Source of the DNA: Paraflavitalea soli
GTDB lineage: Bacteria; Bacteroidota; Bacteroidia; Chitinophagales; Chitinophagaceae
DNA length: 64,000 nt
Assembly (NCBI RefSeq): GCF_003555545.1
Contig: NZ_CP032157.1
Coordinates: 2,980,546 to 3,044,545, forward strand
Direction of reading: 5' to 3'
Below the pieces are notes generated by a model. The model saw only the letters and a program-made list of their open reading frames with translations. It was not told where the DNA came from and ran no database searches. Of this stretch, positions 1 to 64,000 are shown piece by piece. The position numbers and the translations under genes were made by a program. Position 1 is the stretch's first letter; each line of letters begins with the position of its first letter.

Positions 1-991
1 TCACAGCATCTTCTACAAAGAAACCAGCCAGGTCTACCGGTTCGGCAGATCCCTGTCCTACTTTCTGTATCAGATCACCCACGGCTATTTCGCCCGACTT
101 CCAGGCAGGGCTGCCGGTGATAAGGGTTGCGATCTTGATACCGCCTTCGCCATCCAGCAGGGAGGCGCCGATACCAAAAAAGGTACCGCTCATTTGCTCA
201 TCGAAATAACGTTTGTCAACAGGAGGAAAAAAGGTGGTATGGGGATCCATCGACTCGGTGATGGTCTTTACAAATTCATTGAAGCGGTCATCATCAGACA
301 CCTTTACTTTGAGACGCTCGTACAACCTGTCCATGATCTTCAGTACACGATCGCGGGCATCTTTTTCCAGCTCGGCATCTGTTTTCGCTTTCACACTGTC
401 TTTGCCTTTGTTCTTATCACGGGCTTCCAGCAGGTCGGCATAACGGTCGAGCACCAAAGACTTCAGCCTTTTGCGCCAGGCCTCTTTACGTTCTGCTTCA
501 TTTTTGGGGAAATCCAGTTCATCGGTGTTGAAGTTGGCCGATTCATCTTTGGTAAAATCGAAGGGCTTGCTCAGTATGTCTTTGTAGACCAGCTCCGTTT
601 CGAGGATACGCTTTTTCACGATCTCAGAAACGGCAGGTACAAACTGCACCGGCTCTCCCAGTATCTCATTGTCGATGGTGGTTTCAAATTTCTTCAACTG
701 GTGTATGTCTGACTGCAGCAGGATGTTCTTGCTTTCGTCGACATAACGGTTGGTGAGGAATTTTTTAAAGACCTCTTTGGAGAAATTATCATCGATCTTT
801 TTAGGACTGTAATGGTTTTCTTCGAGCATTTCACCTACAGAATGCAGGATCTTGTCATATTTTGTATCGGGTGGTTTATTGCCTCCTACAATTCCGAGGG
901 TACGGAAGGCCAGAAACAAACCGGCACCCAGGATAATCAACACTACGGGTAGATTCTTTCTTTTAACCATATAACTTAATACTTTAGTCAT
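1..991 (-). CDS. Prc/Tsp-like C-terminal processing peptidase (S41), N-terminal part
   Basis: Only the first 330 or so residues are in the window; the protein continues past the left edge. Translation from 991 gives a short basic N-terminus, one hydrophobic membrane or signal segment (about residues 11-28), a long charged helical region, then the start of a PDZ-like domain (PHTTFFPP, GTFFGIGASL, then AVGDLIQKVG). This order, a large helical N-terminal domain before the PDZ, is that of tail-specific proteases of the Prc/Tsp type, which degrade or trim proteins at the C-terminus in the periplasm. The catalytic Ser/Lys region is outside the window. A second in-frame ATG lies at 970; I chose 991 because both fit and the longer gives a better basic n-region. 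It faces away from the tRNA gene upstream. Confidence 0.85.
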   Translation of the reverse strand, partial: MTKVLSYMVKRKNLPVVLIILGAGLFLAFRTLGIVGGNKPPDTKYDKILHSVGEMLEENHYSPKKIDDNFSKEVFKKFLTNRYVDESKNILLQSDIHQLKKFETTIDNEILGEPVQFVPAVSEIVKKRILETELVYKDILSKPFDFTKDESANFNTDELDFPKNEAERKEAWRKRLKSLVLDRYADLLEARDKNKGKDSVKAKTDAELEKDARDRVLKIMDRLYERLKVKVSDDDRFNEFVKTITESMDPHTTFFPPVDKRYFDEQMSGTFFGIGASLLDGEGGIKIATLITGSPAWKSGEIAVGDLIQKVGQGSAEPVDLAGFFVEDAV

Positions 992-1166
992 TGCTTCCAA
1001 AAATAACGATAAATAAGGAGGGTTGTTGCAATTCAAAATGAATATTAACAATCGCTTTAGCGTAAAATCCTGCAATTCGGGAAGATCGGAAAAGAGCGGA
1101 GGATAAACGGCATACAGGTCAATTATTCGATTTACCGGTATGGCTGAAGCGGGCGCCAGGTGCAAT

Positions 1167-1196
1167 AAAAAAGAGGCAGTTACCTGCCTCTTTTTT
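1167..1196 (-). terminator. Rho-independent terminator of tRNA-His
   Basis: A perfect 13-base inverted repeat (1167-1179 and 1184-1196) with a 4-base loop combines a GC-rich core (gaggcag/ctgcctc) with A and T runs at its outer ends. On the minus strand it follows tRNA-His at once and ends in a U run, so it should stop the tRNA transcript. Confidence 0.85.
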
Positions 1197-1199
1197 CCG

Positions 1200-1274
1200 G
1201 GTGGATGACCGGGTTCGAACCGGCGACCCTCAGAACCACAATCTGATGCTCTAACCAACTGAGCTACAACCACC
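1200..1274 (-). tRNA. tRNA-His (anticodon GTG)
   Basis: The minus strand folds as a complete cloverleaf: D arm with gctcagttggttagagc, anticodon loop ttgtggt giving GTG, and T loop ttcgaac. An extra G precedes the acceptor stem and faces C73, as is typical of histidine tRNAs. CCA is not encoded. The acceptor stem (gtggttg against catccac) has one T-T mismatch, between positions 5 and 68. A terminator follows immediately. Confidence 0.93.
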
Positions 1275-1489
1275 GTGTTAATTGGGAGTGCAAAAGTAAA
1301 GTAAATCTGTTTCCCGCCAAAAAAATCAGGTTCTCTTTTTTTAGATAGTTTGCTTTTTTTGTCCACAGATAACCCTGATAATCACAGGCAAACCCTGCTC
1401 CTCTCCTGCCCGGCCGCCAGATGACATGCTCCTTCAAAAAATATTTTCAGAAAAGTGAACAATCTGTCAACCTTCTTTAAAGCATGTGT

Positions 1490-1548
1490 CAACCATGTGT
1501 CAAACTAGTACCGTTCATTCGAGAACACCCCTGTTTGACACATGGTTG
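1490..1548. repeat. 16-bp perfect inverted repeat in intergenic DNA
   Basis: Bases 1490-1505 (caaccatgtgtcaaac) and 1533-1548 are exact reverse complements separated by 27 bases. The left arm also contains the second copy of a direct repeat, catgtgtcaa, at 1483 and 1494. The rest of the 992-1677 gap holds the tRNA and its terminator; I see no gene in it. No U run follows either arm, so a terminator is unlikely; a structured element or a double protein-binding site is possible. Confidence 0.7.
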
Positions 1549-1677
1549 GTACAAGGATGAGGCCAGCTTGGTATAAGGTTGGCTAATATCGGGCAGTCCC
1601 CGGAATCGCCAGGCCCGTAAAATAAGCGTACCTTGCGCCCTCAATTTCCCGTTTTAATTATCATTCAATTGATTGCA

Positions 1678-2250
1678 ATGAGCCCCTGGTGGTTAATGAT
1701 CCCCATACTGTCTGCATTTTTAGGTTGGTTAACGATCCAGCTTTTCGTAAAACTGTTCTTTGGCTTCGTTTTCCCCCGCAAACGCCAGCAATGGACGGTA
1801 CAACTGGCCAAAACGGTGAGCACAGAGTTGTTTTCCTTTGCCGACCTGGAAACGAAGATCACCAGCCCGGAAAGTCTGCAAAAGATCATGCCGCAGGTAG
1901 AAGTACATATTGACGATTTCCTGCGCAAAGGACTGCCTAAATCTTTCCCGATGATCAGCGCCTTTATCGGCGAGCGCACCATCAACCAGTTGAAGGAGAT
2001 CTTCCTGAAAGAACTGGAAACGATCTTCCCCCTTGTTATGAAAGGATATGTTAAAAATCTCCAGGAAGACCTCAACCTGGAGCAAATGGTCATCGATAAA
2101 GTAACTGCTATTCCAACTGATAAGATACAAGTATCTGTCTATCAGGCTATAGGTTCCGACCTCAACAAAGCAGCGCTGCTGGCGGCTCTGCTGGGATTGC
2201 TTATTGGACTTGTTCAGTTGGGTATAGTGCTGGCCACGGTGTCCTTTTAA
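1678..2250 (+). CDS. DUF445-like membrane protein
   Basis: This 190-residue protein has an N-terminal membrane segment (about residues 3-27), a helical soluble middle part (FADLETKITSPESL, then a long amphipathic stretch) and a C-terminal hydrophobic helix (about 166-188). That layout and the pattern of the middle part resemble small DUF445 proteins, whose function is unknown. The reading frame stays open upstream to a TTG at 1633, but that TTG lies inside a promoter-like TACCTTG (1629-1635), so I prefer the ATG at 1678. It stands alone between the tRNA and an outer-membrane barrel gene that starts 89 bases downstream. Confidence 0.7.
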   Translation: MSPWWLMIPILSAFLGWLTIQLFVKLFFGFVFPRKRQQWTVQLAKTVSTELFSFADLETKITSPESLQKIMPQVEVHIDDFLRKGLPKSFPMISAFIGERTINQLKEIFLKELETIFPLVMKGYVKNLQEDLNLEQMVIDKVTAIPTDKIQVSVYQAIGSDLNKAALLAALLGLLIGLVQLGIVLATVSF

Positions 2251-2339
2251 CAAGCCTTGCCACTCATCACAATGTCATTCCGGCGTCACAAGTTCTAAGG
2301 GACTTTTGCGTCTAACCCCTCAAATTAATTAACCAGGAT

Positions 2340-4979
2340 ATGAGAAGTTTTCTGCTATTTCTTGTTTGTGCAGCTTTGTATAGCCATAGCATGGCCCAGT
2401 TTCCCGGAGGCGGAGCGCCCGGTGGCGGCCGGCCCGGCGGCGGTGGCGGAGTGCCCAGTATTGGCCACTTTTACGGCCGTATTGTGGACGGAAAGACCAA
2501 TAAAGGGGTGGAAGCGGCCTCTGTGCAGCTGATCCAATCCAAAATGGATGTTACAACCAAAAAACCAAAGGATACTATTATAGGTGGTATGCTTACCCGC
2601 GGCAATGGCGACTTTAGCCTGGAGAACCTGCCCATCTTTGGCCAGTTCCGCCTGAAGATCACCGCCATTGGTTATAAAACCATCGAGCAAAAGGTAGCAT
2701 TTGAACTGAAGTTTGGCCAGGGCGATATGAGCCAGGCTATGAATGCCGTAGATAAGGACCTGGGCAATTTCAAACTGGAGCAGGATGCACAGGTGATGGA
2801 AGCAGTGACGGTAACGGGCTCCAAACCCTTGATCGAAATGGGCATTGACCGCAAGATCTTCAACGTAGAAAAGAATATTACTTCCGCCGGCGGTACAGCC
2901 GTAGATGTAATGCGTAATGTGCCTTCTCTCAATGTTGATATCGATGGCAATGTGACCTTGCGCAATGCAGCTCCTCAAATATTTGTAGACGGACGCCCCA
3001 CTACCCTCACGCTGGACCAGATCCCGGCGGATGCCATTCAAAGTGTGGAGATGATCACCAACCCTTCGGCCAAGTATGACGCCAGTGGTGGTCAGGCGGG
3101 TATCCTCAACATCGTATTGAAAAAGAACCGCAAAGCGGGTTATAACGGCAGCATCCGCGCCGGTATTGACTCCCGTGCGAAGATCAATGCCGGTGGCGAC
3201 CTCAACATACGCCAGGGCAAGCTCAACGTATTTGCCAATGCCATGTACAACCAGCGTAAATCAAAAGGCTGGGGTTGGTCGGACCAATTGAATACCTTGA
3301 CCAAACCCAACACTTTCCAACACCAGGATAATGACCAGGTGAACAATGGTTCTTTTGCCTTTGGCCGCTTTGGGCTGGATTATTTCGTAGACAACCGCAA
3401 CACGTTGTCTATCTCGCAATCTATCGTACGTGGTACCTTTAAGAACAACAACCAGGAGAATTACAATATTGACACTGCCGGCAATTTTTATGAAACCCAA
3501 TACCGCAATACATTGGGTGAATTTGAGTTCCGCAACTACGGTACGCAGCTGAGCTTTAAGCACCTCTTTGCCAAAGCGGGTAAAGAATGGACAGCGGATG
3601 TGAATTATAACCTGAGTAAGAATGAGAACAATAGCAACGTCATGTTCCGTTCTTTTGATGATAAAGATCAAACAAATCCCAAAGGACCAGAGCAATTGCA
3701 AAGCACGCTTGGCAATGGTGAGAACAAATTTATTGTAGCGCAAACAGACTTTGTAAACCCCATCACCGAGACCATGAAATGGGAAGCGGGCCTGCGTGCA
3801 CAGATCCGCAAATCTGAAAGCTCTCAGCTCATCTCTACCAATGGTAGCGCCAATGTGGGCCTGAGCAACAATTTTGAGTACACGGATTATGTATATGCCG
3901 GTTATGCTACTTTCTCTCAAAAGATAAAGGACAAGTGGAGCTACCAACTGGGTCTGCGTGCAGAAAGCTCTAATTATGATGGCAAGCAAATCGGAAAAGA
4001 CAACTATTCCAACAGCTTTCCCATCAGCTTATTCCCCAGCGTATTCTTAACACGTTCGTTTGAGAATAAGCAGGATATCCAGGTAAACTATTCCCGCAGG
4101 GTAAACCGGCCCAACTTCTTCCAGTTGATGCCCAACTATGATATCTCCAACAAACTGAGTTATTCAACTGGTAACCCCGACCTGGTGCCAGAGTTTACGC
4201 ATTCGCTGGAGTTGTCTTACCAAAAGACCTATGGTAAGAACAACAACACTTTCCTGGCTACTGTATTTGGTAAGTACACAACCAACCTGATCTCCCGTTA
4301 CCAAAGCTGGCAGAAAGTAGAAAATGATTCGGCTTTTGTATCTACCTGGATCAATGCTTCTGATGCGTATGCTGCCGGCCTTGAACTGGTGTTCCGCAAC
4401 AACTGGACCAAGTGGTGGGATATGAACTTCAGCACCAACGTATATTATTCCAAGATCAACGGAGATAATGTGACCAAACAATTGACGAATGAGCGTACAA
4501 GTTGGTCGGCCAAAGTAAACAACACGTTCAAGATCGCTAAAGGCTGGAGCATCCAGCTGAGCGGTGACTATATTTCCAAGAGCGCATTGCCTGTAAGCAC
4601 CAGCAATGGCGGCGGCGGCGGTGGTCGTGGTGGTATGGGCGGCGGTGGCGGCTTCATGGGCGCTGCACCTTCTTCAGTACAAGGGTTTATCGATGCCAAC
4701 TATGGCGCCGATCTGGGCCTTAGAAAAGAGTTCATGATCAAGAAGAATACTGCTACCATTTCAGTTAACTGGAATGATATCTTCCGTACACGCCGTTACT
4801 ATGCCTTCTCTGAATCCCTCGGCTTTACACAAACGGATTGGAGAAGAAGGGACCCACAGATCGTGCGGGTGAACTTCAGCTACCGTTTTGGTAAGTTTGA
4901 TATCGGCCTGTTCAAACGCAAGAACATGAAGGGCGAATCAGAAGGTATGCAGAACGGTATGCAGGGTATGGGTCAATAA
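2340..4979 (+). CDS. TonB-dependent outer-membrane beta-barrel protein (OMP_b-brl type)
   Basis: An 879-residue outer-membrane protein. Order: signal peptide ending SHSMAQ (residue 20), a Gly/Pro-rich stretch (21-40), a carboxypeptidase-regulatory-like domain (about 42-125), a TonB plug (about 150-260: VTVTGSKPLIE, NVPSLNVD, AKYDASGGQAGILNIVLKK), then a long beta barrel. Two low-complexity segments stand out: a Gly-rich run at about residues 755-775 and a Met/Gly-rich C-terminus. The family resembles TonB receptors but is usually not paired with a SusD; substrates are mostly unknown. Here there is no SusD partner. The gene stands alone between its own start region (GACTTTTG at 2301-2308 may be the -7 box) and a strong terminator. 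Confidence 0.92.
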   Translation: MRSFLLFLVCAALYSHSMAQFPGGGAPGGGRPGGGGGVPSIGHFYGRIVDGKTNKGVEAASVQLIQSKMDVTTKKPKDTIIGGMLTRGNGDFSLENLPIFGQFRLKITAIGYKTIEQKVAFELKFGQGDMSQAMNAVDKDLGNFKLEQDAQVMEAVTVTGSKPLIEMGIDRKIFNVEKNITSAGGTAVDVMRNVPSLNVDIDGNVTLRNAAPQIFVDGRPTTLTLDQIPADAIQSVEMITNPSAKYDASGGQAGILNIVLKKNRKAGYNGSIRAGIDSRAKINAGGDLNIRQGKLNVFANAMYNQRKSKGWGWSDQLNTLTKPNTFQHQDNDQVNNGSFAFGRFGLDYFVDNRNTLSISQSIVRGTFKNNNQENYNIDTAGNFYETQYRNTLGEFEFRNYGTQLSFKHLFAKAGKEWTADVNYNLSKNENNSNVMFRSFDDKDQTNPKGPEQLQSTLGNGENKFIVAQTDFVNPITETMKWEAGLRAQIRKSESSQLISTNGSANVGLSNNFEYTDYVYAGYATFSQKIKDKWSYQLGLRAESSNYDGKQIGKDNYSNSFPISLFPSVFLTRSFENKQDIQVNYSRRVNRPNFFQLMPNYDISNKLSYSTGNPDLVPEFTHSLELSYQKTYGKNNNTFLATVFGKYTTNLISRYQSWQKVENDSAFVSTWINASDAYAAGLELVFRNNWTKWWDMNFSTNVYYSKINGDNVTKQLTNERTSWSAKVNNTFKIAKGWSIQLSGDYISKSALPVSTSNGGGGGGRGGMGGGGGFMGAAPSSVQGFIDANYGADLGLRKEFMIKKNTATISVNWNDIFRTRRYYAFSESLGFTQTDWRRRDPQIVRVNFSYRFGKFDIGLFKRKNMKGESEGMQNGMQGMGQ

Positions 4980-5019
4980 GCAGCCTGCCAGTTCGAACTA
5001 TAAGCTATTACATAAGCAC

Positions 5020-5053
5020 AGAGGTCGTTCCTTTCTGGAAACGACCTCTTTTT
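5020..5053 (+). terminator. Rho-independent terminator of the barrel gene
   Basis: agaggtcgtt (5020-5029) pairs with aacgacctct (5040-5049) across a 10-base loop and is followed by a T run. It lies 40 bases after the stop codon of the beta-barrel gene. Confidence 0.9.
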
Positions 5054-5188
5054 ATTTGGATTAAGTAAGTAGTCTTTTTGTGCCTTTGAAACAGGCGGCC
5101 TCCAAATTTTAATCTCTTTTAAAAACCTGGTTATCACACCGAAGAGAACACTATAGTCTGCTCCTTCACCTTATTGACATATATGGGG

Positions 5189-5219
5189 TTGACATTGCCT
5201 GGCACTTTTGCTATTTTGG
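5189..5219 (+). promoter_or_regulatory. Bacteroidota-type promoter
   Basis: TTG (5189-5191, as ttgaca), 20 bases, then TATTTTGG (5212-5219), close to the TTG-N17..23-TAnnTTTG pattern. It sits 27 bases before the ATG at 5247 and rules out a longer start at 5208. Confidence 0.5.
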
Positions 5220-5246
5220 GAATATCCAATAATCCAATACCCGACA

Positions 5247-6086
5247 ATGAAAAGTCAACTCTTCATCGTACTGCTGGCTATTACAGTCAACACCTATGGA
5301 CAAACTTCTTTGATCAGAATATACAACGCCTCAGAAATTCTACTCGAGGCCAACAAACTGACAGATACCTGGAGACTACTGAAAGATGTAGAGTCCACCT
5401 GTGATAAAACGGATACACTTTACCCCTATATCGTTTGGAATTCGTTAAGCACTACTACAAGGCTGGAATTGTATTACAGGCTGAAGGCAAAGTTTGACAG
5501 TTCCTTCTATTTTGGACAACAATCATTACAACTCATTGAAAAGGGTGCGCCTTATTTTAAGGAAACATTTGTCAACCGCAAATACTGGATGTATAAAAAC
5601 CTGGTGGTCTCCTCTTTTGGTGCAGGTAAGCCAGAGCAGGCAAAAAAGTACCAGCACCTGTTGTATAAAGCGTATAAAAACAAGAAGCTACCGGAAGGGA
5701 TGGACCAGTATTACAATTTTACCTACTTCAAATGGAAAGATAAGAATGTGTGGGGTTATGAATGGTACCCCGAGCCGGGTGACCCCGATGCGAAAGGCAG
5801 GTATTCAAAGATCATCTATTATGTATACAGTACTAACGAGGATGGCAGTGATAAAGAACAGCTTTACCGCCTGCACGTTCAAAGATCACACAACAATGAC
5901 AATGCTTTAAAATTGAATTATGTACTGATCAAACAGCTGGAGAACGCCCAAAACGAAGTAAGCGGTACCCTGTATGGATACACCTACAACAGGAAGATCA
6001 ATTACGCCAAGTTACAGGCCGATGTCAAAGCAGTTTTAATGGAAAACTATTATCCCGATACGCAGGCGGTGGTGATCAAAAGATAA
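5247..6086 (+). CDS. Secreted protein of unknown function
   Basis: I do not recognise this 279-residue protein. It begins with a clear signal peptide (KSQLFIVLLAITVNTYG then Q), followed by a helical region with a TPR-like look (ASEILLEANKLTDTWRLLKDVES, then LYYRLKAKFDSSFYFGQQSLQLIEKG). The second half is rich in Tyr, Trp and Lys, with WKDKNVWGYEWYPEPGDPDAKGRYSKI, and ends in a region like the C-terminal domain of secreted Bacteroidota proteins. An open frame extends to 5208, but the signal peptide and the promoter upstream fix the start at 5247. It converges with the ABC permease gene, with 9 bases between the stops. Confidence 0.75.
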   Translation: MKSQLFIVLLAITVNTYGQTSLIRIYNASEILLEANKLTDTWRLLKDVESTCDKTDTLYPYIVWNSLSTTTRLELYYRLKAKFDSSFYFGQQSLQLIEKGAPYFKETFVNRKYWMYKNLVVSSFGAGKPEQAKKYQHLLYKAYKNKKLPEGMDQYYNFTYFKWKDKNVWGYEWYPEPGDPDAKGRYSKIIYYVYSTNEDGSDKEQLYRLHVQRSHNNDNALKLNYVLIKQLENAQNEVSGTLYGYTYNRKINYAKLQADVKAVLMENYYPDTQAVVIKR

Positions 6087-6095
6087 ACCAGCCTG

Positions 6096-8477
6096 TTATT
6101 CTGATCGTAAACTTCTTACGGGATTGGCCAGTGCCGCTTTAATGGCCTGGAAGCTTACGGTAAGCAAGGTAATGACCATGGCACCCACACCCGCAGCAAC
6201 AAAGATCCACCAGGCTACGGACGTACGGTACTGGTAACTCTGCAGCCAGTTGTACATGAGGTACCAGGACAAGGGGATTGCAATGGCCAGGGATATGGAC
6301 ACCAGCACCACAAACTCCTTAGAGAGCAGTCGCCACAAATTGAATACGGAAGCACCCAATACTTTCCGCACACCTATCTCTTTGGTACGTTGCTCTGCCA
6401 TAAAAGAAGCCATTCCAAACAAGCCGAGACAACTGATAAAAATAGCCAGCACGGCAAAGAAACCAGCCAGCTTACCAATTCGTTCTTCATCAGCAAACTT
6501 GTGGCCGTACTCCTCATCAATAAACTTGTAGTCAACCGGCGCACCAGGTGCATATTTCTTGAAAACAGGTTCTATAGCCGCCAATGCCTCGCGGGTGCTT
6601 TTGGCAGGATTGATCCGGATATTAACGACCTCGCTCATACCATCCAGGAACGCAAAGACGGTTTGCTTAACAGGTTCATAAGGCGATTGCATGATCATAT
6701 CCTTCACCACCCCAATGATGGTATAGTCCCTGCCCCAGTGTATGATCTCACCCACAGGATTCTTCAGGCCCATGTATTTAACAGCCGACTCATTTAAAAT
6801 GAGGGTGAATGAATCAGCCAGGGATTGCGCATTGAAATTCCTACCGGCTACAAATTGCCAGCCTACAGTATGGCTAAATCCCGGATCCACACCAATAACA
6901 GCAAAGTCGTCCATTACCGTGGGGTCCTTCCCTTTCCATTCCAGTCCACTGGAATTGTTGTTAACGGTCGTAAGCGGGCTGGTGGATTCGGACATATCCA
7001 ATACGGCACCGGATTGCAGGAGTTCCTGCTTCATAGCATTGAAATGGGTATGTGTTTCTGCTGTCAATACGGCAACACTGATCAAACCGGCCCGGTCATA
7101 GCCGGTAGGCCGGTTCCTGGCATGTTGTACCTGGCGAAACACCACCAGGGTACCTACGATGAGTACAACGGAAACGGAAAACTGAACCACCACCAATACC
7201 TTGCGCGGAATGGAACCTAAACGGCCCACCCGGAAAGTGCCCTTTAATACTTTAACCGGCTGAAAGGAGGACAGGTAGAAAGCAGGATAACTACCAGCCA
7301 GCAAAACGGTGACCAATGCCACGGCCAGGCCCATGAGCCAAAAGGCAGGGAGGCTAAGCGGCAGCTGAATGTTTTTGGCTGCTACATCATTGAAAAATGG
7401 CAGCATGAGAGATACGAGTAAGATCGCCGTCACAAATGAAAAGCCCACCACCAGTAACGACTCACTAAAAAACTGGCCGATCAATTGCCATTTCATAGAA
7501 CCGATGGCTTTGCGTATACCAACCTCCTTCGCCCTTTTTTCAGAGCGGGCGGTGCTCAGGTTCATGAAGTTGATGCAGGCCAGCAATAATACAAATACGC
7601 CTATGATACCAAAGAGCCAGACGTACTCAATACGCCCACCGGTATTGACGCCATTCTTAAACTCCTGGTATAAATGCCATCGGCTCATCGGTTGCAGGAA
7701 AAGAGCGGGTTTGGTCTTCGTGCCTTCCTTATCGAGGTGCTTTAATTTCGAATCCTTTATTTTGGCTGACACACTGGCGATATCCGCCTGGTCGGCCAGC
7801 TGCACAAATAACTGGAAAGAATTGTTCTCCCATTGATCACCCGCATTTTTCACCCAATCGTTGTTGGAGGCATAGAGGTCCCAGGAAGCAATGAAAGCTA
7901 CCTTTTTGAAAGTGGTATTGGCCGGCAGGTCTTCAAATACACCGGTCACTTTTGCATTGAGTGTATTATCGAGTCTGATGACCTGATTCACGGGATCGGC
8001 ATCACCAAACAAAGACTTAGCTACGGAAGCAGCAAGCAATATGCCCGATGGATCATTCAATCCGTTCCTTGTTCCCTTTTGCATGTGGAGGCTAAGCATA
8101 TCGGGTGCACCAGCCTGCATAAAGCTGCCGGGCTGCATGATCTTTTTATCGCCAATGGCCAGGATATGGCCCCAGGTCCAGGATGACAGGACGATGTGCT
8201 TGAAATCGCTGCCATAGCTTTTACGCAACTCCGTTTCCAAAGGAAGAGGAATAGCCTGATCGGTGCGAACATTGCCGCTGAAATTGCGGGTTTGCATCAC
8301 CTGCGCAATGCGGTTGTAATGCTGGTGATACTTGTCGAAAGACAATTCATCATAGATCCACAGACCAATAAGCATGGCCACCGCCATGCCCACAGAAAGG
8401 CCGGCTATATTGATAAACGAGTGTCCTTTGTGCCTGGAAAGGTTGCGAAACGCTATTTTGAAATAATTCCTGATCAT
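6096..8477 (-). CDS. ABC transporter permease of the FtsX/MacB type
   Basis: A 793-residue permease of the Bacteroidota double-FtsX kind. Order: RNYFKIAFRNLSRHKGHSFIN leader, TM1 (about 20-42), a MacB-like periplasmic core domain (about 45-245), an FtsX block with three TMs (about 280-420, with RAKEVGIRKAIG), a further TM, a second periplasmic domain, and a second FtsX block at the C-terminus (KEIGVRKVLGAS). Such proteins work with a LolD-like ATPase in efflux or mechanotransmission. No ATPase gene lies in the window, so its partner must be elsewhere. The open frame reaches 8561, but the family start is at 8477. Its stop lies 9 bases from the convergent neighbour. Confidence 0.93.
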   Translation of the reverse strand: MIRNYFKIAFRNLSRHKGHSFINIAGLSVGMAVAMLIGLWIYDELSFDKYHQHYNRIAQVMQTRNFSGNVRTDQAIPLPLETELRKSYGSDFKHIVLSSWTWGHILAIGDKKIMQPGSFMQAGAPDMLSLHMQKGTRNGLNDPSGILLAASVAKSLFGDADPVNQVIRLDNTLNAKVTGVFEDLPANTTFKKVAFIASWDLYASNNDWVKNAGDQWENNSFQLFVQLADQADIASVSAKIKDSKLKHLDKEGTKTKPALFLQPMSRWHLYQEFKNGVNTGGRIEYVWLFGIIGVFVLLLACINFMNLSTARSEKRAKEVGIRKAIGSMKWQLIGQFFSESLLVVGFSFVTAILLVSLMLPFFNDVAAKNIQLPLSLPAFWLMGLAVALVTVLLAGSYPAFYLSSFQPVKVLKGTFRVGRLGSIPRKVLVVVQFSVSVVLIVGTLVVFRQVQHARNRPTGYDRAGLISVAVLTAETHTHFNAMKQELLQSGAVLDMSESTSPLTTVNNNSSGLEWKGKDPTVMDDFAVIGVDPGFSHTVGWQFVAGRNFNAQSLADSFTLILNESAVKYMGLKNPVGEIIHWGRDYTIIGVVKDMIMQSPYEPVKQTVFAFLDGMSEVVNIRINPAKSTREALAAIEPVFKKYAPGAPVDYKFIDEEYGHKFADEERIGKLAGFFAVLAIFISCLGLFGMASFMAEQRTKEIGVRKVLGASVFNLWRLLSKEFVVLVSISLAIAIPLSWYLMYNWLQSYQYRTSVAWWIFVAAGVGAMVITLLTVSFQAIKAALANPVRSLRSE

Positions 8478-8697
8478 AACAGCTTTTTTCCGGTGGTAAG
8501 AAATAATGGCAATAATACACCTAAGAAAATGCCAGAATTTAACAGCCTGCTTATGAAGCAATTACCTGGCAAAATCACGGCACCGATTGTCCGGTTTTGA
8601 TACAGGCAGTGTTCGGTTTAAGGTTGATTACAATTGACTGTGCCTATATAAATACAAAACCGCGCCTATTACGTATATAATAGCAAGGATTCTGATT

Positions 8698-9378
8698 ATG
8701 AACAAAGTAGCAATGTTCATATACCTTTGTGTGACCATGCTCTACCCTTCAACAGCACAGGATATGAACCCAACCAACCGATCGTATCTCGCCCTGGGCG
8801 ATTCCTACACCATTGGTGAAGGCGTGCCCGACATAGAGAATTTTCCCCACCAGGCAGTGCAGTTGCTTAACCAGCAAGGCCTTTCATTTGGCAAGCCCAC
8901 TATTGTAGCCAAAACCGGCTGGACCACCGACGAGCTGCAGCAGGGCATTGCCGCCGCCACACTTGATGGTACCTATGACATAGTTTCCCTGCTGATAGGT
9001 GTCAACAACCAATACCGTGGCCGAAGCAGTACGGAATACGCCGAACAGTTTGAATTACTGCTACAACAAGCCATTGCCTTTGCCGGTCGCCATCCTCAGC
9101 ATGTATTTGTATTGTCCATCCCCGACTGGGGCGCCACACCCTATGCAGAAGGGCGCGACCGCGCACAGATAGCGAAGGAAATTGATAGCTTCAATGCCAT
9201 TAACAAATCCCTGGCCGACGAATACGGCGTGCATTACATTGACATTACACCCGGCACACGGGAAGCAACTACTGACCCTTCGCTGGTCACTACCGACCAT
9301 TTACACCCCTCCGGCAAAGAATATGGTCGCTGGGCAGCTAAATTGGCGGATAGCATTAAAGCAGCTATAGGTCTTTAA
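8698..9378 (+). CDS. SGNH/GDSL-family secreted hydrolase
   Basis: A 226-residue lipase/esterase-like protein. A signal peptide (residues 1-20, ending PSTA-Q) suggests export. The SGNH blocks are visible: LALGDSYT with nucleophile Ser36, GVNN (residues 101-104) in the position of block III, and TTDHLHPS with Asp200 and His203 completing the triad. The family cleaves ester bonds of lipids or acetylated sugars; the substrate here cannot be told. No operon partner is visible: the upstream permease is divergent and 270 bases of non-coding DNA follow. Confidence 0.88.
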   Translation: MNKVAMFIYLCVTMLYPSTAQDMNPTNRSYLALGDSYTIGEGVPDIENFPHQAVQLLNQQGLSFGKPTIVAKTGWTTDELQQGIAAATLDGTYDIVSLLIGVNNQYRGRSSTEYAEQFELLLQQAIAFAGRHPQHVFVLSIPDWGATPYAEGRDRAQIAKEIDSFNAINKSLADEYGVHYIDITPGTREATTDPSLVTTDHLHPSGKEYGRWAAKLADSIKAAIGL

Positions 9379-9471
9379 CAATGGTAGTGATAGCCGCTAA
9401 TTGCCTGCACATAGCCTCAGACAGATACCCGAATGGCCGCCATATGGCCTAAACAGGGGTTTATAGAGGCG

Positions 9472-9538
9472 TTTGGGCAATACGTAGGCAATGCGTAGGC
9501 AATGCGTAGGCAAGCCGTAAGCAATGTGTGGGCATGCC
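9472..9538. repeat. Degenerate 11-bp tandem repeat
   Basis: Five or six 11-base units follow one another: gtaggcaatgc at 9484 and 9495, gtaggcaagcc at 9506, gtaagcaatgt at 9517 and gtgggcatgcc at 9528, with a divergent unit before them. The period equals about one helical turn. The array lies about 60 bases upstream of the promoter of the next gene. Confidence 0.85.
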
Positions 9539-9595
9539 CGGGCCATTACACCGGCGCTGAATAACCTCCTGAGACAGGTGGATACACCCTCTTGA

Positions 9596-9625
9596 TTGCC
9601 AATTCCCGATTTTACCCTAAACTTG
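9596..9625 (+). promoter_or_regulatory. Bacteroidota-type promoter
   Basis: TTG (9596-9598), 19 bases, then TAAACTTG (9618-9625), 24 bases before the ATG at 9650. The same -7 sequence, TAAACTTG, occurs in front of topA. Confidence 0.6.
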
Positions 9626-9649
9626 CGTGCTCAATCCCCCTGTTCTTGT

Positions 9650-10162
9650 ATGGAAACGCAACAAATGCAGCCCCCTGTTCTCAAATTAAGCTGGAGAGAA
9701 AAATTTGCCGGCATCCTGGTGCTGATCATTGGCATTATCTACCTCCTGTGGCAGGTGGCTGATTTTATGTCCTCCAAATCAGATGCATACGCTGTAAAGG
9801 AAGGGAATTTCCAGATCAGCAGGGCCGAACTCCTGAATCATGCACGTTCGATACTCAGCATTTTGCTGGCACTGGCTGGCGGCTGGTTACTGTTAAAAGG
9901 TAAGAAGGCCGGCTGGATAATTGGTGTTACGCTGCTGCTGCTGTTAAACAGCATTGCCATCATCCTGATGGTGCAGGGCTTTAGCCTCACAGATACGACC
10001 AATAAAATTGCCGGTGGTGTGGTGGTCTTTATAATGCTGCTGGCTTTACTGTTTTTGCTGCTTCCTTCGGCAAGGTTAAAATACAAGGTCAGCAAGCGTA
10101 CTTACCTGCCGACCCTGGTTTTATTGCTGATCCTTGTTGGTATCTACTTTTTCTTACAATAG
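9650..10162 (+). CDS. Four-helix membrane protein of unknown function
   Basis: A 170-residue protein with four predicted transmembrane helices, starting at about residues 20, 68, 92 and 147 (FAGILVLIIGIIYLLW, ILSILLALAGGWLLL, GWIIGVTLLLLLNSIAIILM, then VVVFIMLLALLFLLL and a last VLLLILVGIYFFLQ). I do not recognise the family. A longer frame starts at 9596 but that position is inside the promoter, so translation should begin at 9650. The stop overlaps the stop of the convergent DUF4407 gene by 9 bases. Confidence 0.7.
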   Translation: METQQMQPPVLKLSWREKFAGILVLIIGIIYLLWQVADFMSSKSDAYAVKEGNFQISRAELLNHARSILSILLALAGGWLLLKGKKAGWIIGVTLLLLLNSIAIILMVQGFSLTDTTNKIAGGVVVFIMLLALLFLLLPSARLKYKVSKRTYLPTLVLLLILVGIYFFLQ

Positions 10163-11416
10163 ATCGCCTTCATCTACCTGGTAACGTTCCTTGATCTTGC
10201 GCATCACCTCATCCATGGAAGCACGGTGGTCTTTGGGATTCCATTCACCCCGCTCCCACTTGTCCAGTTCCTCATCAATATGCTTTTGCTGTAAGGCGCT
10301 CAGCTTTTCAGACAACTGGTCCGATACTTCTTTCTGCTTGCGGTAAAATGCTTTCTTCTTTTCGGAGGTAAGCTCTTTATCCTTCCGCATATCATTTTCA
10401 GAAGCAGCCATCAGGGTCAGTTCTTCTTTGGCGAGCGCAATATCATAAGGCCCTACGGGCATAATGAGCTTTGACAGGATAGGTCCTACCTCTATTAAAA
10501 TGATCAGCAGCGACAGGAGCATGCTAGTCCAGAATACACTGCTTTCTTCATCGGCCAGGTCGGTAAGCGCCTTGTTGCGCTCCAGGAAGCCCACATTCGC
10601 TTTGGCGGAGGCTTCGTATTGCTTACGCTTCTCCTCCATGGAGGCTTTCGCGCCTGCCAGGATACTGTCCTGCTTTACCAGGTCGCCCTGCAATAGCACA
10701 AGCTCGGGCGCATATTGCTGACGGGCATTGTTGAAGGCATCCATCTTTAACCGGGTCAGGTTTTCAATGCCCCGCCGGCCCGATCCGCCGGTGCCATCGG
10801 CTTCCTGCACATAGGCCTGCTGCAGCCGGTGAAGGGTATCTTCAATGGCTAGTTTCCTGCTTTCCAAACGACTGCGCTCGGCCGTGGTGGTTTGCATGAG
10901 GGCGGTATTTTCGGCCTGGAGCAAACTATCATTGAGCTGGATCTTTTTGTGAATATTCTCCACCACCTTGGTATCGATCTCCTTTTCAAAGATCTTCAAC
11001 TCCAGTGGCCGGGCAATGGTAACGCCGATCAGCAAAGCCAGTGCAATACGGGGCAGGGCCATCCAAAACTGTTTGCGTCTGCTTACCCCATATTTACGCA
11101 TGGTGGATACGAGAAACCGGTCGAAGTTGAAGATGATAAGGCCCCAGATGATAGCAAAGAGAATGGTCCAGCCAACATTGTTGAAGATACTGTAAATAGC
11201 ATACCCCGAAGAAATAGCGGCCAGCACAAAAGTGGCCAGTATTACCCCTCCCAGCCCGCCGTACTTGCTGTGTTCGGAGGGAAATTGCTTTAGTAATTGC
11301 TGGTGCGCGCCCGCACACCACCACAGAAAATTATTGTCGGATCTTTTACCGCCTCCCCCGCTAAAGGAGTCGTAGGCGTACAGGTCATTGCCCTGCACAG
11401 GTTCTTGAGCAGCCAT
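10154..11416 (-). CDS. DUF4407 membrane protein
   Basis: A 420-residue protein with the DUF4407 layout: a short N-terminal tail (YDSFSGGGGKR), LWWCAGAH, a pair of TMs (about 52-105: LGGVILATFVLAAISSGYAIY), a third TM around 122-140 ending in RPLELKIFEKEID, a long coiled coil (about 145-275), a fourth TM (about 290-315) and a charged C-terminal coil. The RPLELKIFE stretch after the third TM is characteristic of the family. Function is unknown; the architecture suggests an envelope sensor or scaffold. The gene is monocistronic, with a repeat-bearing gap upstream. Confidence 0.88.
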   Translation of the reverse strand: MAAQEPVQGNDLYAYDSFSGGGGKRSDNNFLWWCAGAHQQLLKQFPSEHSKYGGLGGVILATFVLAAISSGYAIYSIFNNVGWTILFAIIWGLIIFNFDRFLVSTMRKYGVSRRKQFWMALPRIALALLIGVTIARPLELKIFEKEIDTKVVENIHKKIQLNDSLLQAENTALMQTTTAERSRLESRKLAIEDTLHRLQQAYVQEADGTGGSGRRGIENLTRLKMDAFNNARQQYAPELVLLQGDLVKQDSILAGAKASMEEKRKQYEASAKANVGFLERNKALTDLADEESSVFWTSMLLSLLIILIEVGPILSKLIMPVGPYDIALAKEELTLMAASENDMRKDKELTSEKKKAFYRKQKEVSDQLSEKLSALQQKHIDEELDKWERGEWNPKDHRASMDEVMRKIKERYQVDEGDLL

Positions 11417-11530
11417 ACAAATGCTTTAATGAATAAAATGTAAAAAATTGAGCGATAGCGGTTGAAGTGGGAACAGAATTACAACGGCAAATAAACGTAT
11501 TAATTGCAAATGAAACGTGAAAGAATTGTA

Positions 11531-11577
11531 AAGGCAATAAGGCATCGGGGCAAAAAGGCAACGAGAGGGGTATTACC
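11531..11577. repeat. Short 'aggcaacg'-type repeat stretch
   Basis: A run of related octamers (aaggcaat, aaggcatc, aaaggcaacgag) immediately beyond the stop codon at 11578. It belongs to the same family as the stretches near 33530 and 39467. Confidence 0.6.
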
Positions 11578-12036
11578 TTATTGCCGGCGGGCCAGCAGTT
11601 GCTCATATTCCTCTTTTTGCCAGGGGGTCTTAAACAGGTTGATGGTCCTGTCGTGCTGATTGGGATGGAGCTCCAGGGTGCGTTTCCGGGAGAATTTGGA
11701 AACATAGACGGTATCATTGACCTTGACCCATTCATATTTCTTCCGGTCCAGCAACCGGTTCCGGTACTTAATATAACAGGTATCGCAGAATGTGACGCTC
11801 TTTTCCTGGTAGCATTTACCATCCTTATCGAAGTAATAATAAAAAGAGGCTGGCTGGTAAGCACTGTCTTTTACATGCATCACCACAGACTGATCGTTCG
11901 TTTCAATGGGGCTGTTCGCCAGACCAGCTGTTTTCAGGTTACGGTAGACGGCCTTTTTGGAAAGCCCAATGTATTTTTGGGAGAAGGCGAGGGAGGCCGT
12001 AAACAGTAAACAACAAAGTAGTATTATTCTACGCAT
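11578..12036 (-). CDS. Secreted protein of unknown function
   Basis: A 152-residue protein with a signal peptide (RRIILLCCLLFTASLAFSQ). The mature part contains KYIGLSKKAVYRNLK near its start, SFYYYFDKDGKCYQEKSVTFCDTCYIKYRNRLLD, with three cysteines that could form a disulfide, and a basic C-terminus. The family is not recognised. It lies 11 bases downstream of the next minus-strand gene, so the two are probably co-transcribed. Confidence 0.7.
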   Translation of the reverse strand: MRRIILLCCLLFTASLAFSQKYIGLSKKAVYRNLKTAGLANSPIETNDQSVVMHVKDSAYQPASFYYYFDKDGKCYQEKSVTFCDTCYIKYRNRLLDRKKYEWVKVNDTVYVSKFSRKRTLELHPNQHDRTINLFKTPWQKEEYEQLLARRQ

Positions 12037-12047
12037 ACTAGCGGGAG

Positions 12048-12473
12048 TTAATCTTTAAAAGGTTCATCCGTATCGCGGAACTTGCCGGCCATGGATGTGA
12101 CGATATAACCAATGCCACCCAATGTACCACCCACCGCCACGATCCAAATCAGAACAGGCCTGATGAGCACCCCACCATAGGTATACACATAAAAAAGGTA
12201 AAAAGCAGCCGCCAGGCCAAACAGCAGGAAGAAGCTGCCATATAGATAACCGCCCCTATTCTCTTTTTTAAACTCTCCCCCATTGGCAGCAAAAAGCTCT
12301 TCCAATAGCTGGGTAGCTTGTATATCATCCATACCCCGGTAATCGGCTGTCAGGCTTTCCAGGATATGTTCTCTTTTGGAACCATCTTTTACAGATTGAA
12401 TGGCATAAGCCAGGTTGTCTTCTTTAACACCTTTAGCCAGGTATTCGGCTTTAATAGCATCAAAATTCTTCAT
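12048..12473 (-). CDS. Small membrane protein of unknown function
   Basis: A 141-residue protein. Residues 1-70 are soluble and helical (AKGVKEDNLAYAIQSVKDG, then a DDIQATQLLEELFAANGG motif), followed by two transmembrane helices (about 75-98 and 104-127) and a short acidic tail. The N-terminal half could bind another protein or form a dimer. The function is unknown. It is the first gene of a pair with the secreted protein downstream. Confidence 0.65.
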   Translation of the reverse strand: MKNFDAIKAEYLAKGVKEDNLAYAIQSVKDGSKREHILESLTADYRGMDDIQATQLLEELFAANGGEFKKENRGGYLYGSFFLLFGLAAAFYLFYVYTYGGVLIRPVLIWIVAVGGTLGGIGYIVTSMAGKFRDTDEPFKD

Positions 12474-12544
12474 GGTAGGTTTGCTAATAATTCGGGGATT
12501 AAAATAATACCAATTACGCAGGATTCAAAATCAGCAGGAATGAC

Positions 12545-12730
12545 TCAATGACTGAAGTACTTAGCGAGGGCAAGAATAGCCCCCACTCCCACCAACACCC
12601 AGCCTGCCCTTCGTATAGTTGACACTTTCTTCATATAGTTAGCATCACTGTCCCTGATCAGGGTTTTGGAACTGGTGATACAAAGTATGCCAATAAAAAG
12701 TGGGATTAAGTATTCAAAATATGCTGCCAT
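12545..12730 (-). CDS. Small two-helix membrane protein
   Basis: A 61-residue protein: a first membrane helix (FEYLIPLFIGILCITSS), a polar loop (KTLIRDSDANYMKKVSTIRR) and a second helix (AGWVLVGVGAILALAKY). Positive charges in the loop suggest both ends lie outside. No family is recognised. It lies 28 bases downstream of the stop of the pxp-associated transporter and could be the last gene of that transcript. Confidence 0.55.
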   Translation of the reverse strand: MAAYFEYLIPLFIGILCITSSKTLIRDSDANYMKKVSTIRRAGWVLVGVGAILALAKYFSH

Positions 12731-12758
12731 GGGAAAGGGTTAAAATATATAAAAATGG

Positions 12759-13994
12759 TTACCTCCACAACTTTGGCAGGTCACCGGCGATGGCCTTGGC
12801 GCCCATAATGCCCATCACGATCACCACCGCCCAGCCCGATAGCTGCATCCATACCGGATGCCGGTATCCTTTCATGAGGGTACGGTTCATGGCAGCAATG
12901 AGTATAATGGCCAGTCCGATGGGCAGTATCAACCCGTTGACGATCCCCGCAGCAATGAGTAACTGCTTAGGTTTGCCGATCCATACAAAGATGACGGTAG
13001 ACAAAATGATAAACACAGAAATACACAAGCGCTCATGCTTTACAAAAACCGGGTGAAAGGTCTTGAAGAAAGAAACAGAAGTATAGGCCGCCCCCACCAC
13101 CGAGGAGATGGCAGCACTCCACAGTACCACGCCAAAAATGCGGAAGCCCAGCTCACCCGCCGCATGCTTAAATACACTGGCCGGCGGATTATTGGCATCC
13201 AGCACTACACCTTGTACTACTACGCCCAACACAGCCAGGAACAGTACATAGCGCATAATGCTGGAGATCACGATGCCGCTCATCGCGCTGCGGTCTACCT
13301 GCGGCAATTGATCCTGTCCTTTAATACCGGCATCCAGCAGGCGGTGAGCACCCGAAAAAGTGATATAACCGCCTACCGTACCCCCCACCAGGGCTACAAT
13401 AGCTACGGTGCTGATCTTTTCGGGCAGGATGGTTTGCCGCAGGGCTTCGCCCAAAGGCGGATGGGCACTAAAGGCAATATATAAGGTAAGCAGTATTTTG
13501 ATCACGCCCAATGTCTTGGTGAAGCCATCCAGCATTTTACCAATCTCACTCAACCAGAAAAGGGCCAACGCGACTACGCAACTGATGATGGCCCCGGTCT
13601 CAAAAGACATACCGGTAAGCACATTCATACCCAGGCCGCAACCTGCAATATTGCCAATATTGAACGCAAAGCCACCGATGATCACCAGTATAGCCAGGAA
13701 GTAACCGAGCCCCGGCAATAGTTTGTTGGCGAGGTCCTGCGCCCGCAGTTCACTCACTGTGAGCACCCGCCAGGTATTGAGCTGGGCCCCGATATCCAAT
13801 AATACGGATACCAGGATCACGAAGCCCATTCCGGCCAGTAACTGACTGGTAAAAACAGTGGTTTGTGTGAGGAAACCCGGCCCGATGGATGAATTGGCCA
13901 TTAAGAAAGCTGCACCCAGTACGGCGCCGCCGCCGCCAAATACAATACGCTTGTTGTTGGAGGAGTTGCCTGATCGCTTAAGCTGAAATTTCAA
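12759..13994 (-). CDS. Nramp-related transporter of the 5-oxoprolinase operon
   Basis: A 411-residue protein with about 11 transmembrane helices, related to the Nramp/SLC11 fold (like YcsG beside ycsF in Bacillus). TM1 reads NSSIGPGFLTQ: GPG is kept but the DPGN metal-binding motif of true Nramp metal transporters is not there. The TM6 region (GGYITFSGAHRLLDAG) likewise lacks MPH. I infer that it does not carry manganese or iron through the classical site and may import 5-oxoproline or a related substrate. Its start lies 17 bases inside the end of pxpA, so the two are translated from one message. Databases often label such proteins as divalent metal transporters. Confidence 0.85.
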   Translation of the reverse strand: MKFQLKRSGNSSNNKRIVFGGGGAVLGAAFLMANSSIGPGFLTQTTVFTSQLLAGMGFVILVSVLLDIGAQLNTWRVLTVSELRAQDLANKLLPGLGYFLAILVIIGGFAFNIGNIAGCGLGMNVLTGMSFETGAIISCVVALALFWLSEIGKMLDGFTKTLGVIKILLTLYIAFSAHPPLGEALRQTILPEKISTVAIVALVGGTVGGYITFSGAHRLLDAGIKGQDQLPQVDRSAMSGIVISSIMRYVLFLAVLGVVVQGVVLDANNPPASVFKHAAGELGFRIFGVVLWSAAISSVVGAAYTSVSFFKTFHPVFVKHERLCISVFIILSTVIFVWIGKPKQLLIAAGIVNGLILPIGLAIILIAAMNRTLMKGYRHPVWMQLSGWAVVIVMGIMGAKAIAGDLPKLWR

Positions 13995-14736
13995 TACCTT
14001 GTTTTTTTAGGGCCTGGTTAATTTTTTTGGCAAATGCCAGTGCATGGGCGCCATCGCTGTGTATGCAAACCGTTTCAGCTTCCATCGGTATCTTTTTGCC
14101 ACTGGTAGTAGTTACCGTATCCTGCTGCACCATCTGCAATACCTGTTTAATACAAGCTGCTTCGTCCTCGATCAAGGCGTTGGCTTCGGTACGCGGGGTA
14201 AGACTTCCATCATCCCTGTAGGTTCTGTCGGCAAACACTTCGCTATAGCTGATCAGTTTCACCGCATTCGCTCTTGTGATCAACTCACTGCCAGAAAGGC
14301 CGTACAGGATCATATTGTTGTCGGTGTTTTTAATCGCCCTGCAGATCGTATCGGCCAATGCCGGATCAGCTGCCGCCATATTGTACAAGGCGCCATGTGG
14401 TTTTACATGGTGCAAGGTGGCATCATACAACTTCAGGAAAGCCTGCAGAGCGCCTATCTGGTATACGACCAGGTCATAAACCTGTTCGGGCGACAGGTTC
14501 ATATTGCTGCGGCCAAAGTTGTCCCGGTCCATAAAGGACACATGGGCGCCAATAGCGATCTCCGCCTCTGTAGCGGCCGCTACCAGTTCATGCATGGTAA
14601 ATGGATCGCCGGCATGAAATCCGCAGGCTATGTTGATGGAACTGACCCAGGGTAATAAAGCGATGTCATTTTCTATATCATACGGCCAAAGATGGGTACT
14701 CTCCCCCATGTCACAGTTAATATCGGTTGTTAGCAT
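13978..14736 (-). CDS. pxpA: 5-oxoprolinase subunit PxpA (LamB/YcsF family)
   Basis: A 252-residue protein, the usual length for PxpA. It starts with the family hallmark TDINCDMGES, followed by INIACGFHAGDP, IGAHVSFMDRDNFGR and HVKPHGALYN, which hold the conserved His, Asp and Glu residues of the metal-dependent active site, and CIHSDGAHA near the C-terminus. PxpA with PxpB and PxpC uses ATP to open 5-oxoproline (pyroglutamate) to glutamate, removing a damage product of glutamine and glutamate. Its start overlaps the end of pxpC by 7 bases and its end overlaps the transporter gene. Confidence 0.95.
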   Translation of the reverse strand: MLTTDINCDMGESTHLWPYDIENDIALLPWVSSINIACGFHAGDPFTMHELVAAATEAEIAIGAHVSFMDRDNFGRSNMNLSPEQVYDLVVYQIGALQAFLKLYDATLHHVKPHGALYNMAAADPALADTICRAIKNTDNNMILYGLSGSELITRANAVKLISYSEVFADRTYRDDGSLTPRTEANALIEDEAACIKQVLQMVQQDTVTTTSGKKIPMEAETVCIHSDGAHALAFAKKINQALKKQGIEISA

Positions 14737-15725
14737 ACCAGTTGATTCAGGTGATCATAGCAGGCTCTTTGAATAATATTGAGCTCATGCTCCTGTGAAA
14801 ATAACAATTCCTCGGCAGTGGGCATATCTACCATACTAAATTGTATGCTGTCGCTGGGTCTCAACTGTGCCAGTTTGGGCAATTGGGAGGAAATAACATG
14901 ACCGATCCGGGGATAACCGCCCGTGGTTTGATGATCGGCCATCAGTAGAATTAACTGTCCATCGGGCAATAGCTGAATGGTGCCAAAACTTACACCGGAG
15001 GATACCAACTCGGTCGTATGCTGCCGTTTCAAAGGCACACCACGCAATTGGTAGCCCATGCGGTCGGAAAAAGGATGGATCGTAAAATTATTCTCCAGCA
15101 TATCCCGCTGGGAAGAATGGGTGAGCTGGGGCCACTCATTGCCGATGGTAAACAATATTTCGTGGGGCAGGTGATACGTCCGGCCCGTATCTACCCGCCA
15201 GTTCAATGGCTGGTATTCCCGGGTTTCTTTCAACAGGCCCGCGAAGTAGATGGAATTTTCCTTAAAAGGCAGTTCATCGCCTTTATCCAGCTTGCGCCCA
15301 TGGAAACCGCCGGCGCCTGCTTTGAGGTTGGTGCTATAACTATTGAGCCAGCGTGGCACACAAAAACCGCCATGAACGGCCAGGTAACAACGGCTGCCGG
15401 ATTGCCATTTGGGAAAATGCAGGAGGGTATTCCTCCGCACCACGATGGGCCGCCAGGTGCTTACCGGTTCATCCTCATTGAGCGTGGGGGTGAAATCGGC
15501 CCCCGTTATACTGATCAGGGCATTCTGTTCAAACAGGATATGTGCGCCGGGAAAATGGATCTCCATTACCGCCTCGCCCGGGTCATTGCCCACCAGCATA
15601 TTGGCTACGCGGGCAGCATAGCCATCCATTACCCCGCCGGGATTAATACCCCAGCTGCTGTAGCCATACCGGCCCATATCCTGAATAGTATCCAGTAATC
15701 CGGGTTTGATAATTGATAACGACAT
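14730..15725 (-). CDS. pxpC: 5-oxoprolinase subunit PxpC (KipA family)
   Basis: A 331-residue protein of the biotin-dependent-carboxyltransferase-like (AHS2) fold. Hallmarks: PGLLDTIQDMGRYGYSSWGINPGGVMD at the N-terminus, ALISITGADF, YLAVHGGF and, later, VSSGVSFGTIQLLPDGQLILLMADHQTTGGYPRIG. It forms the PxpBC complex that activates 5-oxoproline for PxpA. The gene lies 14 bases after pxpB and overlaps pxpA, within a tight operon. Confidence 0.94.
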   Translation of the reverse strand: MSLSIIKPGLLDTIQDMGRYGYSSWGINPGGVMDGYAARVANMLVGNDPGEAVMEIHFPGAHILFEQNALISITGADFTPTLNEDEPVSTWRPIVVRRNTLLHFPKWQSGSRCYLAVHGGFCVPRWLNSYSTNLKAGAGGFHGRKLDKGDELPFKENSIYFAGLLKETREYQPLNWRVDTGRTYHLPHEILFTIGNEWPQLTHSSQRDMLENNFTIHPFSDRMGYQLRGVPLKRQHTTELVSSGVSFGTIQLLPDGQLILLMADHQTTGGYPRIGHVISSQLPKLAQLRPSDSIQFSMVDMPTAEELLFSQEHELNIIQRACYDHLNQLVC

Positions 15726-15739
15726 AAGAGTGTCAGGGT

Positions 15740-16423
15740 TTAGCTATTCGCATTATAAAACTCAACTTCGTCACCTGCCTTTAATAGTACGGGATTTTGA
15801 GCCTGAGCGTTGAACATTGGAACGGCGGTACGGCCGATGATATTCCACCCGCCAGGGCTATTAAAGGGATAAATACCTGTTTGTGAGCCGGCTATGCCCA
15901 CACTACCGGCTGTTACGGGTACAGGTTTTTCTTTTCGTGGCAGGGCTATACGTTCGTCTACCTCGGCCATGTAGGAGAATCCCGGCAGGAAGCCGATCAT
16001 GTATACCCGGTACAATTTGCCGGTATGGATACTGATCACCTCGGCGGGTGTAAGCTGCTTTTCCCGGGCCAGGGAAGCCAGGTCGGCCCCGTTCTCTCCC
16101 CCATAATGGACAGGGATACGATGTTTTACCGGTGTGCCCGAGACCTGGGGGCCGGATTGGTGGTAAGCGGTGATGATCCTTTCCTGTACCCATTCAAATA
16201 CCGTATTAGCGGGCTGGTAATGGGTCTTTAAGAAATAAGGATCATATATGATGGTAAGCGAGGAATAAGCGGTTATAATGTCTTTGAGGCCCTCAAAGGG
16301 GTGCTGCTGCAGCCATTGGTACATAGCGAGGACTTTGCCATTCAGCGATTCGCTAAGCTGGTTACCCAGGTCGATGGTGACGGCCCCATCGCCCATTGAA
16401 AATATGTTGGGCAATTGATTCAA
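15740..16423 (-). CDS. pxpB: 5-oxoprolinase subunit PxpB (KipI family)
   Basis: The AHS1-domain subunit of 5-oxoprolinase. Conserved features: SMGDGAVTIDLG near the start, PVHYGGENGADLASLA, GFLPGFSYMAEVDE, and AGSVGIAGSQTGIYPFNSPGGW, with the His/Gly-rich active-site region typical of PxpB. The open frame goes to an ATG at 16546, but that adds about 40 residues unlike the family, and a promoter-like TTG-N22-TATCTTTA lies at 16451-16483 inside it. I place the start at a TTG codon (16423), giving 10 residues before the conserved Gly-Asp, as in E. coli; TTG at 16414 or ATG at 16396 are alternatives. First gene of the pxpB-pxpC-pxpA-transporter operon. Confidence 0.87.
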   Translation of the reverse strand: MNQLPNIFSMGDGAVTIDLGNQLSESLNGKVLAMYQWLQQHPFEGLKDIITAYSSLTIIYDPYFLKTHYQPANTVFEWVQERIITAYHQSGPQVSGTPVKHRIPVHYGGENGADLASLAREKQLTPAEVISIHTGKLYRVYMIGFLPGFSYMAEVDERIALPRKEKPVPVTAGSVGIAGSQTGIYPFNSPGGWNIIGRTAVPMFNAQAQNPVLLKAGDEVEFYNANS

Positions 16424-16450
16424 TGACAGGCTGCAGGATATGCTATCCGT

Positions 16451-16483
16451 TAAAGATATTGAATCTAGCAATAGATAGTGCAA
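16451..16483 (-). promoter_or_regulatory. Candidate promoter of the pxp operon
   Basis: On the minus strand TTG (16483-16481) is followed after 22 bases by TATCTTTA (16458-16451). If used, transcription starts near 16444 and the ATG at 16546 cannot be the start of pxpB. Confidence 0.5.
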
Positions 16484-16730
16484 CTGGTAGACGAAAGGGG
16501 CATAAGCCCCGATCAGTGCAGGGGCTGAGGTAGGCTTAAGGTTCACTCAAGGTAAGCACTTAAAGCGCATTTACTAAGGGTTGGCACCTGCACGGCAGAG
16601 CGGCCAGGATTGGCAGAAGAGTGCTAAACGGGTAAAACTCAACCGCAATTCCCGGTTTGGGAACGATTATCTACGAATCTTCTTTCCTACTGATTTTCTT
16701 TTAATTATGCAGGCTTGTGCAGGCATCAAT

Positions 16731-16761
16731 TTGTTGATTTCATGCTTATACACTAAACTTG
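16731..16761 (+). promoter_or_regulatory. Bacteroidota-type promoter of topA
   Basis: TTG (16731-16733), 20 bases, TAAACTTG (16754-16761), 38 bases before the topA ATG. Spacing and sequence match the TTG/TAnnTTTG type. Confidence 0.65.
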
Positions 16762-16799
16762 CACGCCAACAGGCCTATTTTAAACCGTTTAATCAACGT

Positions 16800-19385
16800 A
16801 TGGCGAAGAATTTATTGATCGTAGAGTCCCCTGCAAAAGCGAAGACTATTGAGAAGATCCTGGGCAAAGATTTCGAGGTGAAAAGTTGCTATGGTCATAT
16901 CCGTGATTTGGAGAAAGACGAGATGGGTATTGATGTTAAGAACAATTACCAACCCCGTTATATAGTACCGGATGAGAAGGAAAGAGTAGTGAAAGAACTG
17001 AGAACGCTGGCTAAAAAATCTGACGAAGTATGGCTGGCAACGGATGAGGACCGTGAAGGAGAAGCCATCAGCTGGCACCTTTGCGAAGTACTCAACCTGG
17101 ATCCTTCTACTACAAAACGCATTGTTTTTCATGAAATTACAAAGCCTGCCATTGTCAAGGCAGTCAATACGCCCCGCACGGTAGACATGAACCTGGTGAA
17201 TGCCCAACAGGCCCGCCGGATACTGGACCGCATTGTGGGTTTTGAATTAAGTCCTGTGCTCTGGCGTAAGATGAGCATGAAGAATAACCTGAGCGCAGGC
17301 CGTGTACAAAGTGTGGCTGTTCGTCTCATTGCTGAGCGGGAAAGAGAGATCAATGCTTTTACACCTGTCAGCTCCTTTAAGATAGAAGGCCTTTTCACCG
17401 CCAAAGATACCACCGGCAAACAGGTGACATTTGGTGCTGAAGGCAAGAAATACAACCAGGCAGAAGATGCAGAAAAGTTCCTGCAAAGCTGTATTGGCGC
17501 CGACTATACGGTGACGGACATACAGGTAAAACCAGGCAAGAAGTCTCCTTCGGCTCCCTTTACCACTTCTACCCTGCAGCAGGAAGCCTCGCGTAAGTTT
17601 GGCTATTCCGTAAGCCGGACCATGTTGCTGGCGCAAAAGCTGTACGAAAGCGGTAATATATCCTATATGCGTACGGATAGTGTGAACCTGAGCGATACAG
17701 CCATGGATGGCATCCGCAACCAGGTGACGGGCCAATATGGCGACCGGTATTTCCAGCCCCGTAAATACAAGAACAAGAACGAATCGGCACAGGAAGCGCA
17801 CGAAGCTATCCGACCTACTTATATGGAGAACTCCACAGTAGATGATCCGGATACCAAAAGACTGTATGAACTGATCTGGAAACGGACCATGGCCAGTCAG
17901 ATGGCCGATGCTGAACTGGAAAAAACGATTGCCAAAATACAGGTATCTACCAATAAAGAAGAGCTTACGGCCAGCGGCGAAGTACTGAAGTTTGAAGGGT
18001 TCCTGAAAGTATACCGGGAAGACCGGGATGATGAGGATATTACGGAAGAGGAGCAGAACGAAGGCATGTTGCCCCCATTGAGTGTGAAACAACAGCTGCC
18101 GCTCCGGGAAATGAAAGCGATCGAACGTTTCAGCAGGCCATTGCCCCGCTATACGGAAGCATCGCTGGTAAAGAAGCTGGAAGAACTGGGCATCGGTCGC
18201 CCGTCTACCTACGCTCCTACCATTTCTACCATCCAGAAAAGAGGATATGTAGAGAAAAGAGATAAGGACGGGGTAAGGCGCGATTTCCGGGTATTTCGCC
18301 TGGCCGATAACGCCATTACCAAAGTAACAGAACAGGAAAATACAGGTGCAGAGAAGTCGAAACTATTCCCTACGGACCTCGGTCTGGTAGTGACAGACTT
18401 CCTGAAACAGTATTTCGATGATATTATGGATTATGGTTTCACGGCCCGCGTGGAAGAAGAATTTGATGAAGTGGCAGCAGGCAAGCTGAAGTGGAACCGG
18501 ATGATCGACGATTTTTATGTTCCTTTCAAAAAGGATGTAGACAATACGATCGAGAATGCAGAACGCATCAAAGGCGAAAGAGAGCTGGGTATAGAAGCAG
18601 CAAGCGGCAAGAAAATAGTGGCCCGTATGGGACGTTATGGTCCCATGGTGCAGATAGGTGATGTGAATGACGAGGAGAAACCACGTTTTGCCAGCCTCCA
18701 AAAAAACCAGAGCATTGAGACAATCACGCTGGAAGAAGCCATGCAGCTGTTCCAGTTGCCCCGTACACTGGGTGAATACGAAGGACAGGAAGTGGCGGTC
18801 AATATAGGCCGTTTTGGTCCTTATGTAAAACTGGGCGAGCAGTTTATTTCCATCCCCCGGGGTGAAGATCCGCTGGAAGTGAGTCTCGACCGCGCTATTG
18901 AACTGATCAAAGAAAAACAAACGGCTGATGCCCCTATCAGCACGTACGAGAATAAACCGGTTACCAAGGGTAAAGGCCGTTTTGGTCCCTTTATCAAGTG
19001 GAACGATATGTTTATCAATGTACCCCGCCGTTACAACTTCGACGCCCTGAGCGCTTCAGATATTAAAGAACTGATCGACGCCAAGGTAAGCAAGGAAGCC
19101 AACCGTTATATTCAGCACTGGCCGGAAGAAAAGATCGCTATCGAAAATGGCCGCTGGGGTCCTTTCCTCCGCTTTGGCAAGAAAATGCTGAAGTTGGGCA
19201 AGAAAGCCGATGACACCAAATACACCGCCGAAGAGATGGCCGGGGTAAGCCTGGAAGAGGTGAAGAAGATGATCGAGCTGCAGGTTCCCAATGCATTTGC
19301 TAAAAAAGGCAAAGCAGCGCCGGCCAAAAAAGCCGCGGCCAAGAAAGCACCGGCTAAAAAGAAGGCGGCACCGAAGAAGAAGTAA
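16800..19385 (+). CDS. topA: DNA topoisomerase I (type IA)
   Basis: An 861-residue enzyme that relaxes negative supercoils. It opens with the Toprim signature (NLLIVESPAKAKTIEKILG) and LATDEDREGEAISWHL, with the acidic metal-binding residues. The active-site Tyr289 lies in GNISYMRTDS. The C-terminal half carries several topoisomerase-I repeats (GRYGPMVQIG, GRFGPYVKLG, GRFGPFIKW, GRWGPFLRFGKK) in place of zinc fingers, and the protein ends in a Lys/Ala/Pro tail like histone H1, probably for DNA binding. The frame is open to 16581, but the family start and the promoter at 16731-16761 fix the ATG at 16800. Confidence 0.97.
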   Translation: MAKNLLIVESPAKAKTIEKILGKDFEVKSCYGHIRDLEKDEMGIDVKNNYQPRYIVPDEKERVVKELRTLAKKSDEVWLATDEDREGEAISWHLCEVLNLDPSTTKRIVFHEITKPAIVKAVNTPRTVDMNLVNAQQARRILDRIVGFELSPVLWRKMSMKNNLSAGRVQSVAVRLIAEREREINAFTPVSSFKIEGLFTAKDTTGKQVTFGAEGKKYNQAEDAEKFLQSCIGADYTVTDIQVKPGKKSPSAPFTTSTLQQEASRKFGYSVSRTMLLAQKLYESGNISYMRTDSVNLSDTAMDGIRNQVTGQYGDRYFQPRKYKNKNESAQEAHEAIRPTYMENSTVDDPDTKRLYELIWKRTMASQMADAELEKTIAKIQVSTNKEELTASGEVLKFEGFLKVYREDRDDEDITEEEQNEGMLPPLSVKQQLPLREMKAIERFSRPLPRYTEASLVKKLEELGIGRPSTYAPTISTIQKRGYVEKRDKDGVRRDFRVFRLADNAITKVTEQENTGAEKSKLFPTDLGLVVTDFLKQYFDDIMDYGFTARVEEEFDEVAAGKLKWNRMIDDFYVPFKKDVDNTIENAERIKGERELGIEAASGKKIVARMGRYGPMVQIGDVNDEEKPRFASLQKNQSIETITLEEAMQLFQLPRTLGEYEGQEVAVNIGRFGPYVKLGEQFISIPRGEDPLEVSLDRAIELIKEKQTADAPISTYENKPVTKGKGRFGPFIKWNDMFINVPRRYNFDALSASDIKELIDAKVSKEANRYIQHWPEEKIAIENGRWGPFLRFGKKMLKLGKKADDTKYTAEEMAGVSLEEVKKMIELQVPNAFAKKGKAAPAKKAAAKKAPAKKKAAPKKK

Positions 19386-19387
19386 TT

Positions 19388-19500
19388 TCGAATGTAGAAT
19401 GTAGGATTTAGGATCCTTTAAGCTCATCAACGTGCGTTGTATTCAAACAGTCCTGAATTGCAAATCGCGGCAGCAATCCTAAATACTAAATCCGAGATCC
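19388..19500. repeat. Degenerate inverted repeat after topA
   Basis: Just past the topA stop, gaatgtagaatgtaggattt and a related stretch near 19476-19500 (aatcctaaatactaaatcc) are roughly inverted copies. It resembles the 'agaatac' heptamer family seen at 20161 and 59449 but is less regular. Confidence 0.5.
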
Positions 19501-19503
19501 GGA

Positions 19504-20058
19504 ATGTTAGTTCTCAAATACCATCTTACCGAAGAAGAATACTTCGACTACAATTACTTCACAGCCTGGGCTTCGCCAGAGAAGAAAGGCTATCGGATCC
19601 GCTATTACCTGCGGGTATTCCTCCTGTATACAGGTGTGGCCGTATTGTTTATCATCAGCCGGCACAGCAAGCAGCTGCTGTGGGACTTTATCATTTTTGG
19701 CATCATTGCCATTACCTATTTCCTGCTGGTGCCCTGGCTTATCCGGAGGTCCATTGGCCGCCGGGTGAAAGATATCCTGCGCCAACCCGAAAATCAGCAT
19801 GTACTGGGCGAGGCGGAGGTGATATTGATGGATACGGGCATCATTGACAAAGATGAGGCGGCAGAATCCAAATACAGCTGGGATGCCATTGTACGCAAAG
19901 CAGAAACGCCGTCCTGTTATTTTTTATATACCAACTCCTACCATGCCATCGTTATACCTAAGCGGGCTATCCGCAATCCGGCCGACAAACAGGAATTGGA
20001 GCGAATGCTAAGCCAGCACCTTTCACTCACTTCGGAATTCAGCAAAGAAGAAGATTAA
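19504..20058 (+). CDS. YcxB-like membrane protein
   Basis: A 184-residue protein with the YcxB layout: an N-terminal strand region (LKYHLTEEEYFDYNYFTAW), two transmembrane helices (about 36-53 and 61-80) and a C-terminal PH-like domain (VILMDTGIIDKD, SWDAIVRKAETPSCYFLYT, AIVIPKRAI). The conserved C-terminal pattern, ending in a strand with IPKRAI, supports this assignment. Function is unknown. It follows topA by 118 bases of repeat-bearing DNA. Confidence 0.82.
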   Translation: MLVLKYHLTEEEYFDYNYFTAWASPEKKGYRIRYYLRVFLLYTGVAVLFIISRHSKQLLWDFIIFGIIAITYFLLVPWLIRRSIGRRVKDILRQPENQHVLGEAEVILMDTGIIDKDEAAESKYSWDAIVRKAETPSCYFLYTNSYHAIVIPKRAIRNPADKQELERMLSQHLSLTSEFSKEED

Positions 20059-20086
20059 TTTTGGGAGGAAAGCAAGCTGCGAGCGG

Positions 20087-20120
20087 TGAAAATAGCTGCG
20101 AGCAAAAAGGCAGCTCAATC
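20087..20120. repeat. Short 'agctgcg' heptamer stretch
   Basis: Two copies of agctgcgagc with a gap of 10 bases, 30 bases after the YcxB-like stop. Same family as 21243-21277. Confidence 0.55.
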
Positions 20121-20160
20121 CCTTACTGGGTGCGACGCCAACACTGCTAATCAAAGGTTT

Positions 20161-20195
20161 CTGTATCCTGTATTCTGTATTCTAAATTCTGTTCT
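20161..20195. repeat. Heptamer tandem array, 'agaatac' family
   Basis: Five 7-base units in phase: ctgtatc, ctgtatt, ctgtatt, ctaaatt and ctgttct. On the minus strand they match the array near 59449 that is split by the IS3 element. The array lies in the gap between the YcxB-like gene and the transglutaminase-like gene. Confidence 0.85.
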
Positions 20196-20294
20196 TGTGG
20201 ATTTGTGGAAAACATTTTCATGTATATTATACCAGTTTGCCCGAAATTGACTGCCATATCTGCGTGTAGGATATTGAAGCAGTAATAGCATACC

Positions 20295-21224
20295 ATGGAA
20301 GAAAATAAGGAAATATCGGCGCTTTTTCATTTGTTAGACGATCCTGACGCAGAGGTGTACAACGTGGTATCTACCCGCATCATTGATTATGGTAAAGGGA
20401 TCATCCCCAACCTGGAAAACCTGTGGGAGAATACGATCAGCGAGGAAGTACAGGAAAGGATCGAAGTGTTGATCCACCGCCTTCATCTCCGCGATCTTTC
20501 AGAAGAGGTAGTGCAATGGGATAAGAATGCACACCAGGACCTTCTTACAGGCGCGCTGCTGGTTGCCCGCTTTCAATATCCTGAACTGGCTACAGCCACT
20601 GTATACCAGGAGATTGAAAAGCTGCGCCGCAATATCTGGCTCGAGCTGAATAACTACCTCACGCCGTTGGAACAGGTGAATGTACTCACCAGCATCCTGT
20701 ACAATTATTACAGCCTGCGGGGTGCAGAAGTTGGCTACCAGCATCCCGAAGAATTTCTCATCAACAAGCAACTGGAAACCAAAAGAGGCAATGCCATTGC
20801 CAACGGTATCCTGTACCTCATCCTGAGTGAATTGCTGGATGTACCTATCCGGGCTATCAATATCCCCCGCCAGTTTGTGCTGGCTTATTTCAAATCGGAT
20901 TATGATTTCACCCGCCAGTCAACGGACTCCCTGTACAAGGCGGAATTCTTTATAGACCCTATGAGTGGGCAGGTATTTACCCATAAAGATGTAGAGAACT
21001 ATTTCAAGCGCATTAGTGTACCACCGGTACCTTCCTACTTTAAACCGCTCTCCAACAAACGGATCATTCAAACCCTGCTGGAAGAATTCAGCAAATGCTT
21101 TGACACGGACAAAACCCGCTACAAGCAACAGGAGTTGATGGGCCTGGCCGAAATGATCGTGGAGCAGCCGGAAGATGATCCCAATATAGATGTTGATCCG
21201 CCTCCACCGACAGATCCTGAATAA
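20295..21224 (+). CDS. SirB1/transglutaminase-like protein
   Basis: A 309-residue cytosolic protein. Residues 1-75 form a helical N-terminal part with HEAT-like character (ALFHLLDDPDAEVYNVV, then EEVQERIEVLIHRL). The middle matches the SirB1 transglutaminase-like domain: LEQVNVLTSILYN, then ETKRGNAIANGILYLILSELLDVPIRAINIPRQFVLAYF. The usual catalytic Cys of this site is not evident in that stretch, so enzymatic activity is doubtful. The C-terminus is acidic and proline-rich. In gamma-proteobacteria SirB1 relatives lie near prfA/hemK; no such context is seen here. Confidence 0.85.
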   Translation: MEENKEISALFHLLDDPDAEVYNVVSTRIIDYGKGIIPNLENLWENTISEEVQERIEVLIHRLHLRDLSEEVVQWDKNAHQDLLTGALLVARFQYPELATATVYQEIEKLRRNIWLELNNYLTPLEQVNVLTSILYNYYSLRGAEVGYQHPEEFLINKQLETKRGNAIANGILYLILSELLDVPIRAINIPRQFVLAYFKSDYDFTRQSTDSLYKAEFFIDPMSGQVFTHKDVENYFKRISVPPVPSYFKPLSNKRIIQTLLEEFSKCFDTDKTRYKQQELMGLAEMIVEQPEDDPNIDVDPPPPTDPE

Positions 21225-21242
21225 GCTGTAAGCAACGAATAT

Positions 21243-21277
21243 AGCTGCGAGCTACGAGCTGTGAGCTACGAGCATCG
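21243..21277. repeat. Heptamer tandem array, 'agctacg' family
   Basis: Five in-phase 7-base units: agctgcg, agctacg, agctgtg, agctacg and agcatcg. It begins 18 bases past the stop codon at 21224 in the 369-base gap before dps. Confidence 0.88.
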
Positions 21278-21425
21278 AACAGCCAAAACAGCTGTAAGTC
21301 AAATCCTTTACACCTGATTCCATTTATTGTTTAACGGTCAGCACCTATAGCCCCGTTTCCTATCCAACAAACCCTTGGCTACAAAACTCATATTCCTACT
21401 GCACAAGTAGCCTGGCGCGAGGCTT

Positions 21426-21469
21426 TAGCTCGCGGCTCGTAGCTCATAACTTGTCCCGCCGTAGCGGGA
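21426..21469. repeat. Inverted heptamer array plus TCCCGC hairpin
   Basis: Four units in the reverse orientation of the 'agctacg' family (tagctcg, cggctcg, tagctca, taacttg) run into a perfect hairpin, tcccgc-cgta-gcggga, at 21454-21469. The same hairpin with the flank acaagtta occurs at 56564-56578. Otherwise the gap 21225-21593 shows no gene. Confidence 0.8.
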
Positions 21470-21593
21470 GCTCGCAGCTGTTTTCCTCAGGCATCGGATT
21501 TGCAATGGTGCTGATCATTAACCCCCCATTGTTAGCCTTTATATATTTATATAGTTATAAATACAGTTCCATTTATAAACCAAATCAACAAGT

Positions 21594-22064
21594 ATGAAAG
21601 CCAATATTGGTCTTACTGAAAAAAACGCCCAGCAGATCGCCCTCACCTTAAACAAAATACTGGCGGATGAGCACATCCTCTATGCCAAAACACACAACTA
21701 CCATTGGAATTATGTGGGTGATAATTTCATGGAAATGCACAAGTTCTTTGAAGGTCAATATGAGGCGCTTGCCGAAATGATCGATGAGGTAGCAGAACGC
21801 ATCCGCACCATTGGCCATTTTGCCGAAGGCCGCCTGAAAGAATACCTGAAACTTACCGAACTGGAAGAGCCTGCTCCTACGCCTGATCAGCAAAAGCAGG
21901 TACGTAACCTGCTGGATGACCATGAAACGGTTATTCGCTATCTGCGCAAGCAGGTAGATGAAATGCAGGACAAGCTGAAAGATGCCGGTACCGCCGACTT
22001 CCTCACTGGCCTGATGGAGAAACATGAGAAGATGGCCTGGATGCTGCGCTCTTACCTGAAGTAA
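21594..22064 (+). CDS. dps: Dps family ferritin-like protein
   Basis: A 156-residue DNA-protection protein of the usual length. The ferroxidase-site residues are present: His37 in NYHWN, His49, and Asp64/Glu68 in the EMIDEVAERIR motif. Dps dodecamers oxidise and store iron with peroxide and protect DNA during starvation or oxidative stress. No long basic N-terminal tail is visible, so DNA binding may be weak or absent. The gene stands alone; the AT-rich stretch 21540-21560 is probably its promoter, but I cannot define the boxes. Confidence 0.94.
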   Translation: MKANIGLTEKNAQQIALTLNKILADEHILYAKTHNYHWNYVGDNFMEMHKFFEGQYEALAEMIDEVAERIRTIGHFAEGRLKEYLKLTELEEPAPTPDQQKQVRNLLDDHETVIRYLRKQVDEMQDKLKDAGTADFLTGLMEKHEKMAWMLRSYLK

Positions 22065-22178
22065 TAAACATACCTGAACTAAGGTGAGTCGCCCTGCAGT
22101 GCTGCAAATGCCGGACGGCCCACCTTTGATCCACAATAGCCTTGCAATCTACAACAAACCATTTCCAATCATCAGACC

Positions 22179-22664
22179 ATGAAGAGAATTAATACACTTG
22201 CCCTCCTGCTGGTATTGGGGCTTTGTTATGCGCCCGCGCAGGCACAACTCAAAGGATTTGGGATCGGTCCATACCTGGAGTCTGGCGTACCGGTAGGCAG
22301 TTTTTCCGACGCATACAATACGGGCTGGGGAGCCGGCATAGGCGCCATCATCAATTTGCCGGCGAAACTGGCTGTAACAGGTTCTGTGGGTTACATGCAG
22401 TTCAGTGGTGAATCGAATATCCCTGACCTGAAAGCGATCCCGGTGCGTTTTGGATTGATATTCCGGTCGCTTCCCATCATTTATTTGAAAGCGGAAGCCG
22501 GAGCAGCCAATTATACAGGCGATGGCGCAGACGGATCGGCCTTTATCCTGGCGCCGGGGGTTGGGGTAAGGTTGTTGAAATTCGATTTTCAGGCAAAGTA
22601 TGAAGCCTGGATGAAAAGCGGCACCAATGGGTTCTTTGGTCTAAAAGCCGGTTATTATTTCTGA
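22179..22664 (+). CDS. Small outer-membrane beta-barrel protein
   Basis: A 161-residue protein with a signal peptide (NTLALLLVLGLCYAPAQAQ) and a pattern of short amphipathic strands ending in aromatic residues (FGIGPYLESGVPVG, AVTGSVGYMQF, YLKAEAGAANYTG, FDFQAKYEAWM, FGLKAGYYF). The final FGLKAGYYF is a typical barrel-closing strand. It is a small porin-like (OmpW/PorT-like size) protein; the role is unknown. TAGCCTTG lies about 40 bases upstream and may be a -7 box. It converges with the LytTR gene. Confidence 0.8.
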   Translation: MKRINTLALLLVLGLCYAPAQAQLKGFGIGPYLESGVPVGSFSDAYNTGWGAGIGAIINLPAKLAVTGSVGYMQFSGESNIPDLKAIPVRFGLIFRSLPIIYLKAEAGAANYTGDGADGSAFILAPGVGVRLLKFDFQAKYEAWMKSGTNGFFGLKAGYYF

Positions 22665-22689
22665 TAAATTGCAGATAGATCACAAATGA

Positions 22690-23430
22690 TTATGCCTGTT
22701 CATTAAAGCCCAGGGCTTTCATAACCCCTGCCTTATACTGGCGGCCGATGGGTAATTCCTGGTCGCCTATTTCAATGAAGGCCGCATTAAAGGACTTTAT
22801 CTTATTCATGGCAACGATATAGGAACGATGGATGCGCAGGAAATTCTCATCCGGCAACTTCTCTTCGAGGTAGCTGATGCGCTGCCAGGTAATGATCTCT
22901 TTCTCTACGGTTTTCACTTTCACATAATCCTTCAGACTTTCTATATATAGTATATCCTTCAGGAACACTTTCACCATCTTCTTATCTGCCTTCAGGTAAA
23001 TAAACGCATCGGGCGCAATACCGCTTACCGGTGGCGTGACGACAGTTGGCAACGCAACGGCCGTTTCCCGGGCAGCATGGTATTTATTAATGGCCCCCAG
23101 GAACCGTTCAAAAGGAATCGGCTTTACCAGGTAGTCGAGTACGTTGAGCTCAAACCCCTCTACGGCATAATCACGAAAGGCAGTTGTAAGGATTACTTTT
23201 GGTCTTCTTTGCAAGGTCCGGATGAAGTCGATGCCCGATAAACGGGGCATCTGAATGTCGAGGAACAAAAGGTCTACCTTATGCTGCTGTAAAAAATCCA
23301 GGGCCTCGATAGCATGGCTGCACTTACCCACCAGGGTTAAGGAATCCAGCTGGCTGATGTATTTTTCCAGCACTTCAGCAGCCAGGGGCTCATCGTCCAC
23401 TACCAGGCACCTGATCTTATTGTTTTCCAT
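22690..23430 (-). CDS. LytTR-family response regulator
   Basis: A 246-residue regulator: receiver domain with Asp12/Asp13, phosphorylation site Asp58 (LFLDIQMP), Thr82/83 and Lys103 (LVKPIP), then a LytTR DNA-binding domain (about 140-240: IYLKADKKMVKVFLKDILYIESLKDYVKV, RIHRSYIVAMNKI). It acts with the sensor kinase encoded directly upstream; the gap is 5 bases, so they are co-transcribed. Targets are unknown; the divergently placed barrel gene is a candidate. Confidence 0.95.
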   Translation of the reverse strand: MENNKIRCLVVDDEPLAAEVLEKYISQLDSLTLVGKCSHAIEALDFLQQHKVDLLFLDIQMPRLSGIDFIRTLQRRPKVILTTAFRDYAVEGFELNVLDYLVKPIPFERFLGAINKYHAARETAVALPTVVTPPVSGIAPDAFIYLKADKKMVKVFLKDILYIESLKDYVKVKTVEKEIITWQRISYLEEKLPDENFLRIHRSYIVAMNKIKSFNAAFIEIGDQELPIGRQYKAGVMKALGFNEQA

Positions 23431-23435
23431 ATCAC

Positions 23436-24485
23436 TCAGGGCATTTTTATTTTCAGGTCTACACTAAAACGGCCGGGCTCTTTATCGATGACCAGTTCAT
23501 GGGCCTGCGGATACATTAAGTTCAATCTCCGGGTTACATTTTGTAAGCCGATGCCATTTTTATCCGCACTCTCCCCGGCAGCAGGCAAAGTATCGTTATA
23601 ACTATTCTCCACTTTTATACTCAGCCAGCCGGCCCATGCTTTGATGTCGATGGTAACCCATACATTGTCCGTCTCGTTGCTTACCCCATGCTTAAAAGCA
23701 TTTTCTACAAAAGGGATCAGCAACAAGGGGGCGATGCTTACCTGCTCTATGTCGCCCGATACATTCATGGAAACCTCCAACCGATCGTTATAGCGCAGCT
23801 TTTCCAGCTCAATATAATTCTTTACATGCTGCACTTCCTTTTTCAGGGAGATAAGGTTTGCCTGGGAATCGTACAACATATAACTCATGAGTTCAGAGAG
23901 CTTCAACACCACGGTGGGCGCCGCAGGCGATGCCTGCAGGGTAAGTGCATACAGGTTATTGAGTGTATTGAACAGGAAATGAGGATGCACCTGTGCTTTC
24001 AGGAAATTAAGTTCGGCGCTTAGCTTTTCCTTTTCTACCTGTTGCTGCCGGCGTTCCTGCCGGAACCATTGTTGCAGTATTTTAATGATGAGGGTGAAAA
24101 ACAATACGGGGCTCAGGAACCACACCATACTCTTAAACAGCATGTACCACACAAAAATGGGTTCACGATAAGTAGTAGTTGGGAAGAATAAGGGTTCAAA
24201 CCATTTCTCGGTGATGATGCGACAGATAACAGAACTGACAAACAACAATACGATGGCAGCAATGGTATAAGCAGCATATTGCCGCTTTACGAAGAAACGG
24301 GGATACAATAGGTACATATTAACATAAGCCACCAGCATGGCGCCGGGAAGCCGCTGTACTTCATACAGGAAATACTCCATCATGTCATCATCGCCCGTAT
24401 GTACGCCGGTGTACACGGCCATATACCCTACCCAGAAAAGAATATGGGTAAGTACCCGGTTGTTGGCTATATAAAAGCTTTTCAC
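23436..24485 (-). CDS. LytS-type sensor histidine kinase
   Basis: A 349-residue kinase of the His_kinase/LytS group. Four membrane helices (about residues 11-27, 46-62, 72-92, 115-137) are followed by a short coiled linker, QVHPHFLFNTLNNL with the phospho-accepting His (169, possibly 167), and a GHKL ATPase domain with PLLLIPFVENAFKHG and GIGLQNVTRRL. It has no extracellular sensing domain, so it probably senses the membrane or a small ligand through its helices. It starts with GTG at 24485 and overlaps no other gene; the regulator follows at once. Confidence 0.94.
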   Translation of the reverse strand: MKSFYIANNRVLTHILFWVGYMAVYTGVHTGDDDMMEYFLYEVQRLPGAMLVAYVNMYLLYPRFFVKRQYAAYTIAAIVLLFVSSVICRIITEKWFEPLFFPTTTYREPIFVWYMLFKSMVWFLSPVLFFTLIIKILQQWFRQERRQQQVEKEKLSAELNFLKAQVHPHFLFNTLNNLYALTLQASPAAPTVVLKLSELMSYMLYDSQANLISLKKEVQHVKNYIELEKLRYNDRLEVSMNVSGDIEQVSIAPLLLIPFVENAFKHGVSNETDNVWVTIDIKAWAGWLSIKVENSYNDTLPAAGESADKNGIGLQNVTRRLNLMYPQAHELVIDKEPGRFSVDLKIKMP

Positions 24486-24540
24486 CCGCTCAAATTAGGG
24501 ATTAGCACAGTATACTGCTTCATTTTTTAGATGAATGACG

Positions 24541-24595
24541 GTTGTACAACAGGTTTCGACAGTTTTGGCCCCGTTTACCGCCTGCCGTGCCAAAA
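24541..24595. promoter_or_regulatory. Divergent control region with inverted repeats
   Basis: Between the kinase gene (minus) and the barrel gene (plus) lie a 10-base palindrome gttgtacaac (24541-24550) and a 7-base inverted repeat ttttggc/gccaaaa (24563-24569, 24589-24595). They are candidate operator sites; which protein binds them is not known. Confidence 0.35.
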
Positions 24596-24689
24596 TCAGT
24601 CTTATCGGGCTGCGGGTGAGTAGTTGGCCGATAAATACAAAAACGGCTTCTATTATCCGGTTCATTTGCAGGAAGCAAAACAGTAACCC

Positions 24690-26939
24690 GTGTATTACCT
24701 CATTCAGTCAGCCTTACGACCCTTTTTCCTGCTGATCCTCCTCTGGAGCCTTTTACAACCTCTTCCGGCATTTACCCAGGCAAGGCCCAGGGCAGCTGAC
24801 ACAACTGTCGCCCGGATGAAGGACGATACCTTAAAGAGCGTTACCGTCACCGGCCGGCGATTAGCGATTGAACGCAAGGCCGACCGGACGATCATCACAG
24901 TAGACGGATTGATCACCAATGCCGGTGGCAATGCCTGGGAAACATTGGAGCAACTGCCGGGTATACAGACCATGAATGACCAGATCAGCCTGAAAGGCAA
25001 GTCGGGGGTAAGTGTCTATATCGACGACAAGCCCACCTACCTGCAGGGTGATGACCTGGCCAGTTACCTCAAGTCTTTACCGGCCAGCATCATCGACAAG
25101 ATCGAGTTCATGAGTAATCCGCCCGCGCAATATGATGCGGCAGGCAATGGAGGCATCATCAATATCCGGTTAAAGAAAAGCAGGATCAAAGGATTCAATG
25201 GCAATATACTGTCGGAAAATATCCGGGGCCGGCGAACCCGGCTATCGCAAAGTCTTAACCTCAACCTACGGACCAATAAGCTCAATATATACGGCAATGC
25301 TTCGAATTATAATGGTGAAGGGGTTGCACAATCCAACAGTCTCAGAACCTACGCCCCCGACAACAACAATACCTTATACAGCCTTACGCAAAACGGCCGT
25401 GCCACGGTGCGCAACGACAGGATCTTTCTTAAATCGGGCATAGACCTGTATGCCTCCCCGAGGACTACCTGGGGATTCAGCGCCAGTCATATGTATTGGA
25501 AGGCTACGGAGTACAGACTGTTTGCAGGCCGGCAAACGTATGCCACGCCTGCTGCGACGGACAGTGTTACCGATATGAATAATACCATTCGCACGGCCAC
25601 CCGCAACACGAGCCTCACGTTGAACTACCAGCACCTGTACGACAGTGCGGGCAGGCAACTAACGGCAGACGTTGATTATATACGGTATGGGGAAAGTTAT
25701 GGGGCATTGAATATTACCACCCTGGCAGCAAGCGATGGCTCGGTGGCTAACCGGGAGGCACGCTACTACCAACAACCTTTTACAATAGATATTTATTCGG
25801 TCAAGGCCGATTATGTGCTGCCGGTGCGCAAAGGCATCAAATGGAGCATGGGTTATAAATCTTCCTTTACCCGGGCCAGCAATACCGCTATTTATTCCGG
25901 CACTATCAACGAGGTGACCATACCGGAATATTCGGTCAACAACCGGTTCAACTACCGGGAGGATATCCATGCGGCCTATGTGAATTATACCACTGAGTGG
26001 AAAAAGCTGGCGATACAGGTAGCAGGCAGAATGGAGCACACTTCACTGCAAGGGCACCAGCAGGACGCTGCAAAAAGCCGGGATACCGTCTTTACAAGAA
26101 CTTATTTCAACCTGTTTCCCACTGTATTCTTATCGTACAAACCGGGTAAGAAAGGAAATCACCAGGTGACCTTCTCTTATGGTAAGCGGATCGACCGGCC
26201 GGGTTATACCTCCCTGCGTCCGTTTGAAACACCCCTGGACAAATACAATTACCGGATCGGGAACCCTTATTTACGTCCGGAGCTTTCCGACAATATTGAA
26301 CTTGCCTGGCTATTCAGGAATAATTATTCGGCTTCTCTTTTCTACAATCACTTGAAAAATGGTATTGAAGAAACGATAGAAGTCAGGGACAATGTTTTTT
26401 ACCGGCGCCCCAATAATGTAAGCAGCAAGCAGGTGATGGGTTTTTCGCTCGACGGCAGCATCCGCATCACCCGTGATTGGATAATCAACCCGGTGATACA
26501 ATATACCTGGACGCTGCTGGCTACACAGCTAAATAACCAGGACCTGCGTGTACGGGGCGGCAACTGGCACCTGTCGGCCAACACGCAACTCAGTCTTCCC
26601 AAAGGCTGGACGATCGAATTAGCGCCCGACTATTCATCGCGGGAGGTATACGTACAATATGTACAGGCCCCCACCTGGTATATCCATTCGGGCATCAGCA
26701 AAAAAATATGGAAGGACAATGCTGTTATCAAACTCAACTTCCGGGATATGTTTTATACCCGTCAGGATAACCAGGACCTCAGTCATGTAAAGGATGTAAG
26801 CGGTTACAGTAAACGTACCTGGGATACACAAAGCATTACCCTGGCGCTGAGTTACCGGTTTAGTAAAGGCACGAAGGGTGTACCGTCAGGAGGCGGCAGA
26901 CAAGCGGAAGAACTCAAACGACTGGGGGATGCGCAATAA
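24690..26939 (+). CDS. TonB-dependent outer-membrane beta-barrel protein (OMP_b-brl type)
   Basis: A 749-residue protein. The signal peptide ends near AFTQA (residue 31). It lacks the N-terminal carboxypeptidase-like domain of the barrel at 2340 and goes straight to the plug (DDTLKSVTVTGRR, LEQLPGIQTMND, SVYIDDKPTYLQ, AQYDAAGNGGIINIRLKKS), followed by the barrel with FSYGKRIDRPGYTSLRPFE. Translation starts with GTG at 24690, because an in-frame TAA lies two codons upstream. It is divergent from the LytS/LytTR pair and may be its target. Substrate unknown. Confidence 0.9.
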   Translation: MYYLIQSALRPFFLLILLWSLLQPLPAFTQARPRAADTTVARMKDDTLKSVTVTGRRLAIERKADRTIITVDGLITNAGGNAWETLEQLPGIQTMNDQISLKGKSGVSVYIDDKPTYLQGDDLASYLKSLPASIIDKIEFMSNPPAQYDAAGNGGIINIRLKKSRIKGFNGNILSENIRGRRTRLSQSLNLNLRTNKLNIYGNASNYNGEGVAQSNSLRTYAPDNNNTLYSLTQNGRATVRNDRIFLKSGIDLYASPRTTWGFSASHMYWKATEYRLFAGRQTYATPAATDSVTDMNNTIRTATRNTSLTLNYQHLYDSAGRQLTADVDYIRYGESYGALNITTLAASDGSVANREARYYQQPFTIDIYSVKADYVLPVRKGIKWSMGYKSSFTRASNTAIYSGTINEVTIPEYSVNNRFNYREDIHAAYVNYTTEWKKLAIQVAGRMEHTSLQGHQQDAAKSRDTVFTRTYFNLFPTVFLSYKPGKKGNHQVTFSYGKRIDRPGYTSLRPFETPLDKYNYRIGNPYLRPELSDNIELAWLFRNNYSASLFYNHLKNGIEETIEVRDNVFYRRPNNVSSKQVMGFSLDGSIRITRDWIINPVIQYTWTLLATQLNNQDLRVRGGNWHLSANTQLSLPKGWTIELAPDYSSREVYVQYVQAPTWYIHSGISKKIWKDNAVIKLNFRDMFYTRQDNQDLSHVKDVSGYSKRTWDTQSITLALSYRFSKGTKGVPSGGGRQAEELKRLGDAQ

Positions 26940-26987
26940 ACCTCTTGCCGGACCAACCTGACAGCACATATCGTGCAGGAATATGCT

Positions 26988-27998
26988 TTACAGCTTTTCC
27001 CCTTCCACTATGCTAACATCGGGTAGTGCCAATGGTATTACGCGGTTGAATTGTAACCCTGCCTGTTCAAACAAATATTGGAATTCCTGTGCCGTACGTT
27101 CACGGCCACCAGTAGCAACCAGCATAGTGATGTCAAACAATTTTCCCGGATGCGGCCCATTGCCTTCAGGGATCACTGCATCAAACGCCAGCAATTTATC
27201 CCCCGGCTTCATCACTTCGCTACAATTGCGCAGCAAACGGATCGCATCCTCCTCATACCAGTCATGCAATATGTATTTCATGATGTAGGCATCAGCTCCG
27301 GGAGGAACACTTTTAAAGAAGTCGCCTCCCTTTACCCCACACCTGTTTGTAAGACCATTCGCTGCAATGGCTTCCGCTGTTTTTTCTATTACATATGGGG
27401 CATCATATACAATACCTGTGGCGGCAGGCGTTGCTTTCAATATGGCCATCAGTAAAGCGCCGTTACCGCCGCCCACATCCACGATGGTATTGAATCCTGA
27501 AAAATCATAAGCTGCTATAATGGCCTTATCCACGTATTGCGTCATGGCAGTCATGGCCTTCATGAAATTAAGCCCTTCAGCAGGATGCGATCTATACCAG
27601 GACCAGATGTCGGTGCCAAAGTGATGATCGAAAGCAATCCCTCCGGTCTGTACGCTATAGAGCAATTCACCCCAGCCATGATAATGTTCTCCAAGTAATG
27701 CCAGGACAAAGGCCTTTACGTTGCCAGGGGCATCCTCCTGAAGAGCTGTAGCAGCTGGAGTAATAGAAAAGACGCCTTTTGAGGTCTCTTCAAAAATACC
27801 TTCGGCGGCCAGGGCCCGCAATAAACGGTAGAGAGAAGGAGCATGACTACCGCTGGCTGCAGCAAGGGCCTCTACAGTTTGTGGCCCATTAGCCAACAGC
27901 TCGGCTATATTCAGCTTAGCAGCAACATACACACTACAGGACAACCAGTGCCCCGCAATGATCTGCAAAATACGGGTAGAAGGAGTAAGAGGTTCCAT
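26988..27998 (-). CDS. SAM-dependent O-methyltransferase (hydroxyindole/caffeate-type fold)
   Basis: A 336-residue enzyme. The N-terminal winged-helix dimerisation domain (about 10-95: LAAASGSHAPSLYRLLRALAAEGIFEE) is followed by a Rossmann methyltransferase domain with SAM motif IVDVGGGNG (about 174-182), GGDFFKSVP, and MKYILHDW, where the His is the catalytic base in this family. It methylates a hydroxyl group on an aromatic or polyketide-like small molecule; the substrate cannot be deduced. It lies downstream of susD but beyond a terminator. A 6-base inverted repeat, aaggtt/aacctt (28005-28022), lies just upstream of its start and may be an operator. Confidence 0.9.
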   Translation of the reverse strand: MEPLTPSTRILQIIAGHWLSCSVYVAAKLNIAELLANGPQTVEALAAASGSHAPSLYRLLRALAAEGIFEETSKGVFSITPAATALQEDAPGNVKAFVLALLGEHYHGWGELLYSVQTGGIAFDHHFGTDIWSWYRSHPAEGLNFMKAMTAMTQYVDKAIIAAYDFSGFNTIVDVGGGNGALLMAILKATPAATGIVYDAPYVIEKTAEAIAANGLTNRCGVKGGDFFKSVPPGADAYIMKYILHDWYEEDAIRLLRNCSEVMKPGDKLLAFDAVIPEGNGPHPGKLFDITMLVATGGRERTAQEFQYLFEQAGLQFNRVIPLALPDVSIVEGEKL

Positions 27999-28111
27999 AA
28001 GTATAAGGTTGTTTATAACCTTTAAATATCGGAACTGTCACTGAATTATTTTAGCAGTAGAATGATGCCTTCCGGAAACATCATCAACCATCTGCAGCCT
28101 CCCCTTTTCCT

Positions 28112-28138
28112 ATAAAAAAAGTGAAGCCGAAGCTTCAC
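28112..28138 (-). terminator. Rho-independent terminator after susD
   Basis: gtgaagc (28121-28127) and gcttcac (28132-28138) form a perfect 7-base stem with loop cgaa; on the minus strand a run of seven T follows. It ends the susC-susD transcript 36 bases past the susD stop. Confidence 0.9.
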
Positions 28139-28173
28139 CTTTACAACTTGATCAATCCCTCTTATTGCCCTGA

Positions 28174-30021
28174 TTATTTATCGATCGGTATCGTATCCAG
28201 TGCAGGTACATTACCGGCAAAGCCTACATACCCTTTATTCTGGTTCATGCGGGCACTGCTGTTGGCCTGAATAGCCGATGAAGGCACGGGCCACAATACG
28301 TGGTAAGGGCTGATGGTATATTTATCACCGTGGTTGGTCACAATGCCTGTTCTGTAAAAGACATTGTTGGCAATGATACGGTCATAGAAATAATTGTCAT
28401 CGGAGAAGTTGTCGAGTTTATAGGTCTTGCCGTTCTCTGCCACCTTGCCTGTTTTGGCAAAGAGGAAGGAGATACGGGTCAGCTCTGTTTTGCGCGGCTC
28501 TTCAAAAAAGAGCTCCCGGGCGCGCTCATCCAGTATCATGTCCATATTCACCTGGCTGGCATCGAGGTAGGCGGCACATTGGGCACGTGTTCTTACCTGG
28601 TTGATATCGGCCAGTGCGTTGTCCAGTTCTCCCTTCCAGAAATAAGCTTCGGCCCTTAGCAGATAGGTCTCAGCCAGGCGAAACATATACCAGTCTGTAT
28701 GACCACCCTGCATGGGTGAGTTCTCAGCATCGGGAATGAAGATCTTGTATTGCGGCCAGCCAAACCAACTCCGGATGGTATCGGAACAAAGGAGTGCCCC
28801 AGTTACGGGATGACGCAGGCGCAGGTTCTTCATATAGGAAGTATCCGGAGGATTAGTGCCTGATGGCTTCTTCAGATCGGGGTCATTATACACCATGTCT
28901 TCCATATTCATCCAGTTGCCTTTGGCATGGCGCAGGTCGTTGGCATCGTCCCATATCTCATACTGGCTGTACGGTGTAGGACGGCAACGGCCAATACCCC
29001 TGCCGATAAAATTGGATTGCACATATTCGATATTGGCAGCTACGCCATCGGCAGTACCCTTCCGTCCAATGGGTGTAGTGATATAAGTACCCCAATAAGG
29101 AACGGCCTGGCGCATGATGCGAATGCCGCCATCAAACTGGCCATCGCCAAATCGATCGATGATCATGAACAGACCTTCCTTATTTTCACCCAGGGATTTA
29201 TTCTCCGGCCGGTGAAGGTCCCAGATCACGTTCTTTTTGGTAGCGCCAAAAGGATTGCGCATCAGGCTATAGGTGCCGCTGTTGATAAGGGTAGTAGACA
29301 TGGTAATGGCTTCATCAAACATACCCAGTGCGAGGTACACTTTGGTGAGCAGGTGGCGTACGGCGCCCTTGGTCACCTCTCCCCTGTTCACATTGTCGGA
29401 TACCCATTTTTCTGCAAATTCCAGGTCTTCCTTTATTTTCTTCAACACAACTTCCCTTTTTACGGTCTGGAAATCCAGCTTGGGGTAATTGTATTCTTTC
29501 AGGGGCACGGGGATATCGCCAAACTGGTTGGCGAGGCGGTAATACCGCAATGCCCGATGGAAATAAGCTGATCCTAAGATCGCATTACGTTCTTCCTGCG
29601 AATTCCATTTGGCATTGTCGATAAAGGTGATCACGGAGTTGGCATATTTGATACCCCTGTATCCTTCGCGCCAGTAATAACCAATTCTGGAGTGATCAGC
29701 ATCATCAAAGGCGGTATTGTCGGGGGTGATGAGCAGGTTGAGGTCTTGCGCAGGGCCCGATTTATCGGTAATGCCTTCCACGCTTACTTCAGAAAACAAC
29801 ATTTCGGTGAGGATGGGCGGATTATCACCATAATATTCAATACGGGCATTCCGTGCGCAGGCTACCAGGCCCGCACGCATACCGGCGGCATCATTAAAAG
29901 CATTTTCCGGCGTGAAGAAGGATTGCGGCTTAGGCTCCAGCCAACCTTTGTCGCAACCGGCGGCGGCAACCAGGCCGGCTACGGAGAGTATAGAGAGCGT
30001 TCGTTTTATGATCGGATTCAT
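28174..30021 (-). CDS. SusD/RagB-family nutrient-binding lipoprotein
   Basis: A 615-residue surface lipoprotein with lipobox AAAGC (Cys23). SusD hallmarks are DKGWLEPKPQSFFTPENAF near the N-terminus, the TPR-like part (AILGSAYFHRALRYYRLANQFGDIPVPLKEYN), LAETYLLRAEAYFWKGELDNALADINQVRTRA and ILDERARELFFEEPRKTEL. It forms the lid of the SusC channel and captures oligosaccharides or other nutrients. The gene follows susC by 18 bases. No glycoside hydrolase lies next to the pair. Confidence 0.96.
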   Translation of the reverse strand: MNPIIKRTLSILSVAGLVAAAGCDKGWLEPKPQSFFTPENAFNDAAGMRAGLVACARNARIEYYGDNPPILTEMLFSEVSVEGITDKSGPAQDLNLLITPDNTAFDDADHSRIGYYWREGYRGIKYANSVITFIDNAKWNSQEERNAILGSAYFHRALRYYRLANQFGDIPVPLKEYNYPKLDFQTVKREVVLKKIKEDLEFAEKWVSDNVNRGEVTKGAVRHLLTKVYLALGMFDEAITMSTTLINSGTYSLMRNPFGATKKNVIWDLHRPENKSLGENKEGLFMIIDRFGDGQFDGGIRIMRQAVPYWGTYITTPIGRKGTADGVAANIEYVQSNFIGRGIGRCRPTPYSQYEIWDDANDLRHAKGNWMNMEDMVYNDPDLKKPSGTNPPDTSYMKNLRLRHPVTGALLCSDTIRSWFGWPQYKIFIPDAENSPMQGGHTDWYMFRLAETYLLRAEAYFWKGELDNALADINQVRTRAQCAAYLDASQVNMDMILDERARELFFEEPRKTELTRISFLFAKTGKVAENGKTYKLDNFSDDNYFYDRIIANNVFYRTGIVTNHGDKYTISPYHVLWPVPSSAIQANSSARMNQNKGYVGFAGNVPALDTIPIDK

Positions 30022-30039
30022 ATATAAGTATTGATTGGA

Positions 30040-33000
30040 TTAAAAAGTAACATTCATTCCCAGAGTATACGTGCGCGGAGGAATAGCGGTAGAGATGGCT
30101 CCATCGCTTGCCCTGTTCCTGAACTCAGGATCCCAATAGGTCCAGTCAGGAGAATATATCGCCGCATTGGATACGTTGGCATAGACCTTCAGGCTTTCAA
30201 TATGTGCTTTCTGCAGCAGGTTCCTGGGCAAGGTATAGGCCAGGGAAATGGTGTTGAGCCTGATGAAAGAGGTCTTCCGGTACACACTGTAGGAAGCGCT
30301 TCCGTTGCTGGAGAACAAGCGGGCATAATCATTAATGGGATTGGCGGCTGTCCAATAAGGGAACTTATAGGAGTTTTGCCTGTCCTGGAAACCGCTGTTG
30401 TTCTTGGCCTGGTTGTAATCACTCATCTGTCCCCAGTTGGAATAGAGGGAGAAAGCAAAATCAAAGCTTTTGAAGAAAGTAAATTCATTGCGGAGGGTCC
30501 ATTGAAAACGAGGGGACCGGTATCCGAGGAACTGCCTGTCGTCATTGGAATATTTAAAGTCCCCATTGACATCTTCCACTTTAAAGTCGCCGGGATATAC
30601 ACCATATTTCTTGGCTTCAGCGGCTTCACTCTCCTGCCATACACCCAATACCTTTTGGTCCCAGATCACATCAATATCCCTTCCAATAAACCATTTATTG
30701 ACGAGGTCATCTTTTTCCTGCTGGCCGATCAGCTTTCCATCCTGGTCATACACATTTACAGGGCCATAGAGCCGCACGATCTTATTGCGGTTGAACCAGA
30801 AATTCACATTGGTTCTCCAGGAGAAGTTCTTGTTGTTGATGTTAATGCTATTCAGAGCGATCTCCATACCCTTGTTCTCAATTTTGCCCAGGTTGAACAT
30901 TACATAATCGAACCCGATGACGGTAGGCAATGCGCGTTGCACCAGCATATCCTGGGTTGACTTATCGTACACATCTATGGAACCACTCAGGCGGTTGTTG
31001 AGTAAACCGAAGTCAATACCCAGGTTGAGGGAAGTGGTCTTCTCCCATTTGAGGTTGGGATTGGCCATCCTGTCTGTCCACAATTGCGATACCGGGAAGA
31101 TAATCCCGGCTGCATTGACGTATTGGTACTTGCCACCGGTGAGGTTGGAGATGGCCTGGTAACGGCCTACGTCCCGGTTACCATTAATACCGTAGGATAC
31201 ACGCAGTTTACCATAGTCGAGCCATTTGGCATCCTTCATGAAGTCCTCATCCGAGAATACCCATCCCAGGGCAACAGCGGGAAACCCGGCCCTTGGGTTT
31301 TGCTGGCCAAAGGCAGAATAGCCATCCCGGCGATAAGAAGCGGTGAGCATATAACGGTCTTTGAATGTATAATTCAACCGCGCCATCAGGGCATCGCCGG
31401 TGCTTACCTGGTCGTCGCTGCTAATAATGGGTTTAATACCTGCACCAATATTGTGGTAACTCAGCACATCTTTGGGATCAAAACCTTCATTGTCCATCTG
31501 CTCTCTCCAGGATTGGAATTTCTCCACGTTCCACAGCATGGTCACATTGAACTGGTGCTGACCAAATGTCTTATCCCATTTGATCACATTATCCACCTGC
31601 CAGTTATAAGTCGTCTGTGTAGTGCGGGTAGCTACGCCTTTACGTACCCGGTAGGTAGGATGCATGTAGGAAACGCCATTGAAATAACGGTAGAAATCAA
31701 AACTGGGGGTAAAGTTGACCTGGTAAGAAAAGCCATAAGGCAAAGTGCCTTTGGCATAGATGCTTCCAAACAAGGTATTGTTCTTCTGCAGGCGGTTGGT
31801 ATAGGTATTATCAGCAAAGGGGTTTGTGTTATTACCAATATCGTCATTGGGACTATCGCGCAGGGTGGTCCCATCGGCATTGTATATTTCTCCATAGGGA
31901 GAAGCATTGACCATCTGGCCCCAGTTGACGGGCACCTGACTTTCATCACGATCGGCAAACTGCATATTGAGGCCAGCTGTTAAGAATTTAGCCACCCTGC
32001 CTTCAATATTTACCCGGGTGCGGAAGGTCTTAAAACGGTCGCCCACCACAACGCCTTCATTATCCGTATAGCCAAGGGACCAGTAGTAGGTGAAATCTTC
32101 TTTTTTACCAGACAGGCTTATGGTATGGTCCTGGCGGAAACCGCGCTGAAACATCATATCATACCAGTTGACCGTTTTGCCATTCTTATAATTGGCGATC
32201 TCCACGGGTTTCAGACCCAGCCTGTCGAGCCAGATATCAATGGAATCGCCGGTACGACCATCACGCCATTGGGTCATCGTAATGCCAGCGGGCAGGTTAC
32301 GGGGATCATCGAAGGTGTACAGTTTGGTAGAGGTATTGTTGCGGCTTTTCTGTACATCTGTACGCCAGGCTACAAAGCCAGGGCCATCATATAAAGGCTC
32401 GTTCTGTGCCAGCTCGGAAAATCCTACGTTGGTATTGAGGGTGATGGTGGGCTTGCCCTTAGTGCCGCGCTTGGTGGTGATGAGTACTACGCCACTGGCT
32501 GCTTTGGCGCCGAATACTGCAGCAGAGCTGGCATCCTTCAATACATCGATGGTGTTGATGTCATTGGGATTGATATCACTCAACTGTCCCTGGTAGATCA
32601 CCCCGTCCAATACGATCAGCGGTGTAGTACCGGCATTGATGGATGACTTACCACGCACCAACAGATCGCCGCCACCTTTCGCACCGGCAGCATTGATCTG
32701 TGATATATTAAGCCCCGGAACATTACCCCGCAGCACATCCTGCACACTGCCGGGGTTTTCATTTTCCAATTGTGTGGCTTTTACCTGCGCCACGGCGCCG
32801 GTGAGGTCTTTTTTGGTTTGTGTGCCGTATCCGATCACCACCACTTCATTGAGGTTGATAGAAGCGGCATTTAGTTTTACCTCCACACTGGTTTGTCCTT
32901 TCAAGGGTATTTCCCTTGTTTCAAATCCTACGCCACTAAATACCAGGGTGCCTTTGGCGTCGGACACCGCCAGGGTAAATTTCCCATCGGCATCGGTTGA

Positions 33001-33180
33001 AGTGCCGCTGGCAGCGCCTTTCAGTTGAACAGAGATGCCCACCAGGGGTTCTTTGGTGGCTTGGTTGGTAACGGTACCGTGAATAACAGTTTGCTGTGCC
33101 TGCAGGCATACAGGCATGAGGAGGATAGCCGCCAGGTAGTAGCACCATAGGGCACTCCTTTGGAAGAAATGTTTTCTCAT
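30040..33180 (-). CDS. SusC/RagA-family TonB-linked outer-membrane transporter
   Basis: A 1046-residue transporter. A signal peptide (about 1-29, ending VCLQAQ) leads into a carboxypeptidase-regulatory-like domain (about 30-115: VIHGTVTNQATKEPLVGISV), then a TonB plug with the SusC hallmark NEVVVIGYGTQ and GKSSINAGTTPLIVLDGVI, DASSAAVFGAKAASGVVLITTK, then the large barrel. The frame is open to 33288 but the family start is MRKHFF at 33180. With SusD it imports a glycan or other nutrient. Regulation is not evident: no SusR, hybrid kinase or ECF sigma/anti-sigma genes lie nearby. Confidence 0.96.
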   Translation of the reverse strand: MRKHFFQRSALWCYYLAAILLMPVCLQAQQTVIHGTVTNQATKEPLVGISVQLKGAASGTSTDADGKFTLAVSDAKGTLVFSGVGFETREIPLKGQTSVEVKLNAASINLNEVVVIGYGTQTKKDLTGAVAQVKATQLENENPGSVQDVLRGNVPGLNISQINAAGAKGGGDLLVRGKSSINAGTTPLIVLDGVIYQGQLSDINPNDINTIDVLKDASSAAVFGAKAASGVVLITTKRGTKGKPTITLNTNVGFSELAQNEPLYDGPGFVAWRTDVQKSRNNTSTKLYTFDDPRNLPAGITMTQWRDGRTGDSIDIWLDRLGLKPVEIANYKNGKTVNWYDMMFQRGFRQDHTISLSGKKEDFTYYWSLGYTDNEGVVVGDRFKTFRTRVNIEGRVAKFLTAGLNMQFADRDESQVPVNWGQMVNASPYGEIYNADGTTLRDSPNDDIGNNTNPFADNTYTNRLQKNNTLFGSIYAKGTLPYGFSYQVNFTPSFDFYRYFNGVSYMHPTYRVRKGVATRTTQTTYNWQVDNVIKWDKTFGQHQFNVTMLWNVEKFQSWREQMDNEGFDPKDVLSYHNIGAGIKPIISSDDQVSTGDALMARLNYTFKDRYMLTASYRRDGYSAFGQQNPRAGFPAVALGWVFSDEDFMKDAKWLDYGKLRVSYGINGNRDVGRYQAISNLTGGKYQYVNAAGIIFPVSQLWTDRMANPNLKWEKTTSLNLGIDFGLLNNRLSGSIDVYDKSTQDMLVQRALPTVIGFDYVMFNLGKIENKGMEIALNSININNKNFSWRTNVNFWFNRNKIVRLYGPVNVYDQDGKLIGQQEKDDLVNKWFIGRDIDVIWDQKVLGVWQESEAAEAKKYGVYPGDFKVEDVNGDFKYSNDDRQFLGYRSPRFQWTLRNEFTFFKSFDFAFSLYSNWGQMSDYNQAKNNSGFQDRQNSYKFPYWTAANPINDYARLFSSNGSASYSVYRKTSFIRLNTISLAYTLPRNLLQKAHIESLKVYANVSNAAIYSPDWTYWDPEFRNRASDGAISTAIPPRTYTLGMNVTF

Positions 33181-33445
33181 AACAATCGATTTTAAGTGAT
33201 GATGGTAGAAAGTGTATACACTCGAACAGTAAAAAGGTGGGGATAATACAAGTAGTAGTGCCAGCAGGAGCAAAACACTCCCGGGCAAAAGAATGATGAA
33301 TTCTTTTTCATACAGCAGTTAACATTAAGAGGATGCTGTTGAGGCAGTCAGCAGGATCCCATTTGATAATTGGTCGTTATCAGCTACGCGGTTCGTTGCT
33401 CAGCGTACGCTCAATAACAATTTATCGTTTTTATGAGACAAACCC

Positions 33446-33470
33446 TTTGCCACTAATCTATATTGGCAAA
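33446..33470. promoter_or_regulatory. Inverted repeat upstream of susC, candidate operator
   Basis: tttgcca (33446-33452) and tggcaaa (33464-33470) form a perfect 7-base inverted repeat spaced by 11 bases, 266 bases before the susC start. The 556-base gap 33181-33736 shows no convincing gene; besides this it holds an octamer-repeat stretch and a terminator. Confidence 0.35.
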
Positions 33471-33527
33471 CTTTCCATGATATCGAGCTTAAGGATGCAT
33501 ATAGAGGTGAATGAAATGCTAATTGAA

Positions 33528-33650
33528 GGCATTAAAAGGCAACAAGGCAAAGAGGCATAAAGGCAACGAGGGGAAGGCATGAGGGAGGCAAGAAGGCAAA
33601 CGAGGGAGGCTTCGACAAGCTCAGCCTGACAGCCGACAAGCTCAGCCTGA
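33528..33650. repeat. 'aggcaacg' octamer stretch with duplicated 18-mer
   Basis: A run of degenerate octamers (aggcatta, aaggcaac, aaggcaaa, gaggcata, aaggcaac and more) is followed by two copies of gacaagctcagcctgaca. It belongs to the family seen at 11531 and 39467. Confidence 0.7.
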
Positions 33651-33663
33651 CAAATTGAGGAAA

Positions 33664-33700
33664 TAAAAAGAGGAGACGCCTTTGGTAAGGGGTCTCCTCT
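33664..33700 (-). terminator. Rho-independent terminator after the second Gfo/Idh/MocA gene
   Basis: gaggagac (33670-33677) pairs with gtctcctc (33692-33699), with further pairing gcc/ggg at the loop side; the minus strand then runs into a T-rich stretch. It separates the oxidoreductase genes from susC. Confidence 0.88.
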
Positions 33701-33736
33701 TCCAGGACCGGCAATAAATAACCGGTGAATATTTAA

Positions 33737-35176
33737 TTACAATGACAGGCTCCAGCCATCGCGGTATTCGCGTTTTACAAACTGGTTGGCTTCGTCAAAG
33801 TTGGTGATCTTCATGTTCTTTGCATCCCACAGCAGTCGCTTGCGGCCGAGGTATTTGTCATCCCATCCTTTGCCATTGGGGTTCTTCATCAGGAAGCTCC
33901 GGATAGCGAGGTTGGAGATGAGGATACTTTCGGTGAAAGGACCTGCAAAGGAGAAAGGAGAGCTGGTCTCGCCTTTACCATAACCGGCAATACAGGCGTT
34001 CACCCATTGTACATAATGGCCTTCGGGTACACGCTTGATGGTTTCCTTCGGCATTGTTTTCTCCTTCATGAGGATGGTGGGGAGCAAACGTGGGTTAGCA
34101 CCATAACAGTCGCACATGATCTTGCCCTTGGTACCGATAAAGATGGTACCGCCATCCCAGTTGCCCATGGCTTCATCGGGCAGCAGTTCTTCAGGACGCT
34201 CAGGCAACAAGCCGCCATCATGCCAGGATACCCTGATATTGCCCTTGCCATCTTTGCGCGGATACACCAGGTGTACAATAGAAGAAGGGGGACAGCTATC
34301 GGTATTAACCGAATCATTCCACATCTCTTTCCAGATGGTGGCTACGCTGGCTTCTACACTGGAAGGGAAATCGATGGGCAGAATGCGGTACACAGGGTCC
34401 ATGATATGGCAGGCCATATCACCGAGAGAACCGGTACCGAAGTTCCACCAGCCACGCCAGTTGAAGGGCAGGTAGGCGGGGTTGTAATCGATCTTTTTGG
34501 CTGGTCCGAGCCAGAGGTCCCAGTTCAGTTCGGAAGGCACTTCAAACTGACCAGTAGGCGTAGGTACGCCTTGTGGCCATACGGGACGATTGGTCCAGCA
34601 ATGTACCGTGTGTACATCACCGATCATACCGGCATCTACCATTTCCTTCATTTTACGTACACCATCGCCGGAACCACCCTGGTTGCCCATTTGGGTAACC
34701 ACTTTGTATTTCTTAGCGGCTTCTGTAAGCACACGGGCTTCGTAAATATCGTGGGTCATGGGTTTCTGGCAATACACGTGTTTGCCCAGTTGCATAGCTG
34801 CCAGGGCGGCTACGGCATGGGTATTATCAGGTGTAGATACAGAAACGGCATCAATATTCTTTGCTTCTTTTGCCAGCATTTCACGGAAGTCCTTGTAGTA
34901 ATTGGCCTTGGAGAAACGTTCACGTGACTTTTTGGCCTGGCGGTCGTCTACATCACACAAGGCTACTATATTGGCATTGGGACTCTTGGCAAACTCTGCC
35001 AGATCGCTTTGTCCTTTACCCCCTACACCAATACCGGCAATATTGAGTTTATCGCTGGGAGCAATAAAGCCCTTGCCCAATACATGGCGCGGTACTATGA
35101 AAAAACCAGCAGCTGCCAGGGAACTATTACGGATAAAATCGCGGCGCGTTGGTTTAGTCGTTTGCTTCTTTTTCAT
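33737..35176 (-). CDS. Tat-exported Gfo/Idh/MocA-family oxidoreductase
   Basis: A 479-residue protein. A twin-arginine signal (TRRDFIRNSSLAAAGFFIV) directs it to the periplasm in folded form with its cofactor. The NAD-binding domain follows (LNIAGIGVGGKGQ, ALCDVDD, VSTPDNTH, GKHVYCQKPMTHD with the catalytic-site Lys-Pro), then the Gfo C-terminal domain (NFGTGSLGDMACHIMD). Such proteins oxidise or isomerise sugars, sometimes with the cofactor bound tightly. Its paralogue lies 296 bases upstream on the same strand; signal and first 50 residues are nearly identical. It precedes susC, from which a terminator separates it. Confidence 0.93.
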   Translation of the reverse strand: MKKKQTTKPTRRDFIRNSSLAAAGFFIVPRHVLGKGFIAPSDKLNIAGIGVGGKGQSDLAEFAKSPNANIVALCDVDDRQAKKSRERFSKANYYKDFREMLAKEAKNIDAVSVSTPDNTHAVAALAAMQLGKHVYCQKPMTHDIYEARVLTEAAKKYKVVTQMGNQGGSGDGVRKMKEMVDAGMIGDVHTVHCWTNRPVWPQGVPTPTGQFEVPSELNWDLWLGPAKKIDYNPAYLPFNWRGWWNFGTGSLGDMACHIMDPVYRILPIDFPSSVEASVATIWKEMWNDSVNTDSCPPSSIVHLVYPRKDGKGNIRVSWHDGGLLPERPEELLPDEAMGNWDGGTIFIGTKGKIMCDCYGANPRLLPTILMKEKTMPKETIKRVPEGHYVQWVNACIAGYGKGETSSPFSFAGPFTESILISNLAIRSFLMKNPNGKGWDDKYLGRKRLLWDAKNMKITNFDEANQFVKREYRDGWSLSL

Positions 35177-35315
35177 GATGACAAACTTGGTTTTAGATTA
35201 ATTTGTTTGGAATCGCAGTAATATAACGATTTAGCAGCCAAATTAAGGATTCCTCATTAGACGCTGAAATAATTTTTAACAAGACCTCACTATGAATAGA
35301 TAAATGACAAAAAAC

Positions 35316-35474
35316 AATGAGATAATTTAAAAATCTGATAATTTGAAAATGGGCGCTGCCGAAGGAGCTTTCCAGTGTTTAGCTACGTAATTACTTGAAA
35401 ACCACAAACGCATCAACACCGACGCCTTTCCATTTTCAAATTATCAAATTACCACATTATCAAATTATCTCATT
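35316..35474. repeat. Inverted pair of octamer arrays
   Basis: Left arm 35316-35352: units gataattt, aaaaatct, gataattt, gaaaatgg. Right arm 35430-35474: ccattttcaaatt leading into caaattat, caaattac, cacattat, caaattat and ctcatt. The arms are largely reverse complements around a 77-base centre. The right arm touches the stop codon of the first oxidoreductase gene. No gene is seen in the rest of the gap. Confidence 0.85.
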
Positions 35475-36909
35475 AAAGTTCCAGTTTCCAATTGCCGCGG
35501 TACTGCCTTTTTATGAACTGGTTGGCGGCATCGAAGTTGGTCACTTTCATGTTGGCGCCATCCCAGAGGAGCTTTTTGCGGCCGGTAAATTTCTTATTGC
35601 CTTTGCTGTCGTTTTCACTGTAATAAAAGCTGCGGATGCCCAGGTTGCCCATCAATACGGTCTCTGTGAGGGGGCCAGCCATTTCGAAAGGTGAGCTGGT
35701 ATAAGCTCCGTGGCCTTTTTTGCAGGCGTCGGTCCATTGGGTCTGGTGACCTTCAGGACCGCGGGTCACATAAGGCCGTTCAGCCTTGGGCAATTTAGCA
35801 CCCTTGAACTTATTGGCGGGCAGCAATTGGGCATGTTCTCCAAAGATGCCGGCCAGGATCTTGCCTTTGGTGCCTTCAAACAGGATACCGCCGCTGTCTT
35901 CACCAAACGCTTCTTCGGGCGATAATTCATCCGGACGGCGGGGCATGATGCCTCCATCGTACCAGATCATTTCTACGGGCACCATCTTGCCGCGTGCAGG
36001 GAACTGAATATGGGATTTGGAAGAAGGCGGATAGCTATCGGTATTAAATGCTTCCTGGAAGAAACCTGTCCATACCCTGGTTACGCTCGATTCTACAGAA
36101 ATAGGATACCGCAGTTTCAGGGCACGGTAAGGCACATCGATAAAATGGCAGCCCATATCGCCCAGGGAGCCAGTACCAAAATCAACATATCCTCTCCAGA
36201 TGGCGGGCAAATAAGCAGGGTTAAAATCGCGGTAAGGCGCTGTGCCGAGCCAGAGATCCCAATCTACTTCGGCGGGAACGGCAAACTGGCCTTTGGGAGT
36301 AGGAATGCCTTGCGGCCAGGTAGGCCGGTTGGTCCACACATGTACGGTATGCACATCGCCGATCACCCCTTGCTGTACCCAGGCTTCTACATTCCTGGTC
36401 CCATCACTGCTGCTGCCCTGGTTGCCCATCTGGGTAACGACCTTGTATTTTTCAGCGGCCTGCGTTAAGATGCGGGCTTCATAAATATCATGGGTAAGTG
36501 GTTTTTCTACGTATACGTGTTTGCCCAATTGCATACAGGGCAGGGCTATTACGGCATGCATGTGATCGGGCGTGCTGACCATCACGGCATCAATGTTCTT
36601 GCCTTCTTTATCGAGCATTTCGCGGAAATCGCGGTAGTAGGATGCTTTGGGATGCTTCTTGCGGGAATCTGCCGCCTGGCGGTCATCCACATCGCAGAGG
36701 CTCACAATATTTTCAGCACCATTATTATAGGCAAGCGCAATATTTACCTGGCCCTTTCCTCCTGCCCCAACAGCAGCGATATTCAGTTTATCACTGGGTG
36801 CTATATACCCTTTACCCAATACATGACGGGGTACGATAAAGAAACCCGCAGCAGCCAGCGAGGAATTACGGATAAATTTTCTGCGGGACGATGATTTGTT
36901 ACTTTTCAT
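35473..36909 (-). CDS. Tat-exported Gfo/Idh/MocA-family oxidoreductase (paralogue)
   Basis: A 478-residue paralogue of the protein at 33737. Twin-arginine signal SSRRKFIRNSSLAAAGFF, NAD-binding domain (LNIAAVGAGGKGQ, SLCDVDD, STPDHMHA, GKHVYVEKPLTHD with Glu-Lys-Pro) and C-terminal domain (DFGTGSLGDMGCHFID). The catalytic-site motif is EKP here and QKP in the paralogue, so the two may differ in substrate. The frame stays open to 37164 but the signal peptide fixes the start at 36909. It is divergent from csaA, 66 bases away. Confidence 0.93.
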   Translation of the reverse strand: MKSNKSSSRRKFIRNSSLAAAGFFIVPRHVLGKGYIAPSDKLNIAAVGAGGKGQVNIALAYNNGAENIVSLCDVDDRQAADSRKKHPKASYYRDFREMLDKEGKNIDAVMVSTPDHMHAVIALPCMQLGKHVYVEKPLTHDIYEARILTQAAEKYKVVTQMGNQGSSSDGTRNVEAWVQQGVIGDVHTVHVWTNRPTWPQGIPTPKGQFAVPAEVDWDLWLGTAPYRDFNPAYLPAIWRGYVDFGTGSLGDMGCHFIDVPYRALKLRYPISVESSVTRVWTGFFQEAFNTDSYPPSSKSHIQFPARGKMVPVEMIWYDGGIMPRRPDELSPEEAFGEDSGGILFEGTKGKILAGIFGEHAQLLPANKFKGAKLPKAERPYVTRGPEGHQTQWTDACKKGHGAYTSSPFEMAGPLTETVLMGNLGIRSFYYSENDSKGNKKFTGRKKLLWDGANMKVTNFDAANQFIKRQYRGNWKLEL

Positions 36910-36924
36910 AGTGCAAATGAATGG

Positions 36925-36958
36925 TTGGATGAATAAGATTGCTAATTTATTATTTTTG
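36925..36958 (+). promoter_or_regulatory. Bacteroidota-type promoter of the csaA operon
   Basis: TTG (36925-36927), 23 bases, TATTTTTG (36951-36958), a full match to TAnnTTTG, 17 bases before the ATG at 36976. Confidence 0.6.
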
Positions 36959-36975
36959 AATAAACATACTACGCC

Positions 36976-37308
36976 ATGACGATCTCCTGGGATGATTTTG
37001 AAAAGGTCGACATCCGTGTCGGAACAATTCTGGAAGTTACCGATTTTCCAAAAGCCAAAAAGCCGGCGTACCAAATTACTATTGATTTTGGTGAATTGGG
37101 TATTAAAAAGTCTTCTGCACAGGTGACAGCTATCTATGATAAAGAGGAATTGATGGGCAAACAAGTAGTGGCCATCGTCAACTTTCCGCCCAAACAGATC
37201 GCTAATTTCTTCAGTGAATGCCTGGTACTGGGTGTTTATACTGATAAAAAAGATGTAGTTTTATTGCAACCCGAAAGAAAGGTCTCCAACGGGTGGAAAA
37301 TCGGCTAA
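36976..37308 (+). CDS. csaA: CsaA-like tRNA-binding-domain protein
   Basis: A 110-residue OB-fold protein. DFEKVDIRVGTI, GELGIKKSSAQVTAIYDKEELMGKQVVAIVNFPPKQI and FFSECLVLG are hallmarks of CsaA, a dimeric tRNA-binding protein reported to act as an export chaperone in Bacillus. Length matches. It is the first gene of a tight operon with ogt, whose start lies 1 base after its stop, and a macro-domain gene. Confidence 0.93.
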   Translation: MTISWDDFEKVDIRVGTILEVTDFPKAKKPAYQITIDFGELGIKKSSAQVTAIYDKEELMGKQVVAIVNFPPKQIANFFSECLVLGVYTDKKDVVLLQPERKVSNGWKIG

Positions 37309-37309
37309 T

Positions 37310-37813
37310 ATGTCTGATGTTTTTACTACCTATTATCAGTCGCCCGTAGGCCTGTTGCGCATTTCCGGCACTGATCAATATGTGAGTGAAGTACATTTCA
37401 TGAATGAGGAAGAAAAGGCAGCCTCACCAACGGCCACCTCTCCCCTGCCTCCCATGGCCATCCAGGCTACCGAGCAACTGATACAATACTTTCATGGCAA
37501 CCGCCGGGTATTTGAGTTACCGCTTTACCAAAAAGGTACGGGGTTCCAGGAAAAAGTGTGGAATGAACTGATGAATATTCCTTTTGGTAAGACGATCAGT
37601 TACCAGGAGCTCTCCCGCCGGCTGGGTGATCCGAAAACCATCCGTGCGGCGGGTACTGCCAATGGGAAAAATCATATTGCGATCATTGTGCCCTGTCACC
37701 GGGTAATAGGCGCTAAAGGCGACCTGGTGGGGTTTGGGGGCGGGCTTGCCCGGAAAAAATGGTTATTGACGCATGAAAATAAGATAGCACATGGGGTGCA
37801 AACTTTGTTTTAA
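37310..37813 (+). CDS. ogt: Methylated-DNA-protein cysteine methyltransferase
   Basis: A 167-residue suicide DNA repair protein that removes methyl groups from O6-methylguanine. Acceptor Cys129 lies in IVPCHRVIG; GFQEKVWNELMNIPFGKTISY forms the DNA-binding part and GGLARKKWLLTHE closes the domain. No Ada-type regulatory domain is present, so it is of the Ogt kind. Translation is likely coupled to csaA (1-base gap), and a macro-domain gene follows after 3 bases. Confidence 0.94.
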   Translation: MSDVFTTYYQSPVGLLRISGTDQYVSEVHFMNEEEKAASPTATSPLPPMAIQATEQLIQYFHGNRRVFELPLYQKGTGFQEKVWNELMNIPFGKTISYQELSRRLGDPKTIRAAGTANGKNHIAIIVPCHRVIGAKGDLVGFGGGLARKKWLLTHENKIAHGVQTLF

Positions 37814-37816
37814 TCT

Positions 37817-38347
37817 ATGTCCACCAAGCTCACATTGATACAAGGCGATATTACCAAAATAGCTTCCGATGCCATTGTCAACGCGGCCAACAGCTCTTTA
37901 CTGGGCGGCGGCGGGGTGGATGGCGCTATTCACCGTGCCGGCGGCCCGGCGATATTGGAGGAATGCATACAGATCAGGAATAAACAGGGTGGTTGTAAGA
38001 TCGGAGAAGCGGTGATCACCACTGCGGGCAGGTTGCCGGCAAAGTATGTGATCCACACTGTAGGACCTGTTTGGCAGGGGGGCCGTAACCGGGAACGGGA
38101 ATTGCTATCAAACTGCTACCGGAATGTATTGGAATTAGCCCTTGAACATGGCATTAAAACCCTGGCCTTTCCCAATATCAGCACGGGCATCTACCGGTTC
38201 CCAAAAGCGGAAGCGGCCGCGCTGGCGCTGGAAGCGGTACAGGCGTTTGTGGCCAGCCACCCGGATGCATTGGAAGAGATCAGTTTTGTGTGTTATGATG
38301 ATGAGAATTTCCGATTGTATGAGGAGTTGATGAAAGGTGAGGTGTGA
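37817..38347 (+). CDS. Macro-domain protein (O-acetyl-ADP-ribose deacetylase type)
   Basis: A 176-residue macro domain covering the full length. Motifs: [34 protein letters not shown] (residues about 10-43), [17 protein letters not shown], and [17 protein letters not shown], which bind ADP-ribose. Such enzymes hydrolyse O-acetyl-ADP-ribose or remove ADP-ribose from proteins or DNA. Being in one operon with ogt hints at a DNA-damage role. A 'tttgcttcgatagt' dispersed repeat begins about 12 bases past its stop. Confidence 0.94.
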
Positions 38348-38359
38348 AATGTGCGTGCG

Positions 38360-38410
38360 TTTGCTTCGATAGTAGATTTCTCACTACGCTGCGCTACGTT
38401 CGAAATGACA
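38360..38410. repeat. Dispersed repeat of the 'ttcgaaatgaca' family
   Basis: tttgcttcgatagtagattt at 38360 through ttcgaaatgaca at 38410. A second copy lies at 47232-47312, where about 30 extra bases interrupt it. The end ttcgaaatga is repeated once more at 38429. Confidence 0.75.
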
Positions 38411-38460
38411 AAAGGAGGTGAAGCTCTGTTCGAAATGAAAAAAAGAGAAAGTAACATTAT

Positions 38461-39462
38461 ATGCCATTTAAAGCACTTTGGATCACAGAGACCGCCGACG
38501 GAAAGTTTGAACGGAATATTGTAGAAAGAGTAATTGATGACCTGCCCGCAGGTGAAGTAGTGATCAGGGTATTGTACTCTGCCCTGAACTACAAGGATGC
38601 CCTTTCGGCTACAGGCAACAAAGGCATTACCCGTAAATATCCGCATACGCCAGGCATTGATGCGGCAGGGATCGTAGAGATCAGCCGCAGTGAGCTGTTC
38701 GGTACAGGTGATGAAGTGATCATCACGGGCAACGACCTGGGCATGAATACCTGCGGAGGTTATGGTGAGTTTATCCGGGTGCCTGCCAGCTGGGTAGTAC
38801 GTAAGCCCGATGGCTATACACTTAAAGAATGCATGATACTGGGCACAGCCGGTGTAACGGCAGCCCTTGGTCTGCACAAAATGGAATTACTGGGCATCAA
38901 TCCCTCACAGGGTCCTATCGTAGTCACGGGTTCTACGGGAGGCGTAGGCAGCATTGCTGTGGCGCTGCTGGCCAAATCGGGTTATGAAGTGATCGCTGTG
39001 ACGGGTAAAAGTCATGCCGATGAATACCTGCAATTCCTGGGGGCTCAAAAAATAGAGAACCGCGACTTTGTGAACGATACTTCAGGCAAAGCGCTGCTGC
39101 GGCCGCAATGGGCCGGCGCTATTGATACGGTAGGCGGCAACACACTGCTTACGCTGCTCAAAGCCTGCAAACCGGAGGGGGCTGTGGTAAGCACAGGACT
39201 GGTATCCTCCCCCAAACTGGATGCTACGGTATATCCTTTTATACTGAATGGTGTAAGCCTGCTGGGTGTAGGATCGGCAGAGACACCCATGACCACGCGT
39301 TTATTGATCTGGGAAAAGCTTAAGGACGTATGGAATATCAAGGATAAACTGAATGCGATTGCCAAAGAAGTTTCGCTGGAGGAATTGAACCTCACCTATA
39401 TTGATTCCATTCTGCAAGGCAAGATCATGGGCAGGATCGTTGTGAAGATTGGGGAGAAGTGA
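38461..39462 (+). CDS. YhdH/YhfP-family medium-chain reductase
   Basis: A 333-residue zinc-independent MDR oxidoreductase. Features: LYSALNYKDALSATG, YPHTPGIDAAGIV, VVTGSTGGVGSIAVALLAKSGYEVIAVTGK (NADPH-binding Rossmann motif) and IDTVGG. The family includes AcuI, which reduces acryloyl-CoA to propionyl-CoA; a detoxifying role against acryloyl-CoA-like compounds is possible but not shown here. It has its own upstream gap with a dispersed repeat and an octamer array right after its stop. Confidence 0.93.
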   Translation: MPFKALWITETADGKFERNIVERVIDDLPAGEVVIRVLYSALNYKDALSATGNKGITRKYPHTPGIDAAGIVEISRSELFGTGDEVIITGNDLGMNTCGGYGEFIRVPASWVVRKPDGYTLKECMILGTAGVTAALGLHKMELLGINPSQGPIVVTGSTGGVGSIAVALLAKSGYEVIAVTGKSHADEYLQFLGAQKIENRDFVNDTSGKALLRPQWAGAIDTVGGNTLLTLLKACKPEGAVVSTGLVSSPKLDATVYPFILNGVSLLGVGSAETPMTTRLLIWEKLKDVWNIKDKLNAIAKEVSLEELNLTYIDSILQGKIMGRIVVKIGEK

Positions 39463-39466
39463 AGAA

Positions 39467-39570
39467 AGGCAACGAGGCAACAAGGCATAGAGGCAACGAG
39501 AGAAAGGCAAGAGGGGGTAAAGGCAGCGAGGCATAGAGGCAACGAGAAGGGCACGAGGGTGTACAGGCAA
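39467..39570. repeat. Octamer tandem array, 'aggcaacg' family
   Basis: Four in-phase octamers (aggcaacg, aggcaaca, aggcatag, aggcaacg; 39467-39498) are followed by a less regular continuation to about 39570. The array starts 5 bases after the stop codon of the YhdH-type gene. Confidence 0.85.
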
Positions 39571-39589
39571 TGATTTAACTTTAGGTATT

Positions 39590-40627
39590 ATGGACCTGTT
39601 GGAATGGAAAGTGATCCGGGTGATCCCGGAAGCAAGGGATACGATCAGTTATGTACTGGAAGCAATAAGTGGTGCGCCTGTAACCTATGAAGCCGGGCAG
39701 TTCCTGACCTTCCTGCTGGATTATCATGGACAGGAGATCAGGCGTTCTTATTCGCTGGGCTCCACACCTGGCATCGACGAACAACCATTCATTACCGTCC
39801 GGAAAAAGGAGAATGGCGCTATTTCCCGTTATATCCTGGAACACTGGCATGTGGGCACGCTTGTCAGCAGTCTTCCTCCCTCGGGCCGGTTTACCCTATC
39901 TACCGATCCCGGGCATAGGCGGCAGGTGTTTTTCTTAGCCGCCGGCAGCGGCATAGTACCGGTGTTTGCGCTGCTGAAGCAGTTGCTGCGGGATGAATCC
40001 CATAGCCAGGTAGTATTATTGTACCAGAACCATGATGAAAACAACATCATTTATCATGGAGCCATACAGCAGCTGGAGATGCTATTCCCTGCCCGCTTTA
40101 CGCGTATTGACCTGCTAAGCCATCCTATTTTGCCTGATCTGCCCCATCAACGACTGAACAATGGTCTTTTTGAGCTCCTCATCAACAGGAATCTGCATCC
40201 CGGTCCCCACCCCACGCTTTACTATACCTGCGGTCCTGCTTCCTTTATGCGCATGGTACAATTTACCCTGCGGGTAATGGGTGTGGAGGAAGAATACATA
40301 CGCAAAGAAAACTTCACTGTTGAAACTGTTCCCCCACCTGCATTCACAATCGATATGGCTCCCCGCAGGGTACAGGTAAGACGGGGTGAGCAGCACCATG
40401 AATTTACGGTCGCCTACCCCACTACGATCTTGCAGGCAGCCCTCAACCAGCACATCAAATTGCCTTACAGCTGTAAGGGGGGCCGCTGCTCGGCCTGCAC
40501 AGCCCGTTGCCTGAGTGGTACGGTAAAAATGAACATGAATGAGGTATTGACGGAAAAAGATCTCCAAAACGGCCTGATCCTTACCTGTGTAGGGTACGCT
40601 GAAACAGATCTGATCCTGGAATTGTAA
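39590..40627 (+). CDS. Ferredoxin-NADP reductase-like protein with C-terminal 2Fe-2S domain
   Basis: A 345-residue flavoprotein: FAD-binding barrel with RRSYSLGSTPG (about 49-60), NAD(P)-binding domain with FFLAAGSGIVPVFALLK and YYTCGPASFM, and a C-terminal plant-type ferredoxin domain whose cluster ligands are Cys295, Cys300, Cys303 and Cys333. This order (FNR then 2Fe-2S) is that of PaaE and ring-hydroxylating oxygenase reductases. No oxygenase gene is in the window, so it may serve a distant partner. It stands alone, 127 bases after the YhdH-type gene. Confidence 0.9.
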   Translation: MDLLEWKVIRVIPEARDTISYVLEAISGAPVTYEAGQFLTFLLDYHGQEIRRSYSLGSTPGIDEQPFITVRKKENGAISRYILEHWHVGTLVSSLPPSGRFTLSTDPGHRRQVFFLAAGSGIVPVFALLKQLLRDESHSQVVLLYQNHDENNIIYHGAIQQLEMLFPARFTRIDLLSHPILPDLPHQRLNNGLFELLINRNLHPGPHPTLYYTCGPASFMRMVQFTLRVMGVEEEYIRKENFTVETVPPPAFTIDMAPRRVQVRRGEQHHEFTVAYPTTILQAALNQHIKLPYSCKGGRCSACTARCLSGTVKMNMNEVLTEKDLQNGLILTCVGYAETDLILEL

Positions 40628-40677
40628 ACAAAAAAGTATCGTCACGCGTTATACATGGGAAATGACAACAGCGTTCA

Positions 40678-40692
40678 TCCCGCCCTGCGGGA
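40678..40692. repeat. TCCCGC hairpin module
   Basis: tcccgc-cct-gcggga, a perfect 6-base stem with a 3-base loop followed by taag. Related modules at 21454-21469 and 56564-56578. Confidence 0.65.
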
Positions 40693-40841
40693 TAAGAGCT
40701 GGAGGAAGTCCTGTCCCCCAACATTGTGCCGCCCGGGAAGAGACCTGTAGCCATACAAGAAAATACCGCATTTAGCAAACAAAGCACAGGCCTGCTATTT
40801 GCAGTTTGAACTACTTTTGAACCTTTAAATGGATATATTTT

Positions 40842-42116
40842 ATGGACGGACATCAAAAAAAGGTGGTAGTCATCGGCGGCGGCTTTGCCGGTGTGCACCT
40901 GATCCAGCAATTGGCCAAAGATCAACGGTTCCACATCACTTTGGTAGACAGGAATAACTACAATTTCTTCCCACCGCTCATCTACCAGGTATCTGCCGGC
41001 TTCCTGGAACCTTCCAATATCAGTTATCCTTTCCGAAAGTTATACCATCATAAAAAGAACATTACTTTCCGCCTGGGCGAATTCAAGCGGGTAATACCTG
41101 AAGAAAACAAGGTGGAAATCTCTTCCGGCGACCTGTACTATGATTACCTGATCTTTTCTACGGGCACACAAAGCAATTTCTTCGGCATTGAGCATGTAAT
41201 GAAGAAAGCGGTACCGATGAAGACGATCAATGACGCCATTGAATTGCGCAATTATATTCTGCAGACGATCGAAAAAGCCACCATCACCACTGATCCGGCT
41301 GAGCGCAAGAAGCTACTCACGATGGTGGTGGTAGGTGCTGGCCCCAGTGGCGTAGAGATCTCCGGCATACTAGCCGAAATGAAGAACGGTATTTATAAAA
41401 AAGATTATCCGGAACTGATAGGGCAGCCCGGCAATATCTACCTGGTAGATTCCGGTCCCAAAGTACTGGGACCCATGAGCGCCAAATCGCAGGATTATAC
41501 GCATAAATCCCTGGAGGCAATGGGTATCAAAATCCTGTTGAGCAAGCAGGTAAAGGACTACGATTTTACAGACGACAGCGTTGTGTTTGCCGACGGAGAA
41601 AAGATAGCCACAGATACGCTGATCTGGACTGCCGGGGTCATCGCTACTGAATTGCCCGGTATGCCCAAAGAAAGCATTGGCCGGGGACGCAGGGTATTGG
41701 TAGATGCCTATAATAAAGCACAGGGATTTGATAATATTTATGCGCTTGGCGATAGCTGTTTCATGACCACTGATCCTGCTTTCCCCAACGGTCACCCTCA
41801 ATTGGCCCAGGTGGCCATCCAGCAGGGCAAGAACCTGGCGCACAACCTGAAGATGATAGCTGACAACAGGCCGTTGAAACCTTTTATCTACAACGATAAG
41901 GGCACCATGGCGATCATTGGAAAAACGAAGGCGGTGGCAGATATTGGCAAGCTGCATTTTAAGGGATTTATTGCTGCCATGATCTGGGGTTTCATTCACA
42001 TCTGGTCACTGATCAATTACCGCAACAAGTTCAAGACCTTCTTCAACTGGGGCTTTGCCTGGTTTACCAAAGATGTGGCCATGCGGTTTATATTCCGGCC
42101 GGATAAGAAAGTGTGA
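40842..42116 (+). CDS. Type II NADH dehydrogenase (NDH-2)
   Basis: A 424-residue FAD-dependent oxidoreductase that passes electrons from NADH to quinones without proton pumping. FAD motif VVVIGGGFAGVH (about 8-19), NAD motif VVVGAGPSGVE (about 163-173), a second FAD stretch YALGDSCFM and PQLAQVAIQQGKNLA. The C-terminus (GFIAAMIWGFIHIWSLINYRNK) contains the membrane-anchoring amphipathic part. TACTTTTG at 40812-40819 is a good -7 box; no clear -33 box is visible. The gene stands alone. Confidence 0.94.
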   Translation: MDGHQKKVVVIGGGFAGVHLIQQLAKDQRFHITLVDRNNYNFFPPLIYQVSAGFLEPSNISYPFRKLYHHKKNITFRLGEFKRVIPEENKVEISSGDLYYDYLIFSTGTQSNFFGIEHVMKKAVPMKTINDAIELRNYILQTIEKATITTDPAERKKLLTMVVVGAGPSGVEISGILAEMKNGIYKKDYPELIGQPGNIYLVDSGPKVLGPMSAKSQDYTHKSLEAMGIKILLSKQVKDYDFTDDSVVFADGEKIATDTLIWTAGVIATELPGMPKESIGRGRRVLVDAYNKAQGFDNIYALGDSCFMTTDPAFPNGHPQLAQVAIQQGKNLAHNLKMIADNRPLKPFIYNDKGTMAIIGKTKAVADIGKLHFKGFIAAMIWGFIHIWSLINYRNKFKTFFNWGFAWFTKDVAMRFIFRPDKKV

Positions 42117-42127
42117 TGTAGCTTCGC

Positions 42128-43045
42128 ATGGTGAGCAAAAGCAAGATAAAAACACATAATACTGTTTCCTTCCGGGAAAGGTATATGTATCCCGAACAGG
42201 AATTGGACCAGCTGCTGAAGCCGCAGTTCAGTAAATTCTTTATTGTAAAGGTGGAAGACATGATCCGCCTCATCAAGCTACCCGTCCCTCCTACCAGGGC
42301 AACCGGTCATTCCCTCATTTACCTCACAGCGGGAGAAGCGATCATGACGATCGGCAGCGACACCTACAAGATCTATAAAGATGAATGCCTGGTAGTACCA
42401 GCAGGACAGGTATACGCATTCGCCAGCCTTGACATCAACAAAGGTTATCTCTGTCATTTTCAAAATGACATGATCAGCAGCAGGTTTGGCAAGCAGGAAT
42501 TGATCAGGGATATGGAATTCTTACAGGTATGGAGCCATCCCCGCATCAGCCTGGACAAACAAAGTTCCGGTTTTGTAGCCATGCTTTTTAAACGTTTATT
42601 GCTGGACTATACCGCCCATGGTCTCAACAATCCCGATATACTGCAATCCTACTTTATAGCGCTGCTCTGCGAACTTAACAAGGCTGGCAAGCAGGATGCA
42701 GGTAAAATTCCTGCGCCTTCGGCGACTATCAGTAACCGGTTCAGGAAACTGCTGTTTGCCCATGTAAGATCCAAACACCAGGTATCGGACTATGCCAGGC
42801 TATTAAGTATTACGCCCAACCATCTGAACAAGACGGTAAAAGCGGTTACGGGTAAATCGCCCGGCAAGTGGATCGATGAAGCCATCGTACTGGAGGCTAA
42901 AGTACTGTTGTACCAAAGCAATTTATCCATCAGTGCGATAGCGGCCGAACTGGGTTTTGATGATCCCTCCTATTTTACGCGTCTCTTCAAAAAGTATGAA
43001 GGCACTACGCCTTTGTCATTCCGTAAAAGGATTGAAAAGTCCTAA
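42128..43045 (+). CDS. AraC-family transcriptional regulator
   Basis: A 305-residue protein with an N-terminal cupin-like effector domain (about 35-110, with LTAGEAIMTIGSDTYKIYKDECLVVPAGQ) and a C-terminal AraC DNA-binding domain of two helix-turn-helix motifs (HQVSDYARLLSITPNHLNKTVKAVTGKSPG; LSISAIAAELGFDDPSYFTRLFKKYEGTTPLSFR). It probably activates the two small membrane-protein genes 74 bases downstream on the same strand. Confidence 0.93.
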   Translation: MVSKSKIKTHNTVSFRERYMYPEQELDQLLKPQFSKFFIVKVEDMIRLIKLPVPPTRATGHSLIYLTAGEAIMTIGSDTYKIYKDECLVVPAGQVYAFASLDINKGYLCHFQNDMISSRFGKQELIRDMEFLQVWSHPRISLDKQSSGFVAMLFKRLLLDYTAHGLNNPDILQSYFIALLCELNKAGKQDAGKIPAPSATISNRFRKLLFAHVRSKHQVSDYARLLSITPNHLNKTVKAVTGKSPGKWIDEAIVLEAKVLLYQSNLSISAIAAELGFDDPSYFTRLFKKYEGTTPLSFRKRIEKS

Positions 43046-43119
43046 AACTGTCCCAGTTTGTCCTATATCCTGCAGGATGCTGTAGTGAACTTTGCCCTCC
43101 GAAAGCAAAGTAATAATCC

Positions 43120-43584
43120 ATGTATTTTCTTCTTCTCTCTTTCCATTCGATTATCAGGTGGCTGGTATTGGCAGGTTTACTTTTCTCGATCTACCGGGGC
43201 TGGCAAGGTTATAAAAATGACCGGCCTTTTACAAAAAACGATAATGCACTGCGGCATTGGACAGCCACGATTGCGCATATACAATTGATCATTGGCTTTA
43301 CTTTATACGTCAAAAGTCCGCAGGTCAAATACTTCTTTACCTGGACAAAACTGGGCCTACAGCAACCGGAAATGGCCTTCTTTGCCATTGCCCATATACT
43401 GGTGATGCTACTGTCGATCGTCATTATCACGATCGGATCAGCGCTGGCAAAACGAAAGGTAACCGACAGGGATAAGTTCCGCACCATGATGCGTTATTAT
43501 GCCATTGCCTTATTGCTGATCTTCCTGGCTATACCCTGGCCGTTTTCCCCATTTGCGCACAGACCTTTTATCAGAACCTTTTAA
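43120..43584 (+). CDS. Four-helix membrane protein with conserved-looking histidines
   Basis: A 154-residue protein with four transmembrane helices (about 7-25, 48-64, 85-110, 122-140). Three lie with a His inside or at the edge of a helix: His9, His53, His92, the kind of arrangement that can hold heme or copper. I do not recognise the family with certainty. It lies 3 bases from the DUF3817 gene downstream, so the two form an operon, probably under the AraC regulator upstream. Confidence 0.7.
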   Translation: MYFLLLSFHSIIRWLVLAGLLFSIYRGWQGYKNDRPFTKNDNALRHWTATIAHIQLIIGFTLYVKSPQVKYFFTWTKLGLQQPEMAFFAIAHILVMLLSIVIITIGSALAKRKVTDRDKFRTMMRYYAIALLLIFLAIPWPFSPFAHRPFIRTF

Positions 43585-43586
43585 TC

Positions 43587-43904
43587 ATGATACATTTTAT
43601 GCGTACAAAAATTGGCAGGCTTCGCCTGATCGGTTTCCTGGAAGGCAGCTCCTTATTATTCCTGTTGTGTGTTGCCGTACCGGCCAAATACCTGTATGGT
43701 AATCCTGCGCTGGTAAGAGCTGTTGGCACCGTGCATGGGCTATTGTTCTTACTCTTTGTATTTAACGCGCTGAGTGTAGGAGTAGAACAGCGCTGGCCAT
43801 TTAAAACAACTACCTGGAAGGTATTGGTGGCTTGTATTATTCCTTTCGGTACATTTTATATTGACTGGAAGATACTGTCACGCATAGACCAGGATAAAGC
43901 ATAA
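43587..43904 (+). CDS. DUF3817 membrane protein
   Basis: A 105-residue protein with three membrane helices. LRLIGFLEGSSLLFLLCVAVPAKY, VRAVGTVHGLLFLLFVF and PFGTFYIDWKIL are hallmarks of DUF3817 proteins (some annotated as YdzA-like). Function is unknown. It overlaps no gene and follows the four-helix protein by 3 bases. Confidence 0.87.
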   Translation: MIHFMRTKIGRLRLIGFLEGSSLLFLLCVAVPAKYLYGNPALVRAVGTVHGLLFLLFVFNALSVGVEQRWPFKTTTWKVLVACIIPFGTFYIDWKILSRIDQDKA

Positions 43905-43997
43905 TTTCCTGGGGCGAGGCTCAAACAGGCGATGCAGGAACCTTATAATGGAACAAATTGCTTAACTTGGTACATGACCTGTTAAAGGGTTATTACT

Positions 43998-44363
43998 ATG
44001 CTAAAAAGCCTGCCGATTGCATTATTGCTTTGCACCTTCGCCGTTTGTGCCCATGCTCAAAAGCCTGGGAACGGAACCTATACCTATGCGGTAGCCTTTG
44101 CCGAATGGCAAGGCAAATCACTGGGAGCAACCTGTACTGTTGTGATCAAAGGTGATTCCATAAAAGTGATCTACAATGGCATCGGCCACCTTTCAGTGAA
44201 AAAAGGAGACATCCTCGACCAGGGTATTATTATTAAACACCAACCTACGGGCCAATGGATCATTGGGCATTCACCCGCAGACCGGCATGCCAAAGAAATC
44301 GGTGGCTGCAGTGATGGCCCTACTGTTATCGATTTCAAAAACAAAAAGTGGTGGACTTGCTGA
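43998..44363 (+). CDS. Small secreted protein of unknown function
   Basis: A 121-residue protein with a signal peptide (KSLPIALLLCTFAVCAHAQ). The mature part is beta-rich (YTYAVAFAEWQGKSLGATCTVVIKGDSIKVIYNG) with three cysteines; it ends in WWTC. It resembles secreted proteins of unknown role in Bacteroidota. No operon partner is visible. Confidence 0.7.
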   Translation: MLKSLPIALLLCTFAVCAHAQKPGNGTYTYAVAFAEWQGKSLGATCTVVIKGDSIKVIYNGIGHLSVKKGDILDQGIIIKHQPTGQWIIGHSPADRHAKEIGGCSDGPTVIDFKNKKWWTC

Positions 44364-44498
44364 TGCACCTGGCAAACTTGTACCCCTAAAACGTTACAAT
44401 CAGCTATGAGAATCGGTTGTACTTTGTGTTACCAATAATATACCTGGAACAATATCCCCAGACTTATTAATTGTTAACCTCTACAACCCACATACAAC

Positions 44499-46286
44499 AT
44501 GAAGACGAGACGATCCCTGGTGGTTATCTTAGCCACTTTTTCCCTATACGCCTGTAAAAAGGAAAATAAGGATGGGCCTACCCTGCCCGCTACCGGCAAT
44601 TACCTGACCTCTAATTCTGCTATCGTTGATACCGCCGCTATAACAGCCGTAACGGCCATCACGGTATCGCTTTCCAAAGCAAACATCACTACCCCACCTA
44701 AAGCGGGCGATATTATAGTGGCAGCTGCCACCATCAGTAATCCGGATGGATTGTTACGAAAAGTAGTAAGTGTAACTGAAAATGCGGGGCAGTATGTAGT
44801 AACCACAGAACAGGCCGGCTTGAATGAAGCTTTTCGTCAGCTGGATATCAATACGGTCTATGAAAGTGATTTTGCCTCCAATAGCAGCATCGCCAAAGGG
44901 GTGAGCCTGGGCTTTAATTTTTCCAGCGACGGCACTACCATACCGGGCATCAGGGTGAGCGGCGCCCTGAAGATCAATATCCCTTCCGTGAAAATTGAAT
45001 ACATTAAAAAAGAGGGTTCCCTGATGCCGGAAAAAGTATTAATACAGGCGGATATGAATACCGATGGCAGCGCCCTGGAGATCACCAATAAAAGCAACAA
45101 TCCGGTCAAGCTGGCAGAGGAAAGTGTTCTGAAAGAAATCCCCTTGCCTGTTATCCGGTTAACCATCCCGATCACTACCCCTGTAGGCATATTTCCATTG
45201 CCGGTACCGCTACACCAGAAAGTGATATTGAAATGGTTGCCCATTACGGTGAGCAGTAAAGCAGCTTTCAAAATAAGTCCTAAGATCAATGTCACTTTTG
45301 GTGCTCAATATGGCCAGCATGGCTGGCAGAATATCAGTTCCCTCAGCTCTAATATTTCAGCGGATTCACTGATGCAGAATAATTTCAATACACTGTTGGA
45401 TATAAATGCCAGTTTCACGGTATTTAAACCGGTGTACGAGATAGCTCCTTATAATTCCGATGTATTAAAGGCGCTGGTGGAAATACCCAATGTCTTGAAG
45501 TTTGACTTCAAGCCCACCAGCATTCCACAATACGCATTGAAGTTTTCCACTACGGTCACGGGAAAGATATCTTCCCAACTATGGCTGGGTGAAAAGAATG
45601 AATTTTCTATCTCGATCCCATTGGTTGATAAAACGATCAAGGAAGGCAGCTGGCTCAGGAGTGCTGATACGCTGTATATATCAGCAGGCGATAACCAGTT
45701 GGGCAAGGCCAATCAATACCTGAGCAGTTTATTGTGGGTAGAAGTGAAAGATGCAGAAGGGCGGCCCTTCAATGGTGTAAAGGTAGATTGGGCTGCTACC
45801 TCAGGCGGGGGCAGTGTGGATTCGGTCAGGACTACCACCAAGGACGGCGGCTTTGCATCCAACAAATGGAAGCTGGGCTCGGGCACACCTCAACAGGTAA
45901 CGGTGAGTGTAAAAAGGGCGGATGGCAGCCATGTAAAAGGATCACCGCTTATCTTCAAAGCAGGGCTTGATTCTATTGAGATCTATAAAGCGGTGATAGC
46001 CGGCGCCAAATTCCTTAAATCGCCCGCTGACCCGGTAGGTAGCAGTACTTATTGTCATCCGCAGGCAGATGGTTCGGGTTATTACACTGTATATAACAAC
46101 CCCTCCTGGCCAGACGGGAAGAAGTTTGGCATGAGTTGGGATGTCGTCTATAACAATGGCCGGTATTATTATTGGGAAAGTGGCTTCTGGCATCCGGGTT
46201 TTCCCAGTATCGAAATAGATCATCCCCTCACTTATCCGGTATCGAGCTTCAGCTTCCACAACAATACCATCTATTCAAAACAGTAA
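44499..46286 (+). CDS. Lipoprotein with an Ig-like domain
   Basis: A 595-residue protein with lipobox LYAC (Cys19), so a surface or periplasmic lipoprotein. Residues 30-390 are beta-rich and of unknown family. Residues about 395-480 resemble a bacterial group-1 Ig-like domain (LWVEVKDAEGRPFNGVKVDWAATSGGGSVDSVRTTTKDGGFASNKWKLG...QQVTVSVKRADG), as in invasins and many surface proteins. The C-terminal 100 residues carry YYTVYNNPSWPDGKKFGMSWD, again unknown. It stands alone with its own terminator. Confidence 0.8.
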   Translation: MKTRRSLVVILATFSLYACKKENKDGPTLPATGNYLTSNSAIVDTAAITAVTAITVSLSKANITTPPKAGDIIVAAATISNPDGLLRKVVSVTENAGQYVVTTEQAGLNEAFRQLDINTVYESDFASNSSIAKGVSLGFNFSSDGTTIPGIRVSGALKINIPSVKIEYIKKEGSLMPEKVLIQADMNTDGSALEITNKSNNPVKLAEESVLKEIPLPVIRLTIPITTPVGIFPLPVPLHQKVILKWLPITVSSKAAFKISPKINVTFGAQYGQHGWQNISSLSSNISADSLMQNNFNTLLDINASFTVFKPVYEIAPYNSDVLKALVEIPNVLKFDFKPTSIPQYALKFSTTVTGKISSQLWLGEKNEFSISIPLVDKTIKEGSWLRSADTLYISAGDNQLGKANQYLSSLLWVEVKDAEGRPFNGVKVDWAATSGGGSVDSVRTTTKDGGFASNKWKLGSGTPQQVTVSVKRADGSHVKGSPLIFKAGLDSIEIYKAVIAGAKFLKSPADPVGSSTYCHPQADGSGYYTVYNNPSWPDGKKFGMSWDVVYNNGRYYYWESGFWHPGFPSIEIDHPLTYPVSSFSFHNNTIYSKQ

Positions 46287-46304
46287 GATCTTATCACCAT
46301 ACAG

Positions 46305-46339
46305 AAAGCCCTGCAGGCATTATCCTGCAGGGCTTTTTT
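46305..46339 (+). terminator. Rho-independent terminator of the lipoprotein gene
   Basis: aaagccctgcagg (46305-46317) pairs with cctgcagggcttt (46324-46336) across a 6-base loop, followed by T residues, 18 bases past the stop. Confidence 0.93.
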
Positions 46340-46430
46340 GTTTAGCGGCCTGTAAAAAATTACCTACCTTGGAAAGCAGGTTGTACTAAACTTTAATCTG
46401 ACTATTGAAGGCCTAACAGATGCTAAAGTA

Positions 46431-46461
46431 TTAACAGTAGACCATCAAAACAATATCTTTG
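46431..46461 (+). promoter_or_regulatory. Bacteroidota-type promoter
   Basis: TATCTTTG (46454-46461) is a full match to TAnnTTTG, with TTA (46431-46433) 20 bases upstream in the -33 position. It lies 42 bases before the methyltransferase ATG. Confidence 0.55.
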
Positions 46462-46503
46462 TGTGCGATATTTTAAAGAACCACATTCAGCAAACGGTGA
46501 GCT

Positions 46504-47130
46504 ATGGATACAAGACAGGCCTACAACAGTTGGGCAGCGCAGTATGATACCAATCTCAATAAGACAAGGGATCTGGAGGCGCAGGCATTGCGCGCTACCC
46601 TGGCCCCTATTCCCATGGAGCATTACCTGGAAATAGGATGTGGTACGGGAAAAAACACGGAATGGCTGGTTACCCGTGCACAGGCAATAACAGCGGTTGA
46701 CCTATCGGAAGCCATGCTGGCCAAAGCCAAAGCAAAGATCAATTCGCCCACCGTTCAGTTTATACAAGCCGATATAACCACACCCTGGACATTTACCCAG
46801 GGATTGTATGATGTGGTGGGCTTTAGCCTGGTGCTGGAGCATATCGAGAACCTGCCGGCTGTATTCGAAAAAGTTGCTGCCGTACTAAAGCCTGGCGGAT
46901 ATGTATACATCGGAGAACTACATCCCTTTAAACAATACAGCGGCAGCAAAGCCCGCTTTGAAACGGAAGCAGGCATACAAGTAGTAGAATGCTTTACGCA
47001 TCATATCTCTGATTTTATAGATGCCGGCAAAAAGCATGGTCTCTTATTGGCTGACATGGAAGAGTATTTTGATAATGGGGACCGGCAGGAGATCCCGAGA
47101 ATATTGACGTTGCTGTTGAAGAAAGGTTGA
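46504..47130 (+). CDS. Class I SAM-dependent methyltransferase
   Basis: A 208-residue enzyme. SAM-binding motif I is LEIGCGTGKNT (about 42-52), motif II VDLSEAMLAKA, motif III FSLVLEHIE, followed by LKPGGYVYIGELHP. Resembles UbiE/BioC-like small-molecule methyltransferases; the substrate is unknown. It stands alone behind its own promoter. Confidence 0.9.
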   Translation: MDTRQAYNSWAAQYDTNLNKTRDLEAQALRATLAPIPMEHYLEIGCGTGKNTEWLVTRAQAITAVDLSEAMLAKAKAKINSPTVQFIQADITTPWTFTQGLYDVVGFSLVLEHIENLPAVFEKVAAVLKPGGYVYIGELHPFKQYSGSKARFETEAGIQVVECFTHHISDFIDAGKKHGLLLADMEEYFDNGDRQEIPRILTLLLKKG

Positions 47131-47210
47131 GAGGGTAGCCCCTAAAGGGGCAAAATACATGAGACGTTTCTTTTGCTACAAAGCGATGACCCCGATGGGG
47201 CAGCATACAC
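47131..47210. repeat. Palindromic 'gcccctaaaggggc' repeats, two copies
   Basis: The first copy (gggtagcccctaaaggggca, 47134-47153) starts 4 bases past the methyltransferase stop; the second (ttgctacaaagcgatgaccc onward, 47173-47210) carries gaccccgatggggc. Same family as the cluster at 51057-51241. Confidence 0.85.
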
Positions 47211-47231
47211 CTTTGATACGGATTGCTTGCT

Positions 47232-47312
47232 TTTGCTTCGATAGCAGATTTCTCACTACGCCGCCACAGCAAACCAATTCAACGTTCCTAATGGCTCCGT
47301 TCGAAATGACAA
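47232..47312. repeat. Dispersed repeat of the 'ttcgaaatgaca' family, interrupted
   Basis: tttgcttcgatagcagattt at 47232 and the end ctccgttcgaaatgaca at 47296-47312 match the copy at 38360, with about 30 extra bases in between. Confidence 0.7.
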
Positions 47313-47326
47313 CCAATATTGATACG

Positions 47327-48301
47327 TTATTGATCCCGGAGGCCCTTGCGCACGCGCTCGGGAGAGTCGCCAAACCATTTGCGGAAGGAATGAATAAAAG
47401 AAGCCGGTTCTGCATACCCCAGTATATCGGAAATACCGGCAACGGTATAGCGGTCGTGGCGCAGCAGGAAGGAACAGAGTTGTTTCTTGATCTCCTCCAG
47501 CAGTTCCCGGAAGGTGATGCCTTCGGCACCCAACCGCCGCTGCAGGGTACGCGGTGTCAGGTGCAATGCACCGGATACTGTTTGGATATCGGGCAACTGC
47601 GGATCGGACATGGACAGGAGTGTTAACTTCACCTTGCCGGCAAAACTATCATCGGGCTTTAGTTGCCCGATCATCCTGAGGTATTCGGGCACCAGCACAT
47701 CAACATGCAAATGGCTTTTGTTTTGTAAAGCGGCTTTCAATATGACGGGTTCAAATACTACGCTATAAGTTTCGCCCAGATGCCATAAGACAGGGTAATT
47801 CTCCTCATAACAAGGCGAACTCAATTGAATAGTAGCCCCCTCTCCTGCCATCAGCCTTAGCTCCCGTGCCACCACGGCCAGGGCGTACTCCAGTATAATA
47901 CGATTGAGCTTAGTTTCCCGGTTATCGATGGAGAAGTTGATGGTGACGGCTTCTGCCGTTACGGCTGTTTCGGCTTTTACCAGGGGCATGGCAGCGTGCA
48001 GGTAAGATTGCAGGTAATGCAAAGCCTCCTGTATGGTGGTGGCCTGTAAGGATATTTTGTAAATAAGCCCCAGCAGCTTCATGGAGATGAATTGTCCGCA
48101 CTGGATACCCCAGGCTTTGTCTGTAAGCTGGTCATCGATCAACTTCAATACGGCATATACCTCTGCTTCTTCTACGGTGGCCAGCCCATCTGTAAAGTGG
48201 GCAGGTGGCAGTTGGACCAATGCCTGCATATCCTGCCAGGCAATGCCTCTTACGCGGGCATAATCCATAAAGTGGGCAAGATGTAAGGCAAGGATCCTCA
48301 T
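47327..48301 (-). CDS. AraC-family regulator with arabinose-binding-type N-terminal domain
   Basis: A 324-residue regulator. The N-terminal domain (about 10-200: YARVRGIAWQDMQALVQLPPAHF, AWGIQCGQFISMKLLGLIY, SSPCYEENYPVLWHLGETYSVVFE) matches the OruR/AraC-type ligand domain; the C-terminal AraC domain has two helix-turn-helix motifs (DIQTVSGALHLTPRTLQRRLGAEGITFRELLEE; YTVAGISDILGYAEPASFIHSFRKWFGDSPERVR). The frame stays open to 48628, but that upstream part shadows the divergent gene; the family start is at 48301. It is divergent from a small membrane protein gene 70 bases away, its likely target. Confidence 0.92.
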   Translation of the reverse strand: MRILALHLAHFMDYARVRGIAWQDMQALVQLPPAHFTDGLATVEEAEVYAVLKLIDDQLTDKAWGIQCGQFISMKLLGLIYKISLQATTIQEALHYLQSYLHAAMPLVKAETAVTAEAVTINFSIDNRETKLNRIILEYALAVVARELRLMAGEGATIQLSSPCYEENYPVLWHLGETYSVVFEPVILKAALQNKSHLHVDVLVPEYLRMIGQLKPDDSFAGKVKLTLLSMSDPQLPDIQTVSGALHLTPRTLQRRLGAEGITFRELLEEIKKQLCSFLLRHDRYTVAGISDILGYAEPASFIHSFRKWFGDSPERVRKGLRDQ

Positions 48302-48371
48302 ATTGTCGCAATTTATCAATTCCCCGCTGGTTGGCCAATCTACTTTTGTGTTATACAAAACAATTAAAACA

Positions 48372-48755
48372 ATGAATATGCTTAAAAATGTATTGCTCAT
48401 TAACGCTCTTTCTTCCGGTGCAACCGGTGTATTGCTCGTCTTATTTCCCGGTTTGGTAGCCGGACTGTGTGGGGCTACCCTCACGTGGCCTTTTGTGGCC
48501 GCAGGCCTATTCCTGATCGTTTTTGCTGCGCTGGTGTTTGTGCAAAGCCGCAAACAGGTGATGCAAAAGGGATGGATCAAGCTCATCATTGCCCTGGACA
48601 TCATCTGGGTGATCGAGAGTCTTATCATTGTGGTACCCCAGTTATTTGGGTTGTCGTTCCTGGGCTACTTCCTGATCGGAGCGGTAGCAGGCTGGGTAGC
48701 ATTAATGGCTTTCCTGCAAAGCAGGGGGCTGAAGCAATACCTGGCGGCAAGGTAG
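48372..48755 (+). CDS. Four-helix membrane protein, divergent from the AraC regulator
   Basis: A 127-residue protein with four transmembrane helices (about 6-28, 36-55, 65-87, 94-115). TACTTTTG at 48341-48348 is a good -7 box, 23 bases before the ATG at 48372; the longer frame starting at 48303 would begin before this promoter. Family not recognised. It is probably regulated by the divergent AraC protein. Confidence 0.75.
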   Translation: MNMLKNVLLINALSSGATGVLLVLFPGLVAGLCGATLTWPFVAAGLFLIVFAALVFVQSRKQVMQKGWIKLIIALDIIWVIESLIIVVPQLFGLSFLGYFLIGAVAGWVALMAFLQSRGLKQYLAAR

Positions 48756-48875
48756 TCGGGAAAGACCGCCATTCCAGCTTTGAAAACCAGGATACCCGGA
48801 CAGCCCTATTGGTTTGATCCGGGTATCTTCTTTTCTTTTACCTTGTGGATCTATTTTTCTTTTAATCATTGATCC

Positions 48876-49454
48876 ATGTACGAGGTTTTCAAGCAGTATA
48901 TCAAGGATAAAGTTAGCATCACGGATGAGGAGTTTGCACTTATCCAATCACTGGGCACGCTTAAGAAATTGCAAAAGAAACAATTCCTCCTGCATGAAGG
49001 AATGGTGTGGAAGTACAATGCTTTTGTGTGCAAAGGCTGCCTGCGTACTTACCGGATAGATGATAAAGGCAATGAGCATATCCTTCAATTCAGCATCGAG
49101 AACTGGTGGGCAGGCGACCGGGAAAGTTTGATTACAGGCAATCCAGCGCAGTCCAATATTGAAGCGCTGGAAGATTCGGTCATACTGCTGTTTACGCAGG
49201 AACAATTTGCCACTATCTGCAAAGAAATACCGGCTTTCAATAGCATGGTCATCAATATCCTGGAAAAGAGTTTTATTGCCGCCCAGAACAGGATACACGC
49301 TTCCATCAGCTATAGCACGGAGGAAAAATACCAAAACTTCCTCCATAGCTATCCCGGCATAGCGAACCGTGTTCCCCAACATATGATCGCTTCTTACCTT
49401 GGTGTAACTGCCGAAACACTCAGCAGGCTCCGGAACCAGGCTACCAAAAAATAA
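48876..49454 (+). CDS. Crp/Fnr-family transcriptional regulator
   Basis: A 192-residue protein: cyclic-nucleotide-binding-like domain (about 30-120: LLHEGMVWKYNAFVCKGCLRTYRID, HILQFSIENWWAGD) and a C-terminal winged helix with PQHMIASYLGVTAETLSRLRNQ. It lacks Fe-S cysteines typical of Fnr. Such regulators in Bacteroidota often stand next to the oxidoreductase they control; an SDR gene follows 124 bases downstream. Confidence 0.92.
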   Translation: MYEVFKQYIKDKVSITDEEFALIQSLGTLKKLQKKQFLLHEGMVWKYNAFVCKGCLRTYRIDDKGNEHILQFSIENWWAGDRESLITGNPAQSNIEALEDSVILLFTQEQFATICKEIPAFNSMVINILEKSFIAAQNRIHASISYSTEEKYQNFLHSYPGIANRVPQHMIASYLGVTAETLSRLRNQATKK

Positions 49455-49578
49455 GCGGTATTGATAAAGGTCAACGTCATTTCTTAACAATCCTCAATGG
49501 AACAGGGGCTGTCTGCATAGCAATTTTGTATCAGCAAACAAAGGAAACAACAAATACAAAATTGTAAACAGACAAACA

Positions 49579-50445
49579 ATGAAAAAGATAATCTTTATTA
49601 CAGGCACCAGCACAGGATTTGGCAAACTGATGACCATTACGCTTTCCAAAGCAGGTCATACGGTAATTGCCGGCATGAGAGGCACCACCGGTAAGAATGC
49701 TGCGGTAGCTGCTGAACTGGCTGCCCTTCCTCATGTTTTTGTAGAAGAAATAGATATTACCAGTGATGATTCGGTCAACCAGGCGATCAGTAATACACTT
49801 GCCAAACATGGCAGGATCGATGTATTGGTCAACAATGCCGCGGTGGCGGGCTTTGGTTTACTGGAAGGGTATTCGATCGACCAGGTTAAGAACATGCTGG
49901 ATGTAAACCTACTGAGTGTATTGCGCACCTACCAGGCAGTGCTGCCTTCCATGCGTGCAGCCAGGAACGGACTGGTCATCAACCTTACTTCGGGCGCCAG
50001 TGGTTTTACGGTGCCATTCATGGTCCCTTATTTAATGTCGAAATTTGGGGTGGAAACGATCACGGAAGGTTTACAAATGGAGCTTGAACAATTCGGGATC
50101 GAAAACGTTACTATACAGCCCGGGGTTTACCCTACTGAAATGAACAATGGTAGCAAACCCGGCATCAACGCCGACAGACAGGACATTGTGACTGCCTATG
50201 GCGATATCGCCGCCAAACAATTTGAAGGCATGGGTCAGATGCTGTTTGGAAAGATGGAGGAATTCAAGATGGACCCGCAGGTAATAGCAGATGGCGTGCT
50301 GGCGCTGGTGAATATGGAAAAAGGAACCCGTCCATTGCGCTATCCATTAGACGCTGTAGCCCAGGGTGCAGACCATGAGTTTGTTGAAGCCCGGGCTAGT
50401 ATCAAAGCGAAGTGGGCAGCCAATTACGGTTTTATCTCACAATAA
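49579..50445 (+). CDS. SDR-family oxidoreductase
   Basis: A 288-residue classical short-chain dehydrogenase. NAD(P) motif TGTSTGFG (residues 8-15), NNAA (85-88), catalytic Ser138 and the YxxxK pair Tyr151/Lys155. The substrate is not known. It is followed after 20 bases by a DinB gene and preceded by a Crp/Fnr regulator, so the three may be one response unit. Confidence 0.93.
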   Translation: MKKIIFITGTSTGFGKLMTITLSKAGHTVIAGMRGTTGKNAAVAAELAALPHVFVEEIDITSDDSVNQAISNTLAKHGRIDVLVNNAAVAGFGLLEGYSIDQVKNMLDVNLLSVLRTYQAVLPSMRAARNGLVINLTSGASGFTVPFMVPYLMSKFGVETITEGLQMELEQFGIENVTIQPGVYPTEMNNGSKPGINADRQDIVTAYGDIAAKQFEGMGQMLFGKMEEFKMDPQVIADGVLALVNMEKGTRPLRYPLDAVAQGADHEFVEARASIKAKWAANYGFISQ

Positions 50446-50465
50446 ATAAAGTAAAACTTCTTATC

Positions 50466-50978
50466 ATGGAAGCTCAAACATCAACGAAGCCAACTGCAGA
50501 GAAAGAACTATTCATTAAAATGGTGATCTCTAACTGGGAGTTGCAGAATATCCGGGTCAGCAAACTGATCGCTAAACTTTCCGATGAACAAATGGCCACG
50601 CCTACAGCGCCCGGCAGGAATACGGGTATATGGATACTGGGGCATCTGATCGCTGTGAATGACGGTATGATCTCTTTATTGGGACTGGGTGAAAGATTGT
50701 TCCCGGAACTGGAAGCTGGTTTTACGGGTGAAGCCAATAAACCTGGCGTGGCCACTCCTCCCCTGGCTGAGTTGAAAAAGCAGTGGGATACGCTGAATGC
50801 AAAACTCACTGAATACTTTAGTGCGCTGCCTGCAGAAGAATGGTTTACGCGACACAATTCTATTTCTCCGGAAGACTTTGCGAAAGAACCGCACAGGAAT
50901 AAGCTGAATATTTTGATCAACAGAACGAACCACCAGTCTTACCACCTGGGGCAGTTGATCTACCTCGATAAGAAGTAA
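50466..50978 (+). CDS. DinB-family protein
   Basis: A 170-residue four-helix bundle. The three metal-binding histidines of the DinB fold are present: one in LGHLIAVND and two in RTNHQSYHLGQL near the C-terminus. DinB-like proteins include thiol transferases (bacillithiol-dependent) and proteins of unknown role. A longer frame begins at 50412 inside the SDR gene, but ATG 50466 gives the family start. It is co-transcribed with the SDR gene and ended by a terminator. Confidence 0.88.
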   Translation: MEAQTSTKPTAEKELFIKMVISNWELQNIRVSKLIAKLSDEQMATPTAPGRNTGIWILGHLIAVNDGMISLLGLGERLFPELEAGFTGEANKPGVATPPLAELKKQWDTLNAKLTEYFSALPAEEWFTRHNSISPEDFAKEPHRNKLNILINRTNHQSYHLGQLIYLDKK

Positions 50979-51011
50979 TAAACATTAATCATTAACCTGA
51001 TCGCTCTTTTC

Positions 51012-51039
51012 AAGGCCTGGCGGAAGCCGGGCCTTTTTT
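51012..51039 (+). terminator. Rho-independent terminator after the DinB gene
   Basis: aaggcctggc (51012-51021) pairs with gccgggcctt (51025-51034) with one G-T-type pair, loop gga, followed by a T run, 33 bases past the stop. Confidence 0.88.
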
Positions 51040-51056
51040 GTGGGTGCCCGGGGAGT

Positions 51057-51241
51057 GTTGCCCCTATGGGGCAAAATGGAGGATTGATTGGATTGGTTGC
51101 TACAAAGCGGTAGCCCCTAAAGGGGCAGAATACACGTATGCTATGAAACGCTTGCTACAAAGCGGTAGCCCCGATGGGGCAGGAATACACGTTGATTGGA
51201 TTATTTGCTACAAAGCGGCAGGCCCGAAAGGGCAAATGCAC
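51057..51241. repeat. Cluster of four palindromic 'ttgctacaaagcgg' repeats
   Basis: A partial copy around 51057 is followed by three full copies starting at 51097, 51152 and 51205 (spacing 55 and 53). Each full copy begins ttgctacaaagcgg and carries a palindromic core (gcccctaaaggggc, gccccgatggggc, or ggcccgaaagggc) then a caatac- or gcagaatacac-like end. The palindrome sequence varies while its pairing is kept. No gene is visible in 50979-51263. Confidence 0.9.
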
Positions 51242-51263
51242 ATTTGATCCGTATGGGTATTTG

Positions 51264-51572
51264 CTAGTATTGTTCTGGTTTCATACTTGTGTGGCGCATT
51301 CTTACAATACGTATATATTCCGGAGAGGTAAAATAAGAAATGCGGTAGTGGTACAATTCATAGGCCCTATAGCTTCCGTTATTATTGACACGGTACTTAT
51401 CAGGTGCATGGAGTTTTTCCGGCTCATTTGCCAATTCCCTTGTAGATAATAAAATCTCCTGCTTTATCTTCTCTGCATTTTGTACAGAATCTTTCTTAAT
51501 ATAAGCAATCGTTTCTTTAAAATAATCACGGGCTTCTTCGTCCCAGATCACCCTTCGCTTTTTTGCTACCAT
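51264..51572 (-). CDS. ParE/RelE-superfamily toxin
   Basis: A 102-residue toxin. VIWDEEARDYFKETIAYIKKDSVQNAEKIKQEIL, LHAPDKYRVNNNGSYRAYELYHYRISYF and IRIVRMRHTSMKP are the pattern of the RelE/ParE fold in Bacteroidota. The superfamily acts on gyrase (ParE) or on mRNA at the ribosome (RelE); this sequence looks closer to ParE. Its start overlaps the antitoxin end by 7 bases, as usual for such pairs. Confidence 0.9.
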   Translation of the reverse strand: MVAKKRRVIWDEEARDYFKETIAYIKKDSVQNAEKIKQEILLSTRELANEPEKLHAPDKYRVNNNGSYRAYELYHYRISYFTSPEYIRIVRMRHTSMKPEQY

Positions 51573-51796
51573 TTGTCGGCTTCTTTTTCCAGATCTTCCT
51601 GGGAAACAAACCTGCCTTCATCCATACGTTTCATAGCTTCATCAATTTCTTTATTATATTGATCGATGCTAATCTGCCCTGATTGTTGTTTTCTACCCAG
51701 CAAAAAGGTCTTAATCATTTGCACCACAGATCTCTTCTCTGCATCATTTAACTCCATAAAGTAGTTATACATTTCCTGATTTATCGCCTTAGACAT
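51566..51796 (-). CDS. Antitoxin of the ParE-type pair
   Basis: A 76-residue protein, largely helical (SKAINQEMYNYFMELNDAEKRSVVQMIKTFLLG, then IDQYNKEIDEAMKRMDEGRFVSQEDLEKEADKW); the acidic C-terminal segment is the typical toxin-binding part. The frame is open to 51898 but TTG-N20-TAAATTTG (51844 to 51814, minus) just upstream of 51796 sets the start. First gene of the pair. Confidence 0.85.
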   Translation of the reverse strand: MSKAINQEMYNYFMELNDAEKRSVVQMIKTFLLGRKQQSGQISIDQYNKEIDEAMKRMDEGRFVSQEDLEKEADKW

Positions 51797-51813
51797 AATC
51801 TCACCATTTTCAA

Positions 51814-51844
51814 CAAATTTAATTTTTAATCCCAATTTGTCCAA
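51814..51844 (-). promoter_or_regulatory. Bacteroidota-type promoter of the toxin-antitoxin pair
   Basis: On the minus strand TTG (51844-51842), 20 bases, TAAATTTG (51821-51814), 17 bases before the antitoxin ATG. Confidence 0.6.
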
Positions 51845-52002
51845 ATAACAGGGCCTCCAAGGAGAGGCTGAAAATGGATGCATTATTAAAATATTCACTA
51901 TTTATATTTTTCATGCTGGCTTTGCCAATTATTGTCAACCAATGGCATATAAGCTGATACAACTACAGGTTTAAATCTTATTTTTAGAAAAACAGGCAAA
52001 AT

Positions 52003-53328
52003 ATGAGCGAATCCGTCACCTCGTTAAAAAAAGCAATACGTCCTATCCATCTGTGGGCCATTGCGGTGGGGCTGGTGATCTCGGGGGAGTATTTTGGCTG
52101 GAATTATGGCTGGGGAGTGGCCGGAACGGTCGGCTTCCTGATCGCTACGCTCATCATCACCATTCTGTACATCACTTTCATTTTTAGCTTTACGGAGCTC
52201 ACGACCTCGATACCCCATGCGGGCGGTCCTTTTGCTTATTCCTACAAGGCATTCGGCCCCCTGGGCGCCTTGGTGGCTGGTTATGCTACCCTGGCGGAGT
52301 TCCTGCTGGCTACTCCAGCAATTGCTTTTGCACTGGGCAACTATATCCATTTCCTGTATCCCTCGCTGCCTGTATTGTGGACGGCTATTGGCAGCTATGT
52401 GCTGTTTACGGGCATCAACCTGCTCGGCATTAAAGAATCGGCGATATTCACGCTGGTAGTCACTTTACTGGCAGTGGGAGAACTATTGATCTATATGGGC
52501 ATTGTAGCGCCCTCCTTTAAGAGCGTCAACTTTTTCCATAATGCCATGCCGGCGGGATGGGGCGGGATATTTGCAGCACTGCCCTTTGCCATGTGGTTGT
52601 ATGTATGCATTGAAGGGGTAGCCATGGTGGCGGAAGAAGTAAAGAACCCCGCCAAGACGATCCCTGCGGGTTATATTTCCGGCATTCTCACGCTGATGCT
52701 GCTGGCCATTGGGGTAATGGTGTTAACAGGTGGTATCACGGACTGGCAACAATTAACAGCCATTGATTATCCCCTGCCGGAGTCTATTGGCATCGTGTTG
52801 GGCAAAAACAACAGCATTACGAAACTCTTTGCCGGGATTGGGTTGTTTGGGCTGATCGCTTCTTTCCATTCTATTATTATTGGTTACTCCCGCCAGATGT
52901 TTGCGCTGGGCCGCAGCGGCTACCTGCCGGGTATACTGGCCACTGTCAACAAGAGATACCAGACTCCACATTGGTCATTGCTGGTGGGAGGACTGTTTGG
53001 CATCCTTGCTCTTTGCCTGGGCAAAACAGATCAGCTGGTGATCCTTTCTGTGCTGGGCGCTGCATTGATGTATATCATGAGCATGATCAGCCTTTTTGTG
53101 CTGCGCCAAAAAGAACCTGGGCTGCACCGTCCTTTCAAAGTGCCTTTGTATCCCTGGTTTCCGGCTATTGCCTTACTATTGTCAATTGTGGCGTTGGTGG
53201 CCATCGTATACTATAATCCCAGGCTCAGCCTGCTGTTCTTTGGCGGACTGGCGCTAACCTTGTGCATTTTTATAGGAATGGGCAAACACAAACAAGTGGA
53301 AGGGAAAAACGTAATTTTAAAGGCATAG
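52003..53328 (+). CDS. eat: Ethanolamine permease (APC superfamily)
   Basis: A 441-residue transporter with 12 predicted membrane helices. The N-terminal LWAIAVGLVISGEYFGWNYGW, FTELTTSIPHAGGPFAYSYKAFGPLG and YVCIEGVAMVAEEVKNPAKTIPAGYISG match ethanolamine permeases of the Eat/EutP type. The eutB and eutC genes on the same strand 1.8 kb downstream strongly support ethanolamine as substrate, although an M28 peptidase gene on the opposite strand lies between. Confidence 0.92.
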   Translation: MSESVTSLKKAIRPIHLWAIAVGLVISGEYFGWNYGWGVAGTVGFLIATLIITILYITFIFSFTELTTSIPHAGGPFAYSYKAFGPLGALVAGYATLAEFLLATPAIAFALGNYIHFLYPSLPVLWTAIGSYVLFTGINLLGIKESAIFTLVVTLLAVGELLIYMGIVAPSFKSVNFFHNAMPAGWGGIFAALPFAMWLYVCIEGVAMVAEEVKNPAKTIPAGYISGILTLMLLAIGVMVLTGGITDWQQLTAIDYPLPESIGIVLGKNNSITKLFAGIGLFGLIASFHSIIIGYSRQMFALGRSGYLPGILATVNKRYQTPHWSLLVGGLFGILALCLGKTDQLVILSVLGAALMYIMSMISLFVLRQKEPGLHRPFKVPLYPWFPAIALLLSIVALVAIVYYNPRLSLLFFGGLALTLCIFIGMGKHKQVEGKNVILKA

Positions 53329-53369
53329 CCTTGCTTAGCCCTGCCGCTCGCCCCGGGCCAGATGCCTAT

Positions 53370-54998
53370 CTACTTTGCAGCCGGCTCAAAAAAATCACCT
53401 TTATTCCAGGTTGGCCGGGCAGTTGTTTGTGCAATAGAATAACTGATCAGGAAATTCAATTGTACATACTTTCTGGCAGCGGTAAAATCAAACCCGTTGG
53501 TGATCTCATCAGAAGGTTTGTGATAATTTGCATCGCGCCACTCTTTGGTATACTTCACCAGGTCAAAAGCAGGATCGGCAGTCTTGATACCGTACTTGGT
53601 ATGCAGCGCGGGAATGCCCTGTAGTACAAAACTATACTGATCGCTGCGGACAAAACGCACCTCTTCGGGCATCGGGTCTTTTTGTACCTCAATGCCCAGT
53701 TCCTTACCGGCAAAAATTACATTTTGTTCCAGGCTCGAATGCTCGGCACCCAATGGTGCTACGGATAAAAGCGGGGCAATGAGGGTAGGCATATCGGTAT
53801 TTACATCAGCCACGATCTTTGCCTGTGGTACGGTAGGATGGGCAGCAAAATAAGCAGAGCCCAGCAAGCCCATTTCCTCAGCGGTGACCATCACGATCAG
53901 TATCGAACGGCGTGGTTTTGTCTTCAGGCGTTTATACGTACGCGCAATTTCCAGTAAAGAAGCCACTCCAGACGCATTATCATGGGCACCATTATAAATA
54001 GAATCTCCTTTCACAGGATTGCCGATGCCCACATGGTCGAGGTGCGCGGTATGTACTACGTACTCATCTTTCAACCGGGGATCGCTGCCTTCGATCTTTC
54101 CTGCCACATTATAACTTTCTATATCCTCATAGGTGCTGGCATATTGAAAAGCAGCAGCGCCCATCAACGGAAAGGAAGAAGGTTTGGCCTCGTTCAGGTC
54201 GGCAAAAATAGTAGTGAGATTTTTGCCGGTGTACATAAACAGGCGCTGTAGTACGGGACGTGAGATACGGGCTACCACAGCGATGTCATTATTGGCAGTA
54301 CGGCTGTAAGCAGTGGTCTTTTCAGGGTCCATCGCCACGGTCGTTGTACTACCGGGTGAAAGGACGGGCTGCACGAAAATAACACCGATGGCGCCTTTGG
54401 CAGCAGCGATGTTAATCTTGGAACCCAGGTTGGCAAAATGCGCGTTCAGGGTGGAGGGCAGTACCAGTTTGGCCGGGGTACCGGCAAGTATAACAACGAT
54501 CTTGCCCTTCACATCCATGCCGGCATAATCAGAATACTTGCCAGGAATATCCAGCCCGTACCCTGCAAATACGAGGGGCGCGGCAACTTTTACAGACGGT
54601 TGTACAGGATTAGGAACAATATAAATTTCTTTTCCTACTACAAGCATGTCTTCATTGCCCGACTGGTCTTTTAATACAACGGTTGCGGATCTATCATCAA
54701 TAGTCGCTTTACGTAATACAAGCTTTTGAAGGAATGTACCATTCTCTCCACCGGGCAACAGTCCGATCTGTTTAAATTGGTCTGTTACATAATCAACGGC
54801 TATCTGGTAACCGGGCTGGCCGGGCAAACGCCCCTTTAGCCGGTCATCGGCCAGGTAAGTAATATCCCTTTTGATGTTATTAGAGTCTACCTGTTGCAAG
54901 ATCTGCCTGACCTTTTTATCAAGCGGAGCTATTTGCGGGGAAGACAATAATGAAATCGAGCAAAACACACCTGTAAGAAGGAAAGAAGCATATTTCAT
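53370..54998 (-). CDS. M28-family metallopeptidase with PA domain
   Basis: A 542-residue exported aminopeptidase. A signal peptide (about 1-20), a PA-like insertion domain (about 120-260) and the M28 zinc domain: HTAHLDHVG, GAHDNASG, TAEEMG, VNTDMP and ALHTKYG provide the two-zinc ligands and the catalytic Glu. It removes N-terminal residues from peptides in the periplasm or outside. It lies between the ethanolamine permease and eutB on the opposite strand, 41 bases from the permease stop. Confidence 0.92.
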   Translation of the reverse strand: MKYASFLLTGVFCSISLLSSPQIAPLDKKVRQILQQVDSNNIKRDITYLADDRLKGRLPGQPGYQIAVDYVTDQFKQIGLLPGGENGTFLQKLVLRKATIDDRSATVVLKDQSGNEDMLVVGKEIYIVPNPVQPSVKVAAPLVFAGYGLDIPGKYSDYAGMDVKGKIVVILAGTPAKLVLPSTLNAHFANLGSKINIAAAKGAIGVIFVQPVLSPGSTTTVAMDPEKTTAYSRTANNDIAVVARISRPVLQRLFMYTGKNLTTIFADLNEAKPSSFPLMGAAAFQYASTYEDIESYNVAGKIEGSDPRLKDEYVVHTAHLDHVGIGNPVKGDSIYNGAHDNASGVASLLEIARTYKRLKTKPRRSILIVMVTAEEMGLLGSAYFAAHPTVPQAKIVADVNTDMPTLIAPLLSVAPLGAEHSSLEQNVIFAGKELGIEVQKDPMPEEVRFVRSDQYSFVLQGIPALHTKYGIKTADPAFDLVKYTKEWRDANYHKPSDEITNGFDFTAARKYVQLNFLISYSIAQTTARPTWNKGDFFEPAAK

Positions 54999-55141
54999 AC
55001 AATAAATTTAACAAACAACGCTTAGATTTATGTCAGGAATCAATATATAAAAAAACATCACTTGTTACCTCTGCAGCCGTTTGCCTTTCCGCCTGATGGC
55101 GGATGGGATGACCTGGCAGACCGGGCTATATTAATTAATAA

Positions 55142-56521
55142 ATGTCGTACAAAACAACCATAGGCAATCTCGTATATCGGTTTGAGGACCTGCGGACGGT
55201 GTTGGCGAAAGCAACGCCTTTCCGTTCGGGTGATGCACTGGCAGGCCTTACAGCGGGCAGCTATGAGGAGCGTGTGGCGGCACAGATGGCGCTGGCGGAT
55301 ATTCCGCTCCGGGATTTCCTGCAACAGGCCATCATTCCTTATGAAACGGACGAAGTAACCAGACTTATCATGGACACGCATGACGCCAGCGCCTTTGCTC
55401 CCATTGGCCATTTTACGGTGGGCCAGTTCAGGGATTGGTTGTTAAGTGACGCAGCAGATACCCCCACCCTGCAAGCCCTGGCACCGGGTCTTACTCCTGA
55501 AATGACAGCGGCGGTGTCGAAACTCATGCGCAACCAGGACCTCATCAGTGTGGCGCGGAAAGTGGAAGTGATCACGCAATTCAGGAATACACTGGGATTG
55601 AAAGGAAGGCTCTCTGTAAGGCTACAGCCCAATCATACCACGGATGATCCCAAAGGCATTGCCGCCAGTATGGTGGATGGATTGCTTTATGGCAGCGGAG
55701 ATGCCGTGATCGGTATCAATCCGGCAACGGATAGTCCGGCTGTGGTGGTGCAGTTATTACAAATGATGGATGAGCTGCGCCAGCAATATAAAATCCCTAC
55801 GCAGTCTTGTGTGTTGTGCCATGTGACCACGGCTTTGTCTATTATGCCAAAAGCGCCGGTAGACCTCGTGTTTCAATCCATTGGCGGTACTGAACAAACG
55901 AATAGCAGTTTTGGTGTGAACCTGGCGCTATTGCAGGAAGCACAGGAAGCGGCGCTTTCTTTGCAACGCGGTACTATTGGTAACCATGTGATGTATTTCG
56001 AAACGGGGCAAGGCAGTTCTTTATCGGCCAATGCGCATGCTGGCGTGGATCAGCAGACCTGTGAAGCGCGGGCCTATGCGGTAGCACGCCGGTTCAACCC
56101 GCTGCTGGTGAATACGGTGGTGGGCTTTATTGGTCCGGAGTATTTGTATGATGGAAAGCAGATCATCCGGGCAGCGCTGGAAGATCATTTTTGTGGTAAG
56201 CTGCTGGGCCTGCCCATGGGTGTGGATGTATGTTATACCAACCATGCGGAGGCGGACCAGGATGATATGGACAACCTGCTCACTTTATTGGGTGTGGCCG
56301 GCTGTAATTATATTATGGGGATCCCCGGTGCTGATGACATTATGCTTAATTATCAGTCTACCTCCTTCCACGATGCCTTGTATGTGCGCAAGGTGCTTGG
56401 TCTGCGGCCTGCGCCGGAGTTTGAGCAATGGCTGGTGAAGCAGGGGATCATGAGCAGTGAAGGGAATTTGCTGCAGGTGGGTGCGGGGCATACATTGATA
56501 GCGGCGAGTAGTGAATGGTGA
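55142..56521 (+). CDS. eutB: Ethanolamine ammonia-lyase large subunit
   Basis: A 459-residue protein, full-length for EutB. Conserved stretches: FEDLRTVLAKATPFRSGD at the N-terminus, LQPNHTTDDPKGIAASMVDGLLYGSGDAVIGINPATDSP, THVTTALSI-like CHVTTALSIM, FQSIGGTEQTNSSFGVNLALL, ETGQGSSLSANAHAGVDQQTCEARAY and DVCYTNHAEADQDDMDNLL. With EutC it splits ethanolamine into acetaldehyde and ammonia using adenosylcobalamin. I looked for a cobalamin riboswitch upstream and saw none. Followed by a heptamer array, then eutC. Confidence 0.97.
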   Translation: MSYKTTIGNLVYRFEDLRTVLAKATPFRSGDALAGLTAGSYEERVAAQMALADIPLRDFLQQAIIPYETDEVTRLIMDTHDASAFAPIGHFTVGQFRDWLLSDAADTPTLQALAPGLTPEMTAAVSKLMRNQDLISVARKVEVITQFRNTLGLKGRLSVRLQPNHTTDDPKGIAASMVDGLLYGSGDAVIGINPATDSPAVVVQLLQMMDELRQQYKIPTQSCVLCHVTTALSIMPKAPVDLVFQSIGGTEQTNSSFGVNLALLQEAQEAALSLQRGTIGNHVMYFETGQGSSLSANAHAGVDQQTCEARAYAVARRFNPLLVNTVVGFIGPEYLYDGKQIIRAALEDHFCGKLLGLPMGVDVCYTNHAEADQDDMDNLLTLLGVAGCNYIMGIPGADDIMLNYQSTSFHDALYVRKVLGLRPAPEFEQWLVKQGIMSSEGNLLQVGAGHTLIAASSEW

Positions 56522-56525
56522 GGGG

Positions 56526-56560
56526 CGGCAGTCGGCAGTCGTAAATCGGCAATCGGCAGT
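56526..56560. repeat. Heptamer tandem array, 'cggcagt' family
   Basis: Five in-phase 7-base units: cggcagt, cggcagt, cgtaaat, cggcaat and cggcagt. It starts 4 bases after the eutB stop, between eutB and eutC. Confidence 0.88.
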
Positions 56561-56563
56561 GCA

Positions 56564-56585
56564 TCCCGCGGAGCGGGACAAGTTA
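56564..56585. repeat. TCCCGC hairpin module with acaagtta flank
   Basis: tcccgc (56564-56569), gga, gcggga (56573-56578), then caagtta. In reverse orientation the same module including the flank follows the heptamer array near 21447-21469. Confidence 0.75.
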
Positions 56586-56631
56586 TGCTTCGATAACGGA
56601 TCTTAATGTAAGTTGTGAGCAGACAAGAATA

Positions 56632-57438
56632 ATGAACGATAATAATATCCAACATAGCATTATTCAGCCTGATCCCTGGGCATCGCTGCGGGCTTTTACG
56701 CCGGCGCGTATTGCGCTGGGCAGAACGGGTACAGCCATCCCTTTGCAGGAAGTATTGCAATTCAGGATGGCGCATGCCCATGCGCGGGACGCAGTGCATT
56801 CCCTGCTGGAAACAGAAACTTTGCTATCACAGCTACAAGCTTTTTCTCTACCGGTGCACCTGCTGCACAGCCAGGCGAGCGACCGGCATGAATATCTCCA
56901 AAGACCGGATAAAGGAAGAAGACTGAATGAGGCATCGGCGGGCTTGCTATCTTCTCCGGGGGATAATGGTACTCAGGAAGGTATTGCTATTATACTGGCC
57001 GATGGATTGAGTGCTAAGGCCGTGAACAGCAATGCCGTCCCTTTACTGGATGTATTACTTCCCCTGCTGCGGCAGGCAAGCATTGAATTAACTTCCCTAA
57101 GTCTTGTACAGCAAGGCCGCGTGGCTATCGGTGATGAAATTGGCCAATTACTCAACGCCACCCTCACTGTGGTACTGATTGGTGAAAGGCCCGGACTGAG
57201 CTCGCCCGATAGCCTGGGCATTTATCTTACCTACCATCCGCAGGTGGGCCTTACGGATGAAGCGCGCAATTGTATCTCTAATGTGCGGCCAGGTGGGTTG
57301 TCCTACCAGGCGGCAGCTGATAAATTGTTTTGGCTGATACAAGAAGCTCTTCGATTACAATTATCGGGCGTGGAATTGAAGGACGATGCAGGATCGTTAC
57401 TCACCGAACCATCTTCTGGAAACGGCGATCTGGAATAA
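56632..57438 (+). CDS. eutC: Ethanolamine ammonia-lyase small subunit
   Basis: A 268-residue EutC. DPWASLRAFTPARIALGRTGTAIPLQEVLQFRMAHAHARDAV (residues about 14-56), VNSNAVPLLDVLLPLL, GEIGQ-like GDEIGQLL, ERPGLSSPDSLGIYLTYHP and NCISNVRPGGLSY are typical. With EutB it forms the adenosylcobalamin enzyme. It lies 110 bases after eutB, beyond repeats, and its end overlaps the convergent membrane-protein gene by 42 bases. No EutA, EutE or shell genes are near. Confidence 0.96.
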   Translation: MNDNNIQHSIIQPDPWASLRAFTPARIALGRTGTAIPLQEVLQFRMAHAHARDAVHSLLETETLLSQLQAFSLPVHLLHSQASDRHEYLQRPDKGRRLNEASAGLLSSPGDNGTQEGIAIILADGLSAKAVNSNAVPLLDVLLPLLRQASIELTSLSLVQQGRVAIGDEIGQLLNATLTVVLIGERPGLSSPDSLGIYLTYHPQVGLTDEARNCISNVRPGGLSYQAAADKLFWLIQEALRLQLSGVELKDDAGSLLTEPSSGNGDLE

Positions 57439-57786
57439 TAACAGTACTGCACAGATACCCAAAAAGATCAATACGGGCTTCCATACGGGCCTTTTTTCAT
57501 ACTCCCGGACATCATCCAGCAAATTATACCATAATGGATAAGCAAGGATGACCGCTCCCAATACGTTGGCAATGATCAGCGGAAAAAGTGAGTACTTTGG
57601 AAATAGGTTACCCCCTAAGGTTTCGATGAATTTATACCAGAACAGGCTACACAGAACGATGGGCCAGGCCATTTTTCCTTTGCCTGCTTCGCGCAAGTTA
57701 TAGGAAAATAGCACAGCCCCGAAAAAGGTCGTCAAGAATAAAGTACATAGGGCGATGGCTAGTCGGGGGTAGAACCTGGGTTTCAT
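57397..57786 (-). CDS. Four-helix membrane protein of unknown function
   Basis: A 129-residue protein with four transmembrane helices (about 7-27, 40-56, 64-83, 102-122). No family recognised. A longer frame reaches 57936, but a strong promoter just upstream of 57786 sets the start. The last 42 bases overlap the convergent eutC coding end, which is unusual for unrelated genes. Confidence 0.72.
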   Translation of the reverse strand: MKPRFYPRLAIALCTLFLTTFFGAVLFSYNLREAGKGKMAWPIVLCSLFWYKFIETLGGNLFPKYSLFPLIIANVLGAVILAYPLWYNLLDDVREYEKRPVWKPVLIFLGICAVLLLFQIAVSRRWFGE

Positions 57787-57817
57787 GAAACAGGGCTGTT
57801 GGGTTATTAAAAGGCAG

Positions 57818-57845
57818 CAAAGATATTGATTGGGTCTTACTTCAA
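57818..57845 (-). promoter_or_regulatory. Bacteroidota-type promoter
   Basis: On the minus strand TTG (57845-57843), 17 bases, TATCTTTG (57825-57818), 31 bases before the ATG at 57786. A full match to TAnnTTTG. Confidence 0.65.
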
Positions 57846-58097
57846 GGTCTTGTTGTCTTCTTTTCACTTTGGGGCACGCGCAACAGGCACAGTCCCGGCG
57901 AAAAGTGGCTGTTTTGGCGTTTGATGCTATTAGCATACTGTATCCATATTGAAGGTATGCTGAAGCTATGGAGAAGCCATGCTGAAGAGGGGCAAAAAGA
58001 ATACAGTGTCTTGTACTGAAAAAACCTTACAGTTGGGCAGGTCAATACGGTTTTTACTTTACATGCTTAGGCAATAATACGGATATCGCTTTACAGG

Positions 58098-59009
58098 TTA
58101 AGTATTTAGTTGGTCATCTGGTTTTGTTTTTCGTTTTCTGGTTTTCCATCTTTTTTTCAATTTTCCCTCTCTCAGATGTGCCTGATCAGGTGTAAGGTTA
58201 TCACAGCTCATATGTTGGCGCAGCCTGTTATAGCGGTCAATGGCCTTATGGGTAGCTGCTATTGCCTGGCTATAGCCTTCAAATGTTCCATCCAGGTCCA
58301 GTTCAGTTTTAAGTATTCCATTTACCCTTTCTGCTACCGGATTTTCATAGGGGCTGCCTGTCTGGGTCATACTGATGCGGATCTGATTAGTTTGTAAAAC
58401 ATTTACATACTGGTCACAGCAGTATTGTATTCCTCTGTCAGAGTGGTGGATAAGGCTTTGGGGTACATAGTCTTTTAAGGACCTTATAGCTTTGTTCAGG
58501 GCTATAAGGCATCCCCGGACCCGCAGGTTCTGACTTACATGATAACCGACTATCTTTCTGGAGTAGGCATCGGTTATCAATGAGAGGTACGAAAAGCCCT
58601 TTTCGGTACGCAGATAGGTAATATCACTCACCCACTGTTGCTGGGGCTTTAGTGCTTCCAGCCCTTTGATCAGGTTGGGCCATTTTCGATAAGGGTGGTC
58701 CGACCAGGTGGTACGGGCATGGTTCTTTTTACGCTTTTGCAGCATGTTATGCTTTCTGAGTAGTTTAAAGAACCGGTCCCTGCCCATTGTGATGTTATGG
58801 GACTGCAGGGCTGGTCGCAGAGAGCCCAGTAATTTTACAGCGCCTTCTTTCTTTAAGACTTTGCGTGCTTGTGTTGCCAGGTCCAATACAAGTTCTTCCC
58901 GCAACTGCCCGTTGGCCGCCTGCCATCCATGTTCATAATAAGCCTGCCTTGTTTTACCAAACAATGCGCAAAGTGTGCCTATCGCTGCCTGAGGATAGTG
59001 CTGTTTCAC
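58098..59009 (-). CDS. IS3-family transposase OrfB (DDE integrase domain)
   Basis: A 303-residue protein with an N-terminal helical part (HYPQAAIGTLCALFGKTRQAYYEHGW) and an rve domain with catalytic residues Asp129 (WVSDITYL), Asp191 (HHSDRGIQY) and Glu227 (NPVAERVNG). Translation starts at a GTG that overlaps the orfA stop in the sequence gtga, suggesting coupled reinitiation; the A-rich slippery site usual for -1 frameshifting in IS3 elements is not seen at this junction. No inactivating change is visible. Confidence 0.94.
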   Translation of the reverse strand: MKQHYPQAAIGTLCALFGKTRQAYYEHGWQAANGQLREELVLDLATQARKVLKKEGAVKLLGSLRPALQSHNITMGRDRFFKLLRKHNMLQKRKKNHARTTWSDHPYRKWPNLIKGLEALKPQQQWVSDITYLRTEKGFSYLSLITDAYSRKIVGYHVSQNLRVRGCLIALNKAIRSLKDYVPQSLIHHSDRGIQYCCDQYVNVLQTNQIRISMTQTGSPYENPVAERVNGILKTELDLDGTFEGYSQAIAATHKAIDRYNRLRQHMSCDNLTPDQAHLREGKLKKRWKTRKRKTKPDDQLNT

Positions 59010-59380
59010 TTGCCGGACTGTTTGGTACCAAACTTTTTTACAATGTCCACTCCCAGCTCCTTACCGGCATTTTCAAGTAACATTTCCCAGGCTGCTACTT
59101 TGAGATTGGCCTGTTGTAATTGCTTTCTGAGTTCTTCTACTTCACTGGTTGTGGCAGGCTGCTGCGATTGTTGTGTCGGCTGGACAGGTGGTATTTCTCC
59201 CGTGGGATAGTTTGCCTTATACCATTTTACAAAATGCCGGACTGTACTTGGACCAGGAAGACCATACTTGATAGCCAATTTCATATAGCCCAGATCACTA
59301 CTTAGATACTCACGGGCTACTGCGATCTTGAGGATGTTGTCATGGACAGGATCCCGACCGCCCTTGTTGTTTGAACTCAT
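59006..59380 (-). CDS. IS3-family OrfA (helix-turn-helix protein)
   Basis: A 124-residue protein. The N-terminal half has a helix-turn-helix pattern (HDNILKIAVAREYLSSDLGYMKLAIKYGLPGPSTVRHFVKWY) that recognises the element ends; residues about 79-105 form a coiled coil with leucine spacing (VEELRKQLQQANLKVAAWEMLLENAG). OrfA and OrfB act in transposition. Overlaps orfB by 4 bases. Confidence 0.92.
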   Translation of the reverse strand: MSSNNKGGRDPVHDNILKIAVAREYLSSDLGYMKLAIKYGLPGPSTVRHFVKWYKANYPTGEIPPVQPTQQSQQPATTSEVEELRKQLQQANLKVAAWEMLLENAGKELGVDIVKKFGTKQSGK

Positions 59381-59448
59381 AATGGGTAAATTTAGGTTTC
59401 TGTATACTTACTACCCATTTATGTAAGGAGATTTCAGGAACGAGACAC

Positions 59449-59476
59449 AGAATACAGAATTTAGAATACAGAATAC
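59449..59476. repeat. Heptamer tandem array, 'agaatac' family, split by the IS
   Basis: Units agaatac, agaattt, agaatac and agaatac. Left of the IS the sequence agaatacag (57998-58006) is the continuation. Removing the IS and one CAG restores five in-phase units. Counterpart in reverse orientation: 20161-20195. Confidence 0.88.
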
Positions 59477-59614
59477 TCCGTGTTTTGTACTCCTTACGGT
59501 TATTGGCAGCTTGCCTCTGTCATACTGACTTCAAATAGCTCAGTAAACATACAACATCTACTATGCCAAATCCAAAAGTGTCATGGCCGGTTTGGTTAAT
59601 TTTGTAATTTTTGT

Positions 59615-59645
59615 AAAAAATCGACGTAATGTGCGTCGATTTTTT
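59615..59645. terminator. Perfect hairpin with T and A runs, terminator-like
   Basis: aaaaaatcgacg (59615-59626) and cgtcgatttttt (59634-59645) are perfect reverse complements with a 7-base loop and would stop transcription from either side. No gene is adjacent: the gap 59448-60213 (766 bases) holds a heptamer array, this hairpin, an 18-base near-palindrome (aagtgttgtgcaacactt, 59786), a short 'agctgcg' stretch at 59816 and a terminator, but no convincing coding region. Confidence 0.6.
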
Positions 59646-59815
59646 ACATTTTATACAAAATAGACGAAATCGACAATTGGGCATTTGGAAACGGGTACCT
59701 GAATGTCGTACGTTTGTTGTGAACAGTTACCAAAGCAATCGACCATGTGGACGGGGCCCCTAAGCATGGTTGATGATGACGATGAAGTGTTGTGCAACAC
59801 TTGCTGAAGAGAAGC

Positions 59816-59836
59816 TGCGAGCTACGAGCCCTTTGC
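59816..59836. repeat. Short 'agctacg' heptamer stretch
   Basis: agctgcg, agctacg and agccctt, the same units as in the array at 21243-21277. Confidence 0.6.
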
Positions 59837-60156
59837 TTCGAATCTTTTGAATTGGCTTTCGCTGTTTAGTTATAGCGATTAGCGGTGGGCTGATGGTTAT
59901 CGGCTGTCAGCTGAGGGCTATTGCCACTGGGGAAATTTTCTGATACGTGTGCTTACTGATCATGGTGAACGTCGACTACCAGACAAAGAGCACAGGTTAC
60001 CAAACAGAAAGAGTTGGGTCCAGGTTTTGGTTGTTGGTTTATTTCGATCGGCGCCTGACGGGTAACGGGCGGCATTGATGTGGACATTCGTGTCTGTGCA
60101 GCGGCCTGCCGGCATCCGGAAGGTATATTATACCGTTTATCTTACTATAAGCATAC

Positions 60157-60187
60157 AAAAGCCCTGCTCATTTGAGCCGGGCTTTTT
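60157..60187 (-). terminator. Rho-independent terminator after the GH105-like gene
   Basis: aaaagccc and gctc (60157-60169) pair with gagc and gggctttt around loop attt, leaving one unpaired base on each side. It lies just beyond the stop of the minus-strand gene at 60214 and could work in both directions. Confidence 0.75.
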
Positions 60188-60213
60188 ATGTAAAAAGAAT
60201 AATTGTGATGGTA

Positions 60214-61380
60214 CTATTTCAATTTAATTATTTCAGCACCTGCCAGCAGGAAGGCCCCTGCCCCATACACTTCATAACTCTCGGCATTGAAATTTCTCCT
60301 GGGATCGGCACCAATGGGTTGTACCCAGCCTACACGCCCTTCCGGCGATACCAGCGTATTTAATCCCAGCCAGGCCTTGCGTACCGCAGGTTCGTATTTT
60401 CCTTTATCCAACAGACCATGGTTAACACCCCAGGCCAGGGCATAACAATAAAATCCGGTACCACTACCTTCGCCGCCCGGATAGGAAGCCGGATCAAGCA
60501 GGGATGCCCGCCATAATCCGTCGGCCTGCTGCAGGGAAACAATTTTTTCTGCCATCTCTTTGTATAGCTGCTCATAAAATGAACGATTGGGATAATCGGC
60601 CGGCAGTTCTTCCAGGATACGTACCAGACCACCCATTACCCATCCATTGCCTCTTGACCAGAATACGATCTGCCCATTGGCTTCTCTTTTACCTTCACCA
60701 TTGGCATTGATCAGGTAGCTGGCATCGCGGGCAAACAGGTGTTGTTCTTTGTTGTACAACAGGTCGTAGGTTTGTTTGAACAGGGAATCGTTCAACGCAA
60801 AATAAGCAGGATCTTTTAAGGTAACGCCCAATTTGACAATAACGGGCGGTCCCATAAACAGGGCATCACACCACCACCACATCAGGCCTTTTTTTGATTC
60901 AGGTCCGGGTACGGTACGCAGCTTTTGCACGGTATCAATAATGGCGCGTATCATTTGCTGATCGCCTTTGATACGGTACATATCGATATAGGTTTGTGCA
61001 ATGGCGATATCATCTGCATGATCATAACGGCGCCCTGGCTGCCAGGCCGTACGTTGTCCCAGGGCCATTAATGAGTCCAGGATCTTTCGTGAACCGGTGG
61101 TCTTATAAGCAGCCATTACACCGGCATAAAAAGCCCCGTTGGTCCAATCAGTCGGCGTATGCTTTGGATTGCTTAGTTGCCAGTCGGTCACGCGCTGCAT
61201 GGTCTTTTTAATGTAGCGTGGCTTAAAGACCTCACCGCTTATTACGGCCGTGGTATCAGCCGTTCTGCCCGATGAGTTGATAGGTTTATTAGAACAGTGC
61301 AGGGAGGTTATTAAGACCGGGATGGCCAATAACCAATTCATCATCGATCTGTTCATGATCTGGAATCCATTCTTTTTCAT
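60214..61380 (-). CDS. GH88/GH105-family unsaturated glycuronyl hydrolase, lipoprotein
   Basis: A 388-residue protein with a lipobox SLHC (Cys29). The (alpha/alpha)6-barrel hallmarks of GH105/YteR are present: RVTDWQLSNPKHTPTDWTNGAFYAGV, YDHADDIAIAQTYIDMY, LMWWWCDALFMGPP with the likely catalytic Asp172, WSRGNGWVMGGLVRILEELP, and GSGTGFYCYALAWG. These enzymes remove unsaturated glucuronyl or galacturonyl residues left by polysaccharide lyases. Starts at 61356 or 61344 are possible. No lyase gene is near; the SusCD pair is 27 kb away. Confidence 0.92.
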   Translation of the reverse strand: MKKNGFQIMNRSMMNWLLAIPVLITSLHCSNKPINSSGRTADTTAVISGEVFKPRYIKKTMQRVTDWQLSNPKHTPTDWTNGAFYAGVMAAYKTTGSRKILDSLMALGQRTAWQPGRRYDHADDIAIAQTYIDMYRIKGDQQMIRAIIDTVQKLRTVPGPESKKGLMWWWCDALFMGPPVIVKLGVTLKDPAYFALNDSLFKQTYDLLYNKEQHLFARDASYLINANGEGKREANGQIVFWSRGNGWVMGGLVRILEELPADYPNRSFYEQLYKEMAEKIVSLQQADGLWRASLLDPASYPGGEGSGTGFYCYALAWGVNHGLLDKGKYEPAVRKAWLGLNTLVSPEGRVGWVQPIGADPRRNFNAESYEVYGAGAFLLAGAEIIKLK

Positions 61381-61460
61381 ACGTGTGTCGTTATTTTATT
61401 TGCAGTCAACTGTTTTGCATTGTAGCCGGCCTGGCAGTGGTTGGAGGAAAGGCTTCCCAA

Positions 61461-62150
61461 TCAAATAATTTTAAATTTTCCGGAAAGCAAGGGAGCTATT
61501 TTGAGCAACTCCTTGTCATCTTCCCATTCCTTTCCTTTGGTCTCTCCGCCACTGTCAAAGTACAATCCTTTTTTACTGGCATTTGCCCTGGGAAAACTAT
61601 CGTCTGCCACCTGTTTTTTGGTCACTATGCCATAAGCCTGATCTGACAAGGGTATAAGTTCTTCGAACAATACTTCTCCATAGTGATGTTCCTTATTTAC
61701 CGGAATGTCGAGGCTTGCCAAATGATCAGGGTTCCTGAGTGTTTCATAAAAGTTCTTTTTCCCCAATGAAATTAACCAGCACCTAAAATAATAAAACCTG
61801 TCATCGGAAGAACCACCCTCAATAATTGTTTGAGCAGCCATATTGTTCCAGGTATTGGATTCATCTATCTTCTGTTGGAATATGATCTCGAAATCCATGA
61901 TTTGCTGGGGCGTCAACCGCGTGAGTGCAGTCAGGATCGCATCCTCCTTGCGTTTATTATTAAACCCACCTTTCCGAAAAGCATCATCCATTATTTCCCA
62001 GAAGTAGGTAGTATCCATTTTTGCAGTGGCTGGTAATACCTGTAAAGCGGTGGTATCGCTTTGGGGTTTCACAGCAGTGGTTTGTGCGCAGGCAGCCAGG
62101 GATATGTAGAATATCCATATTAAGCTACCCTTTACAACAGCTTTGATCAT
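61461..62150 (-). CDS. DUF4240-domain lipoprotein
   Basis: A 229-residue protein with lipobox LAAC (Cys21). Residues about 40-190 contain MDTTYFWEIMDDAFRKG, LTRLTPQQIMDFEIIFQQKIDESNTWNNMAAQTIIEGGSSDDRFYYFRCWLISLGKKNFYETLRNPDHLA, the DUF4240 pattern, normally found in cytosolic proteins of Gram-positive bacteria; here it is exported. Role unknown. A longer start at 62165 is possible. Confidence 0.83.
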   Translation of the reverse strand: MIKAVVKGSLIWIFYISLAACAQTTAVKPQSDTTALQVLPATAKMDTTYFWEIMDDAFRKGGFNNKRKEDAILTALTRLTPQQIMDFEIIFQQKIDESNTWNNMAAQTIIEGGSSDDRFYYFRCWLISLGKKNFYETLRNPDHLASLDIPVNKEHHYGEVLFEELIPLSDQAYGIVTKKQVADDSFPRANASKKGLYFDSGGETKGKEWEDDKELLKIAPLLSGKFKII

Positions 62151-62254
62151 ATGAAAGCGGGGCATTACCTATAGATTTTGGTTGTCTATCATTTTTTGAG
62201 CGACTGTAAAGTAATCAAAAAATTACTCCCATCCATAAGCTATGCCGTGATAGC

Positions 62255-62290
62255 AAAAAGGAGGCCCATTGGTGAATATGCCTCTTTTGC
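62255..62290 (-). terminator. Probable terminator after the AhpD-like gene
   Basis: gaggc (62261-62265) pairs with gcctc (62280-62284); on the minus strand a T run follows. The loop is 14 bases, so stability is moderate. Confidence 0.5.
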
Positions 62291-62319
62291 CCTGTTCTTA
62301 CCTGTATAACGCCCGTGTC

Positions 62320-62865
62320 CTATCGCTTAATCTTGCACAACATATCTGAATGGATATTGAGACCGATATTAGTGAGGTTGTACAGGTGCTCACTGGCTAC
62401 CAGCCAAACGATCTCGCACACTTCCCGTTCGGAATAATGGCGGGCCATACGGGCAAAGGTATCGGGGTTTACCTGTTTGTCTTTTGTGAGTTCTGTTACG
62501 TAGTCGAGTGCTGCGCGTTCAGCTTCTGTAAAGAGCGGACTGGTGGCATATTCGGCCAGGGCATCAAACCGGGCCTCATTCATCGAAGCATTGATGGCAG
62601 CCCAGCGGCTGGTATCCATACAAAACAGGCAGATATTGATGCGTGCAACCTGTTGCCGGATGAGGAAGACGGTCTCAGCAGGCAGTAGCAGCTTTTTGTC
62701 GAGGCTGGACACTTTACCATAAAACATACCAAAAGCGGCGGGCAGGCGGGCGGAATGCACTTTGAGCGGAGCCAGCACTTTGCCAAACTGCTTGCGGGTG
62801 AAATAATATGCCAGCTTCATTGTCAATCCCTTAGGTTTCTCGATGGGAGTAAGAAAGGTATCCAT
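62320..62865 (-). CDS. Carboxymuconolactone decarboxylase/AhpD-like protein
   Basis: A 181-residue all-helical protein. The redox Cys pair Cys79-x-x-Cys82 (INICLFCMD) is present, but the His expected three residues after the second Cys in AhpD is a Ser here. SPLFTEAERAALDYVTELTKDKQVNPDTFARMARHYSEREVCEIVWLVASEHLYNLT is the family core. Peroxidase-type activity is possible but altered. The gene stands alone. Confidence 0.87.
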   Translation of the reverse strand: MDTFLTPIEKPKGLTMKLAYYFTRKQFGKVLAPLKVHSARLPAAFGMFYGKVSSLDKKLLLPAETVFLIRQQVARINICLFCMDTSRWAAINASMNEARFDALAEYATSPLFTEAERAALDYVTELTKDKQVNPDTFARMARHYSEREVCEIVWLVASEHLYNLTNIGLNIHSDMLCKIKR

Positions 62866-62980
62866 TTTGTGTAGTTTTTAGTGTGTATGTTGAATTACAC
62901 TCTAATAAGGACTGAGGTAAGAAGGATTGGACATGGTGGTAAACTTTTTTAGCCTATTCTGGTAAGCCGGGAGGTTGGGG

Positions 62981-63011
62981 AAAATAAAAATGCGAGGCAG
63001 GGAGCCTCGCA
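62981..63011 (-). terminator. Rho-independent terminator after the zeta-toxin operon
   Basis: tgcgaggc (62991-62998) and gcctcgca (63004-63011) form a perfect 8-base stem with loop aggga; on the minus strand a T-rich run (complement of 62981-62990) follows. 31 bases past the stop of the small gene. Confidence 0.92.
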
Positions 63012-63042
63012 TCAATCAATACTCTTATCGGAGAATGTCTTA

Positions 63043-63228
63043 TTACTTTTTAGGAAGTGTTTCCAGGAGTTCTTTCGCAGGGACTTCTCTTATTTCACCG
63101 TCCTTGTCCCTGATAACCAAAGATCCATTATTAGCGGCTCTTTTTTCAATTAGCTTTCGCATGGCTTCCCTCGCTCCCTCCAGAATCTTTTCTGACAGGT
63201 CAATATCATATGCAGAATTATCAATCAC
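63043..63228 (-). CDS. Small protein overlapping the zeta-toxin-like gene
   Basis: A 61-residue acidic/basic protein. An N-terminal helix (LSEKILEGAREAMRKLIEKRAANNG) is followed by a strand pair (SLVIRDKDGEIREVPAKELLETLPKK). Family not recognised. It overlaps the end of the zeta-like kinase gene by 8 bases, so the two are translated together; by its size and position it may be the antitoxin or an immunity-like partner. Confidence 0.75.
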   Translation of the reverse strand: MIDNSAYDIDLSEKILEGAREAMRKLIEKRAANNGSLVIRDKDGEIREVPAKELLETLPKK

Positions 63229-63799
63229 TTTGCTTGCTTTGTTGTAAAATAATCTCCCAAATATCCGCCTTTTTTATGACAGCATCAACACCAATGCCTC
63301 CTTTGGCAATCATTTCAGGATAGGTCGCATTGTTAAAAACCATCCAATTATTGCAAATATCAATATATAAATTCAGCAGATTGTAAATTCCCCGATAATA
63401 CCTTCGTTTGATAACTTCAATTGGAATATTATGCCCTCCTTCACTTACTCTTTCAGCAACTCTTTTTATAGCCAGCTTAGGATCGTCTAACCAAAAATAA
63501 ACCAACCTCACCTTATAGCCAGCCTCCTGCGCCCTCTTCACCAGCGACACATAACTCCTTGTAGCAAGTGTTGTTTCAAATGCGAAGTCAGCCTTTTCCT
63601 CCATCAATTGGTGAATTCTTTGAAGCATAATCCTGCCAGCTTCCAATGCCACACTTTCAGGATTAAAGGGAGATAATCCGGCTGCAATACTATCCGCATT
63701 GACAAATTCCCGGCAATGCAGGATCTCTGGTAATATGGTATAACTCGCAGTGGTCTTACCTGCACCATTGCAGCCAGCTATGATATATAAATTAGGCAT
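63221..63799 (-). CDS. Zeta-toxin-like kinase
   Basis: A 192-residue P-loop protein. Walker A GCNGAGKTT (residues 9-17), EFVNADSIAAGLSPFNPE, ADFAFETTLATRSY, RLVYFWLDDPKLAIKRVAERVSEGGHNIPIEVIKRRYYRG, which are the conserved pattern of COG4185-type zeta-toxin relatives. True zeta toxins phosphorylate UDP-N-acetylglucosamine and block cell-wall synthesis; whether this one does is inferred only. A small gene overlaps its 3' end. Confidence 0.9.
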   Translation of the reverse strand: MPNLYIIAGCNGAGKTTASYTILPEILHCREFVNADSIAAGLSPFNPESVALEAGRIMLQRIHQLMEEKADFAFETTLATRSYVSLVKRAQEAGYKVRLVYFWLDDPKLAIKRVAERVSEGGHNIPIEVIKRRYYRGIYNLLNLYIDICNNWMVFNNATYPEMIAKGGIGVDAVIKKADIWEIILQQSKQSD

Positions 63800-63880
63800 T
63801 CAATAAAACCAGTAATCTAAGCTATTAAGTAATGATACACAACCTGGCCAGAAATAGTTTCAGGAGAAAGGCTATTACCC

Positions 63881-64000
63881 CTAATTCGCAAATATCTGTG
63901 TAAAGTACAGGACGCTCTTCTCATCTCTTGCTACACCAATGCCGGTAAGCTTGTACTTGCCTTCAATGTTCTTTTTGTGGCCGGAGCTTTTGAGCCATCC
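63881..64000 (-). CDS. CAP-domain protein, C-terminal end
   Basis: Only the last 39 residues are in the window. GWLKSSGHKKNIEGKYKLTGIGVARDEK and YFTQIFAN match the end of the CAP/SCP domain (GH..NI, TGIGVA, YFTQIF) found in secreted Bacteroidota proteins. The start lies beyond the right edge. Confidence 0.8.
   Translation of the reverse strand, partial: GWLKSSGHKKNIEGKYKLTGIGVARDEKSVLYFTQIFAN

What the first reader, a model, noticed from the sequence alone, without database searches (positions are those of the whole stretch)
63043..63799. Zeta-like kinase with an overlapping downstream small protein
The small protein (61 residues) follows and overlaps the kinase gene, whereas classical epsilon antitoxins lie upstream of zeta. 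It looks unlike epsilon. The pair may be a new toxin-antitoxin type or a kinase with a regulatory partner. A strong terminator closes the two-gene unit.
Basis: partly seen in the sequence, partly recalled or inferred. Interest (0 to 1): 0.52.

Follow-up and report, generated by a model that had tools for sequence, protein, structure and literature searches.

The report
Zeta-type kinase with downstream partner protein
A Bacteroidota bacterium carries a two-gene unit, a kinase of the zeta toxin kind followed by an overlapping gene for a tiny unnamed partner protein; the pair is kept together, or even fused, across many bacteria, so it is most likely an unrecognised toxin-antitoxin family, although no toxicity has been tested.

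Summary
In detail: a 192-aa kinase (63221-63799, minus strand), a 61-aa GTG-start protein overlapping its end by 8 nt (63043-63228), and a terminator-like hairpin beyond (62989-63013). The kinase is zeta-like by Pfam (52.1 bits) and predicted fold; nearest solved structures are AvrRxo1, zeta and PezT, with a polynucleotide kinase equally close. The small protein matches no family above cut-off. The pairing is real: 75 of 80 kinase relatives have a homologous small gene directly downstream, 74 of the 75 overlapping; 3 more are fusions, 1 a damaged fusion, 1 ends at a contig end. In genome samples not chosen by partner, 20 of 22 (phylum) and 38 of 39 (family) close kinase matches have it. Both genes are under purifying selection. 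Downstream-partner kinases cluster in one clade that reaches Cyanobacteriota and Aquificota plasmids; the zeta-like kinases outside it mostly have an upstream small ORF. Best reading: a type II toxin-antitoxin-like module with an unnamed antitoxin family. A downstream antitoxin is not unprecedented (AvrRxo1:Arc1), so this is a new variant of a known kind. Toxicity, binding and substrate are untested. The decay pattern fits a toxin but is not significant once gene length is allowed for.

The parts
63221..63799 (-). zeta-like P-loop kinase, 192 aa (putative toxin)
   Evidence: ORF; PF06414 Zeta_toxin 52.1 bits, cut-off 22.3; AF2 model pLDDT 92.7, pTM 0.89; Foldseek and VIA-align matches to AvrRxo1, zeta, PezT and a bacterial polynucleotide kinase
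63749..63778 (-). Walker A loop, residues 8-17 AGCNGAGKTT (K15, T16)
   Evidence: N11, G12, G14, K15, T16, T17 invariant in 46 kinases; motif name recalled
63692..63694 (-). D36, proposed catalytic aspartate
   Evidence: N34-A35-D36 invariant in 46 kinases; role assigned by spacing from Walker A, recalled
63431..63439 (-). G121-G122-H123 of the RVxxGGHxIP motif
   Evidence: invariant in 46 kinases
63043..63228 (-). 61-aa partner protein (putative antitoxin), GTG start
   Evidence: homologues follow 75 of 80 kinase relatives; no Pfam family above cut-off; purifying selection
63079..63123 (-). segment of the partner matching the predicted beta-hairpin (residues 36-50)
   Evidence: by alignment with the fusion L059, whose model has helix 195-221, strands 225-229 and 235-239, helix 240-247
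63221..63228 (-). 8-nt overlap of the two reading frames
   Evidence: 74 of 75 relatives overlap too
62989..63013 (-). terminator-like hairpin closing the unit
   Evidence: 10-pair stem then T-rich tail; fold z -2.8

Best explanation
A two-gene toxin-antitoxin-like module of type II logic with reversed gene order. The first gene makes a zeta-fold kinase that, when free, phosphorylates a small essential metabolite (a sugar nucleotide or a dinucleotide such as NAD) and stops growth. The second gene starts inside the end of the first and makes a small helix-hairpin-helix protein that binds the kinase directly and keeps it inactive. The overlap would let the same ribosomes make both proteins, and would compensate for the toxin being first. 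Shown here: kinase family and predicted fold, conserved pairing, overlap, repeated fusion, purifying selection on both genes, patchy presence. Inferred: toxicity, direct inhibition, substrate, translational coupling.
For: Zeta_toxin profile and fold: Foldseek TMq 0.82 to AvrRxo1 4z8t, 0.72 to zeta 1gvn, 0.70 to PezT 2p5t; VIA Z 16.9, 16.0 and 15.2. Invariant Walker A, D36, E75-T76-T77, R113, R117, GGH. Conserved downstream partner: 75 of 80; phylum sample 20 of 22 kinase matches over 230 bits; family sample 38 of 39, the other at a contig end. Fusions: L022, L059, L073 (72, 51 and 62 bits) and L275, L276 (44 and 21 bits). The L059 fusion model has pLDDT 89.2, pTM 0.85. Patchy: the pair is in 3 of 5 genomes of the genus, after the CAP gene in G000 and G297 and elsewhere in G298 (there with a damaged kinase); the place after the CAP gene lacks it in G296, G298 and G299. 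Kinase GC 0.402 is the lowest of 49 long ORFs in the window. Relatives on plasmids, 6 of the 20 inspected with a downstream partner. 20 loci keep an intact small gene with the kinase broken (15) or absent (5).
Against: No experiment shows toxicity or binding for any member that I found. The decay direction (20 loci with only the kinase damaged or absent, against 2, or 3 with a damaged fusion) is what gene length alone could give (binomial P 0.07 for 20 of 22, 0.16 for 20 of 23). Two kinases with an unbroken frame lack a proper partner: L145 has a 47-aa stub, L274 none. A zeta-like fold is shared with non-toxic kinases: a bacterial polynucleotide kinase scores as high as zeta (Z 16.4), and PHROGs' matches are an ATPase and a polynucleotide kinase family. 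In the family sample 7 of 54 small-gene hits have no kinase beside them (three of these are themselves damaged, one is at a contig end), so the small protein can persist alone.
Confidence: 0.7

Rival explanations
1. A non-toxic kinase with an obligate small regulatory or stabilising subunit, for example a metabolite or nucleic-acid repair kinase.
For: The fold is as close to a bacterial polynucleotide kinase (Z 16.4) as to zeta, and PHROGs offers a polynucleotide kinase family (E 7e-4); nearly every close kinase keeps its partner, as expected of a subunit; fusions fit a subunit as well.
Against: Patchy within one genus, at two places, and found on plasmids; intact partner genes remain where the kinase is destroyed or absent, odd for a mere subunit, though not significant against gene length; the best Pfam match is Zeta_toxin.
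Confidence: 0.18
2. An abortive-infection defence module: the same kinase-inhibitor pair, but the kinase is freed on phage infection. This specifies the trigger of the main reading rather than contradicting it.
For: The relative on plasmid pSYSG lies beside DarT and macro-domain genes and a nucleotidyltransferase gene, on a plasmid for which PMC4963859 describes a potential defence island (passages).
Against: No PADLOC match at E up to 10 for the window proteins and only scattered weak ones for relatives (4 models, 1-3 of 46 members each); no defence gene among the window neighbours that I named.
Confidence: 0.2
3. The small ORF is a chance overlap with no product.
For: GTG start and short length.
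Against: Homologues in 75 of 80 relatives, fusions, pN/pS about 0.19 in the non-overlapping part.
Confidence: 0.01

Closest known systems
AvrRxo1:Arc1 (Xanthomonas effector/toxin and its antitoxin)
   Same: Closest solved kinase fold (Foldseek rank 1, VIA Z 16.9, tied with several others); antitoxin gene downstream of the kinase (PMC4938570, passages).
   Different: AvrRxo1 of X. oryzae is 421 aa with an N-terminal region absent here (chain residues 152-367 align to 1-192); Arc1-like proteins are mostly 81-98 aa with 3-4 predicted helices and a double-tyrosine motif, whereas the partner here is 61 aa, predicted helix-hairpin-helix, with a single Tyr.
epsilon/zeta and PezAT
   Same: Zeta_toxin Pfam family and fold.
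Rv0366c-Rv0367c, the non-canonical PezAT-like pair
   Same: Zeta-like kinase with Asp36 named as important (PMC6362051, passages), the same number as the invariant D36 here.
   Different: Antitoxin upstream, 129 aa, with a ribbon-helix-helix N-terminus.
EzeT (one-chain zeta toxin with a cis-acting antitoxin domain)
   Same: Toxin and antitoxin functions on one chain (mention and reference title seen in PMC5923241), like the fusions L022, L059 and L073.
   Different: The fused domain here is C-terminal and belongs to the downstream partner family; that EzeT's is N-terminal is recalled.

Membership tests
Zeta toxin superfamily (PF06414) | profile match above Pfam's gathering score | tested here: met
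   52.1 bits against 22.3
Zeta toxin superfamily (PF06414) | zeta kinase fold | tested here: met
   AF2 pTM 0.89; zeta Z 16.0, PezT Z 15.2, AvrRxo1 Z 16.9; a bacterial polynucleotide kinase ties at 16.4
Zeta toxin superfamily (PF06414) | Walker A Lys/Thr and an Asp about 20 residues on | tested here: met
   K15, T16, D36 invariant in 46 kinases; residue roles recalled
Zeta toxin superfamily (PF06414) | phosphorylates a sugar nucleotide or NAD and arrests growth | not testable with these tools
   needs expression and an enzyme assay
epsilon/zeta (PezAT) systems | antitoxin gene upstream of the toxin | tested here: not met
   partner is downstream here and in 75 of 80 relatives
epsilon/zeta (PezAT) systems | antitoxin related to epsilon or PezA | tested here: not met
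   no such Pfam match at E up to 10 for the window protein, nor among the 25 of 41 families shown for 55 members at E up to 1; remote fold relation not tested
AvrRxo1:Arc1 | downstream antitoxin | tested here: met
   as to gene order:
AvrRxo1:Arc1 | long N-terminal region before the kinase domain | tested here: not met
   the 192-aa protein aligns to chain residues 152-367
AvrRxo1:Arc1 | Arc1 double-tyrosine motif | tested here: not met
   the 61-aa sequence holds one Tyr; motif as quoted
type II toxin-antitoxin systems | two-gene co-transcribed unit | tested here: inconclusive
   overlap and terminator-like hairpin; no transcript data
type II toxin-antitoxin systems | patchy, mobile distribution | tested here: met
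   3 of 5 genomes of the genus, two sites; plasmid relatives
type II toxin-antitoxin systems | toxicity neutralised by direct protein binding | not testable with these tools
   fusions are indirect support only
type II toxin-antitoxin systems | operon autoregulation by the antitoxin | not tested
   no family above cut-off for the window partner

The most novel reading that the evidence does not exclude
A phylum-spanning, still unnamed toxin-antitoxin family in which the antitoxin gene changed from before to after the zeta-type toxin about once, stayed there through translational overlap, and then fused with the toxin several separate times into self-inhibited single chains. Weak profile similarity between the downstream partners and two of four upstream groups tested (scores 17.1 and 18.7, above all 100 column-shuffled controls each) leaves open that the same antitoxin was moved rather than replaced.
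Probability: 0.35. Interest if true: 0.65.

Novelty: new variant of a known kind. Interest (0 to 1): 0.5.

Why it matters
The kinase is already named 'zeta toxin family protein' in five annotated plasmid records that I opened, while its downstream partner is 'hypothetical protein'. If the pair is a toxin-antitoxin module, an inhibitor family common in Bacteroidota (small gene found in 51 of 195 genomes sampled from the window's family) has been overlooked. Natural fusions would give ready single-chain material for structures, and the clade boundary between upstream and downstream partners would make the evolution of toxin-antitoxin gene order directly testable.

Tried and rejected
Family libraries: NCBIfam and PADLOC gave nothing for either window protein at E up to 10. 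PHROGs gave the kinase weak matches, best an ATPase (E 2.6e-5) and a polynucleotide kinase (E 7e-4) family, and the small protein none. DUF2188 (E 0.006, below its cut-off; 3 of 55 relatives) and PhdYeFM (1 of 55 relatives, E 0.004) were considered as relatives of the small protein and not accepted.

Solved structures by sequence: no acceptable relative of the kinase or of the partner.

A mixed alignment of fusions, kinases and small proteins put the small proteins in the wrong columns and was dropped; the fusion was modelled with 3 fusions and 36 unfused kinases. Model coordinates are not delivered, so the docking surface could not be inspected; pTM 0.85 is only indirect.

The decay-direction argument was tested against gene length and is not significant. 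My first count was 16 loci; on rechecking, four more kinases that had counted as full matches (L091, L099, L253, L285) carry an in-frame stop within their first about 32 residues, giving 20. Left out of that count: loci with both genes gone or damaged (L259, L263, L264, L273), L265, L241 and L208 at contig ends, and L152, L153 and L140 with weak or partial small matches.

Tree: 101 rows, of which seven (L109, L110, L161, L179, L182, L186, L189) were labelled 'downstream' by hand. L071 and L018 were mislabelled by the script as upstream and none, though both have the downstream partner. 'Upstream' needed only a 40-160 aa ORF next to the kinase, not homology. Ten loci were dropped as duplicates or partial, L058 as a contig end, kinase ORFs under 150 aa never entered, and two thirds of the closest downstream rows were thinned out.

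Paper searches (open-access library only, listings seen) found no description of this downstream partner; subscription papers were not searched. PMC4963859 lists neighbouring pSYSG genes as TA-related but short of its criteria (passages); that sll8004/ssl8003 are this pair is inferred from gene order and numbering.

Full report
What is there. On the minus strand, 63799-63221 encodes a 192-aa P-loop kinase and 63228-63043 a 61-aa protein that starts with GTG inside the last codons of the kinase (8 shared nt). A 10-pair GC-rich hairpin with a T-rich tail follows at 63013-62989 (fold z -2.8). The gene before the kinase encodes a CAP-domain protein that begins beyond the window edge. The genome is one 8.44-Mb contig.

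The kinase. It matches PF06414 Zeta_toxin with 52.1 bits (cut-off 22.3) and AAA_33 with 35.7 (cut-off 27). In 46 kinases (the window's and 45 relatives) 36 columns are invariant, among them most of the Walker A residues, N34-A35-D36, E75-T76-T77, R113, R117 and G121-G122-H123. The AF2 model is confident (pLDDT 92.7, pTM 0.89). Foldseek's first twelve PDB matches are AvrRxo1, PezT and zeta chains. VIA-align gives AvrRxo1 Z 16.9, a bacterial polynucleotide kinase 16.4, zeta 16.0 and PezT 15.2, so fold alone does not separate a toxin from a repair kinase.

The partner. It has no family above cut-off. In the natural fusion L059 the corresponding part is predicted as a 27-residue helix, a two-strand hairpin and a short helix, in a model with pTM 0.85 for the whole chain.

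Pairing. Of 80 kinase relatives kept from a search that found 124, 75 have a homologous small ORF downstream: 72 at phmmer E below 0.01, and L032, L074 and L081 at 0.015, 0.018 and 0.38. 74 of the 75 start before the end of the kinase gene. L022, L059 and L073 are in-frame fusions; L037 is a fusion whose small part is damaged and whose kinase differs at near-universal positions (G41, G137, W152); L058 stops 15 nt before its contig end. In 296 genomes of the phylum, 22 kinase matches exceed 230 bits; 20 have the partner next to them, L145 has only a 47-aa stub, and L146 has a weak C-terminal match of 11.9 bits. In 195 genomes of the family, 39 exceed 230 bits; 38 have a partner match, two of them fused and one cut by a contig end, and the last kinase is itself at a contig end. 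Four of these kinases (two in each sample: L091, L099, L253, L285) carry an in-frame stop near their start. The samples overlap with each other and with the 80 relatives, so they are not independent.

Read the other way, of 54 small-gene hits in the family sample 36 sit by a kinase without a detected break, 10 by a broken one, 7 by none (three of the 7 small genes are damaged, one is at a contig end) and 1 more lies at a contig end. Of 28 hits in the phylum sample, 18 sit by a kinase without a detected break, 5 by a broken one, 3 by none, and 2 are partial matches. For three family kinases and one second copy that I did not fetch (G467, G379, G389, G352), 'no break' rests on the stop count.

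Selection and decay. Over 32 close pairs the small gene outside the overlap has pN 0.124 and pS 0.653, the kinase 0.093 and 0.631. Twenty loci keep an intact small gene with a broken (15) or missing (5) kinase; two keep a kinase with an unbroken frame but no proper small gene (L145, L274), or three if L037 is counted. This is the direction expected of a toxin, but the kinase is three times longer and the excess is not significant (P 0.07 or 0.16). Some breaks may be assembly errors.

Mobility. Within five genomes of the genus the close kinase and the small gene are in three. In two, G000 and G297, they follow the CAP gene; in G298 they lie on another contig, with an internal deletion in the kinase, while its CAP gene is followed by a 454-aa gene; in G296 and G299 too the place after the CAP gene lacks the pair. 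The kinase is the most AT-rich of 49 long ORFs of the window.

Clade and gene order. Among 20 plasmid loci that I picked from 584 records with a match, six have the small gene downstream (Synechocystis pSYSG, Parabacteroides, Phocaeicola, Nostoc, Geminocystis, Persephonella), thirteen have a small ORF upstream, two of these seen only by my ORF scan (L193, L195) and one (L192) with a second small gene directly downstream, and one (L187) has neither within 50 nt. In a tree of 101 kinases the downstream and fusion rows fall in one clade (67 rows, support 91/88; 98/92 with two further rows), with the other upstream rows outside; the labels are far more clustered than in shuffles (0 of 500 as low). 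The script labels needed hand correction, as told under Tried and rejected. The five fusion rows, L037 and the weak L105 included, need about four changes on that tree, at least two forced by strongly supported branches. Downstream partners from the distant branches are related to the window's partner family (five groups, hhalign scores 21-43 against shuffled maxima of 14-18, 0 of 100 each); two upstream groups score just above their shuffles (17.1 and 18.7), two do not (10.7 and 7.7).

Known relatives. Zeta-like kinases with antitoxins unrelated to epsilon are already known: AvrRxo1 with downstream Arc1 (PMC4938570, passages) and ng_zeta1 with an epsilon-unrelated fold (PMC5923241, passages including the abstract); Rv0366c has upstream Rv0367c (PMC6362051, passages). 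AvrRxo1 phosphorylates NAD, and zeta phosphorylates UDP-N-acetylglucosamine (PMC5491322, passages), so the substrate here cannot be read from the fold.

Verdict. The pair is a real, conserved and patchily distributed two-gene module, most likely a toxin-antitoxin system with an unnamed antitoxin family: a new variant of a known kind. Toxicity and direct inhibition remain to be shown.

Noticed in passing
L182 1682-4417 (Synechocystis pSYSG): The pSYSG relative of the pair is flanked by a nucleotidyltransferase gene and by DarT plus macro-domain genes, a dense toxin-antitoxin-like cluster.
   Followed up: partly
L151 2761-3602 and L160 2604-3385: A second zeta-like kinase type, present in genus mate G296, has a small ORF upstream whose helix-hairpin pattern resembles the downstream partner.
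   Followed up: partly
G150:C2:1344925-1345224, G033:C1:4060387-4060686, G390:C16:631673-632035 and similar: Many genomes hold 220-290-aa frames that match only residues about 63-180 of the kinase profile; they could have rearranged sequence blocks, as reported for ng_zeta1.
   Followed up: no
L142 4189-4353, L144 3995-4171, L260 2958-3113: Stand-alone copies of the small gene with no kinase match nearby; possible solitary antitoxins.
   Followed up: partly
L091, L099, L253, L285: Four otherwise well-conserved kinases carry a single in-frame stop in their first about 32 residues beside an intact small gene: nonsense mutants, or a restart within the gene.
   Followed up: no
window 58098-59380 (-): Two-ORF transposase-like element: rve integrase core preceded by a 124-aa ORF, about 4 kb from the pair.
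   Followed up: no
window 60214-62865 (-): Neighbouring genes: glycosyl hydrolase family 88, DUF4240 protein and carboxymuconolactone decarboxylase-like protein; no evident link to the pair.
   Followed up: no
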